Assembly (NCBI RefSeq): GCF_022429565.1
Contig: NZ_CP092487.1
Span: forward strand, 3,738,001-3,802,000
DNA from: Lutibacter sp. A64
GTDB lineage: Bacteria > Bacteroidota > Bacteroidia > Flavobacteriales > Flavobacteriaceae
DNA length: 64,000 nucleotides
Reading direction: 5' to 3'
The position numbers and the translations under genes were made by a program. The notes below the pieces were generated by a model. That model did not search any database and was not told where the DNA came from. It worked only from the letters and a program-made list of their open reading frames with translations. Shown here piece by piece: positions 1 to 64,000 of this stretch; within the stretch, counting starts at the first letter, position 1; each line of letters begins with the position of its first letter.

Positions 1-114
1 AAACAAATTGAAGATAATAAAGGAAAAACAATTGTTTCTGAAGGAATAGATGCAAATTATCAAGATATGATAAATTATGCCGTTTTTGCCTTAATTCATA
101 TTAATGAAAAATAA
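1..114 (+). CDS. C-terminal end of a DUF1599-like protein (partial)
   Basis: An open frame enters from the left edge and ends at the TAA at 112-114, giving the last 37 residues of a protein whose start lies outside the window. The tail (DMINYAVFALIHINEK) resembles the end of DUF1599 nucleotide-modification-associated proteins, which in Bacteroidetes often precede a BT_3928-type DoxX gene as here. The next gene starts 12 bases downstream, so the two are probably co-transcribed. The family call is memory-based and rests on a short tail. Confidence 0.45.
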   Translation, partial: KQIEDNKGKTIVSEGIDANYQDMINYAVFALIHINEK

Positions 115-126
115 AAATATATATTT

Positions 127-1092
127 ATGAAATTACTAGTACACCTTTCTCGATTGATTGTTTCAATAACTTTTATTTTTTCAGGTTTTGTTAAACTAGT
201 AGATCCGTTAGGTTCTGCTTATAAGTTTGAAGAATATTTTGGGGCAGACGTGTTAAATCTAGAGTTTTTAATTCCTTATGCATTACCATTTTCAATAGCA
301 TTAATTTTAGCAGAAATAATTTTAGGTGTTATGCTGTTGGTAGGATATTTACCTAAATTAACAGTTTGGAGTCTATTGCTGCTTATAGGGGTTTTTCTGT
401 TTTTAACGTGGTATTCTGCATATTATAATAAGGTTACAGATTGTGGATGTTTTGGAGATGCTGTAAAATTATCTAGCTGGGGTACATTTTATAAAAATAT
501 AGTTTTAGTTGTATTTATACTTATTTTAGTAAAAGGTTATAAGCATATAACGCCATTGTTTAGTCCTGTTTTTGCAAAGTGGTCTACTTTTCTTTCTTTT
601 TTAGTATTCTTTTATATTGTGTATTATGTTTTAATTCATCTGCCAATAATAGATTTTAGACCCTATGCAATTAGTAAAAATATTCCAGCGGAAATGGAAT
701 ATGTTGGAACAAAAGAGCCTGCAATACACGATTTCTTTTTAGAGTCTTCTGAAGGTGAAGAGCTTACTTATGAGGTTTTAGAAGCTGAAAAAATGTTATT
801 AGTTATTGCATATAATTTAGAAATTAGCGATAAAGAAGGATTTAAAGCTATTAAGCAAGCTACTGATAAGGCTTTAGAAAATGGATATAAAGTGTATGCA
901 TTGTCGGCTTCTATGAATGAAGATTTTCTTAAACTTAAAGAAACGTATAAGCTTAATTTTGAAATGCTTTTTGGTGATGAAACAATGTTAAAAACCATTA
1001 TTCGATCAAACCCTGGTGTTATAACTTTAAATAAAGGTACTGTAACAGGTAAGTGGAGCTGGGTTGATGTTGATACAATTGAGTTTAATTAA
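127..1092 (+). CDS. DoxX family membrane protein, BT_3928 type
   Basis: The 321-residue protein starts with a DoxX/MauE-like membrane domain. Hydrophobic segments lie near residues 5-25, 45-75, 78-95, 120-138 and 150-170. The motif FSGFVKLVDPLG near residue 18 and the cysteine pair DCGCFGDAV near residue 105 are typical. Residues from about 190 to the end look like a soluble thioredoxin-fold tail, but no CxxC is visible there. The role is unknown; DoxX/MauE relatives are linked to thiol redox or quinone chemistry at the membrane. Its stop overlaps the crcB start by one base, so the two genes are translationally coupled. Confidence 0.8.
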   Translation: MKLLVHLSRLIVSITFIFSGFVKLVDPLGSAYKFEEYFGADVLNLEFLIPYALPFSIALILAEIILGVMLLVGYLPKLTVWSLLLLIGVFLFLTWYSAYYNKVTDCGCFGDAVKLSSWGTFYKNIVLVVFILILVKGYKHITPLFSPVFAKWSTFLSFLVFFYIVYYVLIHLPIIDFRPYAISKNIPAEMEYVGTKEPAIHDFFLESSEGEELTYEVLEAEKMLLVIAYNLEISDKEGFKAIKQATDKALENGYKVYALSASMNEDFLKLKETYKLNFEMLFGDETMLKTIIRSNPGVITLNKGTVTGKWSWVDVDTIEFN

Positions 1093-1463
1093 TGAAATCT
1101 CTTTTATTAGTTTTTTTTGGAGGTGGACTCGGTAGTGTACTTCGATACTTAGTGGGTAAATGGTCTAAAAGTATAGAAAGTGCTATTCCTTACGGAACTT
1201 TTTTAGTAAATATTATTGGAAGTATAATTATTGGTATTGTTTTAGGGTATGTTGCAAAAACCTCAAACAGTTCTAATAATTATGCTCTTTTGTTAGCAAC
1301 AGGCTTTTGCGGAGGCTTTACTACTTTTTCCGCTTTTGTTTATGAAAATCACCTTTTTTTAAAAAATGGAGATTATTTTTCTTTCCTTATTTATACAATA
1401 GGTTCAATTGTTTTGGGTTTATTGGCGGTCTTTTTAGGATTCTACTTTTCAAAAGTATTTTAA
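1092..1463 (+). CDS. crcB: Fluoride ion channel CrcB/Fluc
   Basis: This 123-residue, four-helix membrane protein has the full Fluc signature set. The N-terminal GGGLGSVLRYLVG carries the conserved Arg-Tyr, YGTFLVNIIGS carries the pore Asn, and GFCGGFTTFSAF is the central Phe-box and Na+ site region. Fluc channels work as antiparallel dimers that export fluoride. A single copy is consistent with a homodimer. The start codon overlaps the stop of the DoxX gene by one base (TAATG). No fluoride riboswitch is visible, as expected for an internal operon gene. Confidence 0.93.
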   Translation: MKSLLLVFFGGGLGSVLRYLVGKWSKSIESAIPYGTFLVNIIGSIIIGIVLGYVAKTSNSSNNYALLLATGFCGGFTTFSAFVYENHLFLKNGDYFSFLIYTIGSIVLGLLAVFLGFYFSKVF

Positions 1464-1489
1464 TTTACCTTTTTTTTATTCTTTTTTAA

Positions 1490-1508
1490 CCTGTATTTGA
1501 AATACGGG
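1490..1508. promoter_or_regulatory. Short palindrome downstream of crcB
   Basis: CCTGTATTTGAAATACGGG is a near-perfect palindrome around a central G. The loop is too small for an RNA hairpin, so it would act as a DNA site if it acts at all. It lies 48 bases upstream of the first repeated operator-like motif of the P-II/amt promoter. Function unknown. Confidence 0.25.
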
Positions 1509-1555
1509 AGAATCTTTGTGTCTTAATATGATAAAATAGTATATATTTATTTAGA

Positions 1556-1577
1556 TACCCTTAAAAAAATAGGGGTA
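1556..1577. promoter_or_regulatory. Upstream copy of P-II/amt inverted-repeat motif (cassette 1)
   Basis: TACCC, an 11-base AT spacer and GGGGTA form an imperfect inverted repeat. The same pattern recurs 53 bp downstream and again before the second P-II/amt cassette. Its position about 80 bp upstream of the predicted -7 element suggests a distal regulator site. No known regulator is assigned. Confidence 0.55.
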
Positions 1578-1608
1578 AAAAATTAATAATACGTAAAAAT
1601 TACAGTTA

Positions 1609-1631
1609 TACCCTAAAAAAATTAGGGGGTA
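1609..1631. promoter_or_regulatory. Promoter-proximal P-II/amt inverted-repeat motif (cassette 1)
   Basis: TACCCTAA, a short A tract and TTAGGGGGTA form an inverted repeat whose G run (1625-1629) lies 17 bases before the predicted -7 element. That is where a -33 TTG would normally sit, and no TTG is present. The nearly identical arrangement at 4139-4160 argues for a bound activator that replaces the -33 contact. Confidence 0.6.
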
Positions 1632-1645
1632 AAAAAATATAAACA

Positions 1646-1653
1646 TATTTTTG
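1646..1653 (+). promoter_or_regulatory. Predicted -7 element of glnK1-amt1 promoter
   Basis: TATTTTTG matches the Bacteroidetes -7 consensus TAnnTTTG exactly. It lies 32 bases before the glnK1 start codon. The same octamer sits at the matching position before the second cassette (4174-4181). Confidence 0.6.
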
Positions 1654-1684
1654 TTTCGAAATCAATTATAAAAATCACTTTATT

Positions 1685-2023
1685 ATGAAGAAAATTGAAG
1701 CTATTATTAGAAAGTCAAAATTTGACGAAGTAAAAGATGCTTTGCATCAAATTGAAGTCAATTTCTTTAGTTACTGGGATGTAACTGGAGTAGGAAACGA
1801 AAAAGAAGGTCATGTGTATAGAGGTGTAAGTTATAGTACATCAGATATACAGCGAAGATTTTTATCAATTGTTGTTTCGGATCCTTTCTTGGAGATAACG
1901 ATTAATGCTATTTTAAAATCGGCTGGTACAGGTGCGGTAGGAGATGGTAAAATATTTGTTTCAGAAGTGTTAGAGACGTATAGAATTAGAACAAAAGAAA
2001 AAGGTGTAGAGTCTTTAAACTAG
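1685..2023 (+). CDS. glnK: P-II family nitrogen regulator, copy 1
   Basis: This is a full-length P-II protein of 112 residues. The T-loop motif YRGVSY ends at Tyr50, equivalent to the uridylylated Tyr51 of enteric GlnB/GlnK. The B-loop signature TGAVGDGKIFV spans about 82-92. P-II trimers bind ATP/ADP and 2-oxoglutarate, and the amt-linked type blocks the ammonium channel when nitrogen is plentiful. The amt gene follows after 38 bases, which supports GlnK function. The product is very similar to the second copy at 4213, and T-loop and ends are nearly the same. Whether the Tyr is modified in this lineage is not shown by the sequence. Confidence 0.93.
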   Translation: MKKIEAIIRKSKFDEVKDALHQIEVNFFSYWDVTGVGNEKEGHVYRGVSYSTSDIQRRFLSIVVSDPFLEITINAILKSAGTGAVGDGKIFVSEVLETYRIRTKEKGVESLN

Positions 2024-2061
2024 TAAACTAAAAAATTAACTAATTACAAAAATAAAAAATT

Positions 2062-3258
2062 ATGGAAGCTAACGCTGTATTAGACTTAATGTGGATTGTA
2101 ATCTGCGGAATTTTAGTGTTTTTTATGCAAGCAGGATTTACGCTTGTTGAGGTAGGATTTACCAGAGGAAAAAACGCGGGAAATATAATAATGAAAAATT
2201 TTCTAGACTTATGTATAGGTAGTATCGGTTTTTGGGCTATTGGATATACAGTTATGTATGGGGAAACAATCGGTTCTTTTATTGGAACACCTACATTGTT
2301 TTTTGATGATGTAGAAAATATGCATAATTTATTCTTTCAAACGGTATTTGCTGCAACTGCTGCAACAATTGTATCTGGGGCTGTAGCCGGAAGAACTAAA
2401 TTTACTACTTATATAATGTTCTCATTTATAATGACAGTAGTAATTTACCCAATTTCTGGTCACTGGGTGTGGCAAGGTGATGGTTGGTTAACTGAACTTG
2501 GGTTTGTTGATTTTGCAGGTTCTACAGTAGTACACTCCGTAGGTGGATGGGCTGCTTTGGTTGGTGCTATTTTAGTAGGGCCAAGACTTGGTAAATATAC
2601 AAATGGAAAATCAAATGCTATACCTGGTCATAACTTAGTTTTAGGAGCTTTAGGGGTTTTTGTACTATGGTTAGGTTGGTTTGGATTTAATGGTGGTTCA
2701 GAATTAGCAATTTCAGGAGGAAGTGCAAACGCTGTTGCTGGAATTCTTATAACTACAAATTTAGCTGCTGCTGCTGGAGCGCTTTCTGCAATGACTGTTT
2801 CTTGGATGCGATATGGTAAGCCAGATATTTCAATGACTTTAAATGGGGCTTTAGCTGGTTTAGTAGCAATAACTGCTGGTTGTGCTGCTGTAAGTCCGAT
2901 GGGGTCTTTTATAATAGGTATAATAGGTGGTGCTGTCGTAGTGCTTTCAATTGATTTTATAGATAAAAAACTTAAAGTTGATGACCCTGTGGGTGCTGTT
3001 TCTGTGCATGGAGTGTGTGGTGCATTAGGGACTTTATTGGTAGGTGTTTTTGCTGTTGATGGTGGATTGTTGTATGGTGGAGGTTTTTCTTTACTAGGAG
3101 TTCAGGCTATTGGAGTATTGGCAATTGGAGCTTGGGCTGCAGGTATGGCTTTTGTGGTGTTATTTATTTTAAAGAAAACTATTGGGTTAAGAGTTACTAA
3201 AGAAGAAGAGGTTGATGGATTAGATATACATGAGCATAAGTCTAATGTGTATAATTAA
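2062..3258 (+). CDS. amt: Ammonium transporter, copy 1
   Basis: The 398-residue Amt/Mep/Rh channel has about 11 hydrophobic helices. The conserved DFAGSTVVHSVGGWAALVGA block carries the first pore His (H158), and VSVHGVCGALGTLLVG carries the second (H316), so the twin-His pore is intact. DVEN and FQTVFAATAATIVSGAVAGR are also typical. The cytoplasmic tail ends in a short acidic and His-bearing segment shared with the second Amt. It follows glnK1 and precedes a porin gene by 44 bases, forming a likely three-gene unit for ammonium uptake across both membranes. Confidence 0.94.
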   Translation: MEANAVLDLMWIVICGILVFFMQAGFTLVEVGFTRGKNAGNIIMKNFLDLCIGSIGFWAIGYTVMYGETIGSFIGTPTLFFDDVENMHNLFFQTVFAATAATIVSGAVAGRTKFTTYIMFSFIMTVVIYPISGHWVWQGDGWLTELGFVDFAGSTVVHSVGGWAALVGAILVGPRLGKYTNGKSNAIPGHNLVLGALGVFVLWLGWFGFNGGSELAISGGSANAVAGILITTNLAAAAGALSAMTVSWMRYGKPDISMTLNGALAGLVAITAGCAAVSPMGSFIIGIIGGAVVVLSIDFIDKKLKVDDPVGAVSVHGVCGALGTLLVGVFAVDGGLLYGGGFSLLGVQAIGVLAIGAWAAGMAFVVLFILKKTIGLRVTKEEEVDGLDIHEHKSNVYN

Positions 3259-3302
3259 TAGAATTCATATTAAGAATATTAATAAATTAAATTAAAAAAA
3301 GA

Positions 3303-3986
3303 ATGAAAACAATTAAAAGAATATTATTAGTTTTTGTAGCAATTTTATCAATTTCTACTATGAATGCGCAAGAAGAATCAAGTAAGGCTAGTTTTGATAT
3401 TGGTCTTGACTATGCGAGTAGGTATGTATGGAGAGGTTTAGAATTTTCTGATTCACCAGCTTTACAGCCTTATGCTGAAATGTCTTCAGGAAATTTTACA
3501 ATGGGTTTTTGGGCATCTTATGAAACTGGAGGTCAAGTAGTCGGTCAAGAGTTTGATTTTTATGCAAGTTACTCTTTTGGAGCTGTTTCTGTAGGGTTTA
3601 CAGATTATGCATTTCCTGTGGATGGAGCTTCTGATGGTTATTTTATGATGAAAAACCACATCGGTGAGGCTACCTTAAGTTTTGATGGTGTAGAGTCTTT
3701 TCCAATTTCATTAATGGTTGGTGCTAATATATATAATGATGATGATAATTCAATTTATACTGAATTAGGAGTGCCATTTAGTATTGGAGGTACAGAATTA
3801 GGTGCTTTTATTGGAGGTGGAAATGAAATATATACAACAGATGGTGATTTTGCTTTAACAAATATTGGTTTCTCAGCATCTAAAGATGTAACTATTACAG
3901 ATGCTTTTAGTCTAGGTGTTTCTGCTTCAGCAATCTTTAATCCAGATACGGATGATGCTTATTTAGTATTTATACTTTCTCTATAA
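3303..3986 (+). CDS. Outer-membrane beta-barrel protein, TorF-like putative porin
   Basis: The 227-residue protein has a signal peptide ending near residue 22 (MNAQEE). Alternating short strands follow, with the pattern DIGLDYASRYVWRGLEFSD near the start. This RYVWRG motif is typical of the TorF-family putative porins that accompany Amt/P-II genes in many bacteria. The C terminus ends in alternating hydrophobic residues and Leu, as in an outer-membrane strand. It is third in the glnK1-amt1 unit and followed by a terminator, so passage of ammonium or another nitrogen source across the outer membrane is a reasonable but unproven role. The second cassette lacks this gene. Confidence 0.7.
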   Translation: MKTIKRILLVFVAILSISTMNAQEESSKASFDIGLDYASRYVWRGLEFSDSPALQPYAEMSSGNFTMGFWASYETGGQVVGQEFDFYASYSFGAVSVGFTDYAFPVDGASDGYFMMKNHIGEATLSFDGVESFPISLMVGANIYNDDDNSIYTELGVPFSIGGTELGAFIGGGNEIYTTDGDFALTNIGFSASKDVTITDAFSLGVSASAIFNPDTDDAYLVFILSL

Positions 3987-4010
3987 TATTATAATTAGGT
4001 TTAGTTTAAA

Positions 4011-4049
4011 ATTGTCTAATAACTTAAGTGTTGTTAGGCAATTTTTTTT
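4011..4049 (+). terminator. Intrinsic terminator after glnK1-amt1-porin
   Basis: A 13-bp stem (ATTGTCTAATAAC with GTTGTTAGGCAAT, two G-U pairs) around a 6-base loop is followed by eight T residues. It ends the first cassette and isolates it from the second. Confidence 0.85.
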
Positions 4050-4097
4050 AATAATGTTTATGAATTTTATTCTATGTAATATGTATGTGTGTAAATT

Positions 4098-4107
4098 TTT
4101 AGGGTTA
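4098..4107. promoter_or_regulatory. Degenerate upstream half-site of the P-II/amt motif (cassette 2)
   Basis: TTTAGGGTTA matches the right half of the repeated motif and lies 52 bases upstream of the corresponding half-site at 4151-4160. In cassette 1 the equivalent spacing is 53 bases. The left half is not recognisable, so this may be a weak or decayed site. Confidence 0.35.
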
Positions 4108-4138
4108 AAATTGAATATATGGTAAAAATGATATTTTG

Positions 4139-4160
4139 ACCCTTTAAAAATTAGGGGGTT
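4139..4160. promoter_or_regulatory. Promoter-proximal P-II/amt inverted-repeat motif (cassette 2)
   Basis: ACCCTTTAAAAATTAGGGGGTT repeats the arrangement at 1609-1631. Its G run (4154-4158) lies 15 bases before the predicted -7 element, again at the -33 position, with no TTG present. Confidence 0.6.
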
Positions 4161-4173
4161 AAGATATTTTATT

Positions 4174-4181
4174 TATTTTTG
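4174..4181 (+). promoter_or_regulatory. Predicted -7 element of glnK2-amt2 promoter
   Basis: TATTTTTG matches TAnnTTTG exactly and sits 31 bases before the glnK2 start. The stretch between it and the ATG (AAATCAATTATA followed by TTTATTATG) is also shared with cassette 1. Confidence 0.6.
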
Positions 4182-4212
4182 ATATTAAATCAATTATATA
4201 AACCGTTTTATT

Positions 4213-4551
4213 ATGAAGAAAATTGAAGCAATAATAAGAAAATCAAAGTTTGTAGAAGTTAAGGAAGCTTTGCATGAGATTGGAGTTAATTTTTTTAGCT
4301 ATTGGGATGTGACCGGAGTTGGAAATGAGAAAAAAGGACATGTGTATCGTGGTGTGAGTTATAGTACATCAGAGTTGCAAAGAAGATACTTGTCAATTGT
4401 GGTTTCAGATCCTTTTTTAGAGAAAACAATAGATACTATTTTAAAAACGGCATATACTGGTGCGGTTGGAGATGGGAAAATATTTGTTTCTGATATTGAG
4501 GAAACTTATAGAATTAGAACAAAAGAAAGAGGGGTAGAGTCGTTAAATTAA
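4213..4551 (+). CDS. glnK: P-II family nitrogen regulator, copy 2
   Basis: This 112-residue paralogue of the gene at 1685 has the same T-loop YRGVSY (Tyr50) and the signature TGAVGDGKIFV. Differences are scattered and conservative, and both termini are nearly identical to copy 1. It lies 24 bases upstream of the second amt. Each channel thus seems to have its own P-II partner, although mixed trimers are possible given the similarity. The shared upstream motif suggests that both copies respond to the same nitrogen signal. Confidence 0.93.
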   Translation: MKKIEAIIRKSKFVEVKEALHEIGVNFFSYWDVTGVGNEKKGHVYRGVSYSTSELQRRYLSIVVSDPFLEKTIDTILKTAYTGAVGDGKIFVSDIEETYRIRTKERGVESLN

Positions 4552-4575
4552 AATAAAGAGAGGGTTACTATTATT

Positions 4576-5817
4576 ATGGAGGAAACACTATTTACAGTAA
4601 ATAATGTATGGATGATGATTTGTACTGCATTAGTATTTTTAATGCATTTAGGATTTTCATTATTAGAAATTGGATTAACAAGACAAAAAAACACAATTAA
4701 TATACTTTTTAAAAACGTATTTATTATTTGTATCGGATTAATATTATATGCCTTGGTTGGTTTTAATTTAATGTATCCGGGTTCATTTATCGCAGGAGTT
4801 ATTCCAGATTATTTTATTGATTTATTTGGATTAACTTTACCTGAAAATGGATTAACTGCAGAATATGCAGATGGAGGTTATACTTTTTGGACCGACTTTT
4901 TATTTCAGGGTATGTTTGCTGCTACCGCGGCAACAATTGTATCTGGAGCGGTAGCTGAAAGAATTAAATTAGGGGCGTTTATGATTTTTACAATTGTTTA
5001 TGTTGGTTTAGTTTATCCAATTGTAGGTTCTTGGAAATGGGGAGCTGGTTGGTTAGATGAGTTAGGCTTTTATGATTTTGCAGGTTCTACTTTAGTGCAT
5101 TCAGTAGGTGGTTGGGCTGCTTTAGTGGCGGTTTGGTTATTGGGAGCTAGACTAGGTAAATTTAAAAAAGATGGTTCTGTAGGTGCTATTCCTGGACATA
5201 ATATGCCTTTTGCAACTGCAGGTGTGTTTATTTTATGGTTAGGATGGTTTGGATTTAATGGAGGTTCTGTGCTTTCTGCCGCTCCAGGTGCTACATCTTT
5301 AGTGTTGGTTACTACTTGTGTTGCAGCTGCCTCAGGTGGAATGTCTGCGTTCTTAGTTTCATTATTCAAGTATAAACAATTTGATTTATCGATGTTTTTA
5401 AATGGTATATTAGGTGGTTTGGTTGGTATTACTGCGGGAGCTGATTTAATGAGTGTAACAGATGCTATTGTTATTGGGTTTATTGCAGGTGGATTGATTG
5501 TTGTTGGTGTTTCATTTATAGATAGATTAAAACTAGACGATCCTGTTGGTGCAATTGCAGTTCATTTAATTTGTGGTATTTGGGGAACTTTAGCTGTAGG
5601 GATTTTCGGTGATTTAGCTAGCTGGTCTCAATTGGGTTACCAAGCTATTGGAGTTGTTTCAATAGGAGTTACTTGTTTAATTTCTTCGTATGCGATTATT
5701 AAAACATTAAAAAGCACTATAGGTATAAGAGTTTCTAAAGAAGAAGAGCAAGAAGGGTTAGATATACATGAACATGGTATGGATGCATATCCAGATTTTC
5801 GTTTGAATCAACATTAA
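4576..5817 (+). CDS. amt: Ammonium transporter, copy 2
   Basis: The 413-residue Amt channel has intact pore histidines: H175 in DFAGSTLVHSVGGWAALVA and H330 in the IAVHLICGIWGTLAVG block. Compared with copy 1 it has a longer periplasmic stretch after the second helix (about residues 70-100) and a longer tail. Both proteins share a C-terminal region with KEEE and GLDIHEH, which probably forms the cytoplasmic contact with P-II. Paralogous Amt channels may differ in affinity or regulation. This cassette has no porin gene and ends at the terminator at 5856. Confidence 0.93.
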   Translation: MEETLFTVNNVWMMICTALVFLMHLGFSLLEIGLTRQKNTINILFKNVFIICIGLILYALVGFNLMYPGSFIAGVIPDYFIDLFGLTLPENGLTAEYADGGYTFWTDFLFQGMFAATAATIVSGAVAERIKLGAFMIFTIVYVGLVYPIVGSWKWGAGWLDELGFYDFAGSTLVHSVGGWAALVAVWLLGARLGKFKKDGSVGAIPGHNMPFATAGVFILWLGWFGFNGGSVLSAAPGATSLVLVTTCVAAASGGMSAFLVSLFKYKQFDLSMFLNGILGGLVGITAGADLMSVTDAIVIGFIAGGLIVVGVSFIDRLKLDDPVGAIAVHLICGIWGTLAVGIFGDLASWSQLGYQAIGVVSIGVTCLISSYAIIKTLKSTIGIRVSKEEEQEGLDIHEHGMDAYPDFRLNQH

Positions 5818-5855
5818 TTATATTTAATTATTTTAGAAAATATAAGATTATTTTC

Positions 5856-5890
5856 AAAGCCTGGTCAATTTAAATTGGTCAGGCTTTTTT
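5856..5890. terminator. Terminator between amt2 and the convergent DUF1684 gene
   Basis: A 16-bp stem starting AAAGCCTGG and ending CAGGCTTT, with two wobble pairs and almost no loop, is followed by six T residues on the plus strand. It overlaps the last codon of the convergent gene. It clearly serves amt2; T content in the other direction is weak. Confidence 0.8.
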
Positions 5891-6506
5891 AATGGGATTT
5901 ATTGTAGGTTTTAACTCCAACTAAAATTGCAACAGCTAGGTTGTTTTCAATTGGAGGTATTGGGCAAGAAAACTTATGATTGTAGGCGCAATAGGGGTTG
6001 TATGATTTGTTGAAATCTATAATAATAGTATTGCTATCTTTTTTAGGGGTTTCTATGTCAATATAGCGTCCTCCTCCGTAAGAAGTTGTGCCGTTAGAGG
6101 TGTCTTTGTAAGGTAGGAAAAGTAGATTTTCATCGCTATATGATGTGCTGGTGGTTTGGTGTTGATATAAACTTAGCTCTAGTTTTTTGCCATTTAAAGT
6201 GAAAGTTGCAATACCGTATTTTCTGTATAGAGGAAGTCGGTCTGTTGTGGTTGGCATTGCAAAAATAGGGGTATTGGGAGTTAATTCAAAATTTGCTTCA
6301 ACTTTATAGGTTTCGTCAATATCAAAAAAGTCTAAAGATTTAAATGTTTTTAAATCCTCTTTTGTGAGAGGAGATTCTTTTGGGGTGGCAAACTGTGTGT
6401 TTAGTTTGTATTGAAATTGTTTAATTTCTTCTGTGTAGGAGTTTGTTTTTGTTGAGCAGTTTGTAAATAAAAATATTGAATATATAATTAAATGAAGCTT
6501 TTTCAT
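5889..6506 (-). CDS. DUF1684 domain lipoprotein
   Basis: This 205-residue protein has a lipoprotein signal (lipobox ending at Cys17, FTNC). The DUF1684 core is clear: a Leu-rich strand region (TLNGKKLELSLYQ), FLPYKDTSNGTTSYGGGRYID and IDFNKSYNPYCAYNHKFSCP followed by PPIENNLAVAILVGVKTY. The family is common in Bacteroidetes and Actinobacteria and its biochemical role is unknown. It sits alone, convergent with amt2, so no operon context helps. Lipid anchoring predicts a periplasmic or outer-membrane location. Confidence 0.85.
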   Translation of the reverse strand: MKKLHLIIYSIFLFTNCSTKTNSYTEEIKQFQYKLNTQFATPKESPLTKEDLKTFKSLDFFDIDETYKVEANFELTPNTPIFAMPTTTDRLPLYRKYGIATFTLNGKKLELSLYQHQTTSTSYSDENLLFLPYKDTSNGTTSYGGGRYIDIETPKKDSNTIIIDFNKSYNPYCAYNHKFSCPIPPIENNLAVAILVGVKTYNKSH

Positions 6507-6896
6507 AGCTAATTGAGATTTAATAATTTTGAATTGTGTTGTGCAAAAATAGTGTTGTTGTATTAAATTATTGTTGTATTGTGTAAAATAGTTTGGGTTT
6601 AATTATTGGGATGTCGTTTTAGATGGTTAGAGATGTTAGTGGTTCTGTTTGTAAATTATTTTATGTTGAATAGTGTTCTAAAAGTGAGATGGTATATTGT
6701 AAAATGGTTTTTGATTGGATGTTTGTGGTTGTTTACTGTTGTTTGTGTATTTATTCTTAGAAATATGTTTGTAATGGAGGGTTGGTTAGATTTAAATGAT
6801 GTTTTTGTATCAAAAAATGTAATTTTTTAATTAAATAAAAAAATAGTTATTGAGTATTTTTGATTAGTGAATTTTTGTATTTTAAAATAACTAATT
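6507..6896. other. 390-base region without a convincing gene
   Basis: The region is T- and G-rich on the plus strand, with repeated TTGTTG and TGTATTG strings. An open frame at 6606-6830 encodes a hydrophobic Trp- and Val-rich 74-residue sequence with no recognisable domain. I consider it chance, produced by the base skew. The GH5 promoter lies at the right end. Confidence 0.4.
6855..6862 (+). promoter_or_regulatory. Predicted -7 element for the GH5 gene
   Basis: TATTTTTG matches TAnnTTTG and lies 34 bases before the start codon. No TTG is found at the usual 19-base distance upstream, so the promoter would be weak or activator-dependent. Confidence 0.4.
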
Positions 6897-7958
6897 ATGA
6901 AAAAAATAATAATAGCACAATTGGTGTTTGTTTTTTTAATGGTATTTGTATCATGTGGAAATAAACAAGAGAAAAAAGAGGTAAGGGTGGTAGAGGAAGT
7001 TCAAGAGCTTGTTGGGTCTGGGGAGTTAAGTAGGATTAGTGTAAAGGGTAATAAATTTATTAATGCTGAAGGGGTTGAGGTTGTTTTTAGGGGTTTAGAT
7101 ACAAGTGATCCTGATAAGTTGGAGAAAGACGGGTATTGGAATTTAGATTACTTTAAAGAAATGAAAAAATGGGGAGCTACAATTGCTAGATTTCCTGTGC
7201 ATCCAAAAGCTTGGAGAGAACGAGGTAAAGAAGCTTACTTAAAGTTAATTGATGATGGTTTAGCTTGGGCTGCTGAGGTTGGTGTGTATGTAATTATTGA
7301 TTGGCATAGTATTGGAAATTTAAAAGAAGATAAATATTATTTACCGATGTATGAAACAACATTTGAGGAAACAGAAGATTTTTGGCGTACAATGTCTGTT
7401 CGGTATAAAGATAATCCAACTTTAGCTTTTTTTGAATTGTTTAATGAGCCAACTGTTAATAATGGTGAATTGGGTAGTTGTACTTGGGTTGAGTGGAAGG
7501 AATTGATGGAGAGACTTATTAGTGTTGTTAGAGAAAACGGGTGTCAAACTGTTCCGTTGGTTGCAGGGTTTAATTGGGGTTATGATCTAACTCCTTTAAA
7601 AACTAATCCAATTGCTGCTGAAGGAATAGGGTATATTAGTCATCCGTATCCGCAAAAAAGAGAAAAACCTTGGGAATCTAAATGGACTGATGATTGGGGG
7701 TTTGCCGCTGAAAAATATCCTTTAATTTTATCTGAAATTGGTTTTTGTGGGCCTGATGATAAAGGGGCTCATATTCCTGTAATTAGTGATGAGTCTTATG
7801 GTGATGCTATTACAAAATATGCAGATGAACGTGGGATTTCTTATACGGTTTGGGTATTTGATCCTGATTGGTCTCCAATGTTGTTTAACGATTGGGATTA
7901 TACGCCATCGCGTCAGGGAAGGTATTTTAAAAAGGTTTTACAAAGCTATAATAAGTAA
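6897..7958 (+). CDS. Secreted GH5-family glycoside hydrolase (cellulase type), lipoprotein
   Basis: The 353-residue protein has a lipoprotein signal (VSCG, Cys20) and a (beta/alpha)8 GH5 domain from about residue 45. The landmarks are VIIDWHSIG, FELFNEPT with the acid/base Glu184, and LILSEIGFC with the nucleophile Glu280, plus Trp residues near the cleft. GH5 enzymes retain configuration and cut beta-1,4-glucans, mannans or related polymers; the exact substrate cannot be read from the sequence. It is probably anchored on the cell envelope. It stands alone rather than in a SusC/SusD locus. Confidence 0.88.
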   Translation: MKKIIIAQLVFVFLMVFVSCGNKQEKKEVRVVEEVQELVGSGELSRISVKGNKFINAEGVEVVFRGLDTSDPDKLEKDGYWNLDYFKEMKKWGATIARFPVHPKAWRERGKEAYLKLIDDGLAWAAEVGVYVIIDWHSIGNLKEDKYYLPMYETTFEETEDFWRTMSVRYKDNPTLAFFELFNEPTVNNGELGSCTWVEWKELMERLISVVRENGCQTVPLVAGFNWGYDLTPLKTNPIAAEGIGYISHPYPQKREKPWESKWTDDWGFAAEKYPLILSEIGFCGPDDKGAHIPVISDESYGDAITKYADERGISYTVWVFDPDWSPMLFNDWDYTPSRQGRYFKKVLQSYNK

Positions 7959-7960
7959 TT

Positions 7961-8000
7961 AAAAAAATCCCTCTTCCAATTTTGAAAGCGGGATTTTTTT
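7961..8000. terminator. Terminator between GH5 gene and convergent regulator
   Basis: The stem AAATCCC...GGGATTT with an inner CTTCC/GAAAG pairing is followed by seven T residues on plus and preceded by seven A residues, so it can act in both directions. Confidence 0.8.
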
Positions 8001-8012
8001 GTAGGTGTGTTC

Positions 8013-8786
8013 TTAGGCAAGAGTTACATCTATGCCTAATTCTTCTAATTTTTCTTTTATTTTGTGATCTAATTTTTTATCTGTAATTATTTGGTCAACA
8101 TCTTCAAGTCCGCAAATTTTTCCGAAACCTTTTTTTCCAAATTTAGAAGAGTCAGCTAGTACAATTATTTTTTGAGCAGCTTTAATCATTTCTTTGTTTA
8201 AAGAAGCTTCCATAGAATTTGTGGTGGTTAATCCAAAATCAATATCTATTCCATCAACACCTAAAAATAATTTTGTAAACGTAAATTCTTTAAGCATTTT
8301 TTCGCTTGTTGGTCCTATTACTGAAGAGGAGCTTCGTCTTACAATTCCGCCTAATTGTATTACATCAATATTTGGATTTTCTGCTAGAATTAAAGCAGTG
8401 TTTAATGATGCTGTAAGAACGGTTAGGCCTTCAACGGGTTTTAAATGTTTGGCAAATTCAATTACGGATGTTCCGGATGCTATAATAATACTATCGTTTG
8501 GTTTTAAAATTAAACCAGCTGCAATCGCAATTCTTGTTTTTTCTTTTTTATTGATTTTTTCTTTAATGTTAACATGGTGTTCAGTAGTGTAGGGGTTAGA
8601 TGGAATTGCTCTTCCGTGAGAGCGGAAAAGTAAATTTTTTTCTTCTAAGGCTTTTAGGTCTTTTCTAATAGTAACTAGTGATACTCCAAATTCTTGACTT
8701 AGGTCTGCGACTTCTACAAAACCATCATTTTCAAGTTTTTTTAAAATTAATTTGTGACGTTCGGCTATGTTTAAAAGCATTTTCAA
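8013..8786 (-). CDS. DeoR/GlpR-family transcriptional regulator
   Basis: The 257-residue protein has an N-terminal DeoR winged helix (about residues 6-60, with VEVADLSQEFGVSLVTIRKDLKALE as recognition region). The C-terminal DeoR sugar-phosphate sensor domain includes IIIASGTSVIEFAKHL, FLGVDGID, GLTTTNSMEASLNKEMI and LADSSKFGKKGF. The gene is divergent from glpD-glpT-glpQ-porin, so it is very probably the local repressor with a glycerol-3-phosphate-like effector. Initiation at codon 3 (Met) is equally possible. Candidate operators lie between it and glpD. Confidence 0.9.
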   Translation of the reverse strand: MKMLLNIAERHKLILKKLENDGFVEVADLSQEFGVSLVTIRKDLKALEEKNLLFRSHGRAIPSNPYTTEHHVNIKEKINKKEKTRIAIAAGLILKPNDSIIIASGTSVIEFAKHLKPVEGLTVLTASLNTALILAENPNIDVIQLGGIVRRSSSSVIGPTSEKMLKEFTFTKLFLGVDGIDIDFGLTTTNSMEASLNKEMIKAAQKIIVLADSSKFGKKGFGKICGLEDVDQIITDKKLDHKIKEKLEELGIDVTLA

Positions 8787-8823
8787 GTATTTTGTTTAAC
8801 AAATATACGGTAATGTTAGTTTA

Positions 8824-8841
8824 TTTCGAAGCGTTTCGAAA
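8824..8841. promoter_or_regulatory. Candidate GlpR operator pair, regulator side
   Basis: Two TTTCGAA units start exactly 10 bp apart (8824 and 8834), so they face the same side of the helix. The pair lies 38 bases upstream of the regulator start and could give autoregulation. DeoR-family operators are often made of such repeats. Confidence 0.5.
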
Positions 8842-8991
8842 TATTTTTTTGCTTGCCGATTTTGTGAAACTTAGTAATGTTCTAGTTGTTATTTCTCTTT
8901 TAGTAATCAGTTGTTTAGCTTTTTATTTCGATAAGAAATGTTTGAGAAATATGACAAAAGTCATAATATGTTAAAAAAAACAAAAAAAAAC

Positions 8992-9010
8992 TTTCGAAAT
9001 GTTTCTAAAA
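8992..9010. promoter_or_regulatory. Candidate GlpR operator pair, glpD side
   Basis: TTTCGAAA at 8992 and TTTCTAAA at 9002 repeat the 10-bp arrangement of the pair at 8824. A single TTTCGA lies between the pairs at 8926. The site would cover the -33 region of a possible promoter whose -7-like TACTTTTA is at 9015-9022, consistent with repression of glpD. Confidence 0.5.
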
Positions 9011-9064
9011 GATTTACTTTTACCCTGTAATAGAAAAATACTATTCGTTTAAAATATTTGAAAT

Positions 9065-10624
9065 ATGAAAAGAGATGAAATGATTTCGAGGGTGAAGAGT
9101 CATTCAGAGGAATTCGATTTTATAATTATTGGTGGAGGAGCCACTGGAATTGGAATAGCTTTGGAAGCTTCTGCTAGAGGGTATTCTGTTGTTTTATTAG
9201 AAATGTCTGATTTTACAAAGTCAACCTCGAGTAAGGCTACGAAACTAATGCATGGAGGTGTTCGTTATTTGGCGCAAGGTGATGTTGGTTTGGTAAGAGA
9301 AGCTGTTGTGGAGCGTGGTTTAATGATACAGAATGCTCCTCATTTAGTTAAAAGTCAGTCGTTTATAATTCCTACACATGGTCTTTTTGATGAGGTTTTG
9401 TATACTGTGGGTTTAACGTTTTATGATTTGTTAGCTGGGAAATTAAGTTTGGGTAGATCAAAAAGAATTTCAAAAAAGAAAACATTAGAGCGTATTTCAT
9501 TGATTAACCCGAAGAAGATATCTGCAGGGGTAGTGTATTATGATGGTCAGTTTGATGATTCTCGTTTAGCTATAAATACTTTGCAAAGTGCTGTGGAAAA
9601 AGGTGCTGTTGTTTTGAATTATTGCAATGTAACAGGGTTGGTTAAAGATGGTGATGGAAAAGTAAAAGGGGTTTCATTTGTTGATGGAGAAACTTCTGAA
9701 AAACATCAAGTAATGGGTAAGCAAATTGTAAATGCTACAGGTGTGTTTGCTGATGATATATTACAAATGGATGCTCCAGGTGCTGAAAAAACAATAGCTC
9801 CAAGTCAAGGTGTGCATTTAATTTTAGATAAATCTTTTTTACCAGGCGATGATGCGATAACAATTCCTAAAACAGATGATGGGCGTGTGTTATTTTTGGT
9901 TCCTTGGCATAATAAAGTAATTATTGGTACAACTGATACTCCAATTGAAAAAGAATCTTTAGAGCCTGTGGCTTTAGAAGAAGAAATAGGGTTTATTTTA
10001 GATACGGCTAGTAGGTATTTAACAAAAGCTCCAAAACGAAGTGATGTCTTAAGTGTTTTTGCAGGGTTACGTCCATTAGCTGCTACAAAAGGAAAAGGAA
10101 ATAAAACGAAAGAGATTTCTAGAAGTCATAAAATTTATACATCTGATTCTGGTTTGTTAACTATAGTTGGTGGTAAATGGACAACATTTAGAAGAATGGG
10201 GCAAGATTTAGTTGATAAAGCAGAGAAAAATCACGGTTGGCCTCGTATTTCTTCTAAAACAATACATTTAAAAATTCATGGGTATAAAGAAAATGTAGAT
10301 TATGACAATCCTTTGTATTTCTATGGTTCAGATGAAGATGCTATCTTAAAGTTAGCTTCACAAAATGGAAATAAAAATTATATAAGTAAAAAACTTCAGG
10401 TTATAGAAGCTCAAGTATTGTGGGCTGTGGAACATGAAATGTGTCGTACAGTTGAAGATTTTTTAGCACGTAGAACAAGGTGTCAATTATTAGATGCTAG
10501 AGAGAGTATAAAAATGGCTCCTAGGGTGGCAGAGATTATGGCCTCTGCGTTAGAAAAAGATGAATCTTGGATTGAAAAACAAGTTCAAGATTATATTGCA
10601 GTAACGTTAAATTACATATTATAA
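9065..10624 (+). CDS. glpD: Aerobic glycerol-3-phosphate dehydrogenase/oxidase
   Basis: This 519-residue FAD enzyme has the dinucleotide motif IIIGGGATGIG at about residues 20-30. The GlpD hallmark TSSKATKLMHGGVRYLAQGD follows. IVNATGVFADD, HLILDKSFLPG, FAGLRPLAA and TIVGGKWTTFRRM are further conserved blocks, and the C-terminal helical domain is complete. The enzyme oxidises sn-glycerol-3-phosphate to dihydroxyacetone phosphate at the inner membrane, passing electrons to quinone or oxygen. It heads a four-gene unit with transporter, phosphodiesterase and porin, and the divergent DeoR-type gene is its likely regulator. Confidence 0.95.
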   Translation: MKRDEMISRVKSHSEEFDFIIIGGGATGIGIALEASARGYSVVLLEMSDFTKSTSSKATKLMHGGVRYLAQGDVGLVREAVVERGLMIQNAPHLVKSQSFIIPTHGLFDEVLYTVGLTFYDLLAGKLSLGRSKRISKKKTLERISLINPKKISAGVVYYDGQFDDSRLAINTLQSAVEKGAVVLNYCNVTGLVKDGDGKVKGVSFVDGETSEKHQVMGKQIVNATGVFADDILQMDAPGAEKTIAPSQGVHLILDKSFLPGDDAITIPKTDDGRVLFLVPWHNKVIIGTTDTPIEKESLEPVALEEEIGFILDTASRYLTKAPKRSDVLSVFAGLRPLAATKGKGNKTKEISRSHKIYTSDSGLLTIVGGKWTTFRRMGQDLVDKAEKNHGWPRISSKTIHLKIHGYKENVDYDNPLYFYGSDEDAILKLASQNGNKNYISKKLQVIEAQVLWAVEHEMCRTVEDFLARRTRCQLLDARESIKMAPRVAEIMASALEKDESWIEKQVQDYIAVTLNYIL

Positions 10625-10643
10625 TAAATTATAAATCAATGTC

Positions 10644-11981
10644 ATGATAAATTTTTTTAAACCCGCAGCGCATAAAGAATTATTGCCTTCCGATAAAATA
10701 GATTCGACTTATAAACGATTACGTTTTCAGGTATTTGTAGGTATTTTTATTGGATATGCAGGGTATTATTTAGTTAGAAAAGTATTCTCTTTAGCAATGC
10801 CAGATTTAATTGCTTTAGGGTTTTCAAAAACAGAATTGGGTTTTGCACTTTCAGGTGTTTCTATTGCTTATGGTTTAAGTAAATTTATTATGGGGAATGT
10901 TTCTGATAGAAGTAATGCTAGAAATTTTCTTACAGCAGGTCTTGTGCTATCGGCGTTAACTATGATTTTAATGGGGACGCTTCCTGTTGCAACATCTTCA
11001 GTGTTTATAATGTTTGTGTTACTTATACTTAATGGATGGTTTCAAGGTATGGGATGGCCTCCTTGTGGAAGGGTAATGGTGCATTGGTTTTCTATTAGAG
11101 AACGCGGAACTAAAATGTCTATATGGAATGTAGCACATAATGTTGGAGGAGGAATAATTGGACCTTTAGCAATATTAGGTGTTGCAATTTTTGCAGATTG
11201 GCAAGCTAAATTGTATTTCCCGGGTTTTATAGCGTTAGGTGTTGCTGTAATTACGTGGTTTTTAATGAGAGATACTCCGCAATCATGTGGTCTTCCAAAT
11301 ATTGAAACCTATAAAAATGATTTTCCTCCTAATTATTCTGAAAAATTTGAGGAAGAAATGACGGCCAAAGAAATATTCTTTAAATATATTTTAAAAAATA
11401 AATTATTGTGGTCTATTGCCTTTGCAAACGCCTTTGTTTACTTAGTGAGATATGGTGTTTTAGACTGGGCCCCATTGTATTTAGAAGAAGCAAAAGGATT
11501 TTCAATTAAAGAATCTGGATGGGCATATTTTGCCTATGAATGGGCTGGGATACCAGGAACACTTTTGTGTGGATATTTAAGTGATAAAGTATTTAAAGGT
11601 AAAAGAGCTCCTGTAAGTATTATATATATGGCTTTAGTTTTTGTCTCAATATATATGTATTGGACAAGTCAATCAATTTTAGCAAACTCTATAGCGTTAA
11701 TTTGTATTGGATTTTTAATCTATGGACCAGTAATGTTAATAGGTGTTCATGCATTGGATTTGGTTCCTAAAAAAGCAGCGGGTACAGCTGCAGGTTTAAC
11801 AGGTTTATTTGGGTATTTAGGGGGCGCATTATTTGCTAATATAGCAATGGGTGCAGTAGTAGATACTTGGGGATGGTCTGGTGGATTTGTAGTGTTGTTA
11901 AGTTCATGTGTTATAGCAATTTTATTAATTGGTTTTTCTTGGTTGCAAGAGAGAAGAGGGTATAATGGTATTCATGTGTAA
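10644..11981 (+). CDS. glpT: MFS glycerol-3-phosphate transporter (organophosphate:Pi antiporter family)
   Basis: The 445-residue protein has 12 hydrophobic segments and the OPA-family pattern. [17 protein letters not shown] near residue 38 includes the substrate-phosphate Arg, and [18 protein letters not shown] and [19 protein letters not shown] are also typical. OPA antiporters exchange organic phosphates for Pi across the inner membrane. The position between glpD (19 bases upstream) and glpQ (63 bases downstream) makes glycerol-3-phosphate the likely substrate; UhpC-like hexose phosphate transport is less likely here. Confidence 0.88.
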
Positions 11982-12044
11982 TAAATAATCATTTGTAAGA
12001 ATTATAATAATAAATAAGAGTATTAATCAATAAATATTAAATAA

Positions 12045-13394
12045 ATGACTAAACTATTTTTTAAAAAAATACCAGTAGGTATTGCGCTTCTTATGCTCCT
12101 TGGAGTTGTAGGATGTGATGATGATATTAAAGATTTAAGTAATGAGATTCAAGCTGATTCTATTGAATTGAAAACTGTAAATGCTGAAACTAAAGCTGTG
12201 ATTGATCAATTGTTAATTGATGCTCCAGATGCTATTATTGCTCATAGAGGTACAACTTTTTGGGCTCCAGAAGAAACAGAAGCTGCTTTTCGTTGGGCTC
12301 GTAATATGGGTGCAGATTACCTTGAAATTGATATTCAAAAAACATCTGATGGTATATTATTAGCGCTTCATGATAATAACCTTCGTAGAACTTCAAATGT
12401 TGAAAGTATTTATCCAGGAAGAGCGGATTACGATTTAAGTAAATTTACGTTAAAAGAGCTTAGAGCACTTGATGCGGGGACTTGGTTTAATGAGGATGTG
12501 CCAGATAATGCACGATTAGAGTTTGTAGATCAAAAGATTTCAACTTTAAAAGATGTATTGCTAATTGCTGAGGGTATGAAAGTGAAAAGAGATGAAAATA
12601 GAAACCCTTATTATAAAAAAGAAGATGGTACTGAAACGTTAAACTTAGAGGAATCAACCGGAGAATTTGTTTTTGTTGAGGATGAAGTTGATAATGGAAA
12701 TAGACCAGGTATATATATTGAAACTAAAGAACCTTGGAGATTTTCAGGAATGGAAAAAGCACTTGCTGAAGTTTTAAAAAGTAATGGTTGGTTAGCTACA
12801 GATAATCCAAAAAATATACCAACAACTCCAGGTAAAGTTGGTGTAGCAAATACTAAATCTCGTATTATTTTACAAACGTTTTCTTGGCAAAGTGTTCTTC
12901 TTTTGGAGGAATTTTTACCAAATATACCTAAATGTATGTTGCTTTGGAAAGGTGGATACGATAATCTAGTAGATGATGATGCAGATATGATTGCTGACGT
13001 GTTGAACTTTTCTGTAGATAATAACGTACATATTATTGGGCCTTCAATTGCTGGTGCTCCAAATGGGTATGATGATTTATCTGCTCCTTGGATGAATGAA
13101 ATGTATCACCGTTCTGGTTTTGTAATTCATGCATATTCTTTTGATACAGATGATCAATTGAAAAAATACAACGGAGACTATTATTATACAGGTCTAGAAT
13201 CACGTTTTGATAATCCAAATCGTACATTGCAAGGTGAATGGTCAGGTAAAATTGGAAGAGAGAATTTTATTGATGGAGGTTTTACAAATTTAACAGATCT
13301 TTCTTTAGAATATCAAGGTAGAGCAACACCTGGTGTTACTGCTCAAACAGTATTAGAAGATCTTGGGTATGGAACCTATATTGGTAGAAATTAA
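12045..13394 (+). CDS. glpQ: Glycerophosphodiester phosphodiesterase, lipoprotein
   Basis: The 449-residue protein has a lipoprotein signal with Cys24 (VVGCDDD). The GDPD catalytic set is visible: IIAHRG (His67), YLEIDIQKTSDG (Glu94, Asp96) and LLALHD (His109). It releases glycerol-3-phosphate from deacylated phospholipid headgroups, supplying GlpT and GlpD. An insertion at about residues 185-215 (acidic, with a run of Asn and Glu) separates the strands, and QTFSWQSVLLLEEFLP and the final repeats complete the barrel. An envelope location outside the inner membrane is predicted. Confidence 0.92.
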   Translation: MTKLFFKKIPVGIALLMLLGVVGCDDDIKDLSNEIQADSIELKTVNAETKAVIDQLLIDAPDAIIAHRGTTFWAPEETEAAFRWARNMGADYLEIDIQKTSDGILLALHDNNLRRTSNVESIYPGRADYDLSKFTLKELRALDAGTWFNEDVPDNARLEFVDQKISTLKDVLLIAEGMKVKRDENRNPYYKKEDGTETLNLEESTGEFVFVEDEVDNGNRPGIYIETKEPWRFSGMEKALAEVLKSNGWLATDNPKNIPTTPGKVGVANTKSRIILQTFSWQSVLLLEEFLPNIPKCMLLWKGGYDNLVDDDADMIADVLNFSVDNNVHIIGPSIAGAPNGYDDLSAPWMNEMYHRSGFVIHAYSFDTDDQLKKYNGDYYYTGLESRFDNPNRTLQGEWSGKIGRENFIDGGFTNLTDLSLEYQGRATPGVTAQTVLEDLGYGTYIGRN

Positions 13395-13420
13395 ATTTAG
13401 TAATAATAAAATTTGAAATA

Positions 13421-14764
13421 ATGAATAAATTAAAAAATATATCGCTCTTAGTAGTCTCTTTTGCATTTATGTGTACAGGAGTTATTACAGCTCAAGAAAC
13501 TGACGGAGTAGTTACTGGAGAAAAAGGAATTATTAATTTTAAAACAAATGATGGCGATTATAAATGGTCATTTGGTGGACGTGCTTATATGGATGGTGAT
13601 TATTATATGGAAGATGCTACCGATTTAAGTTCAAAAACAACTTTAAGTGATGTTCGTTTATATGCAAAAGCTTCTTGGAAAAAATGGGATGCAAAAATTA
13701 ATTTTAGTTTTGCAAATAATAAAGTAAGTGCAAAAGATATCTATTTAAGATATGCTATAAGTGATCATAGCTCTATTAAAGTTGGTAATTTCTTTGAACC
13801 TTATGGTATTCAAGGATCAATATCTAGTAAAGACACAAAATTTATAGGTAATTCTTTTTCAGGTGAAGCATTTGGTATTGGTAGAACTGTGGGTATTGCT
13901 TATACTACATTTTCAGATAAATATTTTATTTCAGGAGGTTTATTTGGTAGTGAAATAGGAAATACAGAAATGGGAGATGGTGGTTATAGTGTGACGGGGA
14001 AAGCCTTATATAGTCCAATTGTTGAAGATGATATGAATTTTCATATTGGTGCTTCAGCTTCATATAGATTACCTGATGCAAATGGGTTTGATGAAACTTA
14101 TAATGATGATGACTATAATAGAGAAGTAGTTTATGCTGCAGGTCCTGAAGATAAATTTTTAAATGCTGTTGTAAATCATGCGGGGAATGAATTAAAATTT
14201 AATGCTCAATTGTTGGGAACTTATGGTCGCTTTATGTTGCAATCAGAATATTATTACAATAAAGTTTATCGTAATTCTAATTATGAGCTTCAATTCGAAA
14301 ATTCAACTCCAGATATGTGGGGATGGCCTTCTTCTCCTCAAGACCTTGAAGATTGGTATGGTGAACAAAGAGATATTGAAACCGATGGTTTCTATGTTCA
14401 AGCGGGTTATTTATTAATGGGTAATAATTATTCTTATAATTCGTCTTATGCATATTTAAATCGTCCAAAAGCAGGTTCTTTAGAATTATTAGCTCGTTTC
14501 AATCAAACAAATTTAAATGATATTGATGGTATTTTTATGCAAGATAAATTTTGGAATGCTGACCCTTTAAAAGCGGCTGCGGGACAAACAAATTATAGTG
14601 TTGGTGGAGGAGAAAGTATTGATTATTCTATAGGTTTAAATTATTATATGAGTGATAATGTTATGTTCCGTCTTAATTATACTTATATGGATATTGATAA
14701 TTTATATTATAGACAAGATGATAATATCTCGTTTGTAAAAGCAAGAATTCAAGTTAATTTTTAA
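13421..14764 (+). CDS. Phosphate-selective (OprP/OprO-like) porin
   Basis: The 447-residue protein has a signal peptide ending near residue 24 (TAQET) and a long beta-barrel. YKWSFGGRAYMDGDYYMED, SDVRLYAKASWKKWDAKINFSFANN and IKVGNFFEPYGIQGSISS are typical of OprP/OprO porins. The last residues (FVKARIQVNF) end in the Phe expected for the final barrel strand. It is the last gene of the glp unit, so it probably admits glycerophosphodiesters or glycerol-3-phosphate rather than free phosphate. That substrate is inferred from context only. Confidence 0.85.
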   Translation: MNKLKNISLLVVSFAFMCTGVITAQETDGVVTGEKGIINFKTNDGDYKWSFGGRAYMDGDYYMEDATDLSSKTTLSDVRLYAKASWKKWDAKINFSFANNKVSAKDIYLRYAISDHSSIKVGNFFEPYGIQGSISSKDTKFIGNSFSGEAFGIGRTVGIAYTTFSDKYFISGGLFGSEIGNTEMGDGGYSVTGKALYSPIVEDDMNFHIGASASYRLPDANGFDETYNDDDYNREVVYAAGPEDKFLNAVVNHAGNELKFNAQLLGTYGRFMLQSEYYYNKVYRNSNYELQFENSTPDMWGWPSSPQDLEDWYGEQRDIETDGFYVQAGYLLMGNNYSYNSSYAYLNRPKAGSLELLARFNQTNLNDIDGIFMQDKFWNADPLKAAAGQTNYSVGGGESIDYSIGLNYYMSDNVMFRLNYTYMDIDNLYYRQDDNISFVKARIQVNF

Positions 14765-14818
14765 AAAGAATGATTATAATTAATTTTAATTACAAAAGCT
14801 CCATTTAATATTTGTAAA

Positions 14819-14858
14819 ACCCATAATTTAGGATAAAATCTAAGTTATGGGTTTTTTT
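14819..14858. terminator. Terminator between porin and trpB
   Basis: The stem ACCCATAA...TTATGGGT with an inner TTAG/CTAA pairing is followed by seven T residues on plus. It closes the glp unit and lies between convergent genes. Confidence 0.82.
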
Positions 14859-14882
14859 AATTTATTTTATTGAAGTTGATAA

Positions 14883-16088
14883 TTATTCAGAAATGCCATA
14901 ATTTTCTACAACATAATCTAAGTCTTTATCTCCACGACCACTTAGATTAACTAAAATAGATTGTTTAGGGTTTTCTTTTGCTAATTTAAATGCGTGCGCT
15001 ACAGCATGTGCACTTTCTAAAGCAGGTATAATCCCTTCCATTCTGCTTAATTCAAAAAAGGCATCTATACATTCTTTGTCTGAAATGGTTGTGTAATTAA
15101 CTTTCTTTAAATCTTTTAACATACTGTGTTCTGGGCCAACTCCCGGATAATCTAAACCACTGGCGATAGAATGAACAGGCGCAGGTTCGCCTTTTTCATC
15201 TTGTAAGGTGTAGCATTTAAATCCATGAATAATTCCAGGTTTTCCTAGAGTCATAGTTGCAGCATGGTCACCTAAAGTTTCTAGCGATTTACCGCCTGGT
15301 TCAACACCAAAAAGTTTACATTCTTCATTTTCTAAAAATGCTGAAAATATTCCCATTGCATTACTTCCACCTCCAACACAAGCTACAACGTTATCAGGTA
15401 ATTCTCCAGTCATTTCAAAAAATTGATCTTTGGCTTCAATACCAACAATACGTTGAAAATCGCGGACCATCATTGGAAAAGGGTGTGGTCCTACTACAGA
15501 ACCAATACAATAAATTGAAGTTACTGGGTCTTTTAAATATGCTTCAAAAGCGCTGTCAACAGCTTCTTTTAGTGTTTTTAAACCGTGTGTTACTGGAACT
15601 ACTGTGGCTCCAAGAATTTTCATTCTAAGTACATTTGGATATTCTTTTTCAATATCTACTTCACCCATATGAATTTCACATTCTAGACCAAAATATGCTG
15701 CTGCTGTAGCTAGAGCAACACCATGTTGTCCGGCTCCAGTTTCGGCAATTAATTTCTTTTTTCCCATGTGTTTGGCAAGTAACGCTTCTCCCATACAATG
15801 GTTTAGTTTATGTGCGCCAGTATGATTTAAGTCTTCACGTTTTAAATAAATTTGACCACCATATTTTTGTGATAAACGGTGACAATGATAAACTGGAGTA
15901 GGTCTGCCTTGAAAATGCTTTCGAATATCACGAAGTTCTGAAATGAATTTATGAGATTTACTTATTGAAAAATAAGCATCATTAATTTTTTTCATTTCTT
16001 CTTCTAGTTGTGGAGGTATAAATGCTCCACCATACTCGTTAAAAAATCCTTCTTTGTTTGGGTGATTTTTAAAATAATTGTCAGACAT
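14883..16088 (-). CDS. trpB: Tryptophan synthase beta chain, without a neighbouring trpA
   Basis: The 401-residue PLP enzyme has the lysine motif HTGAHKLNH (Lys94), the substrate motif [11 protein letters not shown] and the phosphate-binding loop VGGGSNAMG. It condenses indole with serine. Canonical TrpB has HKINN where this protein has HKLNH. The gene is 26 bases downstream of the degenerate mutase gene and no trpA or other trp gene is near, so it may be a second, standalone copy that salvages indole. The normal TrpB length suggests full activity. Confidence 0.88.
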
Positions 16089-16114
16089 TCTATAAATTTT
16101 AAGATAATATTGTG

Positions 16115-17293
16115 TTAATTCTTGATGTTTTTATAAAGAAGCTCTAAAGTACTATATTTTTCAATTTTTTTTATAATTAATTCTAGTAAGTTTTCTTTAT
16201 TTTCTTTTGCTTTTGAATTGGAAGATGTTACACTTTCTTGTTGTAGTTGTTTAGAAAAGTCGCCATTTTTCTGAATTTCTTTAAAAAATTGCCACGTATC
16301 GTTTAAGATTTCTTCTGTAAGTTTTTCAATAGTTGCTGAGCCAGCCCAAGGATCAACTGTTTTTGAAACAAAAGTTTGTTGTTGGATAAAATCAGAAATT
16401 AAGTTGTTTGATAGTATACTTTGTATACCACTTAAAAATGCAGTGTTTACTTTGTTGTAATTGTTAAAGTTGTTAAGGGCGTGGATTTGCAATGCTAAAG
16501 ATTGTTGCTCTTTTGGGGTGAATTCTAATAACATTTTAGCCCAAAGCATTCTTGTTGCTCTTATTTTAGAGATTTCAAAAAAATAGTCTTCTTTAATAGT
16601 ATAATTATAAGAGATTTTTTTTGCAATTGTATCTATTTTAATTCCTTTTGAAATGCAATAACTAATACTTTTAGAAGTAGCTGATAAAAAGTAAGCTACG
16701 TCTGTTTTAGTAGATTTTTGGGTGTGAGTTATGGGTGTGGTAATTGCAATAGTATTAAAATTTGGTAAATTTTTGATTGTATATTTTAATATAGTTTCAA
16801 CTGTATTTTGCTGAAAATAACTATCAATTATTGTGTTTTTAGGAGTTAAGTTTACTGAGAGGTTTAAGTTTTCTTGAGGGATTTTTAATTGTTTTGTAGC
16901 TGCAATAAACAGGCTTAAAACAGTTAAAATAGAGTTGTTTGTACTTAGTGTAATTGATAATTTTTCTAAATGAATTTTATGAAGTAATATTTTCATTGCT
17001 TCAATAGAAGGTGTAGAAACACCTGAAACTGTTTCGTGAGAAGTACCTGTATTTATATCTAATACAAAAAAATTGTAACCTTTTAAAAGATGTTCTTTAA
17101 TAAATGTATTGCTTTTTTCTGGTGAAGGAAAATCAACTAAAATATGTGTTTTTAAAGGTTTTTGAAGGTACATTGTGCTATTTATACCTCTTAAAAAAGG
17201 AGCGGTTCCGGCAATATAATTTTCATGTTCAAAAAAAGTGTTTTTTTTGTTTTGAACCGTAATTTCTATGTCTGAAAAATCTTTACGCTTCAT
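16115..17293 (-). CDS. Degenerate methylmalonyl-CoA mutase large-subunit homologue lacking the cobalamin domain
   Basis: The 392-residue protein aligns with the N-terminal barrel of the mutase large subunit: [19 protein letters not shown] near residue 30, [21 protein letters not shown] near 230 and [17 protein letters not shown] near 320. The usual protein is about 700 residues. Here the whole C-terminal B12-binding domain (DxHxxG) is absent, and the GYHMQEAGA block with the active-site His is replaced by unrelated residues. The frame is open with no sign of a sequencing frameshift. It overlaps the upstream small-subunit gene by 11 bases. Catalysis as a mutase seems impossible; a structural or new role, or slow decay, remains open. 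Confidence 0.8.
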
Positions 17294-18587
17294 TTTTTCT
17301 TATTTTTTGTTCCACCTTTTCAGATAATCTTTTAGAAAGTATTGGAGTTATTAATGTTTTTTGCGGTTTGTTTTTTGTGTTTTCTATTAAAGTAGGTTTT
17401 AAGTTGCTCTCTGTTTTATCTAAAAAAAGTTTAGAGTCAAATTCGAGTTGTTCTTTTTGAGCGTTTTCTGCTATTTTTCGTTGTATAGTTCCTTCTTTTA
17501 ATTGATTTAAAAAACCACCACTTTTTTCAATATCCTTAAAAATTAGTAAAGCTTTTTCTGCTAATTGTTTGGTTAAAGATTCAATATAGTAAGAGTCTTC
17601 AGTGGTATCTTTTTTATCTTTAAACTGCTGTATAAGGTCTAAGAGTTGTTGTTGATCTTCGGTGAATTTATGCGAACTATTATATTCATCTATGTTAATT
17701 GTATTTGCACCTCCTAAAACAGCACTTACAGTTTCGGATGTTAAACGAAATGTGTTTATTGAAGTGTTGAATAAAGTTTTATTTCTTAAACTTGGTGTTG
17801 TGTAAATTTTAGCAATGGCAGAAGTATTGTAGTTGCTTAATATTAAATTATAAAGGTATCGAAAAGCTCTAATTTTAGCTATTTCAAAAAAATAATTGCT
17901 TCCTATGGAAAATTTAAATTGAATGGTATTTGCAATTTCGCTACCGTATTTTGTTAAATATTCATTTGCATGCGCTAGCGCGTAGGCAATTTGTTGTGTG
18001 GTATTAGCGCCAGCATTTTGGTATGTGATTGCATCAACGCTTAAAATAAATGTTTTAGGGTTGTTTTTTATAAAACTTTCAAGTAATGAAAAATTGTTAT
18101 TAGACGTTTTAAACCAGTTTCCGGTTTTGGTTAAATTACCAATAGGATCAATATTTAAATAAAAAGTTTCAGCTTGTAAAGTGTTATAAAGTTCATTGAT
18201 GAAGTTTTCAGATAAAAAGTTTAAATCAAAATGAAATTCAATATTAATTTTCAATAAATTTTTAAATACTTCTAAAGTATTAAAAGCTTGTGTAGCTTTA
18301 AATAAAATTGCGGTTATGCCTTTTTTTATAGCTGATTGTGCTTCAGAATTAGCTGTGGTTTCTGATGTTATAACAATGGTTTTACAGGTTTTAAAACCTG
18401 TTTCGGGTGTTGGAACAACTACTTTTTCAAAAGTGTCTGCATGGTAAAAGGGTTTTATTGTAATACCTTCAGTTGTTTTTGTTAAAAGTGTTTTGTTGTA
18501 ATCTGCTCCGTCTAATTCAAATTGAATTTTTTGTTTCCAAGCGGCCGCAGAACTTGTTTGAAATTCATTTGTTAAAAAATTAGACAT
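17283..18587 (-). CDS. mutA: Methylmalonyl-CoA mutase small (beta) subunit-like protein
   Basis: The 434-residue protein begins like Bacteroidetes MutA: WKQKIQFELDGADYNKTLLTKTTEGITIKPFYH. It continues with the barrel strands DPIGNLTKTGNW, ILSVDAITYQNAGANTTQQIAYALAHANEYL and FFEIAKIRAFRYLY. The small subunit is normally non-catalytic and dimerises with the cobalamin-bearing large subunit to turn methylmalonyl-CoA into succinyl-CoA. Its only neighbouring partner is the truncated protein just downstream. The order udk - septum initiator - mutA is the usual flavobacterial one. Confidence 0.85.
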   Translation of the reverse strand: MSNFLTNEFQTSSAAAWKQKIQFELDGADYNKTLLTKTTEGITIKPFYHADTFEKVVVPTPETGFKTCKTIVITSETTANSEAQSAIKKGITAILFKATQAFNTLEVFKNLLKINIEFHFDLNFLSENFINELYNTLQAETFYLNIDPIGNLTKTGNWFKTSNNNFSLLESFIKNNPKTFILSVDAITYQNAGANTTQQIAYALAHANEYLTKYGSEIANTIQFKFSIGSNYFFEIAKIRAFRYLYNLILSNYNTSAIAKIYTTPSLRNKTLFNTSINTFRLTSETVSAVLGGANTINIDEYNSSHKFTEDQQQLLDLIQQFKDKKDTTEDSYYIESLTKQLAEKALLIFKDIEKSGGFLNQLKEGTIQRKIAENAQKEQLEFDSKLFLDKTESNLKPTLIENTKNKPQKTLITPILSKRLSEKVEQKIRKNEA

Positions 18588-18627
18588 AGTTTTAAGTGTT
18601 GAATAAGTATGAAATAAAAGTACGTTA

Positions 18628-18945
18628 TTATTTTGCTATGGTGTCATATTGTATGATATAAATTTCTTCGTTTTCTTTTTTCATTTTGTATTCTTCTCTA
18701 GCAAATTTTTCTAATTCTTCAGTATCATCAAGGTTTTTAATTAATTCGTCGTCTTTTTTAATTTCATTAATATAATACTCTTTTTCGCTTTTAAGTTTTT
18801 CAATTTCTAGGTTAAACTCTCTATGGTTAAGCCAAGAATTTTCATCAAAAAAGGTCATCCAAATTATAAATGTTACTAGAATTAACACATATTTGTTTGA
18901 GATGAATTTTACAATTGGTTTGTTTAGAAACTGCTTTAATTTCAT
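18628..18945 (-). CDS. Septum formation initiator family protein (DivIC/FtsB-like)
   Basis: This 105-residue protein has one membrane helix at about residues 18-34. A charged coiled coil follows (residues 42-75, rich in Glu and Lys), and then the motif ELEKFAREEYKMKKENEEIYII that is typical of DivIC/FtsB. Such proteins form a trimeric division complex with FtsL and FtsQ at the septum. It starts four bases after the uridine kinase stop, so the two are co-transcribed. Confidence 0.88.
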   Translation of the reverse strand: MKLKQFLNKPIVKFISNKYVLILVTFIIWMTFFDENSWLNHREFNLEIEKLKSEKEYYINEIKKDDELIKNLDDTEELEKFAREEYKMKKENEEIYIIQYDTIAK

Positions 18946-18949
18946 TAAA

Positions 18950-19555
18950 TTACAATTTATGACTTATAACGGTTCTAACGATGTCGATAGCTACGGTATT
19001 GTATCTGTCGTTTGGAATAATAATGTCTGCATAGTTTTTAGTTGGTTCAATAAATTGTTGATGCATAGGTTTTAGAGTGTTTTGGTATCGTGTTAATACT
19101 TCATTTACATCTCTGCCTCGTTCTTCAATATCTCGCCTAACCCTTCTAATTAAACGTTCGTCAGTATCTGCATGAACAAATATTTTAATATCGAAAATAT
19201 CGCGTAATTCTTTGTTGTTAAAAATTAAAATTCCTTCAACAATTATTACTTTCCGTGGGTGTGTAATTAGCGTGTCTATAGTGCGGTCGTGGGTAACAAA
19301 AGAATAGACGGGTTGCTCAATAATTTCTCCTTTTCTAAGTGCTTTTAAGTGACTTACCAATAAATCGAAATCGATAGCTTTTGGGTGGTCAAAATTAATT
19401 TTTTTTCGTTCTTCATAACTTAAATTATGAGTTGCATGGTAGTATGAGTCTTGTGAAATAACACAAACTTCATCTGCGGGTAATTCGTTTAGTATTTGGT
19501 TTACTACGGTTGTTTTACCACTTCCTGTTCCTCCGGCAATTCCTATTATTAACAT
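18950..19555 (-). CDS. udk: Uridine kinase
   Basis: The 201-residue P-loop kinase has Walker A GGTGSGKTT at residues 8-16. The uridine/cytidine kinase motifs FDHPKAIDFDLL, YSFVTHDR, EGILIF and HADTDERLIRRVRRDIEERGR are all present. It phosphorylates uridine and cytidine for pyrimidine salvage. It is the first gene of the minus-strand unit udk - divIC - mutase pair - trpB, whose gaps are 4, 40, -11 and 26 bases. Confidence 0.95.
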   Translation of the reverse strand: MLIIGIAGGTGSGKTTVVNQILNELPADEVCVISQDSYYHATHNLSYEERKKINFDHPKAIDFDLLVSHLKALRKGEIIEQPVYSFVTHDRTIDTLITHPRKVIIVEGILIFNNKELRDIFDIKIFVHADTDERLIRRVRRDIEERGRDVNEVLTRYQNTLKPMHQQFIEPTKNYADIIIPNDRYNTVAIDIVRTVISHKL

Positions 19556-19709
19556 CTATTTTTTTATATATTTTTACAAATTTAGGGAATATTAAACAAG
19601 AAATAATAATCAGTTGTTGAAAAATAGTGATTCGAAAAAAAACAAATCCTTTTTACCTTTAAAAAATACGTGTTTTAAATATCTTTTGTGCTAGGTTTAA
19701 AATGTATAA

Positions 19710-19859
19710 TTAACTGCTGTAATTTTTTAAAAAATCTTCAAAAGGCATCGGTATTAATTTTTTTGAAGAATAATAATCTAAATATGTTTTGTAATCTTTT
19801 AATGCTATAGGGTTTGTTTGTTTTGTTGTAGAGGAATTTTGTGAGGAATTGCTGCTCAT
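19710..19859 (-). CDS. Small hypothetical protein, 49 residues
   Basis: The ATG at 19857-19859 opens a 49-codon frame ending at TAA. The product has a Ser/Asn/Thr-rich start (MSSNSSQNSSTT) followed by a compact, protein-like segment with ALKDYKTYLDYY and IPMPFEDFLKNY. The alternation of aromatic and charged residues, in a region otherwise full of stops, suggests a real coding sequence. I do not recognise a family. No clear promoter is visible, and it may be expressed separately from udk downstream. Confidence 0.45.
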   Translation of the reverse strand: MSSNSSQNSSTTKQTNPIALKDYKTYLDYYSSKKLIPMPFEDFLKNYSS

Positions 19860-20106
19860 AAATTAAATAATTAAGGGGGTTTTGTTATTGTGTTAAAATT
19901 TAAAATTGTTGTATTTTTTTTAAAAAAAGTTAAAATATGAAAAAATATTGTAAAATATTTAAATAAAATGAATATTTATTAAGATTTGTGTTTTTTTAAA
20001 TGAGGTTTGGTGTTTAAGATGCTAAATTGTTTTTAAGATGTGAAAATAGCACTAAAATGGTACTGAATTTTAAATAAATGAAGCCGTAGAGTTTCTTTAA
20101 AAGCAA

Positions 20107-20136
20107 TTGCTATTCAATATTAATTGGTTATTTTTG
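20107..20136 (+). promoter_or_regulatory. Promoter of the rfb nucleotide-sugar operon
   Basis: TTG at 20107-20109, a 19-base spacer and TATTTTTG at 20129-20136 match the Bacteroidetes -33/-7 promoter at the ideal spacing. The predicted start near 20143 leaves a 5' leader of about 75 bases before rfbA. Confidence 0.7.
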
Positions 20137-20217
20137 TTGAAATCTAGATTTTAAATACTAAAGTGTAGAATTTCCGTTTTTAAATTATGAAATGGTTGAA
20201 ATAATAAATAGTTACAA

Positions 20218-21093
20218 ATGAAAGGAATAATTTTAGCAGGGGGTTCAGGAACACGCTTATATCCAATAACTAAAGGTACTTCAAAACAATTGTTGGCTAT
20301 TTATGATAAGCCTATGATTTATTATCCGCTTTCTATTTTAATGCTTTCTGGAATAACAGAAATATTAATAATTTCAACTCCTCAAGATTTACCGAATTTT
20401 AAAAAATTATTGGGAAATGGTAAATCCATTGGAATGCGGTTTGAATATGTTGAACAGCCATCTCCAGATGGATTAGCACAAGCGTTTATTTTAGGAGAAA
20501 AATTTATTGGAGATGATGATGTTTGTTTAATTCTAGGAGATAATATTTTTTATGGTGCAGGTATGGAAAAGCGTTTAAACGATGCTGTTTTATCTGTAAA
20601 AGAAAATAAGAAAGCAACAATTTTTGGGTATTATGTGCAAGATCCAAATAGATATGGAGTCGCAGAATTTGATGCAGAAAAAAATGTATTAAGCATTGAA
20701 GAGAAACCAGAAAAACCTAAAAGCAATTATGCTGTTGTGGGCTTGTATTTTTATCCGAATAGTGTAGTTAAAATTGCTAAAAATATAAAGCCAAGTAAAC
20801 GTGGCGAATTAGAAATTACAACGGTAAACCAAACCTATTTAGAACAGAAAAATTTAAAATTAGAATTGTTAGGAAGAGGTTATGCTTGGTTAGATACGGG
20901 AACTCAAGATTCTCTTTTAGAGGCTTCTAATTTTATTCAAACTATTGAAAAACGACAAGGTTTAAAAATTGCTTGTATAGAAGAAATTGCTTTTCAAATG
21001 GGCTATATAAATAAGGAAGAGTTATTGTTACTAGCAGAAGAATATAAAAATAATAGTTACGGCCAGTATTTATTGAATTTAGCAAGGCGATGA
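20218..21093 (+). CDS. rfbA: Glucose-1-phosphate thymidylyltransferase
   Basis: The 291-residue enzyme has the nucleotidyltransferase motif GGSGTRLYP at residues 8-16, then [27 protein letters not shown] and [20 protein letters not shown]. It makes dTDP-glucose from dTTP and glucose-1-phosphate, the first step to dTDP-L-rhamnose. It heads a run of sugar-nucleotide genes in the order rfbA-C-D-B and has its own strong promoter. Confidence 0.96.
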
Positions 21094-21134
21094 TTAGGAG
21101 TTGTTTATGAGATGTAGAAGTGAAGATGAAATAA

Positions 21135-21176
21135 ATTTATTGAGGTTTAGCGGTGTTGAGAGCTAAACCAATAAAT
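21135..21176 (+). repeat. Inverted repeat between rfbA and rfbC
   Basis: ATTTATTGAGGTTTAGC and GCTAAACCAATAAAT pair over about 15 bp with a two-base bulge and a 10-base loop. No T run follows, so it is not a normal terminator. It may stabilise or process the transcript, or be a remnant of a dispersed repeat in this 114-base gap. Confidence 0.45.
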
Positions 21177-21207
21177 ATCAACAGAGAACTAGAATTAACA
21201 AATTTTA

Positions 21208-21780
21208 ATGGAATTTATAAGAACAAATATACCAGAAGTAGTACTTTGTAAACCAACTGTTTTTAAAGATGATAGAGGTTATTTTTATGAAGTTTTTAAA
21301 AAAGAGTCTTTTGAAAAATTTATTGGTTATAGCGTAGATTTTTGTCAAGATAATGAAGCAAAATCTTCAAAAGGAGTACTGCGTGGTTTGCATTATCAAT
21401 TACCACCTTTTGCACAATCTAAATTGGTGCGAGTTATAAAAGGAAAAGTATTGGATGTGGTAGTTGATATTAGAAAAAACTCTAAAACATTTGGCGAGAA
21501 AGTTATTGTTGAATTAAGTGAAGAAAATAAACACCAACTTTTTGTTCCTAAAGGATTTGCACACGGGTATTTAACTTTAAGCGATGATACTATTTTCTGT
21601 TATAAAGTAGATGCTTATTACAATAAAAAAGCAGAAAGAGGTATTTTGTATAACGACCAAGAACTTGCTATTGATTGGGGTTTTTCTGAAGATAAGTTAA
21701 TTATTTCAGAAAAAGATAAAGTACAAGTGCCTTTTAACAAAGCCGATTTATTTGAACCAACTTTTAAGATGTATGAATAA
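21208..21780 (+). CDS. rfbC: dTDP-4-dehydrorhamnose 3,5-epimerase
   Basis: This 190-residue RmlC cupin has FKDDRGYFYEVFKKESFE and the catalytic block GVLRGLHYQLPP, with His and Arg. KVLDVVVDIRKNSKTFG and FVPKGFAHGYLTLSDD are also conserved. It epimerises dTDP-4-keto-6-deoxyglucose at C3 and C5. Its end overlaps the preferred rfbD start by eight bases. Confidence 0.95.
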   Translation: MEFIRTNIPEVVLCKPTVFKDDRGYFYEVFKKESFEKFIGYSVDFCQDNEAKSSKGVLRGLHYQLPPFAQSKLVRVIKGKVLDVVVDIRKNSKTFGEKVIVELSEENKHQLFVPKGFAHGYLTLSDDTIFCYKVDAYYNKKAERGILYNDQELAIDWGFSEDKLIISEKDKVQVPFNKADLFEPTFKMYE

Positions 21781-22633
21781 TGTTTTAATAACGGGTGCAA
21801 ATGGTCAATTAGGGATTTCTTTACAAAGTATTGCAGAAAATTATCCGAATTATACTTGTTTTTTTGCAACTAAAAGTGTGTTAGATATTTCAGATTTTAA
21901 TGCTGTTTCAAATTTTGTTAACGAGAATAAAATAAATATAATTATTAACTGTGCAGCATATACTGCTGTAGATAAGGCAGAAGATGAATTTGGCTTAGCA
22001 ACTGAAATTAATCATTTGGCAGTAGAAAATTTAGCAGAAGTTTCTAAAAAGTATACTATTAAATTAATTCATATTTCAACAGATTATGTTTTTGATGGAT
22101 ATTCAAAAATACCTTATCTAGAAACAGCTACTACAAACCCTACAAATAATTATGGTAAGTCTAAATTAGAGGGTGAAAACGCTTTGTTGAAAGTAAATCC
22201 AGAAAATTCGGTGATTATAAGAACATCTTGGTTGTATTCTTTACACGGAACAAATTTTGTAAAAACTATGTTAAGGTTATTTAAAAGTAATAAAACTGTA
22301 AAAGTAGTTTCAGATCAAATAGGTTCTCCAACAAATGCTAATGATTTGGCAAATTTTTTATTTACAATAATTCCAAGTATAAAAAATAAAGAAGTTGAAA
22401 CATATCATTATTCAAATAAAGGAACTTGTAGCTGGTTTCAATTTGCACAAGAAATAGCAAAAATAACCAATAGTGAGTGTACTATAGTTCCAATTTTATC
22501 AAAAGATTTTAATTCAAAAGTAAAAAGGCCAAAATATAGTTTGTTAAATACTGATAAAGTACAGCAAGTATTTAAAGTTGAAATACTATCTTGGCAAGAT
22601 TCTTTAAAACAATGTTTAAATAAAATTAAGTAA
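21773..22633 (+). CDS. rfbD: dTDP-4-dehydrorhamnose reductase
   Basis: The 286-residue SDR enzyme has VLITGANGQLGISL at its N terminus, the YxxxK motif in NNYGKSKLEGE, and DYVFDGYS. It reduces dTDP-4-keto-rhamnose to dTDP-L-rhamnose. An in-frame ATG exists at 21752, but starting at 21773 places the Rossmann strand directly at the N terminus and gives the usual short overlap with rfbC, so I chose the latter. Confidence 0.94.
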   Translation: MNNVLITGANGQLGISLQSIAENYPNYTCFFATKSVLDISDFNAVSNFVNENKINIIINCAAYTAVDKAEDEFGLATEINHLAVENLAEVSKKYTIKLIHISTDYVFDGYSKIPYLETATTNPTNNYGKSKLEGENALLKVNPENSVIIRTSWLYSLHGTNFVKTMLRLFKSNKTVKVVSDQIGSPTNANDLANFLFTIIPSIKNKEVETYHYSNKGTCSWFQFAQEIAKITNSECTIVPILSKDFNSKVKRPKYSLLNTDKVQQVFKVEILSWQDSLKQCLNKIK

Positions 22634-22636
22634 ATT

Positions 22637-23647
22637 ATGAATTCTATTTTAGTTACAGGTGGAGCTGGATTTATCGGCTCAAATTTAGTCGAATATTTAG
22701 TTGCTAAGTATCCAGATTTTAAAATTGTAGTTGTAGATTCTTTAACGTATGCCGGCGATATAGAAAATTTAGATGCAGTAAAAAAATTGAAGAATTTTAC
22801 TTTTGTACATGGTTCTATTTGCGATCGTGGTTTAATGGAACGTGTGTTTGAACATTATATAGTACACGGGGTTATTCATTTAGCTGCAGAATCTCACGTA
22901 GATAATTCAATAAGTAAACCAGATGTTTTTATAGAAACCAATGTTAAAGGAACATTTACGTTAATAGATGTAGCTTACAAATATTGGATGGAAAAGCCAT
23001 TTGTGTATAAAAATGGGTTTGAAAATGCACGATTTTTACATGTTTCAACAGATGAGGTTTATGGAACTTTAGGTGAAACCGGATTGTTTACAGAAGAAAC
23101 TCCGTATGCACCTAACTCTCCTTATAGTGCTTCAAAAGCAAGTAGTGATATGATTGTTAGAAGTTACCACCATACCTATGGTATGAACACAGTTATTACA
23201 AATTGTTCTAATAATTATGGTCCACATCAACACGATGAAAAATTAATACCAACAGTAATTAGAAAGGCATTAGCTGGGGAAGAAATTCCTATCTATGGTG
23301 ATGGAAAAAATATTAGAGATTGGCTTTATGTTTTAGATCATTGTAAAGGGATTGATATGGTTTATGACTATGGGAAAAGTGGCGAAGTGTATAATATTGG
23401 CGGAAAAAATGAACGTAATAACAATTATATCGCAACTAAAATATGTGAGTTGTTAGATGATTTAGTGCCAAAAGAAACAAGTTATAAAGATCAAATTAAA
23501 TATGTAGAGGACAGAGCTGGTCACGATTTTAGATATGCCATTGATGCTAGTAAAATTGAAAATGAATTAGGTTGGAAAGCAGCTGAAAACTTTGAGTCTG
23601 GGATATTAAAAACGGTTGAGTGGTATATTAACAAGTATAAAGGTTAA
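22637..23647 (+). CDS. rfbB: dTDP-glucose 4,6-dehydratase
   Basis: The 336-residue SDR enzyme has VTGGAGFIGSNLVEYL, HLAAESHVDNSI, the active-site region STDEVYGTL, YSASKASSDM with the YxxxK pair, and RDWLYVLDHCKGI. It makes dTDP-4-keto-6-deoxyglucose. It completes the four-gene rhamnose set, starting three bases after rfbD. Confidence 0.96.
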   Translation: MNSILVTGGAGFIGSNLVEYLVAKYPDFKIVVVDSLTYAGDIENLDAVKKLKNFTFVHGSICDRGLMERVFEHYIVHGVIHLAAESHVDNSISKPDVFIETNVKGTFTLIDVAYKYWMEKPFVYKNGFENARFLHVSTDEVYGTLGETGLFTEETPYAPNSPYSASKASSDMIVRSYHHTYGMNTVITNCSNNYGPHQHDEKLIPTVIRKALAGEEIPIYGDGKNIRDWLYVLDHCKGIDMVYDYGKSGEVYNIGGKNERNNNYIATKICELLDDLVPKETSYKDQIKYVEDRAGHDFRYAIDASKIENELGWKAAENFESGILKTVEWYINKYKG

Positions 23648-23714
23648 GGTATTAGTTTTGATTTTGTCAACAAATTCGAAGCTAATAACTAATGAGTAGC
23701 AACCAAAAATAAAA

Positions 23715-24998
23715 ATGAAAAAACAAATAAAAATAGCAATTATAGGTTTAGGTTATGTAGGGTTGCCTTTAGCTAGGTTATTTGCAACTAAATATAATGT
23801 AATTGGTTTTGATATCAATAAAGAACGTATTGCTGAATTAAACAATGGGGTAGATAGTACTTTAGAGGTTTCAGAAGATGTTTTAAAAAATGTGCTTGTA
23901 ACAAATTCAGAAAGTGAAAAAGGGTTGTATTGTACTACTTCATTAGAAGATATAAAAGATTGTAATTATTATATTGTAACAGTGCCAACGCCAGTTGATA
24001 AAAAAAACAAGCCAGATCTAACTCCATTAATTAAATCGAGTGAAGCTGTTGCAAGTGTTTTAAAACAAAACGATATTGTTATTTACGAATCTACAGTTTA
24101 CCCAGGAGCAACAGAAGAAGTTTGTGTTCCAATTCTAGAAGAAATCTCAGGGCTTAATTTTAATAAAGATTTTTATGTTGGTTATTCTCCAGAACGTATT
24201 AATCCAGGAGATAAAGAACATACTGTTGATAAAATATTAAAAGTAACTTCGGGTTCAACGCATAAAATTGGTAAAAAAGTAGATGAGCTTTATACATCTG
24301 TAATTACCGCAGGAACACATTTAGCGCCAACAATTAAAGTTGCTGAAGCTGCAAAAGTGATAGAAAATTCGCAAAGAGATATTAATATTGCTTTTGTAAA
24401 CGAATTGGCAAAAATATTTAATCTATTAAAAATTGATACGCAAGCGGTATTGGAAGCTGCAGGTACAAAATGGAATTTTTTACCATTTAAACCTGGTTTA
24501 GTTGGCGGACATTGTATTGGTGTAGATCCATATTACTTGGCGCAAAAAGCACAAGAAGTTGGTTATCATCCAGAAATTATTTTAGCAGGTAGGAGAATGA
24601 ATGATAGTATGGGCAATTATGTAGCATCTGAAGTGGTAAAACTTTTAGTGCAACAAGATATTAAAGTAAAAAATTCAAGAATTTTAGTTCTAGGAATTAC
24701 TTTTAAAGAAAACTGTCCGGATGTTAGAAATACAAAAGTAGTAGATGTAATAGAAAATCTAAAAGAGTTTGGTACAGATGTTACTATTTTTGATCCTTGG
24801 GCAAATAGTGCAGAAGTTAAGCAAGAATATGGTATTGAAACATTTAGAAATATGCCTCAAAATAAATTTGATGGAATTGTATTAGCAGTTTCTCATAAAG
24901 AATTTTTAGAAATAGATTTTAATAAATATTTGAATCCGAAAGGAATTATATACGATGTAAAAGGTTTTTTGAATTGTAAAGTACAGGGGAAGCTGTAG
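23715..24998 (+). CDS. Nucleotide-sugar 6-dehydrogenase, WbpA/TviB type
   Basis: The 427-residue member of the UDP-glucose/GDP-mannose dehydrogenase family has [46 protein letters not shown] and the catalytic Cys in [16 protein letters not shown]. The PLARLF and SPERINPGD variants are typical of enzymes acting on UDP-N-acetylhexosamines. Together with the WlbA-like gene at 26436 it points to a UDP-GlcNAcA-derived acidic sugar. Substrate assignment is from motifs and context. Confidence 0.87.
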
Positions 24999-25076
24999 GG
25001 CTGAAAACTATGACTAAGACTGAAGATTAAGTCAAAGTAAGATTCAAATTAAAAGTTAAACGATAATAAATTAATA

Positions 25077-26408
25077 ATGAATATAGTAGTAATAGGAACT
25101 GGATATGTAGGTTTAGTATCTGGTACTTGTTTTTCAGAAATGGGAAATAAAGTAACCTGTGTAGATATAGATACTAATAAAATTGAAAACTTAAAAAAAT
25201 CAATTCTTCCAATTTTTGAACCTGGTTTAGCGCCAATGGTGAAAAAAAATATTGAGAGAAATACACTTCAGTTTACAACAAATCTAAAAGAAGCATTGGT
25301 AGATGCTGAAATAGTTTTTATAGCTGTTGGTACTCCAATGGGCGATGATGGATCTGCAGATTTGCAATATGTGCTAAAAGTAGCCGAAAATATTGGTGAT
25401 CTTATGCAAAGAAACTTGGTAGTTGTAGATAAGTCAACTGTGCCAGTGGGTACGGCAGATAAAGTTAAAGAAACCATTCAAAAGCAACTTGATAAAAGAG
25501 GTATTGCTATTGAATTTGATATGGTTTCAAATCCTGAATTTTTAAAAGAAGGAGCTGCAATTAACGATTTTATGAAGCCAGATAGAGTGGTTATTGGTTA
25601 TGAAGGAGCAACTGCTTTAGAAAAAATGAAGCAATTGTATACACCATTCTGTATGTCTCATGAACGTTTTATAGCAATGGATATTCGATCTGCAGAAATG
25701 ACCAAATATGCGGCCAATGCTATGTTGGCAACAAAAATTTCATTTATGAATGAAATTGCTAATATTTGTGAAAAAGTAGGTGCAGATGCCAATCAGGTAC
25801 GTATTGGAATTGGTTCAGATAAAAGAATTGGTTACAGTTTTATTTATCCTGGTTGTGGTTATGGAGGCTCTTGTTTTCCTAAAGATGTAAAAGCATTAAA
25901 AAAAATAGCTGAAGATCATAATTATACTCCTAAATTAATAACTTCTGTTGAAGAGGTTAATGATGCTCAAAAATTAATTATTTCTGAAAAAATAGTTGAA
26001 AAATACGGAGAAGATTTAACAGGGAAAGTGTTTGCAGTTTGGGGATTGGCTTTTAAACCAGGAACAGATGATATGCGAGAAGCTCCGGCAATTTATATTA
26101 TAAAAGAATTGGTAAAAAGAGGTGCAACAATTAAGGCTTATGATCCAAAAGCGATGGAGGAAGCACAACTATTTTATTTAAAAGGAGTTGAAAATGTAGC
26201 TTATTTAAATTCTAAATACGAAACACTTCAAAAAGCAGATGCTATGTTGTTATTAACAGAATGGAAAGAATTTCGTTCACCAGATTTTGAAGAAATAAAA
26301 AAACAATTAAAAACACCTGTTATTTTTGATGGTAGAAATCAATATAATGTGTTTAATTTAGAAGAAAAAGGATTTGAATATTATCAAATAGGGAAACGAA
26401 ACAACTAA
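25077..26408 (+). CDS. ugd: UDP-glucose 6-dehydrogenase
   Basis: The 443-residue enzyme has IVVIGTGYVGLVSGTCFSE, KSTVPVGTADKV, SNPEFLKEGAAINDFMKPDR and the catalytic Cys in YGGSCFPKDVKAL. The SNPEFLKEG and SCFPKD variants are characteristic of true UDP-glucose dehydrogenase, unlike its neighbour. It makes UDP-glucuronate for surface polysaccharide. A 78-base gap with no clear promoter separates the two dehydrogenases. Confidence 0.92.
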   Translation: MNIVVIGTGYVGLVSGTCFSEMGNKVTCVDIDTNKIENLKKSILPIFEPGLAPMVKKNIERNTLQFTTNLKEALVDAEIVFIAVGTPMGDDGSADLQYVLKVAENIGDLMQRNLVVVDKSTVPVGTADKVKETIQKQLDKRGIAIEFDMVSNPEFLKEGAAINDFMKPDRVVIGYEGATALEKMKQLYTPFCMSHERFIAMDIRSAEMTKYAANAMLATKISFMNEIANICEKVGADANQVRIGIGSDKRIGYSFIYPGCGYGGSCFPKDVKALKKIAEDHNYTPKLITSVEEVNDAQKLIISEKIVEKYGEDLTGKVFAVWGLAFKPGTDDMREAPAIYIIKELVKRGATIKAYDPKAMEEAQLFYLKGVENVAYLNSKYETLQKADAMLLLTEWKEFRSPDFEEIKKQLKTPVIFDGRNQYNVFNLEEKGFEYYQIGKRNN

Positions 26409-27404
<996 letters not shown>

Positions 27405-27524
27405 TATAGTATAAAAGTCAAAAGTCAAAAAGTTGTGAAGAAGAAGTAAAACAAAGTTATTTTTCTTAATACTCAATACCAGAGACCAGATATCGGGTTT
27501 TTTAACTCAAAATAATTCCATAAA
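27405..27524. other. Intergenic tract with short direct repeats
   Basis: The 120-base gap holds AAAAGTCAAAAGTCAAAAAG, a run of a 7-base unit, and ATACTCAATACC followed by a GAGACCAGATATC string. Such low-complexity strings are common between flavobacterial surface-sugar genes. No terminator or promoter is clear. Confidence 0.4.
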
Positions 27525-28565
27525 ATGCAAGTAGATTATATAATAGTTGGTTTGGGTTTAGCCGGATTGGCTTTTTCAAAAGAATTAGAAAAACATAATA
27601 AATCGTTTGTGATTTTTGAAGATAACTCTCAAAACTCGTCAATAGTTGCTGGTGGAATGTATAATCCAGTAATTTTAAAACGATTTACACCTGTTTGGGA
27701 TGCTATAAATCAACTTGAAATTGCAATACCTTTTTATAAAGATTTAGAAAAAGAATTCAAATCAAAATACCATTATTCCGTTAATATTTATCGAATATTT
27801 AAGTCGATAGAAGAGCAAAATAATTGGTTTATTGCAAGTGATAAACCATTGCTTTCAAATTATATGGAACCTAAAATTATTCACGAAAAACACTTTGGTA
27901 TTAGTGCAGATTTTGGCTTCGGAAAACTTAAAAATACAGGTAGAATTGACACAAAATTATTGTTAGAAGATTACAGAAGTTCTTTAGCAAATAAAAAACG
28001 ACTTATAAATGAAAGTTTTAAATACAATAATTTAAAAATTGAAGCTAATTCTATTGAATATAATGGAATAAAAGCTTCAAAAATTGTGTGTTGTGATGGT
28101 TTTGGATTAAAACAGAATCCATTTTTTAGTTATTTGCCAATGCAAGAAGCAAAAGGCGAATTGCTAATAATACATGCGCCTGATTTATCAATCAATTTTT
28201 TAGTAAAAGCAGCAGTATTTGTACTTCCTTTAGGAAATAATTATTATAAAGTAGGAGCCACTTTTAATTGGAAAGATACCACTCAAAAGTCTACAGAAGC
28301 AGGTAAGGAAGAGTTGGTAACAAAATTAAAAACGTGTATAAACGTGCCTTTTGAAGTAGTTGACCATATTGCTGGTATTAGGCCAACTGTAAAAGATAGA
28401 AGACCTTTGATTGGTGCACATCCAAAATATTCTAATTTGGCAATTTTAAATGGTTTAGGGACGCGTGGTGTTATGATTGCGCCAAAAGCAGCTAAATTAT
28501 TATACAAGCATTTAGAATGTAATGAAACCCTAGATAAAGAATTTTCTATTGCTCGGTTTTTGTAA
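27525..28565 (+). CDS. FAD-dependent oxidoreductase, DAO superfamily
   Basis: The 346-residue protein has an N-terminal dinucleotide fold (YIIVGLGLAGLAFSKELE), GGMYNPVILKRFTP, and a C-terminal block DHIAGIRPTVKDRRPLIGAHP with NGLGTRGVMIAP. These fit the D-amino-acid oxidase/glycine oxidase-like family common in Bacteroidetes, but the substrate is unknown. It overlaps the convergent DUF983 gene by 20 bases. Confidence 0.8.
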   Translation: MQVDYIIVGLGLAGLAFSKELEKHNKSFVIFEDNSQNSSIVAGGMYNPVILKRFTPVWDAINQLEIAIPFYKDLEKEFKSKYHYSVNIYRIFKSIEEQNNWFIASDKPLLSNYMEPKIIHEKHFGISADFGFGKLKNTGRIDTKLLLEDYRSSLANKKRLINESFKYNNLKIEANSIEYNGIKASKIVCCDGFGLKQNPFFSYLPMQEAKGELLIIHAPDLSINFLVKAAVFVLPLGNNYYKVGATFNWKDTTQKSTEAGKEELVTKLKTCINVPFEVVDHIAGIRPTVKDRRPLIGAHPKYSNLAILNGLGTRGVMIAPKAAKLLYKHLECNETLDKEFSIARFL

Positions 28566-28935
28566 ATTTTTTATCGTAATGCACAAAAATATTAATCCAA
28601 ATTATTCTAGAAAAACGTAAAGAAAAAGGAGAGGTTAAAATTAAAACAATAACAATAGGTATAAAACTTTCTAACAAGCTAAGCTTAAAAACAAGTGTAG
28701 AAATAATAAATGTAATTATAGAAATACCTACTGTAAGCGCATAAGTTACATACATTGCACCATAATAAAATGAAGGCTCCATCATATATTTTAAATTACA
28801 TTTAGAACAATGTTCTTTCATTTTAAATGCATTTTTAAATTTTAAGATGTTGTTTTCTTCCATAAAATCACCTTCATGGCATCTTGGGCATTTATTAAAT
28901 AATACACTGTAGAGTTTAGATCCTTTTTTAAACAT
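28546..28935 (-). CDS. DUF983 family membrane protein
   Basis: This 129-residue protein has a zinc-ribbon start (CPRCHEGDF and CSKCNLKYMMEP) and two membrane helices (about residues 55-80 and 85-105). FYYGAMYVTYALTVG is the DUF983 hallmark. Function unknown; the family is widespread in Bacteroidetes and Alphaproteobacteria. It overlaps the 3' end of the convergent oxidoreductase gene. Confidence 0.88.
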   Translation of the reverse strand: MFKKGSKLYSVLFNKCPRCHEGDFMEENNILKFKNAFKMKEHCSKCNLKYMMEPSFYYGAMYVTYALTVGISIITFIISTLVFKLSLLESFIPIVIVLILTSPFSLRFSRIIWINIFVHYDKKFTKTEQ

Positions 28936-29051
28936 TTTTTATTATATTTTCTTGCTCTAAAATAAGAACTTTAATTGAGTGCCTAAAATTTTTATAGTAA
29001 GTTTGCAAGGTTTTAGAAAAACACAAAAATATACATTAAATTACAATAGCA

Positions 29052-30971
29052 ATGCTTAACGTACATAATTTATCGGTTTCTTTTGCCGGTTCCGATTTGT
29101 TTTCGGGAATAACATTTAAGTTAAATAAAGGAGATAGAATTGGTTTAATTGGAAAAAATGGAGCAGGAAAATCTACTTTATTAAAAGTTATTTCTCAAGA
29201 TATTGAAAGTTCTGGCGGAACAATGGCATTTGATAAAGATGTGCGCATTGGATTTTTACGTCAAGATATAGATTTTGAAGAAGGAAGAACTATTTTAGAA
29301 GAAGCGTATCAAGCTTTTGAAGAAATAAAACAAATTGAAGCAAAATTAGATCAAATTAATCTTGAATTAGCTGAAAGAACAGATTACGAAAGTGATTATT
29401 ATCACGATTTAATGGTAGATATAAATGAATATACACACCGTTATGAACTGTTAGGAGGTTATAATTATAAAGGAAATACCGAAAAAATTCTACAAGGTTT
29501 AGGTTTTCAAAGAGAAGATTTTGATAAGTTAACAAGTACTTTTTCTGGTGGTTGGAGAATGCGTATAGAATTGGCTAAATTATTATTACAGAATAATGAT
29601 ATTTTATTACTGGATGAGCCAACAAACCATTTAGATATAGAATCTATTATTTGGTTAGAAAACTTCTTAAAAAACTACGCAGGTGCAATTGTATTGGTTT
29701 CGCATGATAAAATGTTTTTAGATAATGTAACTAACAGAACTATTGAAATTTCATTAGGTAAAATTTACGATTATAAAAAGCCATATTCTCAGTTTTTATT
29801 ATTGCGTGGAGAGATTAAAGAAAAACAGTTGCAAGCGCAAAAGAATCAAGAAAAAGAAATTAAAGCAACACAATTATTAATAGATAAGTTTAGAGCCAAA
29901 GCTAATAAAGCTACTATGGCACAATCTTTAATAAAAAAACTGGATAAAGTTGAACGTATTGAAGTTGACAACGATGACAATGCTGTTATGAATGTGCGTT
30001 TTCAAATTTCAAAAGAACCAGGTAAAATTGTTGTTGAAGCAGAGGATTTATCTAAAAGTTATGGCGACAAACATGTATTGGAGAACGTAAATTTACTAAT
30101 TGAAAGAAATAGTAAAATTGCATTTGTCGGTCAAAACGGACAAGGGAAATCTACTTTAGCAAAAATTTTGGTAGGAGAAATTGCTCATGGCGGACATTTA
30201 AAATTGGGGCATAATGTAGAAATTGGGTATTTTGCTCAAAATCAATCAGAGTATTTAGATCCAGAAAAAACGGTTTTAGAAATAATGGAAGATGCCGCTA
30301 ATGATACTAACAGAATGCGTGTTAGAGATATGTTAGGGTCGTTTTTATTTGGAGGAGAAGCTGTTGATAAAAAAGCTAAAATGCTTTCGGGAGGTGAAAG
30401 AAATAGATTGGCACTTTGTAAATTATTACTTTCTCCATTCAACGTTTTAATAATGGATGAGCCTACAAACCATCTAGATATCGCTTCAAAAAATGTCTTA
30501 AAACAAGCGCTTCAAAATTTTGATGGTACATTAATTGTTGTTTCTCACGATAGAGATTTTTTACAAGGCTTAACAACAACTGTGTATGGTTTTAAAGATA
30601 AGGTAATTAAAGAATATTTAGGTGATATAGACTTTTTCTTAGAGCAACATCAAATAGAGAATTTAAGAGAAGCTGAAAAAAGAACAGTAGTTGAAAAAAA
30701 ACCTAATAAAGTTAAAAAAGAAACTGTTCAATTATCTAGAGCAGAAGAGAAAGAATTAAAAAGATTAAAGAATAAACTGGCCAAAATTGAGGTTGAAATA
30801 GATACTTTAGAAAAAGAAATTTTAGAATTGGATGTTGCACTTGAAAAAGATTATGAAAGTAAAGCTGCTGAACCAGATTTTTTCGAAAATTATAAAGCTA
30901 AAAAACAAAAAATAGAAACTTTAATGGATTATTGGTCACAACTAGAAGAAAAAATTGAAGCGTGTTCTTAG
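29052..30971 (+). CDS. ABC-F family ATPase
   Basis: The 639-residue protein has two ABC domains and no membrane segment. Walker A motifs are GLIGKNGAGKST and AFVGQNGQGKST, signatures are FSGGWRMRIELAKLLL and LSGGERNRLALCKLLL, and both Walker B regions read DEPTNHLD. The linker (about 240-300) and a C-terminal coiled coil (about 555-637) fit the Uup branch. ABC-F proteins bind the ribosomal E site and relieve stalled translation. The last 10 bases overlap the next gene. Confidence 0.93.
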   Translation: MLNVHNLSVSFAGSDLFSGITFKLNKGDRIGLIGKNGAGKSTLLKVISQDIESSGGTMAFDKDVRIGFLRQDIDFEEGRTILEEAYQAFEEIKQIEAKLDQINLELAERTDYESDYYHDLMVDINEYTHRYELLGGYNYKGNTEKILQGLGFQREDFDKLTSTFSGGWRMRIELAKLLLQNNDILLLDEPTNHLDIESIIWLENFLKNYAGAIVLVSHDKMFLDNVTNRTIEISLGKIYDYKKPYSQFLLLRGEIKEKQLQAQKNQEKEIKATQLLIDKFRAKANKATMAQSLIKKLDKVERIEVDNDDNAVMNVRFQISKEPGKIVVEAEDLSKSYGDKHVLENVNLLIERNSKIAFVGQNGQGKSTLAKILVGEIAHGGHLKLGHNVEIGYFAQNQSEYLDPEKTVLEIMEDAANDTNRMRVRDMLGSFLFGGEAVDKKAKMLSGGERNRLALCKLLLSPFNVLIMDEPTNHLDIASKNVLKQALQNFDGTLIVVSHDRDFLQGLTTTVYGFKDKVIKEYLGDIDFFLEQHQIENLREAEKRTVVEKKPNKVKKETVQLSRAEEKELKRLKNKLAKIEVEIDTLEKEILELDVALEKDYESKAAEPDFFENYKAKKQKIETLMDYWSQLEEKIEACS

Positions 30972-31894
30972 AAGCCAAAAAAAGTAACATACAACAAATT
31001 TATTTTTCTGAAATAGCAAATTCAGGTGTTTCATTATATATTAAGCGAGAAGATCAATTACATCCGTTTATTTCTGGAAATAAATATAGAAAATTAAAAT
31101 ACAATCTTATAGAAGCGTCTAAACAACAGCAAAAAACATTGTTGACTTTTGGAGGTGCTTTTTCTAATCATATAACGGCTGCTGCAGCTGCAGGATTTCA
31201 ATTTGGTTTTAAAACAATTGGAATAATTAGAGGAGATGAACTGGCAAACGATTTAGAAAAAGTCTTGCAACAAAATCCTACGTTAAAGTTTGCTTCAGAA
31301 CATAATATGCAGTTTCATTTTGTTTCTAGAAGTGCGTATAGAGAGAAAACTTCAGAAGTATTTATAGCTAATTTAAAACAACAATTTGGCGATTTTTATT
31401 TAGTTCCAGAAGGAGGAACTAATACATTTGCTGTAAAAGGATGTGAAGAAATTTTAAATGATGAAGATATTATTTATAATGTTATTTGTTCATCTGTTGG
31501 TACAGGAGGAACAATATCTGGAATTATAAACTCCACGAAAAAACATCAAAAAACTATTGGTTTTCCTGCTTTAAAAGGAGATTTTCTTAAACATGAAATT
31601 AAAAAATATGTACTAACTGATAAAAATTGGAGTTTAAATACAGATTATCATTTTGGTGGTTATGCTAAGGTTTCAGAAGATTTAATTCATTTTATTAATA
31701 AATTTAAAAGTGAAACAGGCATTCCTTTAGATCCAGTTTATACGGGTAAACTGTTATTTGGAATTGTAGATTTAATAAAAAATGATTATTTTGATGCTGG
31801 AACTAATATTTTAGCAATTCATACCGGAGGTTTACAAGGAATTGAAGGAATGAATGTATATTTGAAAAATAAAAATTTAGCAGAAATAGTATAG
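30962..31894 (+). CDS. ACC deaminase/D-cysteine desulfhydrase family PLP enzyme
   Basis: The 310-residue fold-type II PLP enzyme has IKREDQLHPFISGNKYRKLK with the Schiff-base Lys in SGNKYRK, then TFGGAFSNHITAAAAAG, VPEGGTNTFAVKG and SSVGTGGTISGI. Flavobacterial members are annotated as ACC deaminase but are more probably D-cysteine desulfhydrase-like; the sequence alone does not settle which. It overlaps the ABC-F gene by 10 bases and is followed two bases later by the glucosaminidase gene. Confidence 0.85.
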   Translation: MFLEAKKSNIQQIYFSEIANSGVSLYIKREDQLHPFISGNKYRKLKYNLIEASKQQQKTLLTFGGAFSNHITAAAAAGFQFGFKTIGIIRGDELANDLEKVLQQNPTLKFASEHNMQFHFVSRSAYREKTSEVFIANLKQQFGDFYLVPEGGTNTFAVKGCEEILNDEDIIYNVICSSVGTGGTISGIINSTKKHQKTIGFPALKGDFLKHEIKKYVLTDKNWSLNTDYHFGGYAKVSEDLIHFINKFKSETGIPLDPVYTGKLLFGIVDLIKNDYFDAGTNILAIHTGGLQGIEGMNVYLKNKNLAEIV

Positions 31895-31896
31895 TA

Positions 31897-32700
31897 ATGA
31901 AGGTAAAATATTTTTTAATAGGAGTTTTAACAATCAGTTTATTAGTAAGTTGTAAATCTAAAAAAAAGCTCGCAGAAAAAAAGGTAAAAACTACTCATAA
32001 AGAGGTGGTAGTAAAATCTTCAAGAGATACCGATTCTAAAAAGGTAACTGTAAAATCGAATACCAATTCAACTATAAAAAATTCTACTTTAGAGTATATA
32101 GAGCAGTTTAAAGATGCTGCAATGAGAGATATGCGTAACTATAAAATTCCTGCAAGTATAAAATTAGCACAAGGTATTTTAGAGTCTTCAAGTGGAAATA
32201 GTCTATTAACAAGAAGGTCTAACAATCATTTCGGAATAAAATGCCATAAAGGTTGGGAAGGTGATAGAACCTATCACGATGATGATGAAAAAGGTGAATG
32301 TTTTAGAGTGTATAAAGATCCTGCAAATTCGTATAGAGACCATTCTTTATTTTTAACAAGTAGGTCTAGATATTCAAAATTATTTAAACTAAAACCAGGA
32401 GATTATGTTAAATGGGCAAAAGGTTTAAGTGAAGCTGGTTATGCTACAGATAGAAGGTATCCTGCAAAATTAATTGCTATAATAGAAAAATATGATTTAC
32501 ACAAATACGATACTCAAGTTTTAGGGAAGTCTTTTGAATATCCTAAAAATAATAGACTTCAAAATCATATTGTTGTTAAAGGAGATACATTGTATTCACT
32601 TTCAAGAAGGTATGGTTTAACCGTAGCTGATCTTAAAAAACTTAATAGTTTAAAATCTAATACTATAAGTGTTGGACAAACATTAATAGTTTCAAAATAA
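31897..32700 (+). CDS. Glucosaminidase-domain lipoprotein with LysM
   Basis: The 267-residue protein has a lipoprotein signal (VSCKSKKK, Cys19) and a Lys-rich linker. A glucosaminidase/FlgJ-like domain follows: IPASIKLAQGILESSSGNS carries the catalytic Glu, then NNHFGIKCHKGWEG and RDHSLFLTSRSRY. One LysM repeat lies at about residues 222-266 (VVKGDTLYSLSRRYGLT). It cuts peptidoglycan glycan strands while anchored to an envelope membrane. Confidence 0.92.
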   Translation: MKVKYFLIGVLTISLLVSCKSKKKLAEKKVKTTHKEVVVKSSRDTDSKKVTVKSNTNSTIKNSTLEYIEQFKDAAMRDMRNYKIPASIKLAQGILESSSGNSLLTRRSNNHFGIKCHKGWEGDRTYHDDDEKGECFRVYKDPANSYRDHSLFLTSRSRYSKLFKLKPGDYVKWAKGLSEAGYATDRRYPAKLIAIIEKYDLHKYDTQVLGKSFEYPKNNRLQNHIVVKGDTLYSLSRRYGLTVADLKKLNSLKSNTISVGQTLIVSK

Positions 32701-32709
32701 ACTTTTTTA

Positions 32710-33267
32710 ATGACTGAGAAAGAAAAGATGCTTTCTGGTAAGCTTTATAATACAAGCGATTCATAGCTTTCACTAGAGAGGCAAAAAGCACGTTTGTTAT
32801 TTAAAAAAATAAATTCTCTTGGCGAAAATAATAAGTAAGAAAGAAATAAACTTTTTTATGAATTATTTGGAGAAGCAGGAGATTCTTTGTGGGTAGAGCC
32901 CCCATTTTATTGCGATTATGGCTATAATATAAGTGTTGGAGAAAATGTTTTTTTAAATTTTAACTGTTGTGTGTTAGATGCTATGCCAGTTAAAATTGGA
33001 AACAATGTACTTGTAGGACCAAATGTTCAAATATATACAGCAACCCATCCAATAAATGCAAAAGAAAGAGCAACTATGTTAGAGTTTGCAAAACCAATTA
33101 CAATTGGAAATGATGTCTGGATTGGTGGTGGAGCAATAATTTGCCTAGGAGTTACCATAGGAAATGGTGTTGTAGTTGGAGCCGGAGCTGTAGTAACTAA
33201 AAATATACCTGATAATGTTTTTGCAGCTGGTAATCCTGCTAAAGAAATAAAAAAAATTGATAATTAA
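32710..33267 (+). pseudogene. Sugar O-acetyltransferase (maa/lacA-like) broken by two in-frame stops
   Basis: From ATG at 32710 one frame reads as a complete maltose/galactoside acetyltransferase, interrupted only by TAG at 32764-32766 and TAA at 32836-32838. The N-terminal Mac domain (EKEKMLSGKLYNTSDS) precedes the first stop. After the second stop the left-handed beta-helix is intact: PPFYCDYGYNISVGENVFLN, the catalytic His in ATHPINAKERAT, and WIGGGAIICLGVTIGNGVVVG. There is no frameshift. Two nonsense changes in an otherwise well-kept frame indicate recent inactivation. A shortened product from TTG at 32887 would lack the N-terminal domain. Confidence 0.88.
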
Positions 33268-33312
33268 TTTATATCAATTTATAAAAAATATTAGTAGTAG
33301 TATTTATTAATC

Positions 33313-33349
33313 AAAAAAAAGTGCTGCAAAATAAAATCGCAACACTTTT
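33313..33349. terminator. Terminator between acetyltransferase pseudogene and convergent gene
   Basis: AAAAGTGCTGC and GCAACACTTTT pair with one mismatch. A run of A on the left and T on the right allow termination in both directions. Confidence 0.65.
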
Positions 33350-33377
33350 AATATCAGCAAACTAAACAAACTGATTT

Positions 33378-33845
33378 TTATCTATTTTTAAACTGTTTTT
33401 TAGAACCTCTACCGTTTTTAGAACCTTTAGAGTTTCCTTTTTCTCTATTTCCTTTTCTCATAGTTTGTTTTTTCATGGTTTCCCATTTTTCAAATTGTTC
33501 TTCTGTAAGAATTTTTTTGAATTCGGCTTTAGTAGCTTGTTGTTTTTCCAATCTTATTTTTTCACGTTCAAAACGTTGATCAGCTGTTGGTCCAGTACCG
33601 TCTGGTTTGTTTTTCATGTGTTCTGCTCTATAACTTTCGCGTACTTCAGCAGATTTCAACATTAATTTTTCAATTTGTTTTTCTTGATTAGTATTTAAAT
33701 CTAAGCGTAATGCTAATTTTTTAGATTGTAATGTTGCTCTTTGTTCTGGTGTGTAATTAGCTCTTTTGTTTTGTCTTTGCCCTTGAGCAGTTGTAGTTAA
33801 AGAAAAGAACATTATTATTACTGTTAATCCTACTAATTTTTTCAT
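33378..33845 (-). CDS. Exported Spy/CpxP- or DUF4890-like small protein
   Basis: The 155-residue protein has a signal peptide (cut near residue 21, TTAQG) and a highly charged, helical remainder. YTPEQRATLQSKKLALRLDLNTNQEKQIEKL and KKILTEEQFEKWETMKKQ form the paired LTxxQ-type helices seen in Spy/CpxP-like and DUF4890 proteins. The tail from about residue 128 is Lys-, Gly- and Arg-rich and probably disordered. A periplasmic stress or metal-related role is a family-level guess. Confidence 0.65.
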   Translation of the reverse strand: MKKLVGLTVIIMFFSLTTTAQGQRQNKRANYTPEQRATLQSKKLALRLDLNTNQEKQIEKLMLKSAEVRESYRAEHMKNKPDGTGPTADQRFEREKIRLEKQQATKAEFKKILTEEQFEKWETMKKQTMRKGNREKGNSKGSKNGRGSKKQFKNR

Positions 33846-34013
33846 AATTTAAATATTTTTATGTGTTAATATACTTCTTTGACGTTATTAAATTAAAAAG
33901 GTTTAAAAGCTTAACACTCATTAACACTCGTTAACATTAAACATTTATTATTAAAATTTTAAAATGAAATGCGAACAACTAAAAAATCTAATTAGGAATA
34001 ATTATAAATAGTG

Positions 34014-34021
34014 TATTTTTG
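34014..34021 (+). promoter_or_regulatory. Predicted -7 element directly before the YgiQ gene
   Basis: TATTTTTG matches TAnnTTTG exactly, and its last base is only six bases before the first in-frame ATG (34028). A start site about 7 bases downstream would give a leaderless or nearly leaderless mRNA. No TTG is found 19 bases upstream. Confidence 0.4.
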
Positions 34022-34027
34022 CAAAAT

Positions 34028-35965
34028 ATGATGAACAAACTTTCAGATTGGTTGCCTACTACTAATAAAGAGGTGAAACTTAGAGGCTGGGAAGAATTAG
34101 ATGTAATTCTTTTTAGTGGAGATGCTTATGTAGATCATCCAGCATTTGGACATGCAGTTGTTGGTAGAATTTTAGAAAGTTATGGATTGCGAGTGGCAAT
34201 TGTTCCACAACCTAGCGTGCATGATAACCTACAAGACTTTACAAAATTAGGAACTCCAAAAATGTTTTTTGCTGTAACTGGTGGTTGTATGGATCCAATG
34301 GTGAGTAATTATACAGCTAGTAAAAGAAAACGAGATAAAGATGCATATACTCCAAATGGAGATAAAGGATTTAGGCCAGATTATGCAACTACTGTTTACA
34401 GTAATATTTTAAAAGAAAAATTTCCCGATGTACCTGTTTTAATTGGTGGTATTGAAGCATCATTAAGAAGAGTTACGCATTACGATTACTGGAGTGATAC
34501 ATTAAAACCTACGATTTTAGAAGAATCTAAAGCCGACTTATTGGTGTATGGAATGGGAGAACAGCCCTTACGTGAAATTGTAAATTTATTACAAAAAGGA
34601 GTTCCGTTTTCTAGTTTAACTACTATTAAACAAACAGCATTTTTATTAGATAAGGATGAAGAAATTCCAAAAAACAAAAACTGGAAAGACATTTTTATTC
34701 ATTCACACGAAGTTTGTTTGAAGGATAAAAAACTATTTGCATCAAATTTTAAAGTAATTGAGCAAGAATCTAATAAGTTATTTGCAAATAGAATTTTTCA
34801 AGATGTTGGAAATTCTAGGCTAATTATAAATCCGCCATACGAGACAATGACAGAAGCAGAAATAGACACTTCTTTTGATTTGCCTTTTACGCGACTTCCA
34901 CATCCAAAATATAATAAGCGAGGTACTATACCTGCATTTGAAATGATTAAATTCTCTATAAACATACATAGAGGTTGTTTTGGAGGTTGTAGTTTTTGTA
35001 CAATTTCTGCACATCAAGGAAAATTTATAGCAAGTAGAAGTCAAGAGTCTATTTTAAAAGAAGTAGATCAAGTAGCTAATATGCCCGATTTTAAAGGCTA
35101 TTTATCTGATATTGGAGGACCTTCAGCAAATATGTATAAGATGAAAGGAAAGGTTCAAGAAATTTGCGATAGATGTGTTGCTCCTTCTTGTATTTCACCT
35201 GTAATTTGTCATAATTTAGATACTTCGCATAAGCCTTTAACAGAATTGTATCAAGCAGTTGATAAACATCCAAAGGTTAAAAAATCTTTTATTGGAAGTG
35301 GTATTAGACACGATATGTTGGTACCAGAATTTAATAAAAAAGCTGACCCAAAAGAACTTGATGCTTATACTGAAGAAGTAATGACAAAGCACGTTTCTGG
35401 GAGGTTAAAAGTTGCACCAGAGCATTCATCAGATCCAGTTTTAAAATTAATGAGAAAACCTTCATTTAAATATTTTCATATGTTTAAAGAGCGTTTCGAT
35501 AAAATTAACATTCGTAAAAAATTAAATTTACAATTAATTCCTTATTTTATTTCAAATCACCCAGCTTGTGAAGTTGAAGATATGGCAAATTTAGCTGCCG
35601 AAACTAAAGATATGGGGTTTCAATTAGAGCAAGTACAAGGGTTTACACCAACACCTATGACAGTAGCTACTGTTATTTATTATAGCGGTTACCACCCATA
35701 TACGTTAAAACCTACAAGAACGCCTAAATCTAAGCACGAAAAAGAAGAACAACATCGTTTTTTCTTCTGGTATAAGAGAGAAAATCAAGCTTGGATTAGA
35801 AAAACACTTTTAAAAGTAGGAAGACAAGATTTGTTACAAAAATTGCTTCCAACAACTAATTCTTGGAGAAAAAATAAATCTGAAAAAGTTAAAGATACTT
35901 TTAATGACGCAGTACCATTTAATTCAAAAAGAAAAAAGAAATTTAAAAAAAGAAAAAAAAGATAG
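34028..35965 (+). CDS. ygiQ: YgiQ family radical SAM protein
   Basis: The roughly 645-residue protein has an N-terminal domain with FSGDAYVDHPAFGHAVVGRIL and ASLRRVTHYDYWSD. The radical SAM motif is HRGCFGGCSFCTISAHQG (CxxxCxxC). A later Cys cluster CDRCVAPSCISPVICHNL could hold a second iron-sulfur centre. The tail is very basic. An open frame extends to a TTG at 34019, but that codon lies inside the predicted -7 element, so ATG at 34028 or 34031 is preferred. The reaction catalysed by YgiQ proteins is unknown. Confidence 0.92.
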   Translation: MMNKLSDWLPTTNKEVKLRGWEELDVILFSGDAYVDHPAFGHAVVGRILESYGLRVAIVPQPSVHDNLQDFTKLGTPKMFFAVTGGCMDPMVSNYTASKRKRDKDAYTPNGDKGFRPDYATTVYSNILKEKFPDVPVLIGGIEASLRRVTHYDYWSDTLKPTILEESKADLLVYGMGEQPLREIVNLLQKGVPFSSLTTIKQTAFLLDKDEEIPKNKNWKDIFIHSHEVCLKDKKLFASNFKVIEQESNKLFANRIFQDVGNSRLIINPPYETMTEAEIDTSFDLPFTRLPHPKYNKRGTIPAFEMIKFSINIHRGCFGGCSFCTISAHQGKFIASRSQESILKEVDQVANMPDFKGYLSDIGGPSANMYKMKGKVQEICDRCVAPSCISPVICHNLDTSHKPLTELYQAVDKHPKVKKSFIGSGIRHDMLVPEFNKKADPKELDAYTEEVMTKHVSGRLKVAPEHSSDPVLKLMRKPSFKYFHMFKERFDKINIRKKLNLQLIPYFISNHPACEVEDMANLAAETKDMGFQLEQVQGFTPTPMTVATVIYYSGYHPYTLKPTRTPKSKHEKEEQHRFFFWYKRENQAWIRKTLLKVGRQDLLQKLLPTTNSWRKNKSEKVKDTFNDAVPFNSKRKKKFKKRKKR

Positions 35966-36017
35966 AAATTATAGGTTTTTATTGAGTTCTTACAATTAAT
36001 ATTTAAACATATTTAAA

Positions 36018-37616
36018 ATGAAAAAAATAGTTTTATTTTTTTTATTACTTTCTTCAACACTTATTGCTCAAAATAAGGTAAAAGTTGATTTAAGTAATCC
36101 AAATTCAACAATTTATACACATTTGTATTTTTTACAGACAGACTCTTATGAGCCTGAAAAAGCAGCTCAAACAATTTATGGTTTTGAAGGTGATGAAGCT
36201 GAAGAAATAGCTATTAAATTAAAGAAAATATTGGACGGAAAAGGATTAAAAGTAGACTTTTCTAAAGTTCCAAAAGATAATTCATATTCAGATTCAACAG
36301 GATATAAAGTAGGGTATAGGTATGTACTATTTCCTTATAGAATGCCAGATGTTTATGTTGAAAAAATTGGTGATAGTTGGTATTATTCACCAGATGTTTC
36401 AAATAATATAGATGTACTGTATAACAATATTTATCCTTGGTATACTGAAAAGTTACAACAAGTTGTTCCAGAATTTGGTAAAGAAAAAGTCTTTAACATA
36501 GAATTATGGAAATATTTTGGCTTGTTAATTTTATCAGTTATCTGTCTTGGGGTATTTTATGTTTTAAGAAGAATAATTTATTTTATTTTACAAAAGATTC
36601 AATATTGGCTCGTTAAAAAGTCTAATGATAAAATTAAATTAGCATTAAAAAAATTAACTAGACCAATTGTATTATTAATCTTAATTTGGTTTATAAAAGC
36701 CGAACTACCTTCATTAGCACTTCCATTAGATTTAAACACATTTATATTTTTGGCTTTAAATATTATGGTTACTGTTTTTTGGATTTATGTATTCTTAAAA
36801 CTAGTAAAGGTAGTTATGGATATTTATGCTGACTATGCAGAATCTACACACGGTAAATTGGATGACCAACTAGTGCCAATTTTATATAATTTTTTAAAAG
36901 GATTGGTACTGTTTCTTGGGTTTCTAAAACTCCTTACTCTTTTTGGGGTTGAACCTGTTACGGTTATTGCAGGGGCTTCAATTGGTGGTATTGCGGTTGC
37001 TTTGGCTTCTCAAGATACAGTCAAGAATTTTATTGGTACAATAATGATTTTTGTAGATAAACCATTTCATATTGGAGATTGGATAGAAGCAGGTATTGTA
37101 GCAGGTACAGTTGAATCTGTTGGGTTTAGATCTACTACGGTTAGAGCTGCAGATACTTCAGTATATCAAATACCAAACAGTACGTTGTCTGAAATGGTTG
37201 TAAATAATAAAGGACTTAGGGCGTATAGAAGGTATACAACCACTTTAGGGTTACGTTATGATACACCTCCAGAACTTATAGATGCTTTTGTAAAAGGTGT
37301 GCGTAAAATTATTGAATTACATCCAGCTACACGAGATGATGCCTTTAATGTTGAATTCTCTGGTTTTGGAGATTCTGCATTAGAAATACTTTTAAATGTA
37401 TACTTTGTTCAATTAGGTTGGAATGAAGAGCAAGCATCTAAACATAGTCTACACATTGCAATTTTAAAATTAGCAGCAGAAATAGGAGTTGATTTTGCAT
37501 TCCCATCTACAACGGTAATGATTGAGCAATTTCCAGAAAAGAAAAATATTGCTATAGATTATAATATTGAAGAAAGTAGAATTCAAAATATAATTGATGG
37601 TATAAAAAAAGAATAA
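36018..37616 (+). CDS. Mechanosensitive channel, MscS family
   Basis: The 532-residue protein has a signal peptide (SSTLIAQ), a periplasmic domain to about residue 160, then helices near 170-190, 215-235, 240-265 and 290-310. The MscS pore and beta domain follow: VTVIAGASIGGIAVALASQDTVKNFIGT, then FVDKPFHIGDWIEAG and VESVGFRSTTVRAADTSVYQIPN. These channels release solutes on hypo-osmotic shock. The large N-terminal domain is unlike E. coli MscS and is common in Bacteroidetes. Confidence 0.92.
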   Translation: MKKIVLFFLLLSSTLIAQNKVKVDLSNPNSTIYTHLYFLQTDSYEPEKAAQTIYGFEGDEAEEIAIKLKKILDGKGLKVDFSKVPKDNSYSDSTGYKVGYRYVLFPYRMPDVYVEKIGDSWYYSPDVSNNIDVLYNNIYPWYTEKLQQVVPEFGKEKVFNIELWKYFGLLILSVICLGVFYVLRRIIYFILQKIQYWLVKKSNDKIKLALKKLTRPIVLLILIWFIKAELPSLALPLDLNTFIFLALNIMVTVFWIYVFLKLVKVVMDIYADYAESTHGKLDDQLVPILYNFLKGLVLFLGFLKLLTLFGVEPVTVIAGASIGGIAVALASQDTVKNFIGTIMIFVDKPFHIGDWIEAGIVAGTVESVGFRSTTVRAADTSVYQIPNSTLSEMVVNNKGLRAYRRYTTTLGLRYDTPPELIDAFVKGVRKIIELHPATRDDAFNVEFSGFGDSALEILLNVYFVQLGWNEEQASKHSLHIAILKLAAEIGVDFAFPSTTVMIEQFPEKKNIAIDYNIEESRIQNIIDGIKKE

Positions 37617-37640
37617 ATTTTTTTAAATTTTAGCAAAAGC

Positions 37641-37675
37641 AAAGAGGCTGTCTATTTTTTAGACAGCCTCTTTTT
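37641..37675. terminator. Strong bidirectional terminator
   Basis: AAAGAGGCTGTCT and AGACAGCCTCTTT form a 13-bp stem around a short T-rich loop, with T and A runs on the flanks. It ends both the channel gene and the minus-strand type IX secretion cluster. Confidence 0.9.
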
Positions 37676-37701
37676 AAAGTTGTAAACTTTAGTATTAAAA
37701 A

Positions 37702-38685
37702 CTAATTTTCTTTTTCAGGATTTTTTAATTCCAAAATATCTTCAGAATGTTGTTTCTTCATCCAATAAAGAGGTGGTTGTCTTTTATGATCATTTCTTTT
37801 GTTTTTATTAAGGTTTAAAATAATAGAAAACTCGTGCGATCCATTATTATAATTAGAAAGGTTATTTGTAATCGCATCGTAAGTATATCCAACTTTTAAA
37901 TTGTCTGTCAATCTAAGTTGAAAAAGACCAGAGACAGATTCATCAATTCTATGTGAGATACCAAATTCTAATTTATCAAGCCACAAAATGCTAGCAGAAA
38001 TATCTGTTGAAAGTGGAGAATCATTTACCGCTCTTAACATAAAAGAAGGTCTTAGTTTAAATGAATCTCCTAAGTCAAACACATATCCAGAAGATATATA
38101 AAATATCATTTCATCTGAAGCACTAGAAACTACCGTACTGCTTTTATCGTAATGCTTGCTTTTTAAAATGTTTACGGTAGATAAGCTTGCAAAAAAGCGA
38201 TCTGTATAGTAAAACACACCCGCTCCCATATTAGGGTTAAATTCATTAATGTTTTCACTAAACAAATTGTCATTTTCAATACCGAGTTCTAATAAATTTA
38301 CATCTAGAAAACTACCTCCAGCTTTTAATCCAAAAGCAAGCGTAGAATTTTCATTTGGATAAATAGAATAGGAGAAATCTGCATAGATATCAGTTTCTTT
38401 TAATACAAACACTTTATCATTTACAATAGACAAACCTAAACCTACATTTTTATCAGTAGCTCCGTGAATTGATAAGGTCTGTGTTTCTGGGCTACCAGCT
38501 TCACCAGCCCACTGACTACGAATGTTTGCAGTAGCAGTAAATAATCCATGACTACCAGAGTAGGCAGGATTGATTAAGCTAAAGTTGTTATAATATTGTG
38601 TGTATAATGGGTCTTGTTGTGCATTACTTTTTAAAATGATTAAAAAAGCACTTACAAATACTAATTGTTTAAATATATTTTTCAT
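37702..38685 (-). CDS. PorP/SprF family type IX secretion membrane protein
   Basis: The 327-residue protein has a signal peptide (NAQQDP) and the family start DPLYTQYYNNFSLINPAYSGSHG. NIRSQWAGEAGSPETQTLS, GLGLSIVNDK and GYTYDAITNNLSNYNNGSHEFSI are also typical. PorP/SprF proteins are outer-membrane barrels that partner large adhesins with type B C-terminal signals, as SprF does for SprB. It lies 11 bases downstream of such an adhesin, which supports a dedicated pair. A short Lys/Arg-rich tail follows the barrel. Confidence 0.93.
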   Translation of the reverse strand: MKNIFKQLVFVSAFLIILKSNAQQDPLYTQYYNNFSLINPAYSGSHGLFTATANIRSQWAGEAGSPETQTLSIHGATDKNVGLGLSIVNDKVFVLKETDIYADFSYSIYPNENSTLAFGLKAGGSFLDVNLLELGIENDNLFSENINEFNPNMGAGVFYYTDRFFASLSTVNILKSKHYDKSSTVVSSASDEMIFYISSGYVFDLGDSFKLRPSFMLRAVNDSPLSTDISASILWLDKLEFGISHRIDESVSGLFQLRLTDNLKVGYTYDAITNNLSNYNNGSHEFSIILNLNKNKRNDHKRQPPLYWMKKQHSEDILELKNPEKEN

Positions 38686-38696
38686 CTTAATTTTTC

Positions 38697-41600
38697 TTAA
38701 TAATTGATGTATAACCAGCCTTTAACTATTTTACTTCCTCCATTAACACTTAACACATAAAAATATGGAGCTGCGGGTAATTTTTTAGATTTACCAGAAG
38801 ATACGCCATCCCAATAATTTTGATAATTTTTGGATTCATAAACTATGTTTCCATATCTATTATAGATTTGGATACTGTTATTAGGATATTTATGAAGTCC
38901 TTTAATTATAAACTCATCATTAGCTCCATCTCCATTAGGAGAGAACCCTTTCGGTATTTCTAACTCACCACTATCACAAACATCACCAATTCCATTACGG
39001 TCTAAATCTGCTTGATTGGCATTTGGAACTGTAGGACAATTATCTATGACGTTATTTACGCCATCACCATCCAGATCATCATCACAACTATCTGCAATAC
39101 CATCATTATCTAAATCATCCGAAGTAAAAGTTATAATAGCCATTTCTGATGCACTATTCCCCGCATTGTCAACAGCTGTTAATGTTACCGAAGTATCACC
39201 TAAAGTAGGACAGTTAAATGTTGTTTTATCTAAACTCATAGTAGCTATTCCACAAGTATCAAAACTACCATCATCAATGTCATTAGCATCGATGGTTGCA
39301 TTTCCATTACTGTCTAATTCAATAGAGATATTTTGTGTTATTACTATTGGGGCGTTTACATCTTCAACAGTAACTGTAGTTTCACAGAAACTAGTGTTTC
39401 CACTTGTGTCTGTTACAGTTAGTGTAATGGTGTTTTCGCCAATATCAGCACAGTCAAAAGTGTCTTTATCAATTATTATAGAGGCAATTCCACAATTATC
39501 TGTTGAACCGTTGTCTATTTGATCAACAGTAATACTTGCACTTCCAGTTTCATCTAATTGAATTGTAAAAGGAGCAGCACAACTAATTGTTGGAGCAATT
39601 AGTTCTTTAACAGTTACTATGGCTGTTGCACTTGTGCTATTTCCATTTGTATCTGTTACTCTTAATGTTACTGTATTATCTCCAATATTAGTACAATCAA
39701 ATGTTGTAATGTCTAATTCTAAAGTTTCAATTTCACAATTATCTGTTGAGTTGTTATTAATTTGGTCTGCTGTAATTGTAGCATTTCCATCGATGTCTAA
39801 TTCAACAATTATATTTTGAGTGTTTACTGTTGGAGCAATATTATCTTGAACAGTAACAATAGCATTGGCGTTAGCAATATTTCCGTTACTATCAGTTACT
39901 GTTAATGTTACTGTATTATCTCCAATAGTTGCACAATCAAATGTTGTAATGTCTAATTCTAAAGTTTCAATTTCACAATTATCTGTTGAGCTGTTATTAA
40001 TTTGATCTGCTGTAATAGTTGCAATTCCGTTTGCATCCAATTCAATAATTATATCTTGAGTGCTTATTGTTGGTGCAATATTATCTAGAACAGTAACAAT
40101 TGCACTGGCGTTAGTACTATTTCCGCTACTATCAGTTGCTGTAAGTGTTATTGTGTTTTCTCCAACATCAGTACAATCAAATGTTGTAATGTCTAATTCT
40201 AAAGTTTCAATTTCACAATTATCTGTTGAGTTGTTGTTAATTTGGTCTGTTGTAATAGTTGCAGATCCGTTAGCATCTAATTCAATAATTATATCTTTAG
40301 TGCTTATTGTTGGAGCAATATTGTCTTGAACAGTAACAACTGCACTGGCGTTAGCACTATTTCCATTAACATCGGTAATGGTAAGTGTTATTGTGTTTTC
40401 TCCAACATTAGTACAATTAAATGTTGTAATATCTAATTCTAAAATTTCAATTTCACAATTATCTGTTGAGTTGTTGTTAATTTGGTCTGCTGTAATAGTT
40501 GCAGATCCGTTAGCATCTAATTCAATAATTATATCTTTAGTGCTTATTGTTGGAACAATATTGTCTTGAACAGTAACAACTGCACTGGCGTTAGCACTAT
40601 TTCCATTAACATCGGTAATGGTAAGTGTTATTGTGTTTTCTCCAACATTAGTACAATTAAATGTTGTAATATCTAATTCTAAAATTTCAATTTCACAATT
40701 ATCTGTTGAGTTGTTGTTAATTTGGTCTGCTGTAATAGTTGCAGATCCGTTAGCATCTAATTCAATAATTATATCTTGAGTGCTTATTGTTGGTGCTATA
40801 TTGTCTTGAACAGTAACAATTGCACTGGCGTTAGCACTATTTCCGCTACTATCAGTTGCTGTAAGAATAACTGTATTTTCTCCAATATTTGCACAATTAA
40901 ACGTTGTGGTATCTAAAGCTAAAGTTTCAATTTCACAATTATCTGTTGAGCTGTTATTAATTTGGTCTGCAGTAATTGTTGCAGATCCGTTAGCATCCAA
41001 TTCAATAATTATATTTTGAGTGTTTATTATTGGAGCAATGTTATCTTCAATAGTCAAAATTGCATTTTCAGATGATACATTTTCATTAGTATCTACAACA
41101 TATAATTTAATTGTATTTTCTCCAAGATTGGAACAATTTAATGTTTGTTCTGAAAAACGTGTAATATTATTAATTTTAGCTCCTATACTTTTAATTTCGC
41201 AATTATCTGTTGAACCATTGTCGAAAATATTAGGTGAAATAGTAACTTCTCCATTTTCATCTAATTGTACGGTAACGTCTTTTGTCAAAACTGTTGGAGG
41301 AATGTTATCTTCAACCGTTACTGTAGCAGTGCAATAGTCAGTATTACCAGTGCTATCTGTAATAGTTAGTGTAACTATGTGTTCTCCTATATCGGTACAA
41401 GAAAAAGTAGCATTATCTATAGCTAAACTTACGGGGCCATCTGGATCAAAGGATCCATTATCTATATCAGAAGGTAAAATTGTAACATTACCTGTAGCGT
41501 TTAATTGTGCTGTAAAATTTTGACAAATTGCTGTTGGCATTGAATCTACTACTAATACAACGTCATTTCCATCTCCACCGTCATATTTTACAAATACAAA

Positions 41601-44600
41601 TTGACCGTTAAAAGGTATTGATGCATTGTTTGGAAGATCGCTAAAAGTTCCAATAACAGCATCAGTACCGTCATTATCGATAATTATAAATTCGTTAGCT
41701 TCTGGAAGGGTTCCAACAAAATTATTAACCAGTGTTAAGGTTGCATCAGTTACATCTACTGTACCATTTACTACAATTTGGTCGTAATCTGCTCCTGGAG
41801 TAGTTATATCGTTTATTTCAAATTCTGCCGTGTCTCCAGAACTTAATGTAAAGTTTCCATTAACAGTGACTTGTCCTGGCGATTGCCCTGGAGCAAGTAT
41901 TCCATTAATAAAAGTATTTGAAGCATTGAATATTGCATATCCGGGTATTCCAGTTGGGGTATTAATTTTACCTAAGCTTGCTGTTGCGGTTATATCTCCT
42001 CCTGCTGAAATAGGACCTATAAGTGTGGTTATATTTATGGCTGGATTAATTAGAGCTGAACTTGTACCATTTAGTTGAATACTACCTCCAACACTTGTAA
42101 TAGAGGTAGTATTATTAAGATAAAGCCCAATATTATTAGTTGTTCCATTACCTCCAGTACCGTTTATTTGTATAGAACCTGTGCCAGTTGCATTTATTAG
42201 AGAGCCAATATATGTTCCATAGTTATTTCCGCCTGCAGTTCCAGTAGAAATTCCATTAACTGTTATATTTCCATTCTCTGTACTTACTTCAGTTCCGTTG
42301 GTATTTATTTCCAAACCATAATTACCACCTGTTCCATTCCCACTTGTTCCATCTATAGTTATCGTTCCATTTCCAATTGTTGAAACCGTTGCTATATTTC
42401 TAATACTGGTTCCCAGATTAAAAGAACCTGTTGTTCCAGAATTACCGGTTCCAGAAATAAAAATATTTCCTCCATTGGAAGTTACCGAAACATCACCTTG
42501 TATTTCAATACCTCTGTTTTGTTGAACTCCTGTACCACCAGTACCTGTTATGTTTATAGACCCTGTTCCCATATTCCTTACTAATGCCAATGAAGAAATA
42601 CTAACTCCTTGGTTAAAATTACCTGTACCATTTCCACCGGTACCAGTTAAAGAGATTTCACCAGTATTAGTCCTTACAATTGATGCATTTTGTATTGCAA
42701 TTCCAAAATTATCACTATCACCAATTCCTCCAATTCCTTTAATATTAATAGAACCTCCTGCCAAATCTTCTACAGTAGCACCTTCAATAGATACTCCTTT
42801 ATTATAACTTCCAGTAGAAGTATTATCAGCTGTTCCTTTAATAGTGATACCTCCACCATTAGATTGTACAAGACCAGTATTATCAAATAATACTACTCCT
42901 CGGGCCCAACTATCACTTTGACCTCCATTTCCAGTTAAAGAGATAGCACCATTTCCACTAGTAATAATATCAACATCACCTATAGTTAGTAATCCCAAAT
43001 TGTCTCCATAACTACCAGATCCTCCAGTTCCTGTTACACTTATATTACCATCAACAGCATTTATACGTGTTCCGTTATTTAATCTTACACCTTGATTAAA
43101 GAAAGTTCCGTCTCCTCCAGTTCCTGTTAGAGCAATGGCTCCTGCTCCTGTATTTCCTATAGTAGCTTCATTTACTTCGATACCAAAGTTACTTGACCCA
43201 GACCCACCAATAGCACCTTGCCCTGTTATATCTATAGTGCCACTAGCTGCACTAATAGTTGTTCCCGAACCATTAATAAAAACCCCTCTATTTGAATCAG
43301 AGTTACCTCTTCCGTTACCTTCTAAAATAATAGAACCTGCGTTTGTTGTCCGTACCACGGAATTCCCTACTATTTGGATACCATCATTATAACTTAATCC
43401 ATCTCCTCCCGTACCCGTTAAAGCAATATTTCCACTTGTGGTATCTTTTATAGTTGAACCTCCCTCAATAGATATACCATAATTTGCATCAATACTACCA
43501 TTTCCATTTCCAAGCATTGTAATTCCTCCGCTAGCTGTTATAGCATCAGCATTAAAAAAGACAATACCTTTATTAAAACTCATTCCATTTGTAGCATTTC
43601 CTGTAATATCAATAGCTCCAGTTCCAGTTGATTGAATTAAAGCATCACCGATAATAGTAACACCTTCATTATTGTTTCCAGTACCGTTACCACCTGTTCC
43701 ATTAAGAGAGATATCTCCATTTACTGAAGATATAGTTGCTCCTGCACCTTTAAGGAGAATCCCTTGGTTAGCACTTACTCCTGCACTTCCTGTTCCAATT
43801 AGAGTGATTGTTCCACTATCTGTACTCTCAATAAATCCACCATTTTCTAATTGAATTCCATGATTATCATTTCCAGTTCCTGCTCCAAATCCTGTAAGCA
43901 ATGTTCCTCCTCCATTGTTTCTTATTCCAGATTCAGCACCAGCGAGCACAATACCTTTGTTAAAGTTTGTTCCTCCTGTTGCAGTTCCTAATAATTCAAT
44001 TAATCCAGCTGATGATTCTACTATTGCCGCCCCTGCAATTGTAACACCTTCATTATTGTTTCCAGTACCATTTCCGCCAGTACCAGTTAAAGAGATATTT
44101 CCAGTATTGGACTGAATTTTTGTATTAGTACCAACTAAGAATACTCCAATATTAGTATTAATTCCACTACCACCATTACCGTTCATACTAATACCTCCGG
44201 TTCCGGTTTGTATAACAGTTGACCCAGAGGAAATAAAAATACCTTGATTACTATTTCCTGTTGAAGTAGTGCTCCCTGTCCCATTTATATAAATGCCACT
44301 GGCATAGGCATTGGTTACCGAACTATTTTCTAATATTGCAACTCCTCTATTTTCGTTTCCTAATCCACCAGCTACTCCATTTAGACGAATATCTCCTCCA
44401 TTAGAAGTAACACTGGCCCCAAAACTAATTTGTACTCCATTATTTGAATTTTCTCCGGTACTTGCACCTGTACCATTAAAAGTAATGGCACCTGTGCCTG
44501 AAGTAATTACTTGTGCATTACCTTCTACCACAACGCCATAGTTAAAACTGTTCGTCCCTAGGCTTTGTGCGGTTCCTGTAAATAAAATATTACCAGATCC

Positions 44601-46241
44601 AGTAGTTTCAACCATAGATCCATTCCATATTAAAACTCCATCATAGTCTCCTGAGGTATTTCCATTTGCTAATAGGGTAATATTTCCATTTTCAGCAGTT
44701 ACAGAAGCAGCTGAGTTTATAATGATCTTAGAGTCACTAGTCATTGAAATGAAACCAGTTTCTGTGGTTGATATATCTTGTATTACCGAAATAGCTAAAG
44801 CATTCACTGTAATATTTCCAGTGCCAACACTGGTTGGGTTGGTTTGAAAGTTAACATAATCGTCAACGTCACCATTTATAGTTAAATCTGCATCAAAAGC
44901 AGCGTCAACCCCTTGCACAGATATAGTTTCTGCTTGAGTTCCCCCATTAATAGTTAATGAAATGGTTGGGTTAGAAAACACCATAGATTCAAAGGTGCCA
45001 TTATTTGAATAAAATTGAGTATATCCAGTAGATGTATCATTTTCTAAAACTGCGTTGTTAGCACTATTGGGTAAATTAAAAATTAAGTCATTTACAGTAG
45101 AACCAGACATATCTATAGGTTCTAAACCGGTATAATTTATTTGATTACCATCTAATAAAATACTACCATCATTGGCGTTGGTAAAATTACTGATTACTGT
45201 AGCAAAAGTACCTCCAGTTATGGTAAGTATGTCTCCAGGCATTGAATTGTTTTGATCACCACCATTATAACTAATAGGTATATTTATAGTATCTTCTGAA
45301 AAATCTACAATAAATGTATCATCACCTTCTAAAGTGTTAACTAAAATACTTGTTATTCCTGTACCGGGTATTGTAATTGTACTTGTTCCGCTTCCCGTAG
45401 CACCAGGAATATTAGTAGATATTTCTAAACCACTATTGTCTGTAATGATAAAAGCCCCATTGGCATAGGAAATAATTAAATCATCATTTTTACCAATAGT
45501 GTCTTCAATAGTTAAAATACCACCCACTAGTGTTACCAAAGTTTCATCAACTGGAGGTAATACATTGTAGGAGCAATTTTCATTTGCAGTTGGGCTAAAA
45601 ATTGTAGTATTATTATTTTTCCAATTAGATACGTTATTTATTATAGCTGAAAGTTCAACAGCAGTGCCCGTTAACGTATTTCCACTAGCAAGACTGCAAT
45701 CAAACTGCCAGTTGTCAGATTCTGCTGAACCTGCAGAATACAATCTAACAGCATTTACACCATTTTCCAATTGATCTGGAAGTGCAGAAGTTGAATTATT
45801 TATAGAAACTCCGTCCCAATTTGCGTCAGTTCCTGTAGCATCGTTATACTGTAGACCAGCAATAAAAACTGGAGCTGCAATGGTGCCTTGAATTGCAAAA
45901 AGTTGATCACCAATTATAGCGTAAGCAGCCGGAAAGAGTAAGCTCATATCTATGGTTACCACCTCTCCTGCAGATCTTGCTGAACCGCTGGTCCAAGTAA
46001 ATTCGCCATCACCCCAAAAGTTTGTGAAACCAGTGGCATCATCCCAACCTCTGTCGGTAAAGATAATTGTGGTTGCAGCATCAATATCTTTTAGTAAAAC
46101 AAAGGATACAGAATCTATAAAATTTGTTGCCCCATCGGTATTACTACCCACAAAAGCAATATCTCCTGGAGCAAGTGTTGTTTGAGCATTTGTGTAAAAA
46201 ACAGTTAGTGTTACAACCAACAAGAGTGTAATTTTTTTCAT
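38697..46241 (-). CDS. Giant multidomain adhesin with T9SS type B sorting domain
   Basis: This 2514-residue secreted protein has a signal peptide to about residue 20. Residues 22-195 form an N-terminal domain rich in Trp and Asp ([20 protein letters not shown]). Residues 470-1450 hold about 25 Gly/Thr/Asn-rich repeats of about 36-40 residues, patterned as a right-handed beta-helix. About ten modules of 80 residues with a paired Cys follow (1565-2370), then a Ca-binding thrombospondin type 3 stretch ([15 protein letters not shown]). The end is a CHU_C gliding-motility domain ([27 protein letters not shown]). It is probably exported by the type IX system onto the surface as an adhesin or gliding protein, with PorP/SprF encoded 11 bases downstream. 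Confidence 0.92.
39131..41549 (-). repeat. Ten tandem 80-residue modules (240-bp period) in the adhesin gene
   Basis: Each module runs from a [19 protein letters not shown]-type start through STDNCEIE to TFDC and a final TVTV strand. The modules are immunoglobulin-like, HYR-type folds with two Cys that may form one disulfide. Units at 40321-40560 and 40561-40800 differ at only four of 240 bases by eye, so they arose by recent duplication. Outer modules are more diverged. Confidence 0.9.
41891..44834 (-). repeat. Beta-helix repeat region of the adhesin gene
   Basis: About 25 units of roughly 36-40 codons share the pattern GxGxIxLTGTGGxGTxxNxGVxI. Length varies by several residues between units. 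This resembles the stacked rungs of filamentous-haemagglutinin-like helices. The Gly/Thr/Asn bias gives long open frames on the opposite strand that are not genes. Confidence 0.85.
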
Positions 46242-46316
46242 AATAGATAAGTTTAGGCTCCTTTCAACTATGAAAGTGAACTTTAGTGAATTTTATAGGC
46301 GATAAAAGCAATCTGT

Positions 46317-46823
46317 TTAACTTCTTGAAGGGAAAATTCCAACTAATGCAATACAATAATTTATTCCTAAAAAAGGATCTCTTGTACTAAATGATTGTCC
46401 ACCACCAGTATTGCCAACGGATGTAGCTGCCATTACTTTATCTGTAGCAGCACCAAAAGCATTAGTTCCATCGCCAGCTATAAATGCTCCGGTAGGATCA
46501 TCCGTAGTGCCCTCTTCTTTCGCATTTACTGGGTGGTTGTGTGCAGGCAGATTTGCAACAGTAAGTGTACGGTTTTCAGCGCCACCTTTTTGTCCTTGAA
46601 CTACATTGTTTAGTCCAGGTCCTTGACCAAAATGTATTCCACTTCTACCTCTAAGGTCCGGTAGTGCAAAAGTAGTTCTGCCGTCACCACCATAAGTAGT
46701 TCCCAATAAAGAAAAAAGAGCTTGGTTTGAATTAATAGCTAAAAGTTGTCCATCGCATTTAGCCCATCCACGTGGTGCAAAATTAAATCCGAATGCTTGT
46801 ATTTGTCCTAAAAATGGTTCCAT
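46317..46823 (-). CDS. Phage tail-collar domain protein (microcystin-dependent protein family)
   Basis: This 168-residue protein starts MEPFLGQIQAFGFNFAPRGWAKCDGQ and has QALFSLLGTTYGGDGRTTFALPDLRGR. NLPAHNHPVNA and YCIALVGIFPSR are also family hallmarks. Members occur in phage tail fibres and as chromosomal MdpB-like proteins of unknown role. There are no other phage genes nearby, and it sits in line with the adhesin gene (75-base gap), so a surface-associated role is likelier than phage. No signal peptide is seen. Confidence 0.88.
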   Translation of the reverse strand: MEPFLGQIQAFGFNFAPRGWAKCDGQLLAINSNQALFSLLGTTYGGDGRTTFALPDLRGRSGIHFGQGPGLNNVVQGQKGGAENRTLTVANLPAHNHPVNAKEEGTTDDPTGAFIAGDGTNAFGAATDKVMAATSVGNTGGGQSFSTRDPFLGINYCIALVGIFPSRS

Positions 46824-46906
46824 AATAATTGATTTTTAAAAGTTAGTTAATATTAATTTTTAAGAAGATTTAGCTGTTACTTAAAAAAAACAGTTAAACA
46901 TGTATT

Positions 46907-47461
46907 TTAGATAGAAATATTAAAAACAACAGATGAATTGTTTTTAGCACCTTTTTTTATAGGAAATAAATTATCTTTTAATTGGATATTTTCTTCCCAA
47001 TGTTTTCCCGTAATGTTAGCTCCAAAATCATTTATTAATAATTCCGTAAAATATGTTTTTGAATTATTAGATACTTTAAAATAGATTCTGCTCATTTTAC
47101 CTTTTTCCTTATTAGGAAAGTCGGTTACAAAATTGTATTCACCATTAGTATTGGTTTTTAATTTTGCATGATGTTTGTATGTATTTGAATTTGGAGATAA
47201 ATGCCAAACCTCTATTGAAGTATTTGATAAAGGGAAAGTTCCGGTTTTATCAAATATTATCCCTTTTACAGATAAATGTTTTCCAAATAATGATGAGGTT
47301 CTCAAATCAGTAGTCTCTTTGGCATAAGGATTATATCCATCAAATGGACTTTCTGTATTTGTAAAAGAAGTAGCAAAAGTAGGTGAAGAAAATAGTGCTA
47401 AACCTGTTGCTGCAATTGCGGTATTGCGCAAAAACAACCTTCTAGAAGGAAGATTTTTCAT
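46907..47461 (-). CDS. Tat-exported intradiol dioxygenase-fold protein lacking iron His ligands
   Basis: The 184-residue protein has a twin-Arg signal (SRRLFLRN then a hydrophobic stretch). It continues with an intradiol dioxygenase-like beta sandwich: KGIIFDKTGTFPLSNTSIEVWHLSP, YKHHAKLKTNTNGEYNFVTDFP and KMSRIYFKVSN. In active enzymes the last block contains HxHF, with two Fe ligands; here it reads RIYF. It is therefore probably not a dioxygenase. It is followed by the collar protein and the adhesin on the same strand. Confidence 0.72.
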   Translation of the reverse strand: MKNLPSRRLFLRNTAIAATGLALFSSPTFATSFTNTESPFDGYNPYAKETTDLRTSSLFGKHLSVKGIIFDKTGTFPLSNTSIEVWHLSPNSNTYKHHAKLKTNTNGEYNFVTDFPNKEKGKMSRIYFKVSNNSKTYFTELLINDFGANITGKHWEENIQLKDNLFPIKKGAKNNSSVVFNISI

Positions 47462-47773
47462 GAATAAATTTGATTAGTTAGTATTGTAAATGTAATAAAA
47501 GTTACATAAAAAACAATATTTTTTTAAAAAAAATCATAAATACACTTGTTTTGTTGAATAAAAATCAGTAAAACAATTAAAAGATTAAATAGTATTTAAT
47601 TTAAAGGTAAGTCTTAATTTTAATGTTATAAAATTAATATAGTATTGTGTCACAATTTTTTTATTTAATTTTATAACTTAAATTTAAATAAATGTTTATC
47701 AAAATTAATTGTTGAAAAGAAAATTTAAATAAAATTATTTATAATAAATTACGTTAAAAAACACCAAATACTT
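47462..47773. other. 312-base divergent AT-rich intergenic region
   Basis: The region separates the minus-strand adhesin cluster from the plus-strand peptidase gene. It is almost entirely A and T, with runs of T and A near 47518-47530. No exact TAnnTTTG element, operator, hairpin or small gene was identified. Confidence 0.5.
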
Positions 47774-49429
47774 ATGAAAAAAATAGCCGCATTAATTGTT
47801 TTAGCAATTATGTTTTCTTGTAAAGAAGATAAAGAAGCGCGTAAACCTGTAAAACAAGTTACAGTTGAAAGAGAATTGACAGAAATGGATAAGAATTTAG
47901 AGAAATATGTGTCATTTAAATTAACTTCAGATTTAAATGTTTTAACCGAAAATCAGCAAAAAATGTTGCCATTATTAATTGAGGCCGCAGATAAAATGAA
48001 TGCTCTTTTTTGGTATGAAGCCTATGGAGATAAAGATGAATTACTAGCCAAAATTGATGCTTCCGAAACGAAACAGTTTGCTGAAATAAATTATGGTCCT
48101 TGGGATAGATTAGACGGAAATAAACCTTTTGTTGAAGGAATAGGAGAGAAGCCTTTAGGAGCAAATTATTATCCTATAGATATGACAAAAGAAGAATTTG
48201 AAGCCTTTTCTGATGAAAATAAATCTAGTTTATACACTTTTGTTAGAAGAGATGAAGATAGAAATTTAAAAACTATTTGGTATCACGAGCAATTTGAAAA
48301 GGAAGTGAAAGAAGTTTCAAACTTATTATTAGAAGCTTCAAAATTAGCTGAAAATGAAGGACTAAAGAATTATTTAGAATTACGTGCGCAGGCATTTTTA
48401 AACGATGACTATCAAGCAAGTGATTTTGCGTGGATGGATATGAAAACAAATACACTAGATATTGTAATTGGTCCTATTGAAACTTATGAAGATCAGTTGT
48501 TTGGAAATAAAGCTTCACATGAAGCTTATGTATTAATAAAAGACCAAGAATGGAGTAAAAAATTAGAGAAATTTGCACATTTTTTACCAGAGTTACAAAA
48601 AGGATTACCTGTTGATGAAGCATATAAAACGGAAACACCTGGTACAGACTCTGACTTAAATGCGTATGATGTTGTGTATTATGCTGGTGATTGTAATTCT
48701 GGAGGAAAAACAATTGCTATTAACTTACCAAATGATGAAGAAGTTCAATTGCAAAAAGGAACAAGAAGATTGCAGCTAAAAAATGCAATGCGTGCAAAAT
48801 TTGATAAAATATTAATTCCAATTGCTGATAAAATTATTGATGAAAGTCAACGTAAGCACATTACTTTCGATGCATTTTTTGCCAATACAATGTTTCATGA
48901 AGTTGCCCATGGTTTGGGAATAAAAAATACCATTAATGGTAAAGGAACTGTAAGGAGCTCTTTAAAAGAATTAGCTTCTGCATTAGAAGAGGGAAAAGCT
49001 GATATTTTAGGATTGTATATGGTACAGCAATTACATAAAAAAGGAGAAATTGATGGAGATATAAAAGATTATATGACCACTTTTATGACAGGGATTTTTA
49101 GATCTGTTCGTTTTGGAGCTTCAAGTGCACACGGAAAAGCAAATATGATTCGTTTTAATTTCTTTAAAGAAAAAGATGCTTTTACTAAAAATGAAGATGG
49201 AACTTATAAAGTTAATTACGATAAAATGCAAACAGCTATGGAAGAGTTGTCAACTATTATTTTAACCTTACAAGGTAATGGTGATTATGATGGTGTAGCT
49301 AAATTGGTAGCTGAAAAAGGAATTATATCAGAAGATTTGCAAAAAGATTTAGATATGTTAAGCGAACAAAATATACCTGTAGATGTTGTTTTTGAACAAG
49401 GTTTAGAAGCTTTAGGTTTACAAGAATAA
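47774..49429 (+). CDS. Peptidase M49 (dipeptidyl-peptidase III-like) lipoprotein
   Basis: The 551-residue protein has a lipoprotein signal (MFSCKED, Cys16). Zinc motif residues are FHEVAHGLG (His375, Glu376, His379) and ALEEGKADILGLY (Glu405-Glu406). M49 enzymes usually have HExxGH; here the pentapeptide HExxH is used, as in a few bacterial relatives. GPIETYEDQLFGNKA and YAGDCNSGGKTIAINLPND are other conserved blocks. It probably removes dipeptides from short peptides in the periplasm or on the outer membrane. Confidence 0.85.
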   Translation: MKKIAALIVLAIMFSCKEDKEARKPVKQVTVERELTEMDKNLEKYVSFKLTSDLNVLTENQQKMLPLLIEAADKMNALFWYEAYGDKDELLAKIDASETKQFAEINYGPWDRLDGNKPFVEGIGEKPLGANYYPIDMTKEEFEAFSDENKSSLYTFVRRDEDRNLKTIWYHEQFEKEVKEVSNLLLEASKLAENEGLKNYLELRAQAFLNDDYQASDFAWMDMKTNTLDIVIGPIETYEDQLFGNKASHEAYVLIKDQEWSKKLEKFAHFLPELQKGLPVDEAYKTETPGTDSDLNAYDVVYYAGDCNSGGKTIAINLPNDEEVQLQKGTRRLQLKNAMRAKFDKILIPIADKIIDESQRKHITFDAFFANTMFHEVAHGLGIKNTINGKGTVRSSLKELASALEEGKADILGLYMVQQLHKKGEIDGDIKDYMTTFMTGIFRSVRFGASSAHGKANMIRFNFFKEKDAFTKNEDGTYKVNYDKMQTAMEELSTIILTLQGNGDYDGVAKLVAEKGIISEDLQKDLDMLSEQNIPVDVVFEQGLEALGLQE

Positions 49430-49488
49430 CCAAAATATTAATTATTATGGGAACCTAAATCAAGTTCGATGGGTTTATTAAAATCATA

Positions 49489-49517
49489 AAAAAAGCCTCC
49501 AAATTGGAGGCTTTTTA
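49489..49517 (+). terminator. Terminator after the M49 peptidase gene
   Basis: AAAAGCCTCC and GGAGGCTTTT form a compact stem around a four-base AT loop, with T residues following. It lies between convergent genes. Confidence 0.88.
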
Positions 49518-49542
49518 ATTAAATTCTTTTGAATTTAATTTA

Positions 49543-52050
49543 TTATTTAGGGTCTAAAATAGCATCAATACGTTCTGCAATATCTTGTAAATGATATCTT
49601 GTAATTGTATTTGGTGCTGCATTAGCAGCTCTTTGAGCATCTCTTTTAATTCTATTTAATTCACCTCTAACAACTGGAATTATATCTGATTGTTTTACAG
49701 TAACAGTTGTGCTTTTTACATAGCTAGATTTTCTAGAAGGTGTTCTAGAGTCACTTGCAGTCATTAAGCTTGCAAGTTGTTCTACATGTGCTCTTTGTAA
49801 GTTTCTTCTGTAAGTGTCAATACTTCTTCCAGAGCGTAATTCTGTCCAGATACCATTTCTTAAATCACTCATCATAGAAATTAATGAGTATGCTTCAGAG
49901 CCGTTTAAAGTTTCATTTTCAATCATACGCATCATTCTTCCTAAGCTTAAAACGTTGTTAAGTGTTCTTACTTGAAGACCTCTAACGCGTTCTGTAATTC
50001 CAGAGTATTCAGTTTTTCCAATAATTTCTTTGTCGATTAACCAAGTTGGTGTTTTAAATAATTGATCTACTACAAAATTCAAACTATTTTTTTGACGTTC
50101 TTTAGGTACATGCGTGTATACTAAACCTTCTTGATCTGAAGTTTTAAAGTTTTCATAAACACCACCTATATTTGATGAAACATGTCCCATATATCTATTA
50201 AATTGAGAAACTACATGACCGTACATTTCAGATAAATCGTCATAATTTTCACCTTTTTTAGAAGTCCAGTCAATCAAATTATTCATAATAATTTTTAAAT
50301 TTGAAATACCGTAAGCACTTGCTTTAACAGCATCATCTCCTAAATCTTCAGTTTGAGAGCTAGGGTCTACAACATCTCCAGCTTGTTGGTGACCAAATCT
50401 GTATAATGGGTCGCCAGCATGTTCTAAAATCCAACTATCTAAGATTTCTTTTTCATCTTCAGGAGTTTCAGCTTCTAAGATTGGGCGGTATCCCCATTTC
50501 ATTGCATATTTATCATACACACCAATATTAGGCATCATTGCAACACTTTCATCTCCAGGTTGCGCAATATAATTAAAACGTGCATAATCCATAATTGAAG
50601 GGGCAGTACCATATTTTTTAGTGAAAGTAGCTGATCTTAGAGAGTCTACTGGGTATGCAGAACTACTTCCCATATTATGAGGTAAACCCAATGTGTGTCC
50701 AACTTCATGTGAAGAAACAAATTTTATAAGTTCACCCATTACTTCATCTTTAAATCCAACTTTTTGTGCTTCAGGATTAATAGCAGCTGTTTGTACAAAA
50801 TACCAACCTTGTAATAAACTCATTACATTGTGGTACCAGTTAATGTCTGATTCTAAAATTTCACCAGATCTTGGGTCGCTTACATGAGGACCATTTGCAT
50901 TTGGAATTGGAGAGGCTAAATAACGTACTACAGAATAACGTATATCTTCTGGGCTATATTCAGGGTCTTCTTCTTTTGTTGGTGCGTCTTTAGCTATAAT
51001 TGCATTTTTAAAACCTGCTTCCTCAAAAGCCACTTGCCAGTCTTCAATACCTTGTTTAATAAAAGGTCGCCATTTTTCTGGAGTTGCTCTGTCTATATAA
51101 TAAACTATTTGTTTTTTTGGTTCAACCAATTCACCTCTTTTAAATTTTTCAATATCTTCGTCTTTAACTTCTAATCTCCAACGATCTAAATAAGTAATGG
51201 TTTCACTTTTTTGAGCTTCAGAACTATAATCTATTTGACTAGAGGTAAACCAACCTACACGTTCGTCAAAAAGTCTTCTTTTCATTGGTTCTTTTGGAAG
51301 TAAAATCATAGAATTACTCATCTCAACAGAAACAGTTCCAGTACTTGAATTTGATGGTGGTGCACCTGCACTATATGTTTTTACGTGTCTACTTTCTATG
51401 TTTAAAGGGTAACTTTTAATACTGTCAATAAATGATTTTTGGGTATCTAATCTTGTAATTTTGTAACCTTTTCTAACTCTATCAGGTAAACCTAAAGCTT
51501 TTACATCAGTAGCATATAAGTCTGTTACATCTATAACTGTTGCAGTTTTATCTTCAGATAAAGCTTTAATTGGAAAAGCATATAAAACAGGTTCAAAGTT
51601 TGAGTTTGTAACTGCTTCGTGTACTGGTAAATCTTCATCAGCTACAACATTATGAGATACAACTCGTAATAAAATTTGTTTTCCTTTTTTTTGCCAGCGT
51701 AAAACTTTTGTATTTGCTTTTTGTCCACCAAAACTACTATTGTTTGAAGTGTTTTTGGCTATTCTAGTAACCATTAACATTTCTCTTTCTAGTAAAGAAT
51801 CTGGAATTTCAAAAAGGTATTTATCATCTACAAAATGGACTTTAAATAAACCTTCATCGGTTTTTGCATCTTTGGTAATTACTTTTCCGTAAGGAAGTAT
51901 ATCACCTTTTTTTGGTTTTGGTGTTGCTGCTGCAGCTGCTTTAGCAGCAGCTTCTTGTTCTTTCTTTTTCTTCCTTTGAGCATCTGCTTGGGAAGTAACA
52001 CCCACTATTAATAGTAGTGTTAATAGTGTGGTAAAAAATTTACGAGTCAT
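49543..52050 (-). CDS. Zinc-dependent metalloprotease, DUF5117/DUF4953 type
   Basis: The 835-residue exported protein has a signal peptide near residues 1-24 and a Lys/Ala-rich linker. A DUF5117-like domain contains FEIPDSLLEREMLMVTRIAKNTS, and the catalytic metzincin motif SHEVGHTLGLPHNMGSS has His448 and Glu449. PSIMDYARFNY after it is the Met-turn. The family is common in Bacteroidetes and is thought to be periplasmic or surface-bound. The C-terminal third is helical and uncharacterised. The gene stands alone. Confidence 0.9.
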   Translation of the reverse strand: MTRKFFTTLLTLLLIVGVTSQADAQRKKKKEQEAAAKAAAAATPKPKKGDILPYGKVITKDAKTDEGLFKVHFVDDKYLFEIPDSLLEREMLMVTRIAKNTSNNSSFGGQKANTKVLRWQKKGKQILLRVVSHNVVADEDLPVHEAVTNSNFEPVLYAFPIKALSEDKTATVIDVTDLYATDVKALGLPDRVRKGYKITRLDTQKSFIDSIKSYPLNIESRHVKTYSAGAPPSNSSTGTVSVEMSNSMILLPKEPMKRRLFDERVGWFTSSQIDYSSEAQKSETITYLDRWRLEVKDEDIEKFKRGELVEPKKQIVYYIDRATPEKWRPFIKQGIEDWQVAFEEAGFKNAIIAKDAPTKEEDPEYSPEDIRYSVVRYLASPIPNANGPHVSDPRSGEILESDINWYHNVMSLLQGWYFVQTAAINPEAQKVGFKDEVMGELIKFVSSHEVGHTLGLPHNMGSSSAYPVDSLRSATFTKKYGTAPSIMDYARFNYIAQPGDESVAMMPNIGVYDKYAMKWGYRPILEAETPEDEKEILDSWILEHAGDPLYRFGHQQAGDVVDPSSQTEDLGDDAVKASAYGISNLKIIMNNLIDWTSKKGENYDDLSEMYGHVVSQFNRYMGHVSSNIGGVYENFKTSDQEGLVYTHVPKERQKNSLNFVVDQLFKTPTWLIDKEIIGKTEYSGITERVRGLQVRTLNNVLSLGRMMRMIENETLNGSEAYSLISMMSDLRNGIWTELRSGRSIDTYRRNLQRAHVEQLASLMTASDSRTPSRKSSYVKSTTVTVKQSDIIPVVRGELNRIKRDAQRAANAAPNTITRYHLQDIAERIDAILDPK

Positions 52051-52225
52051 GCGTTTTTTATGATTAATTAATGATTAAAAATTATTAAACGCCTAATTTA
52101 TTAAACCTCAGTACAAAAAATCTTAAAAAATTGTTAAAGAAAAAACCGTTATTAGTAATGTTAAACTATTTTTTAACAAATTGATTTTAAAAAAAATTAA
52201 AAAATAAAGATATTTTTAACAGTTA

Positions 52226-53521
52226 TCAGTTCTTTTTTAATTGTTTTTGAATTTTTTTAATGGCATTTTCAATTGGTTTTTCGGGTTCAATTACATTAAA
52301 TTCGCCCCAAAATTCAGGATCTGAAAAGCCTTGTGCTTCATCACTAAGAATTATAGATGGTTTTAACCGATCTTTAAATTTAATGGTGTTTATGTTTGTA
52401 GTTTTTTCCCAATCTGTAATTGCTATTTCCATAATTAGATTGTAAACTGAATTAAATAAACGTTTATCATAGTTTATTTTAAAACCTAATTCAATTCTAC
52501 TGTATCCAAAATACCATTTGCCATCTTTTTCTCTATAATTTATTTGGTAAGAAGCTTTTATAGGTGTAACATCTGCTTTTTTTGGTTTTTTAACAACAAA
52601 TAATCTACTAGCTTCTTGTTTGTTGTCTAAATTTAAGTGGAATTTAGTGCTAATTAAGGCGTAAGTATTAGCATCTATAAATAATTGACCATAGTAAAAA
52701 GGGGTTTTAATATGGTTTTTTTGTTTAAAATTAACTACATATATAGGTCTGTTGTCTATTTTGGTAGCATTTGCAAATTTAAACTGATAGTTTTCAAAAA
52801 CATCATCTCCAAAAAACTCGAATGTATTTTTTATAACATCAATTTTTAGGGTGCTAGAAGGACCTCCTTTTAGCTTTAAAGTAATGGTGTCTAATTTGTT
52901 ATAATCTGTACTTTTACGTGCTTTATAAAGTTTAATTAAATCCTTTTTACGATTTAGATATGATTGTTTGTTAACCTCAATTACTGCTTCAGAAAGCGAT
53001 ACGTAACTTCTTCTTTTTTTAATTGTTTCTCTATAAAAGGCTGTCATAGATGTGGCAAAATCAAAATAATTGTGTTGTTTGTTTTTTAACATTTCTCGTA
53101 TCAATGCATCGGCATTTTCGATGTTTATTTTAATTTCAGAAAGTTTTTCAATATGAGTTTCTAATGTAATTACGATTTTGTCTTCATTTAAAGTATTAAA
53201 GTCGATTGCTTTATTTGTATAACCTAAAAAAGAAACTGTAACGAGATTTTTACTATATTTTTTTGGAATTTTTAATTGAAATTCACCCTGTGTATTTGTT
53301 ATAGAACTTATATTGGTATTGTTAACTAAAAGCGTTGCAAAAACTAATGGTTTTTTTGATTTTGAATCTATAATTTTACCTTTATACTGCTTAAAATCAA
53401 CAGTGTCATTAACAATTAATGTACTTGAATAGACAATATTTTGAAATCCTATTAGGGAAATAAAAATAAAAATGGAAACTTTATTAGATAGTATTTTAAG
53501 AAATAGATTTTTATTTTTCAT
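52226..53521 (-). CDS. Carboxypeptidase-regulatory-like domain outer-membrane protein
   Basis: The 431-residue protein has a signal peptide (to about residue 33) and a CarboxypepD_reg-like domain (QYKGKIIDSKSKKPLVFATL to SFLGYTNKAIDF). The remaining 300 residues form a domain of unknown function with repeated Tyr/Phe strands, as in DUF5686-type or TonB-associated proteins, but no TonB barrel follows. It may act in envelope assembly. Function is not known. Confidence 0.75.
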   Translation of the reverse strand: MKNKNLFLKILSNKVSIFIFISLIGFQNIVYSSTLIVNDTVDFKQYKGKIIDSKSKKPLVFATLLVNNTNISSITNTQGEFQLKIPKKYSKNLVTVSFLGYTNKAIDFNTLNEDKIVITLETHIEKLSEIKINIENADALIREMLKNKQHNYFDFATSMTAFYRETIKKRRSYVSLSEAVIEVNKQSYLNRKKDLIKLYKARKSTDYNKLDTITLKLKGGPSSTLKIDVIKNTFEFFGDDVFENYQFKFANATKIDNRPIYVVNFKQKNHIKTPFYYGQLFIDANTYALISTKFHLNLDNKQEASRLFVVKKPKKADVTPIKASYQINYREKDGKWYFGYSRIELGFKINYDKRLFNSVYNLIMEIAITDWEKTTNINTIKFKDRLKPSIILSDEAQGFSDPEFWGEFNVIEPEKPIENAIKKIQKQLKKN

Positions 53522-53679
53522 AACTCAATAATTTAGTTTTCATTTTACAAGTTACTGATTTTTAAGCTATTTTTAAAATAAAAAATGTATTTCAACTTCG
53601 TTAAATGTTTTTTTAAGTTCGAAGTTGAAATACATTTATACAATTTATACTATTGCTAGAATAGAGGTTTTAAGTTTTG

Positions 53680-55830
53680 TTAATTTTTTGAAACTGGAAA
53701 TCCGCGGTCTCTCATTAATGCGTCTATTTTAGCATCTCTACCTCTAAATAATCTATAAGCTTCAGCAGGATCCATTGAGTTTCTAGGTGCAAATAAATAC
53801 TTTACCATTTTCGCAGCCAATTCTTTATCGTAAAATCCGTTTGGAGCCTCAGCAAAAGCTTCTGCAGCATCAGCTGTTAAAACATCAGCCCACATATAAC
53901 CGTAATATGCAGTTGCGTAACCTTCACCTGAAAAAACATGTCCAAAATGTGGTGTTCTATGGCGCATAACCAATTCTTTCGGCATATTCATTGCTTCTAA
54001 TGTTTCTTTTTCAAAAGCATCAATATCAATATTTGTTGGGTCTGCTAAGTGAAGTTTCATATCCATTATTGCAGAAGCTAAATATTCGGTTGTAGCAAAA
54101 CCTTGGTTAAAAGTAGATGCTTTTTTAATTTTTTCAACTAAACTTTGAGGAATTGCTTCTCCTGTTTTATAATGAACTAAAAATTGATTTATCACTTTAT
54201 CTGTAGCTAGCCAACGTTCTAATACTTGAGATTGGAATTCTGTGTAATCTCTAACGCCACCATTTAAAGTAGGGTATTTTACATTTGAAGAAAAGAAATG
54301 CAATGCGTGTCCGAATTCGTGTAAAAATGTGGTAGCATCATCCCAAGAAACTAATAATGCTTCACCTGCAGCTGGTTTAACAAAGTTAGAGTTGTTAGAT
54401 GCTAATACAGTTTTTTCACCATTAAAAGTAGTATGACTTCTATAGGTTGTAGCCCAAGCTCCTGAGCGTTTTCCTGGTCTTGCAAATGGGTCTAAATACC
54501 ATAATCCAATATGTTTTCCAGTTGTTTTATCTGTTACTTCCCAAACGTTTACATCTTCATGAAAAACAGGAACGCTTCCTTCTGGAACTGGTGTAAAATT
54601 GTAATTAAATAATTCGCTTGCTACAAAAAATAGCGCTTCAGTTAGTTTATCTAATTGTAAGTATTGTTTTACTTCGTCAGAATCTAAATCATATTTTTGT
54701 TGACGAACTTTTTCTGCGTAGAAACGGTAATCCCAAGGTTCAATTGTAATGTTGTCTCCATTTGCATTTGCAACAGCTTGCATATCAGCAACTTCTTCTT
54801 TAACTCTTGCAATAGCAGCAGGCCAAACCGCATTCATTAAATTCATAGCGTTTTCAGGAGTTTTTGCCATTCTGTTTTGCAAACGCCAATCACCAAAATT
54901 ATCATAACCTAATAATTCTACTCGTTCTTTTCTAAGTTGTAAAATTTTAGCTATATTTTTATTATTATCAAACTCATCTGCATTATCGCCTCTCGAATAA
55001 TAATTTGTCCAAACTTGCTTACGTAATTCTCTTTCGGTTGAATAGGTTAAGAACGGATCTATATAAGAGCGTGTATTAGGTACTGCGTATTTACCTTCGT
55101 GCCCTTTTTCTGAAGCAATTTTAGCCATAGATTTAATCATTCCTTCTGATAAGCCACCTAATTGACCTTTAGTTAAGTATACTACATAATTTTCTTCGTC
55201 GGCTAAAATGTTATTTGAGAAATTAGTATATAATGAAGAAAGTTCTTTGTTTATGGCTGCGTAACGTGCTTTTTTTTCAGCGTCTAATTCTGCGCCACCC
55301 ATAGCAAAATCTTCGTAAATAAGTTGAATAACGCGTTGTTGGTCGGCTTCTAAAGGGTTTTTAATAGCGTTGTTGTAAACGGTTTTAATACGTTTAAATA
55401 ATTCAGAATTTTGTGAAATTTTAGAGTTGAATTCAGATATAATTGGAGCCATTTCACTTTGAATTGCTCTAAATTCTGAAGATGAAATATTAGAACTCCA
55501 AATACCATAATATTTAAAAACTCTACTCAATGCTTCTCCAGATTTTTCTAGCGGGACAATGGTGTTTTCAAATGTTGGAGCTTCTGTGTTTGCTGTAATT
55601 TCATCAATTTCTTGAAGTTTTAGCTCCATACCTTTTTCAATTGCAGGTTTAATATCTGTAAGATTCATTTTATCAAAAGCTGGAACTCCACCATAAGGAC
55701 CTGTCCATTCTTGTAATAATATATTATTTTCGGTCATGTTTTTTGTTGTTTGCTTATTCTCTTTGCAACTTGTAAATGCGAGTGTTATACATAAAATGGT
55801 TGCAAATAGCGTTGTTGTTTTTTTAGACAT
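53680..55830 (-). CDS. Peptidase M3 family metallopeptidase, lipoprotein (Dcp-like)
   Basis: The 716-residue protein has a lipoprotein signal (FTSCKEN, Cys22) and a long helical N-terminal region. The M3 zinc motif is FLHEFGHALHFF (His504, Glu505, His508). GGVRDYTEFQSQVLERW and PHFGHVFSGEGYATAYYGYMW are typical of Dcp/oligopeptidase A. It probably releases dipeptides from peptide C termini in the periplasm. Confidence 0.94.
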   Translation of the reverse strand: MSKKTTTLFATILCITLAFTSCKENKQTTKNMTENNILLQEWTGPYGGVPAFDKMNLTDIKPAIEKGMELKLQEIDEITANTEAPTFENTIVPLEKSGEALSRVFKYYGIWSSNISSSEFRAIQSEMAPIISEFNSKISQNSELFKRIKTVYNNAIKNPLEADQQRVIQLIYEDFAMGGAELDAEKKARYAAINKELSSLYTNFSNNILADEENYVVYLTKGQLGGLSEGMIKSMAKIASEKGHEGKYAVPNTRSYIDPFLTYSTERELRKQVWTNYYSRGDNADEFDNNKNIAKILQLRKERVELLGYDNFGDWRLQNRMAKTPENAMNLMNAVWPAAIARVKEEVADMQAVANANGDNITIEPWDYRFYAEKVRQQKYDLDSDEVKQYLQLDKLTEALFFVASELFNYNFTPVPEGSVPVFHEDVNVWEVTDKTTGKHIGLWYLDPFARPGKRSGAWATTYRSHTTFNGEKTVLASNNSNFVKPAAGEALLVSWDDATTFLHEFGHALHFFSSNVKYPTLNGGVRDYTEFQSQVLERWLATDKVINQFLVHYKTGEAIPQSLVEKIKKASTFNQGFATTEYLASAIMDMKLHLADPTNIDIDAFEKETLEAMNMPKELVMRHRTPHFGHVFSGEGYATAYYGYMWADVLTADAAEAFAEAPNGFYDKELAAKMVKYLFAPRNSMDPAEAYRLFRGRDAKIDALMRDRGFPVSKN

Positions 55831-56013
55831 ATATATTAACTGTTTATTAAATTGATTGTTGCTTCAAAATTAACGTTTTAACAATAATTTTTATGCGATG
55901 CCTTTAATTTCAAGACGTTTAAATTAGTTAATATAATGTTAAATTTTTATTATTTTGAAGTTGCTACGTATAATTTAATGCTATTTGAAATAGTTTTAAA
56001 TGGCATAAATTGT

Positions 56014-56048
56014 AAAAAAAAGACTGCCTAAAATAAATTAAGCAGTCT
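56014..56048 (-). terminator. Terminator of metK
   Basis: AGACTGC and GCAGTCT form the stem, and on the minus strand the 3' arm is followed by at least seven T residues. It lies 27 bases past the metK stop. Confidence 0.85.
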
Positions 56049-56074
56049 CTTTATAGTTATTTTAAAAGCTTTTT

Positions 56075-57331
56075 CTAAATTTTAAAAGCTTCTTTTATTT
56101 TAGCTACGTAGTCTAATTTTTCCCATGTAAATAATTCAACATCTAAAGAAACTTTAGAGCCATCTACATTTGTAAATGTTTTATTTACAATACGGTTGTC
56201 TCTTCCCATATGTCCGTAAGCAGCTGTTTCTAAATACATTGGTTGGCGTAATTTTAAACGTTCTTCAATAGCAGAAGGTCTCATATCAAACAATGTTGAT
56301 ACAATTTCAGCAATTTCACCATCTGCTTTGTTAACTTTAGAAGTTCCGTAAGTGTTTACGTAAATTCCCATAGGTTCTGCAACACCAATGGCATAAGAAA
56401 CCTGAATTAAAATTTCATCAGCAACACCAGCCGCAACTAAATTTTTAGCAATATGGCGCGTTGCATAAGCAGCACTTCTATCTACTTTACTAGGATCTTT
56501 TCCAGAAAAAGCACCACCACCGTGTGCACCTTTTCCACCGTAAGTATCTACAATAATTTTTCTACCAGTTAAGCCGGTATCACCGTGAGGTCCGCCAATT
56601 ACAAATTTTCCTGTTGGGTTAACGTGGTATTTAATATTATCGTTAAATAAAGCTTGTATTGAAGTTGGTAATTTTGCAATTACTCTTGGTATTAAAATAT
56701 TGATAATGTCTGACTTAATTTTAGCTAACATTTCAATATCATCTTCTAAAAATTGATCGTGTTGTGTTGAAACAACAATATCTTTAATCCTAAACGGAAC
56801 ATTATCATCGGTATATTCAATGGTAACCTGACTTTTAGAATCTGGACGTAAATAGGTGATTTCGTTGTTTTCTCTTCTTAATGCAGCTAATTCATGTAAA
56901 ATTCTATGACTTAAATCTAAAGCCAATGGCATTAAATTTTCAGTTTCGTTGGTAGCGTAACCAAACATCATACCTTGGTCTCCCGCTCCTTGTTCTTCTT
57001 TTGTAGCTCTATCAACACCTTGGTTAATATCTTGAGATTGTTCGTGGATTGCAGATAAAACACCGCAAGAGTTTCCATCAAACATATATTCTCCTTTTGT
57101 GTAACCAATATTGTTAATAACATCTCTTGCTATTTTTTGAACATCTAAATAAGTTTTAGATTTTACTTCTCCAGCCAATACAACTTGACCAGTGGTTACT
57201 AAGGTTTCACAAGCTACTTTTGAATTTGAATCAAAAGCTAAAAAGTTATCTACTAATGCATCTGAAATTTGATCTGAGACTTTGTCTGGATGCCCTTCTG
57301 ATACAGATTCTGATGTGAATAAATATGACAT
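56075..57331 (-). CDS. metK: S-adenosylmethionine synthetase
   Basis: The 418-residue enzyme has [37 protein letters not shown], and [19 protein letters not shown] with [13 protein letters not shown]. All active-site blocks are intact. It makes SAM from methionine and ATP. The 5' region (57403-57453, minus strand) matches a SAM-II riboswitch, which would reduce expression when SAM is plentiful. The gene is monocistronic with its own terminator. Confidence 0.97.
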
Positions 57332-57382
57332 AATTATTTAATTTTAAATTGTTTGAAGAGAGGTTTGTTGATTGCGTTGGTC

Positions 57383-57413
57383 GCTAAAAGGAGTAAAAAA
57401 TTACTGCTTTAGC
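57383..57413 (-). promoter_or_regulatory. Alternative hairpin overlapping the SAM-II core (candidate expression platform)
   Basis: On the minus strand GCTAAA pairs with TTTAGC and AGTAA with TTACT around a four-T loop. GCTAAA is also the conserved 3' core of the SAM-II-like aptamer, so this hairpin and the ligand-bound pseudoknot exclude each other. No T run follows, so control of translation is more likely than termination. Confidence 0.5.
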
Positions 57414-57453
57414 ATTTTTTAACGAGGTTGCAATCAGATCAAATTTTTCCTCC
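57403..57453 (-). ncRNA. SAM-II-like riboswitch upstream of metK
   Basis: Read on the minus strand, GAGG (57449-57452) and CCTC (57424-57427) form the short P1 stem. The loop contains ATTTG, four bases and GATTGCA, and the 3' side after P1 contains GTTAAAA and GCTAAAG. This order is the conserved core of the SAM-II H-type pseudoknot as I know it. The element sits between the predicted promoter and metK, 70 bases before the ATG. The call is motif-based without a covariance search. Confidence 0.75.
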
Positions 57454-57468
57454 TAAATATTTCGTCTG

Positions 57469-57476
57469 CAAATTTA
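57469..57476 (-). promoter_or_regulatory. Predicted -7 element of metK
   Basis: On the minus strand TAAATTTG matches TAnnTTTG. It lies just upstream of the SAM-II-like element, so the leader RNA would start with the aptamer. No TTG is seen at the usual distance. Confidence 0.45.
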
Positions 57477-57583
57477 TGAAAAATAAAAAGTTATAAGCTA
57501 AATAACTGTTAAATAATTTCTAAATATATTTTTTGTAATGATTTTGAGTTTTTTACGACTTCTTATTTACTAAACTAATTAAA

Positions 57584-58024
57584 ATGAAAAACTTAATTGT
57601 ATTCATGCTTTTTGTAATAACATTTAGCAATTGCTCAGAAAATAACGATGAAATGGATGTTATTGAAGTACGTATAGAAAATGAAGAAAACAATATAAAT
57701 GAAGAAAATACTACAAGTGAACCCACTTTAATAATGGGTGATTTTATTGATGGGGCACATCCAACTTCCGGAAAAGCATCTGTAAATTCAGATAAATCAG
57801 TTTTATCGTTTACAAATTTTAAAACAGATAATGGGCCTAAATTACTAGTTTATTTATCAACGGATTCAAATGCTAATGAGTTTGTAAATTTGGGAGATTT
57901 AAAGGGGATTATTGGAGATTTTACTTATGGTATTCCTGAAAATATAGATGTTTCAAAATACAATATTGTAAATATTTGGTGTGTAGATTTTTCTGTTAGT
58001 TTTGGAACAGCAACATTAAAATAA
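57584..58024 (+). CDS. DM13 domain lipoprotein
   Basis: The 146-residue protein has a lipoprotein signal (FSNCSEN, Cys17), an acidic Asn/Glu-rich linker and a DM13 domain. The DM13 core shows MGDFIDGAHPTSGKASV, FTNFKTDNGPKLLVYLSTDS and the Cys in NIWCVDFSVSFGTATL. DM13 domains are proposed to function in redox or cell-surface interactions. It is transcribed away from metK and ends just before the metY promoter. Confidence 0.88.
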   Translation: MKNLIVFMLFVITFSNCSENNDEMDVIEVRIENEENNINEENTTSEPTLIMGDFIDGAHPTSGKASVNSDKSVLSFTNFKTDNGPKLLVYLSTDSNANEFVNLGDLKGIIGDFTYGIPENIDVSKYNIVNIWCVDFSVSFGTATLK

Positions 58025-58036
58025 ATAAAATATTTA

Positions 58037-58066
58037 TTGGATTTTAAAAAAATGTGATTACATTTG
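58037..58066 (+). promoter_or_regulatory. Promoter of the metY leader transcript
   Basis: TTG at 58037-58039, a 19-base spacer and TACATTTG at 58059-58066 match the Bacteroidetes -33/-7 promoter exactly. The predicted start near 58073 is about 14 bases before the ATG of the first leader peptide. Confidence 0.75.
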
Positions 58067-58086
58067 TCGTATCAAAAAAGAATAAA

Positions 58087-58155
58087 ATGACAATTAAATT
58101 TAATATAATGCGTGCTATGATGTGTAGAATTTACACAGAGGATGCTATTGTTTAA
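58087..58155 (+). CDS. Leader peptide 1 (Met/Cys-rich, 22 residues)
   Basis: ATG at 58087 opens a 22-codon frame with the core IMRAMMCRIY. Four of 22 residues are Met, including a Met-Met-Cys run at codons 11-13 (58117-58125). The stop is 26 bases before an intrinsic terminator. The 3' part of the frame carries CAGAGG (58136-58141), complementary to CCTCTG in the 5' arm of that terminator. A ribosome stalled at the Met codons would leave CAGAGG free to pair; one that reaches the stop would cover it. This is the layout of an amino-acid leader attenuator for the metY gene downstream. Confidence 0.7.
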   Translation: MTIKFNIMRAMMCRIYTEDAIV

Positions 58156-58177
58156 AATTTAATAAAACATAAATAAT

Positions 58178-58208
58178 AAAAACCTCTGATGAAAATCAGA
58201 GGTTTTTT
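58178..58208 (+). terminator. Attenuator terminator 1
   Basis: ACCTCTGAT and ATCAGAGGT form a 9-bp stem with a GAAA loop, extended by A-T pairs and followed by six T residues. It lies between two Met-rich small frames and well before metY, so it is an attenuator rather than a gene-end terminator. Confidence 0.85.
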
Positions 58209-58228
58209 ATTTTAAAAACAATTATAAT

Positions 58229-58321
58229 ATGAAAATTACTTTCCAAAATAGAACGTCAAACCAATTTGAAATGTGTATGCGAATGATGCGTAACACAATG
58301 AACTGGTATTGCCTAAAATAA
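58229..58321 (+). CDS. Leader peptide 2 (Met/Cys-rich, 30 residues)
   Basis: ATG at 58229 opens a 30-codon frame whose second half reads EMCMRMMRNTMNWYC. Six of 30 residues are Met and two are Cys, far above average. The stop is 25 bases before a second intrinsic terminator. GGTATTGCC near the end of the frame (58305-58313) can pair, with one mismatch, with GGTAATACC (58358-58366), which spans the end of the 5' arm and the loop of that terminator. No separate promoter is visible, so it lies on the same transcript as leader 1. Confidence 0.68.
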   Translation: MKITFQNRTSNQFEMCMRMMRNTMNWYCLK

Positions 58322-58345
58322 ATGGAAAATAAAATCTAATTAGAT

Positions 58346-58388
58346 AAAAGTCCCTTTGGTAATACCTAGAACCAAAGGGACTTTTTTT
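58346..58388 (+). terminator. Attenuator terminator 2
   Basis: AAAGTCCCTTTGGT and ACCAAAGGGACTTT form a 14-bp stem followed by seven T residues. It ends 39 bases before the metY start codon, so read-through is required for metY expression from the upstream promoter. Confidence 0.88.
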
Positions 58389-58426
58389 ATTAAAAATTAA
58401 AACTAAAAAAATAAAATTATAAGATT

Positions 58427-59707
58427 ATGAGTACTCAAAAAATTTCTACACAAGCATTACACGCAGGACACGATACAACAAAAAATGGAGGCACTAGAGC
58501 AGTTCCAATTTATCAATCAACTTCATATGTTTTTAACAATACAGAGCATGCTGCAAATTTATTTTCATTAAAAGAATTAGGGTTTATTTATGCAAGATTA
58601 AACAATCCAACAAATGATATTTTGCAACAACGTTTAGCAGCAGTTGAAGGAGGAGTTGGAGCTGTTGTATTTGCCTCTGGAACTTCAGCAATTTCAACAG
58701 GATTGTTAACTTTGTTAAAAGCTGGAGATCATATTGTTGCATCAAGTAGTTTATATGGTGGTACCTATACGCTTTTAAATGTTACTTTGCCAAGATTAGG
58801 AATTACAACAACATTTGTAGACGCTTCAAATCCAGATAGTTTTAAAGATGCTGTTCAAGAGAATACGAGAGCGTTTTTTGTAGAATCTTTAGGAAATCCA
58901 AAATTAGATGTTCTAGATTTAGAAGCTATTGCAGCGCATTCAAAAACTGCTGGTGTTCCATTTATTGTAGATAATACGGTTGCAACGCCAGCATTATTAA
59001 ATCCAATTAAACATGGAGCAAATTTGGTAATTCATTCATTGACAAAATATATTGGCGGACAAGGGAATTCTTTAGGAGGTGCAATTATTGATGCTGGAAC
59101 TTTTGATTGGACAAACGGAAAATTTCCTGAATTTACAGAGCCGTCAGCAGGTTACCATGGCTTAGTTTATAGTGAAGCTTTAGGAGCTGCAGCATTTACT
59201 TTTAAATTAATTTTAGAGGGTTTACGTGATTTTGGTGGTGCTTTAAGTCCGTTTAACGCTTTTCAAATTATACAAGGGTTGGAAACTTTACCTGTTCGTA
59301 TTAAACAACACAGTGCAAATGCATTAGAATTAGCAAAATGGTTAGAAAGTAGAGAAGAAGTAGCTTGGGTAAATTATCCAGGTTTAGAAAGTAATAAGTA
59401 CAATACATTGGCTAAAAAATATTTGCCAAAAGGGCAAAGTGGATTGGTTACATTTGGAGTAAAAGGAGGGTTTGAAGCAGCTAAAAAAGTCACAGATGCA
59501 ACTGAAATATTTTCACTACTTGCAAATATTGGAGATACAAAATCATTAATTATACATCCAGCAAGTACAACACATCAACAATTAACAGTTGAGCAACAAG
59601 CAAGTGCAGGTGTTGGTCAAGATCTAATTAGATTATCTGTAGGTCTTGAAGATATTGAAGATTTAAAAGGAGATTTAGAACAGGCTTTCAAAAAAATAGT
59701 AGATTAA
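58427..59707 (+). CDS. metY: O-acetylhomoserine sulfhydrylase (aminocarboxypropyltransferase)
   Basis: The 426-residue PLP enzyme of the Cys/Met metabolism family begins STQALHAGHDTTKNGGTRAVPIYQSTSYVF. ARLNNPTNDILQQRLAAVEGG, FASGTSAISTGLLTLLKAGD and SLTKYIGGQGNSLGG, with the PLP lysine in SLTKY, are present. It makes homocysteine from O-acetylhomoserine and sulfide. Two Met-rich leader peptides with terminators precede it, and the gene for its substrate-producing enzyme follows after a SAM-I riboswitch. Confidence 0.95.
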   Translation: MSTQKISTQALHAGHDTTKNGGTRAVPIYQSTSYVFNNTEHAANLFSLKELGFIYARLNNPTNDILQQRLAAVEGGVGAVVFASGTSAISTGLLTLLKAGDHIVASSSLYGGTYTLLNVTLPRLGITTTFVDASNPDSFKDAVQENTRAFFVESLGNPKLDVLDLEAIAAHSKTAGVPFIVDNTVATPALLNPIKHGANLVIHSLTKYIGGQGNSLGGAIIDAGTFDWTNGKFPEFTEPSAGYHGLVYSEALGAAAFTFKLILEGLRDFGGALSPFNAFQIIQGLETLPVRIKQHSANALELAKWLESREEVAWVNYPGLESNKYNTLAKKYLPKGQSGLVTFGVKGGFEAAKKVTDATEIFSLLANIGDTKSLIIHPASTTHQQLTVEQQASAGVGQDLIRLSVGLEDIEDLKGDLEQAFKKIVD

Positions 59708-59770
59708 ATTTTGTTTGAGAAAAAATTATTGCGTTAATTTGTTGCTTAGTTCATAAGCATATTGACTATT

Positions 59771-59868
59771 GTTATCAAGAAAGGCAGAGGGAATAGACCC
59801 TGTGAAGCCTTAGCAACCCTTTAACTTGTAAAGAAGGTGCTAAATTCTACCCATTTTGGATAGATAAC
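59771..59868 (+). ncRNA. SAM-I (S-box) riboswitch
   Basis: The aptamer is recognisable throughout. P1 pairs GTTATC with GATAAC. AAGAAAGGCAGAGGGA is followed by ACCCTGTGAAGCCTTAGCAA and CCCT, AGAAGGTGCTAAATTC, then TACCC and the closing arm. The GAGGGA, GAAGCC, GCAACC and GGTGCTAAATTC blocks are S-box core elements. It would repress the downstream MetX-AK-HSD fusion when SAM is abundant. A possible weak promoter lies just upstream (near 59711-59741, TTAATTTG). Confidence 0.95.
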
Positions 59869-59873
59869 TAAAC

Positions 59874-59923
59874 CTAATTATTCTCAAAATAATTAGCTGC
59901 AAATTCACATAACAATTTTTTTT
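59874..59923 (+). promoter_or_regulatory. Possible expression platform of the SAM-I riboswitch
   Basis: CTAATTATT and AATAATTAG form a 9-bp hairpin. A run of eight T follows only after 19 further bases (59916-59923), so it is not a standard terminator. It may compete with the aptamer or be a weak terminator. Confidence 0.35.
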
Positions 59924-59949
59924 AAGCAAACTAAAAAGTTTGAAATATA

Positions 59950-60017
59950 TCATATTAAGAGTAATAAAACATTGATGTTTTAGAATGTTAAAACTCGTTT
60001 TGTTATTCTTAATATGA
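59950..60017 (+). repeat. 21-bp inverted repeat between riboswitch and fusion gene
   Basis: TCATATTAAGAGTAATAAAA plus C at 59950-59970 pairs with 59997-60017 over 21 bases with only two G-U pairs, around a 26-base loop. No T run follows. As RNA it would form one long stable stem ending 28 bases before the start codon, where it could affect translation or act as a late terminator-like structure. Confidence 0.7.
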
Positions 60018-60045
60018 TTAAATAAAGTTTAATAAGTAATAATTG

Positions 60046-63000
60046 ATGAAGCAATTGCAACATATAACTCTTTCCAATTTTATTTCTGAAAAAGGATATA
60101 GAAGTGAACAACTTCAACTTTCTTATGAAGTTTTTGGAAAAGAATTGTATTCTGCTCCTATTATTTTAATAAACCATGCTCTAACAGGAAATTCTAATGT
60201 AGCTGGAAAAGGTGGCTGGTGGACAGATTTAGTTGGAGAAAATAAGGTGATAGATACCAATCAATACACTATTTTATCGTTTAATATTCCTGGAAATGGG
60301 TACGATGGTTTTGTAATTGAAAACTATAAAGATTTTGAGGCGAGAGATATAGCAAACATATTTTTATTAGGGCTTGAAAAATTAAAAATACAAGGTCTAT
60401 TTGCATTAATTGGAGGTTCTTTAGGTGGTGGAATTGCTTGGGAAATGGCAGTTATAAGTCCAAAAATTACCGAACATTTAATATTAATTGCTACCGATTG
60501 GAAAGCTACCGATTGGTTAATTGCAAACTGTCAAATTCAAGAACAGTTTCTTGTAAATTCTAGCAATCCAGTACATGATGCACGTATGCATGCAATGCTG
60601 TGTTACAGAACGCCAGAATCTTTTAAAAAGCGTTTTCAACGTTCTAAAAATGAAGCATTGGCCATTTTTAATGTAGAGAGTTGGTTGTTGCACCACGGCA
60701 AGAAATTACAAGAACGCTTTCAATTATCTGCTTATAGATTAATGAATCAATTGCTTAAAACTATTGATGTTACCAAAGGAAGAGATGCACATGTTTTAGA
60801 TTCAATTAAAGCAAATATTCATATTATAGGAGTAGATTCAGATTTGTTTTTTACGGCTGAAGAAAATAAAGAAACACATAAACAATTAGCATTAACAAAC
60901 CCGAATGTTACTTATAACGAAATTAATTCGGTACACGGACACGATGCTTTTTTAATGGAATATAAACAATTAGGGAAAATTATAGAACCAATTTTTAACA
61001 TAAGTTCTAAACATAATAAGATGAAAATAGTAAAATTTGGAGGGAAGTCTTTAGCAAATGGTTTAGGTTTAGAAAGTACCTTAGCTATTATTAAAAATAA
61101 AATTGACAACAACGAAAATATAGCAGTAGTAGTTTCTGCACGTGGTAAAACTACAGATCATTTAGAGTCTATTTTAGAAAAAGCTAAAAATAGTTTGCCT
61201 TATGTAGAAGAATTTGAACAGTTGAAAAATTATCAGTTAGAGGCTGATAATACAGTAGATTTATCTGCAGAATTTCAATTGTTAGAAGAAATTTTTAAAG
61301 GCGTTAATTTACTTGGAGATTACAGTGTAAAAGTTAAAGATCAAGTACTTGCTCAAGGTGAATTAATTTCAGCTAAATTGGTTGCAAATTTATTGAATAA
61401 AAATGGTGTAAAAGCCAATTTTGTAGATACTCGTTTGTTAATTAAAACAAATAATCAGTTTGGAAAAGCACAACCTTTTGAAAATACTTCAGAAGAAAAT
61501 GTTATTGAGTTTTTTAGAAATCAACCAGATGATATTACTCAAATTATTACAGGTTTTATTGGTTCAAATTTACAAGGAGAAACAACAACTTTAGGAAGAA
61601 ATGGTAGTAATTACACAGCTTCTTTAATTGCTAATTTTTTAAATGCACAAGAGTTTCAAAACTATACACATGTTGATGGAATTTATACAGCAAATCCAGA
61701 CTTGGTTGAAAACGCAAAAAAAATTGAAAAATTAAGCTATCAAGAAGCCAATGAAATGGCAAATTTTGGAGCTAATATTTTACATGCAAAAACTATTATT
61801 CCTTTAATTGAGAAAAATATTCCTTTACGAATTTTAAACACCTTTAATGCTAATAATGAAGGAACTTTAATAGGTAAAGAAACAGAACGTGGAGGTATAA
61901 AATCGCTTTCAGTTGAACAAAATGTTGCTTTGGTAAACTTAATAGGTAGAGGATTATTGGGTAAAGTTGGTGTAGATGGTAGAATTTTTGGAGCTTTAGG
62001 TAGAGAAAATATAAGTGTAAGTATTATTTCTCAAGGATCATCAGAACGAGGAATTGGTTTTATTGTAGATGCTAAAAATGGCTATAGAGCTAAAAAAGTA
62101 CTAGAAGAAGAATTTAAAACAGAATTTCAAAGTAAAGATGTAAGTCAGGTTTATGTTACAGAAAATGTTTCGGTAATTTCTATTATAGGTCAAAGTTTAT
62201 ATTCTTTTAATCAGCCATATAGCGCGTTAATTAAAAACCATATAACACCTATACTAATTAACAATACGGTTACTGGAGAAAATGTATGTTTGGTTGTAAA
62301 ACAAACAGATTTAAAAAAGGCTGTTAATGTTATTCATGGAGAGATTTTTGGAGTTTCAAAAAATGTAAACATTGCTATTTTTGGGAAAGGTTTAGTTGGA
62401 GGAACGCTTATAAATCAAATTTTAAAGAGCAAAGACAATATTATTAAAAGAAAAAACATCAACTTAAATATTTTTGCTGTAGCAAATTCATCAAAAGTTT
62501 TATTGAATAAAAATGGGGTTTCTACAGATTGGGAAAAAGACTTAGAAAAAAGTGACGTAGAAAACAGTATTCAAAATATTTTAGAATATGCAGAAAAATT
62601 TCATTTAGAAAATTTAATTGCAATTGATAATACCGCTAGTAGCGAGTTTGTTAAACATTATATAGAATTAGTTGAAGACGGTTTCGATTTAATTTCTTCA
62701 AATAAAATTGCAAATACATTAGATTATACTTTTTATAAAGAATTAAGAGAAAAACTAAGTAAAAATAAAAAAACATATTTATACGAAACTAATGTTGGTG
62801 CTGGATTACCATTAATAGATACTATAAAATTATTACATGATTCTGGTGAAAATATAACAGGAATAAGAGGTGTGTTTTCGGGATCGTTAAGTTATTTATT
62901 TAACAATTATTCAGCACAAGATCGTCCGTTTAGTGTAGTTTTAAAAGAAGCTATAGAAAACGGATATACAGAACCAGATCCACGTGAAGATTTATGTGGA

Positions 63001-63435
63001 AACGATGTAGGTAGAAAATTATTGATATTAGCACGTGAATTAGATTTACAAAATGAATTTACAGATGTTAAGATTGAAAATTTAATTCCTGAAGATTTAC
63101 GTGAAGGTTCCGCATCAGAATTTTTAGGTAAACTTGATGAGATGGATGCATATTATCAGGATATTAAAGACAGTCAAAAAGAAGGTCATGTTTTAAGATA
63201 TATTGGAGATTTATCTGGTAATTTACAAGAAGATAAAGGAATTTTAGAAGTAAAATTAATTTCTGTACCTGCAAATAGCGCTTTAGGTCAAATACAAGGA
63301 GCCGATGCCATTTTTGAAGTATTTACAGAATCTTATGGAGAAAAACCTATTGTAATTCAAGGAGCTGGAGCAGGAGCGGCAGTGACAGCACGTGGAGTTT
63401 TTGGTGATGTTTTAAGACTAGCAGAGAAAAATTAA
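60046..63435 (+). CDS. metX-thrA: Trifunctional MetX - aspartokinase - homoserine dehydrogenase fusion
   Basis: The 1129-residue protein holds three enzymes. Residues 1-325 are a MetX-type acyltransferase: NHALTGNSNVAGKGGWW, the nucleophile elbow GGSLGGG (Ser125), and the remaining triad residues Asp266 and His299 (HGHDAFL). An internal ATG at 61021 begins the aspartokinase (residues 326 to about 770, MKIVKFGGKSLANG, TTTLGRNGSNYTASL, two ACT regions). Homoserine dehydrogenase follows (773-1129, IAIFGKGLVGG, SSNKIANTLDY, GLPLIDTIKLL). Together they turn aspartate towards homoserine and O-acylhomoserine. A TTG at 60043 is also in frame, but ATG at 60046 is preferred. A SAM-I riboswitch lies upstream. 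Confidence 0.93.
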   Translation: MKQLQHITLSNFISEKGYRSEQLQLSYEVFGKELYSAPIILINHALTGNSNVAGKGGWWTDLVGENKVIDTNQYTILSFNIPGNGYDGFVIENYKDFEARDIANIFLLGLEKLKIQGLFALIGGSLGGGIAWEMAVISPKITEHLILIATDWKATDWLIANCQIQEQFLVNSSNPVHDARMHAMLCYRTPESFKKRFQRSKNEALAIFNVESWLLHHGKKLQERFQLSAYRLMNQLLKTIDVTKGRDAHVLDSIKANIHIIGVDSDLFFTAEENKETHKQLALTNPNVTYNEINSVHGHDAFLMEYKQLGKIIEPIFNISSKHNKMKIVKFGGKSLANGLGLESTLAIIKNKIDNNENIAVVVSARGKTTDHLESILEKAKNSLPYVEEFEQLKNYQLEADNTVDLSAEFQLLEEIFKGVNLLGDYSVKVKDQVLAQGELISAKLVANLLNKNGVKANFVDTRLLIKTNNQFGKAQPFENTSEENVIEFFRNQPDDITQIITGFIGSNLQGETTTLGRNGSNYTASLIANFLNAQEFQNYTHVDGIYTANPDLVENAKKIEKLSYQEANEMANFGANILHAKTIIPLIEKNIPLRILNTFNANNEGTLIGKETERGGIKSLSVEQNVALVNLIGRGLLGKVGVDGRIFGALGRENISVSIISQGSSERGIGFIVDAKNGYRAKKVLEEEFKTEFQSKDVSQVYVTENVSVISIIGQSLYSFNQPYSALIKNHITPILINNTVTGENVCLVVKQTDLKKAVNVIHGEIFGVSKNVNIAIFGKGLVGGTLINQILKSKDNIIKRKNINLNIFAVANSSKVLLNKNGVSTDWEKDLEKSDVENSIQNILEYAEKFHLENLIAIDNTASSEFVKHYIELVEDGFDLISSNKIANTLDYTFYKELREKLSKNKKTYLYETNVGAGLPLIDTIKLLHDSGENITGIRGVFSGSLSYLFNNYSAQDRPFSVVLKEAIENGYTEPDPREDLCGNDVGRKLLILARELDLQNEFTDVKIENLIPEDLREGSASEFLGKLDEMDAYYQDIKDSQKEGHVLRYIGDLSGNLQEDKGILEVKLISVPANSALGQIQGADAIFEVFTESYGEKPIVIQGAGAGAAVTARGVFGDVLRLAEKN

Positions 63436-63466
63436 TTTGCAAGGTTAAAGTTAAAAGGTAACATCA

Positions 63467-63552
63467 AAAACGCGTTAGCGATAGTAGTGGCATCCTTTTT
63501 TAAAGTGGAACGAAGAAAAAGATATAACGGATAGCGCGACCTGCAAGGAAAC
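63467..63552 (+). repeat. Probable dispersed REP-like element
   Basis: The gap between the fusion gene and the next CDS holds GCGTTAGCGATAGTAGTGGC with ATCCTTTTTT, then AAAAAGATATAACGGATAGC and GCGACC. This two-armed layout, GC-rich ends around a T-run/A-run stem, recalls a repeat found between many flavobacterial genes. The base composition is clearly higher in GC than its surroundings. The identity is from memory and needs a genome-wide check. Confidence 0.5.
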
Positions 63553-63574
63553 GCCCAAAAGAATACTATATTAA

Positions 63575-64000
63575 ATGAGTAAAAAAAAATTTGAAACAGC
63601 AGCAATTAGAACTCAATTAGAACGTTCACAATTTCAGGAACATTCTACACCAATGTATGTAACTTCTAGTTTTGTTTTTGAAGACGCAGAAGATATGAGA
63701 GCTTCTTTTAGTGAAGAAAAAGATAGAAATATTTATTCACGTTTTAGCAATCCAAACACTACGGAATTTGTTGAGAAAGTTGTTACAATGGAAGCTGCTG
63801 AAGATGGTTATGCTTTTGCAACTGGAATGGCTGCTATATATTCTACGTTTGCAGCTTTATTAAGTAGTGGTGATCATATAGTTTCTGCGCGTTCGGTTTT
63901 TGGTTCTACACATACTTTATTTACTAAGTATTTTCCAAAATGGAATATAGAAACGTCATACTTTGATATTAACAATCCTAATGAAATTGAAAGTTTAATA
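63575..64000 (+). CDS. Cys/Met metabolism PLP enzyme, probable O-succinyl/O-acetylhomoserine sulfhydrylase (partial)
   Basis: ATG at 63575 opens a frame that runs off the right edge after 142 codons. AIRTQLERSQFQEHSTPMYVTSSFVF, YSRFSNPNTTEFVEKVVTMEAAE, FATGMAAIYSTFAALLSSGDHIVSARSVFGSTHTLF match the MetZ/MetB family. It is distinct from metY upstream (only general family similarity), so the region encodes two such enzymes. The start is chosen because MSKKKFETAAIRTQ has the usual family length. Confidence 0.85.
   Translation, partial: MSKKKFETAAIRTQLERSQFQEHSTPMYVTSSFVFEDAEDMRASFSEEKDRNIYSRFSNPNTTEFVEKVVTMEAAEDGYAFATGMAAIYSTFAALLSSGDHIVSARSVFGSTHTLFTKYFPKWNIETSYFDINNPNEIESLI

Follow-up and report, generated by a model that had tools for sequence, protein, structure and literature searches.

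The region upstream of metY in Lutibacter sp. A64 very probably carries a tandem ribosome-mediated transcription attenuator, in which translation of two short Met/Cys-rich leaders would sense charged tRNA-Met and, probably, charged tRNA-Cys. The stretch analysed here (the window) comprises 64 kb inside the complete 4.03 Mb genome (G000), and direct reading of its sequence identified, ahead of metY, a conserved promoter followed by two modules in series. Each module combines a Met/Cys-rich ORF with an intrinsic terminator, and an RNA arm within the ORF can pair with the terminator on its 5' side. Our assignment is built from sequence and comparison, namely the promoter, the ORFs and their Met/Cys content, the terminators, the mutually exclusive and covarying pairings, and the geometry. 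Translation of the leaders, stalling, termination, the response to Met, Cys and tRNA charging, and any sharpening by the tandem arrangement are inferred, there being no transcript, ribosome-profiling or expression data.

The promoter is of the Bacteroidetes type (TTG-N19-TACATTTG, 58037..58066, forward strand), with TTG at 58037-58039, a 19-base gap and TACATTTG at 58059-58066, and it recurs in this or a near-identical form across the aligned Lutibacter sequences. Downstream on the same strand lies leader ORF 1 (58087..58155, 22 codons, MTIKFNIMRAMMCRIYTEDAIV), with Met-Met-Cys codons at 58117-58125 and, further on in the frame, antiterminator arm 1, CAGAGG (58136..58141). This arm pairs with CCTCTG (58183-58188) in intrinsic terminator 1 (AAAACCTCTGAT-GAAA-ATCAGAGGTTTTTT, 58179..58208) and is probably extended by an inner stem in the ATTGTTT/AATAAT region. 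Leader ORF 2 (58229..58321, forward, 30 codons, MKITFQNRTSNQFEMCMRMMRNTMNWYCLK) has its Met/Cys codons at 58271-58288 and arm 2, GGTATTGCC, directly before the stop codon (58305..58313). Its partner, GGTAATACC (58358-58366), is contained in the 5' arm and loop of intrinsic terminator 2 (AAAAGTCCCTTTGGT-loop-ACCAAAGGGACTTTT, 58346..58388, forward). The regulated gene, metY, follows at 58427..59707 on the forward strand as an ORF of 426 aa of the O-acetylhomoserine sulfhydrylase family (PF01053, E=1.6e-131). Direct reading bore out the coordinates given in a preliminary description of this locus, the two complementarities (CAGAGG/CCTCTG and GGTATTGCC/GGTAATACC) on which it relied, and its count of 10 Met and 3 Cys among the 52 leader residues, start codons included. 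Its stop-to-stem spacing of 25-26 bases needs a small correction: the G+C stem is 27 bases from the stop codon in module 1 and 28 in module 2, or 23 and 24 bases when the A-tract pairs are counted.

Searches with Rfam at gathering scores placed SAM aptamers only before metX and metK and none in the metY leader (58037-58426), and no T-box was matched anywhere in the window; T-box and riboswitch readings of the leader were set aside. The two aptamers belong to the context of the locus, outside the attenuator. One is a SAM-I riboswitch (RF00162, 84 bits; 59769..59870, forward) between metY and a gene in which a metX-like hydrolase is fused with aspartokinase and homoserine dehydrogenase in a single frame of 1130 aa (60043-63435, forward). 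The other is a SAM-II riboswitch (RF01726, 64.6 bits; 57399..57458, reverse) before metK, a gene identified by PF00438, PF02772 and PF02773. The two classes thus lie within 2.5 kb of each other, on either side of metY; a 2007 report (PMC2258182) found no species with both. The neighbourhood also includes a gene for a DM13-domain protein (PF10517; 57584-58024, forward) between metK and the metY leader, and a Flavo-1 RNA (RF01705, 48.4 bits; 63469-63545, forward) 3' of the metX fusion gene.

In the mechanism that we propose, when Met and Cys are plentiful the ribosome would reach the stop codon of each leader and cover the arm in its last codons (58136-58141 or 58305-58313), the downstream terminator would form, and transcription would end before metY. 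If either amino acid is scarce, the ribosome would stall in the Met/Cys cluster (58117-58125 or 58271-58288), leaving the arm ahead of it free to pair at 58183-58188 or 58358-58366, on the 5' side of the terminator, so that no terminator would form and RNA polymerase would continue. Two such gates in series would be expected to lower basal expression and sharpen the response. The geometry fits this scheme, as inferred from the coordinates and the usual ribosome footprint: with a Met codon at 58117/58120 or 58283/58286 in the A site the ribosome should end short of the arm, and at the stop codon (58153 or 58319) it should cover it, so stalling would free the arm and completion would hide it.

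How unusual the leaders are was assessed against every ATG-started ORF of 12-45 codons on either strand of the window (437 in all). ORF 2 contains the densest Met/Cys stretch of the set, with 7 in 14 codons (next best, 5); ORF 1, with 4 in 14 codons, is unexceptional alone, about 15 ORFs in the window scoring equal or higher. The case therefore rests on comparative evidence, and this makes both ORFs significant.

We searched 38 Lutibacter genomes and obtained intact upstream sequence for module 1 in 29 and for module 2 in 30. Both ORFs and both terminators were kept at all metY loci with intact upstream sequence, each ORF being followed in every aligned sequence by a hairpin and T run between it and the structural gene. 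The preliminary description had named as refuting a loss of Met codons, or of the frames, among close relatives with the hairpins still present; we saw the opposite in every such Lutibacter. Leader lengths varied (22 or 23 codons for leader 1; 28, 29, 30 or 32 for leader 2), always by multiples of three bases, and ATG accounted for 17.2% and 18.6% of codons in frame versus 0-1.5% in the other two frames. This conservation of the frames may be read as indirect support for translation of the leaders. In Lutibacter genomes without MetY, module 2 had no good match and module 1 was matched at background level only. Away from metY, the sole copy that covariance models of both modules picked up in the genus was one module 1 in G005.

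Within these frames the positions of Met and Cys change from sequence to sequence without loss of richness. Leader 1 variants include MRAMMC, MMCMMC and MCGMMC, with R, M or C in column 9 and C, T, N or M in column 10, and leader 2 variants include EMCMRMM, CCMQMQMM and NMCNLMTMCMQMMC; where leader 1 overlaps its pairing arm, the alignment columns lack Met and Cys, except column 19 in 2 of 24 sequences. Such turnover with retained richness is what would be expected under selection on codon content and not on a peptide fold. It bears on the possibility that the leaders are arrest peptides, in which a small molecule (SAM, Met or a different sulfur compound), bound by the nascent chain in the exit tunnel, stalls the ribosome and so frees the arms. 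Identical RNA anatomy would serve such a mechanism, and the MMC cluster of leader 1 is indeed nearly invariant within Lutibacter. Arrest peptides, however, keep a defined sequence, whereas leaders from different genera share little besides an abundance of Met and Cys, the two residues exchanging at the same places, and a leader before a serine acetyltransferase gene (described below) has Cys only. We consider arrest quite improbable.

Both terminators and both alternative hairpins folded better than shuffled sequences (z of -5 to -7 and of about -3.5 to -5, respectively), with z about -7 for terminator 1, which was present in all aligned sequences, and about -5.5 for terminator 2, which showed 99% standard pairs with covariation. 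In nearly every Lutibacter sequence the stretch that runs from leader end to terminator loop folds into the antiterminator when the terminator 3' arm has not yet been made. Arm 2 forms standard pairs in 252/252 cells (100%) over 28 distinct sequences, 10 of which carry a compensatory double change from G-C to A-U; the value falls to 24-67% when the alignment is slid by 1-3 columns. For arm 1 the value within Lutibacter is 91%, with zero double changes.

Between genera both pairings change in concert. Arm 1, CAGAGG/CCTCTG in Lutibacter, becomes TAGGGG/CCTCTA (L031, L132), CAGGG/CCCTG (L293), CGAAGG/CCTTTG (L259) and CAGCGG/CCGCTG (L276, with the core also in L253 and L264), and arm 2 becomes GCTATTATC/GGTAATAGT (L094), CTATTGCC/GGTAATAG (L253) and GGTATTGCC/GGCAATACC (L205). 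The prediction that the alternative pairings covary was thus met for module 2 within Lutibacter and for both modules between genera, but not for module 1 within the genus, where double changes are absent. We also exchanged terminators between lineages in silico (20 loci for module 1, 15 for module 2; 20,000 permutations). Leader 3' ends paired much better with their own terminators than with those of other lineages, with means of -11.9 versus -9.1 kcal/mol for module 1 and -14.0 versus -10.6 kcal/mol for module 2. None of the 20,000 permutations reached the real pairing (p about 5e-5 for each module), a p value that is only approximate, some loci being closely related. Antiterminator 2 is predicted to overlap the terminator stem directly only in part, and its exclusion of the terminator leans on additional pairs in the modelled fold. 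Taken with the frames and the Met/Cys content, these pairings support the earlier proposal of translation-coupled Met attenuation, twice in series, the attenuation effect itself being inferred.

The system is not confined to one genome and, judging from the loci compared, replaces a SAM-I riboswitch, two points that go beyond the preliminary description, as does the probable reading of Cys as well as Met. We examined 180 metY upstream regions from the family Flavobacteriaceae (L001-L118, L205, L210, L242, L244 and L246-L303), scoring SAM-I by a sequence pattern, with an Rfam check on a subset and five inspected by eye. Directly upstream of metY, 121 had a SAM-I riboswitch, 46 had Met/Cys-rich leaders, none had both and 13 had neither. 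In two of these 13 (L095 and L301) a SAM-II riboswitch lies directly upstream of metY, a third solution for this gene. In Lutibacter, g3 and g26, SAM-I sits after metY and before metX.

Across the family, 15 genera have Met/Cys-rich leaders before metY, with frame, length and richness of leader 1 kept, and the leaders are tandem in 12 (g1, g4, g8, g17, g26, g32, g96, g111, g127, g179, g181 and g204) and single in three (g3, g108 and g142). Stop-to-stem spacing across the family leaders is fixed at about 18-32 bases. Most of the genera other than Lutibacter came from a screen that demanded 4 Met/Cys in 14 codons; richness is therefore no independent count in them, and binomial p values are inflated by this selection. 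The unbiased test was a codon-blind pattern made of the pairing arms alone (CAGAGG-N-CCTCTG-N-CAGAGG-NTTTT), run on 397 genomes with a reversed control. It gave 8 matches versus 0 for the control, and in 7 of the 8 a Met/Cys- or Cys-rich ORF runs over the arm, six before metY and one before a serine acetyltransferase gene. The eighth, in G337, falls at the 3' end of a gene and was dismissed as coincidence.

These distributions also speak to the idea that the ORFs encode Met/Cys-rich microproteins, for instance metal-binding ones, and that the hairpins are ordinary terminators of small transcripts. Copper binding by Met/Cys clusters is known, and the conserved frames and the separate terminator of each ORF are as that idea would have it. 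It leaves unexplained why the 3' end of each ORF pairs with its own terminator, why stop-to-stem spacing is fixed, and why the ORFs stand before metY in 15 genera and exclude SAM-I, and we regard it as very improbable.

Some loci depart from the general pattern. In the g26 clade (L210, L176) leader 2 lacks most Met codons (the L210 leader is MEKFNKMIRYCQLR) while the GGTATTGCC/GGCAATACC pairing persists; this is a loss of the refuting type, but it affects one module in one genus and is best described, from the sequences, as apparent decay of that module. G210 (L350), whose MetY is only 49% identical, has SAM-I followed by a Met/Cys-rich ORF (ending in FMCSPSMRMRMPMSCFSYMCA) and is possibly an exception to the exclusion, with both controls in one leader. 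Outside the family, in families f2 and f9 of the order (L341, L342 and L344), Met-rich small ORFs occur before terminators upstream of metY; the only convincing pairing among the three is in L344, where 11 bases at the leader end are complementary to the terminator loop.

Leaders of the same kind were found before other genes. G053 has tandem Met/Cys leaders before metY (MRFENKNMMCSMMCKEIYAKGTIV and MNNNLGYNTYYFMEMCMMMQIMQMYYPD) and tandem Cys-only leaders before a serine acetyltransferase paralogue (MNYNKSNNCCKTLCCNNAEVYYIY and MLNFNTIMNNTLIIENTNCCKVQTICCTCCWCPKVLCVM; L245, 725-979), with the same first pairing arm in both sets. The codons thus follow the gene product, in this one genome. Among the 30 closest cysE loci of the family the leader was found only in G053 and not in the other 29; a Cys leader proposed at Lutibacter cysE was rejected. 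In G005 (L119, 3000-4400) a module 1 leader, MNSIMCNMTIMMWKISAE, precedes a TonB-dependent receptor gene that is divergent from one for a secreted SAM hydrolase (SAM hydroxide adenosyltransferase, PF01887), the two perhaps serving uptake and salvage of SAM or Met. This receptor is missing from the rest of Lutibacter. Of three orthologues in the family, only L122, in G235, shows a hairpin together with a Met/Cys-rich ORF (MTKLMCTLRMCCCSC), the other two having none, and both receptor leaders paired poorly with their own terminators in the swap test. Rarity among orthologues and poor pairing of arm and terminator make the receptor cases weaker.

A sensor of slow translation in general, with no specificity for an amino acid, could use the same RNA, the arms being freed wherever the ribosome stalls over the cluster. 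What it fails to account for is the specific enrichment of Met and Cys before sulfur genes, the Cys-only codons before serine acetyltransferase, and the Met/Cys leader at the receptor adjoining the secreted SAM hydrolase; we give this explanation very little credence. A broader extension of tRNA-dependent attenuation is that the family possesses a sulfur attenuator chassis, in which tandem modules with fixed pairing arms are copied between genes as a two-stage gate, the codon register is rewritten and sensing of charged tRNA replaces SAM sensing. The registers would be Met/Cys at metY, Cys only at serine acetyltransferase, and single-copy Met/Cys at the TonB-dependent receptor linked to SAM salvage. 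We offer this as a tentative reading, conceivable but falling somewhat short of even chances.

Bacterial methionine genes are known to be controlled by SAM riboswitches, T-boxes and repressors. The metY leader resembles the trp, his, thr, ilv, leu and phe attenuators of Proteobacteria in having short ORFs with codons for a pathway product, intrinsic terminators and alternative antiterminators, with the outcome set by ribosome position. Unlike these classical systems, it reads Met with Cys, comprises two complete modules in series and is found in Flavobacteriales; unlike in the four-segment trp scheme, the arm is part of the ORF and is itself the partner of the terminator, giving two alternative states. 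By its testable features the metY leader is strongly supported as a member of the leader-peptide attenuators, an assignment made from sequence and comparison and untested at the bench. The SAM-I riboswitch (RF00162) found before metY in most relatives occupies the same position, before the same gene and with the same likely task, but it senses SAM directly, has no leader ORF and is excluded from leader loci.

Bacteroid-trp RNA (RF01692), a Trp leader-peptide attenuator, differs from the metY leader in its amino acid and its genes, and had no match in the window. It is a cis-regulatory RNA of Bacteroidetes (PMC2864571). Polycysteine leaderless short ORFs have been described in mycobacteria (Canestrari et al. 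2020, cited in PMC13236596). Cys leaders of Actinobacteria were reported without conserved terminator hairpins and without Met leaders, the same study stating expressly that it saw no RNA structure for Met in that group (PMC1262725). Like the metY leaders, both kinds place sulfur amino-acid codons before sulfur genes, but with Cys only. The uORFC-8-2 motif, a Cys attenuator of cysS in Rhodobacterales (PMC8632094), likewise has a short ORF (with two conserved Cys codons) followed by an intrinsic terminator; it differs in reading Cys, in its single module, and in its gene and phylum. Exchange of T-boxes or riboswitches for leader peptides has been treated as known (PMC2965389). We found no Met leader peptide or attenuator in the open literature searched; a Met example might be among the cases of Lopatovskaya et al. 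2010, which makes the novelty uncertain. The mechanism is known, the Met/Cys specificity and serial arrangement were not found in the literature searched, and the exchange with SAM-I and the host group further distinguish the metY leader.

If this reading is true, metY responds in some sister genera to the cofactor SAM and in others to the amino acid via its tRNA, and these genera would constitute a natural experiment on what is gained from each signal. The serial pair would offer a test case for the effect of two attenuators in a row, and the cysE case a natural test of whether codons alone set specificity.
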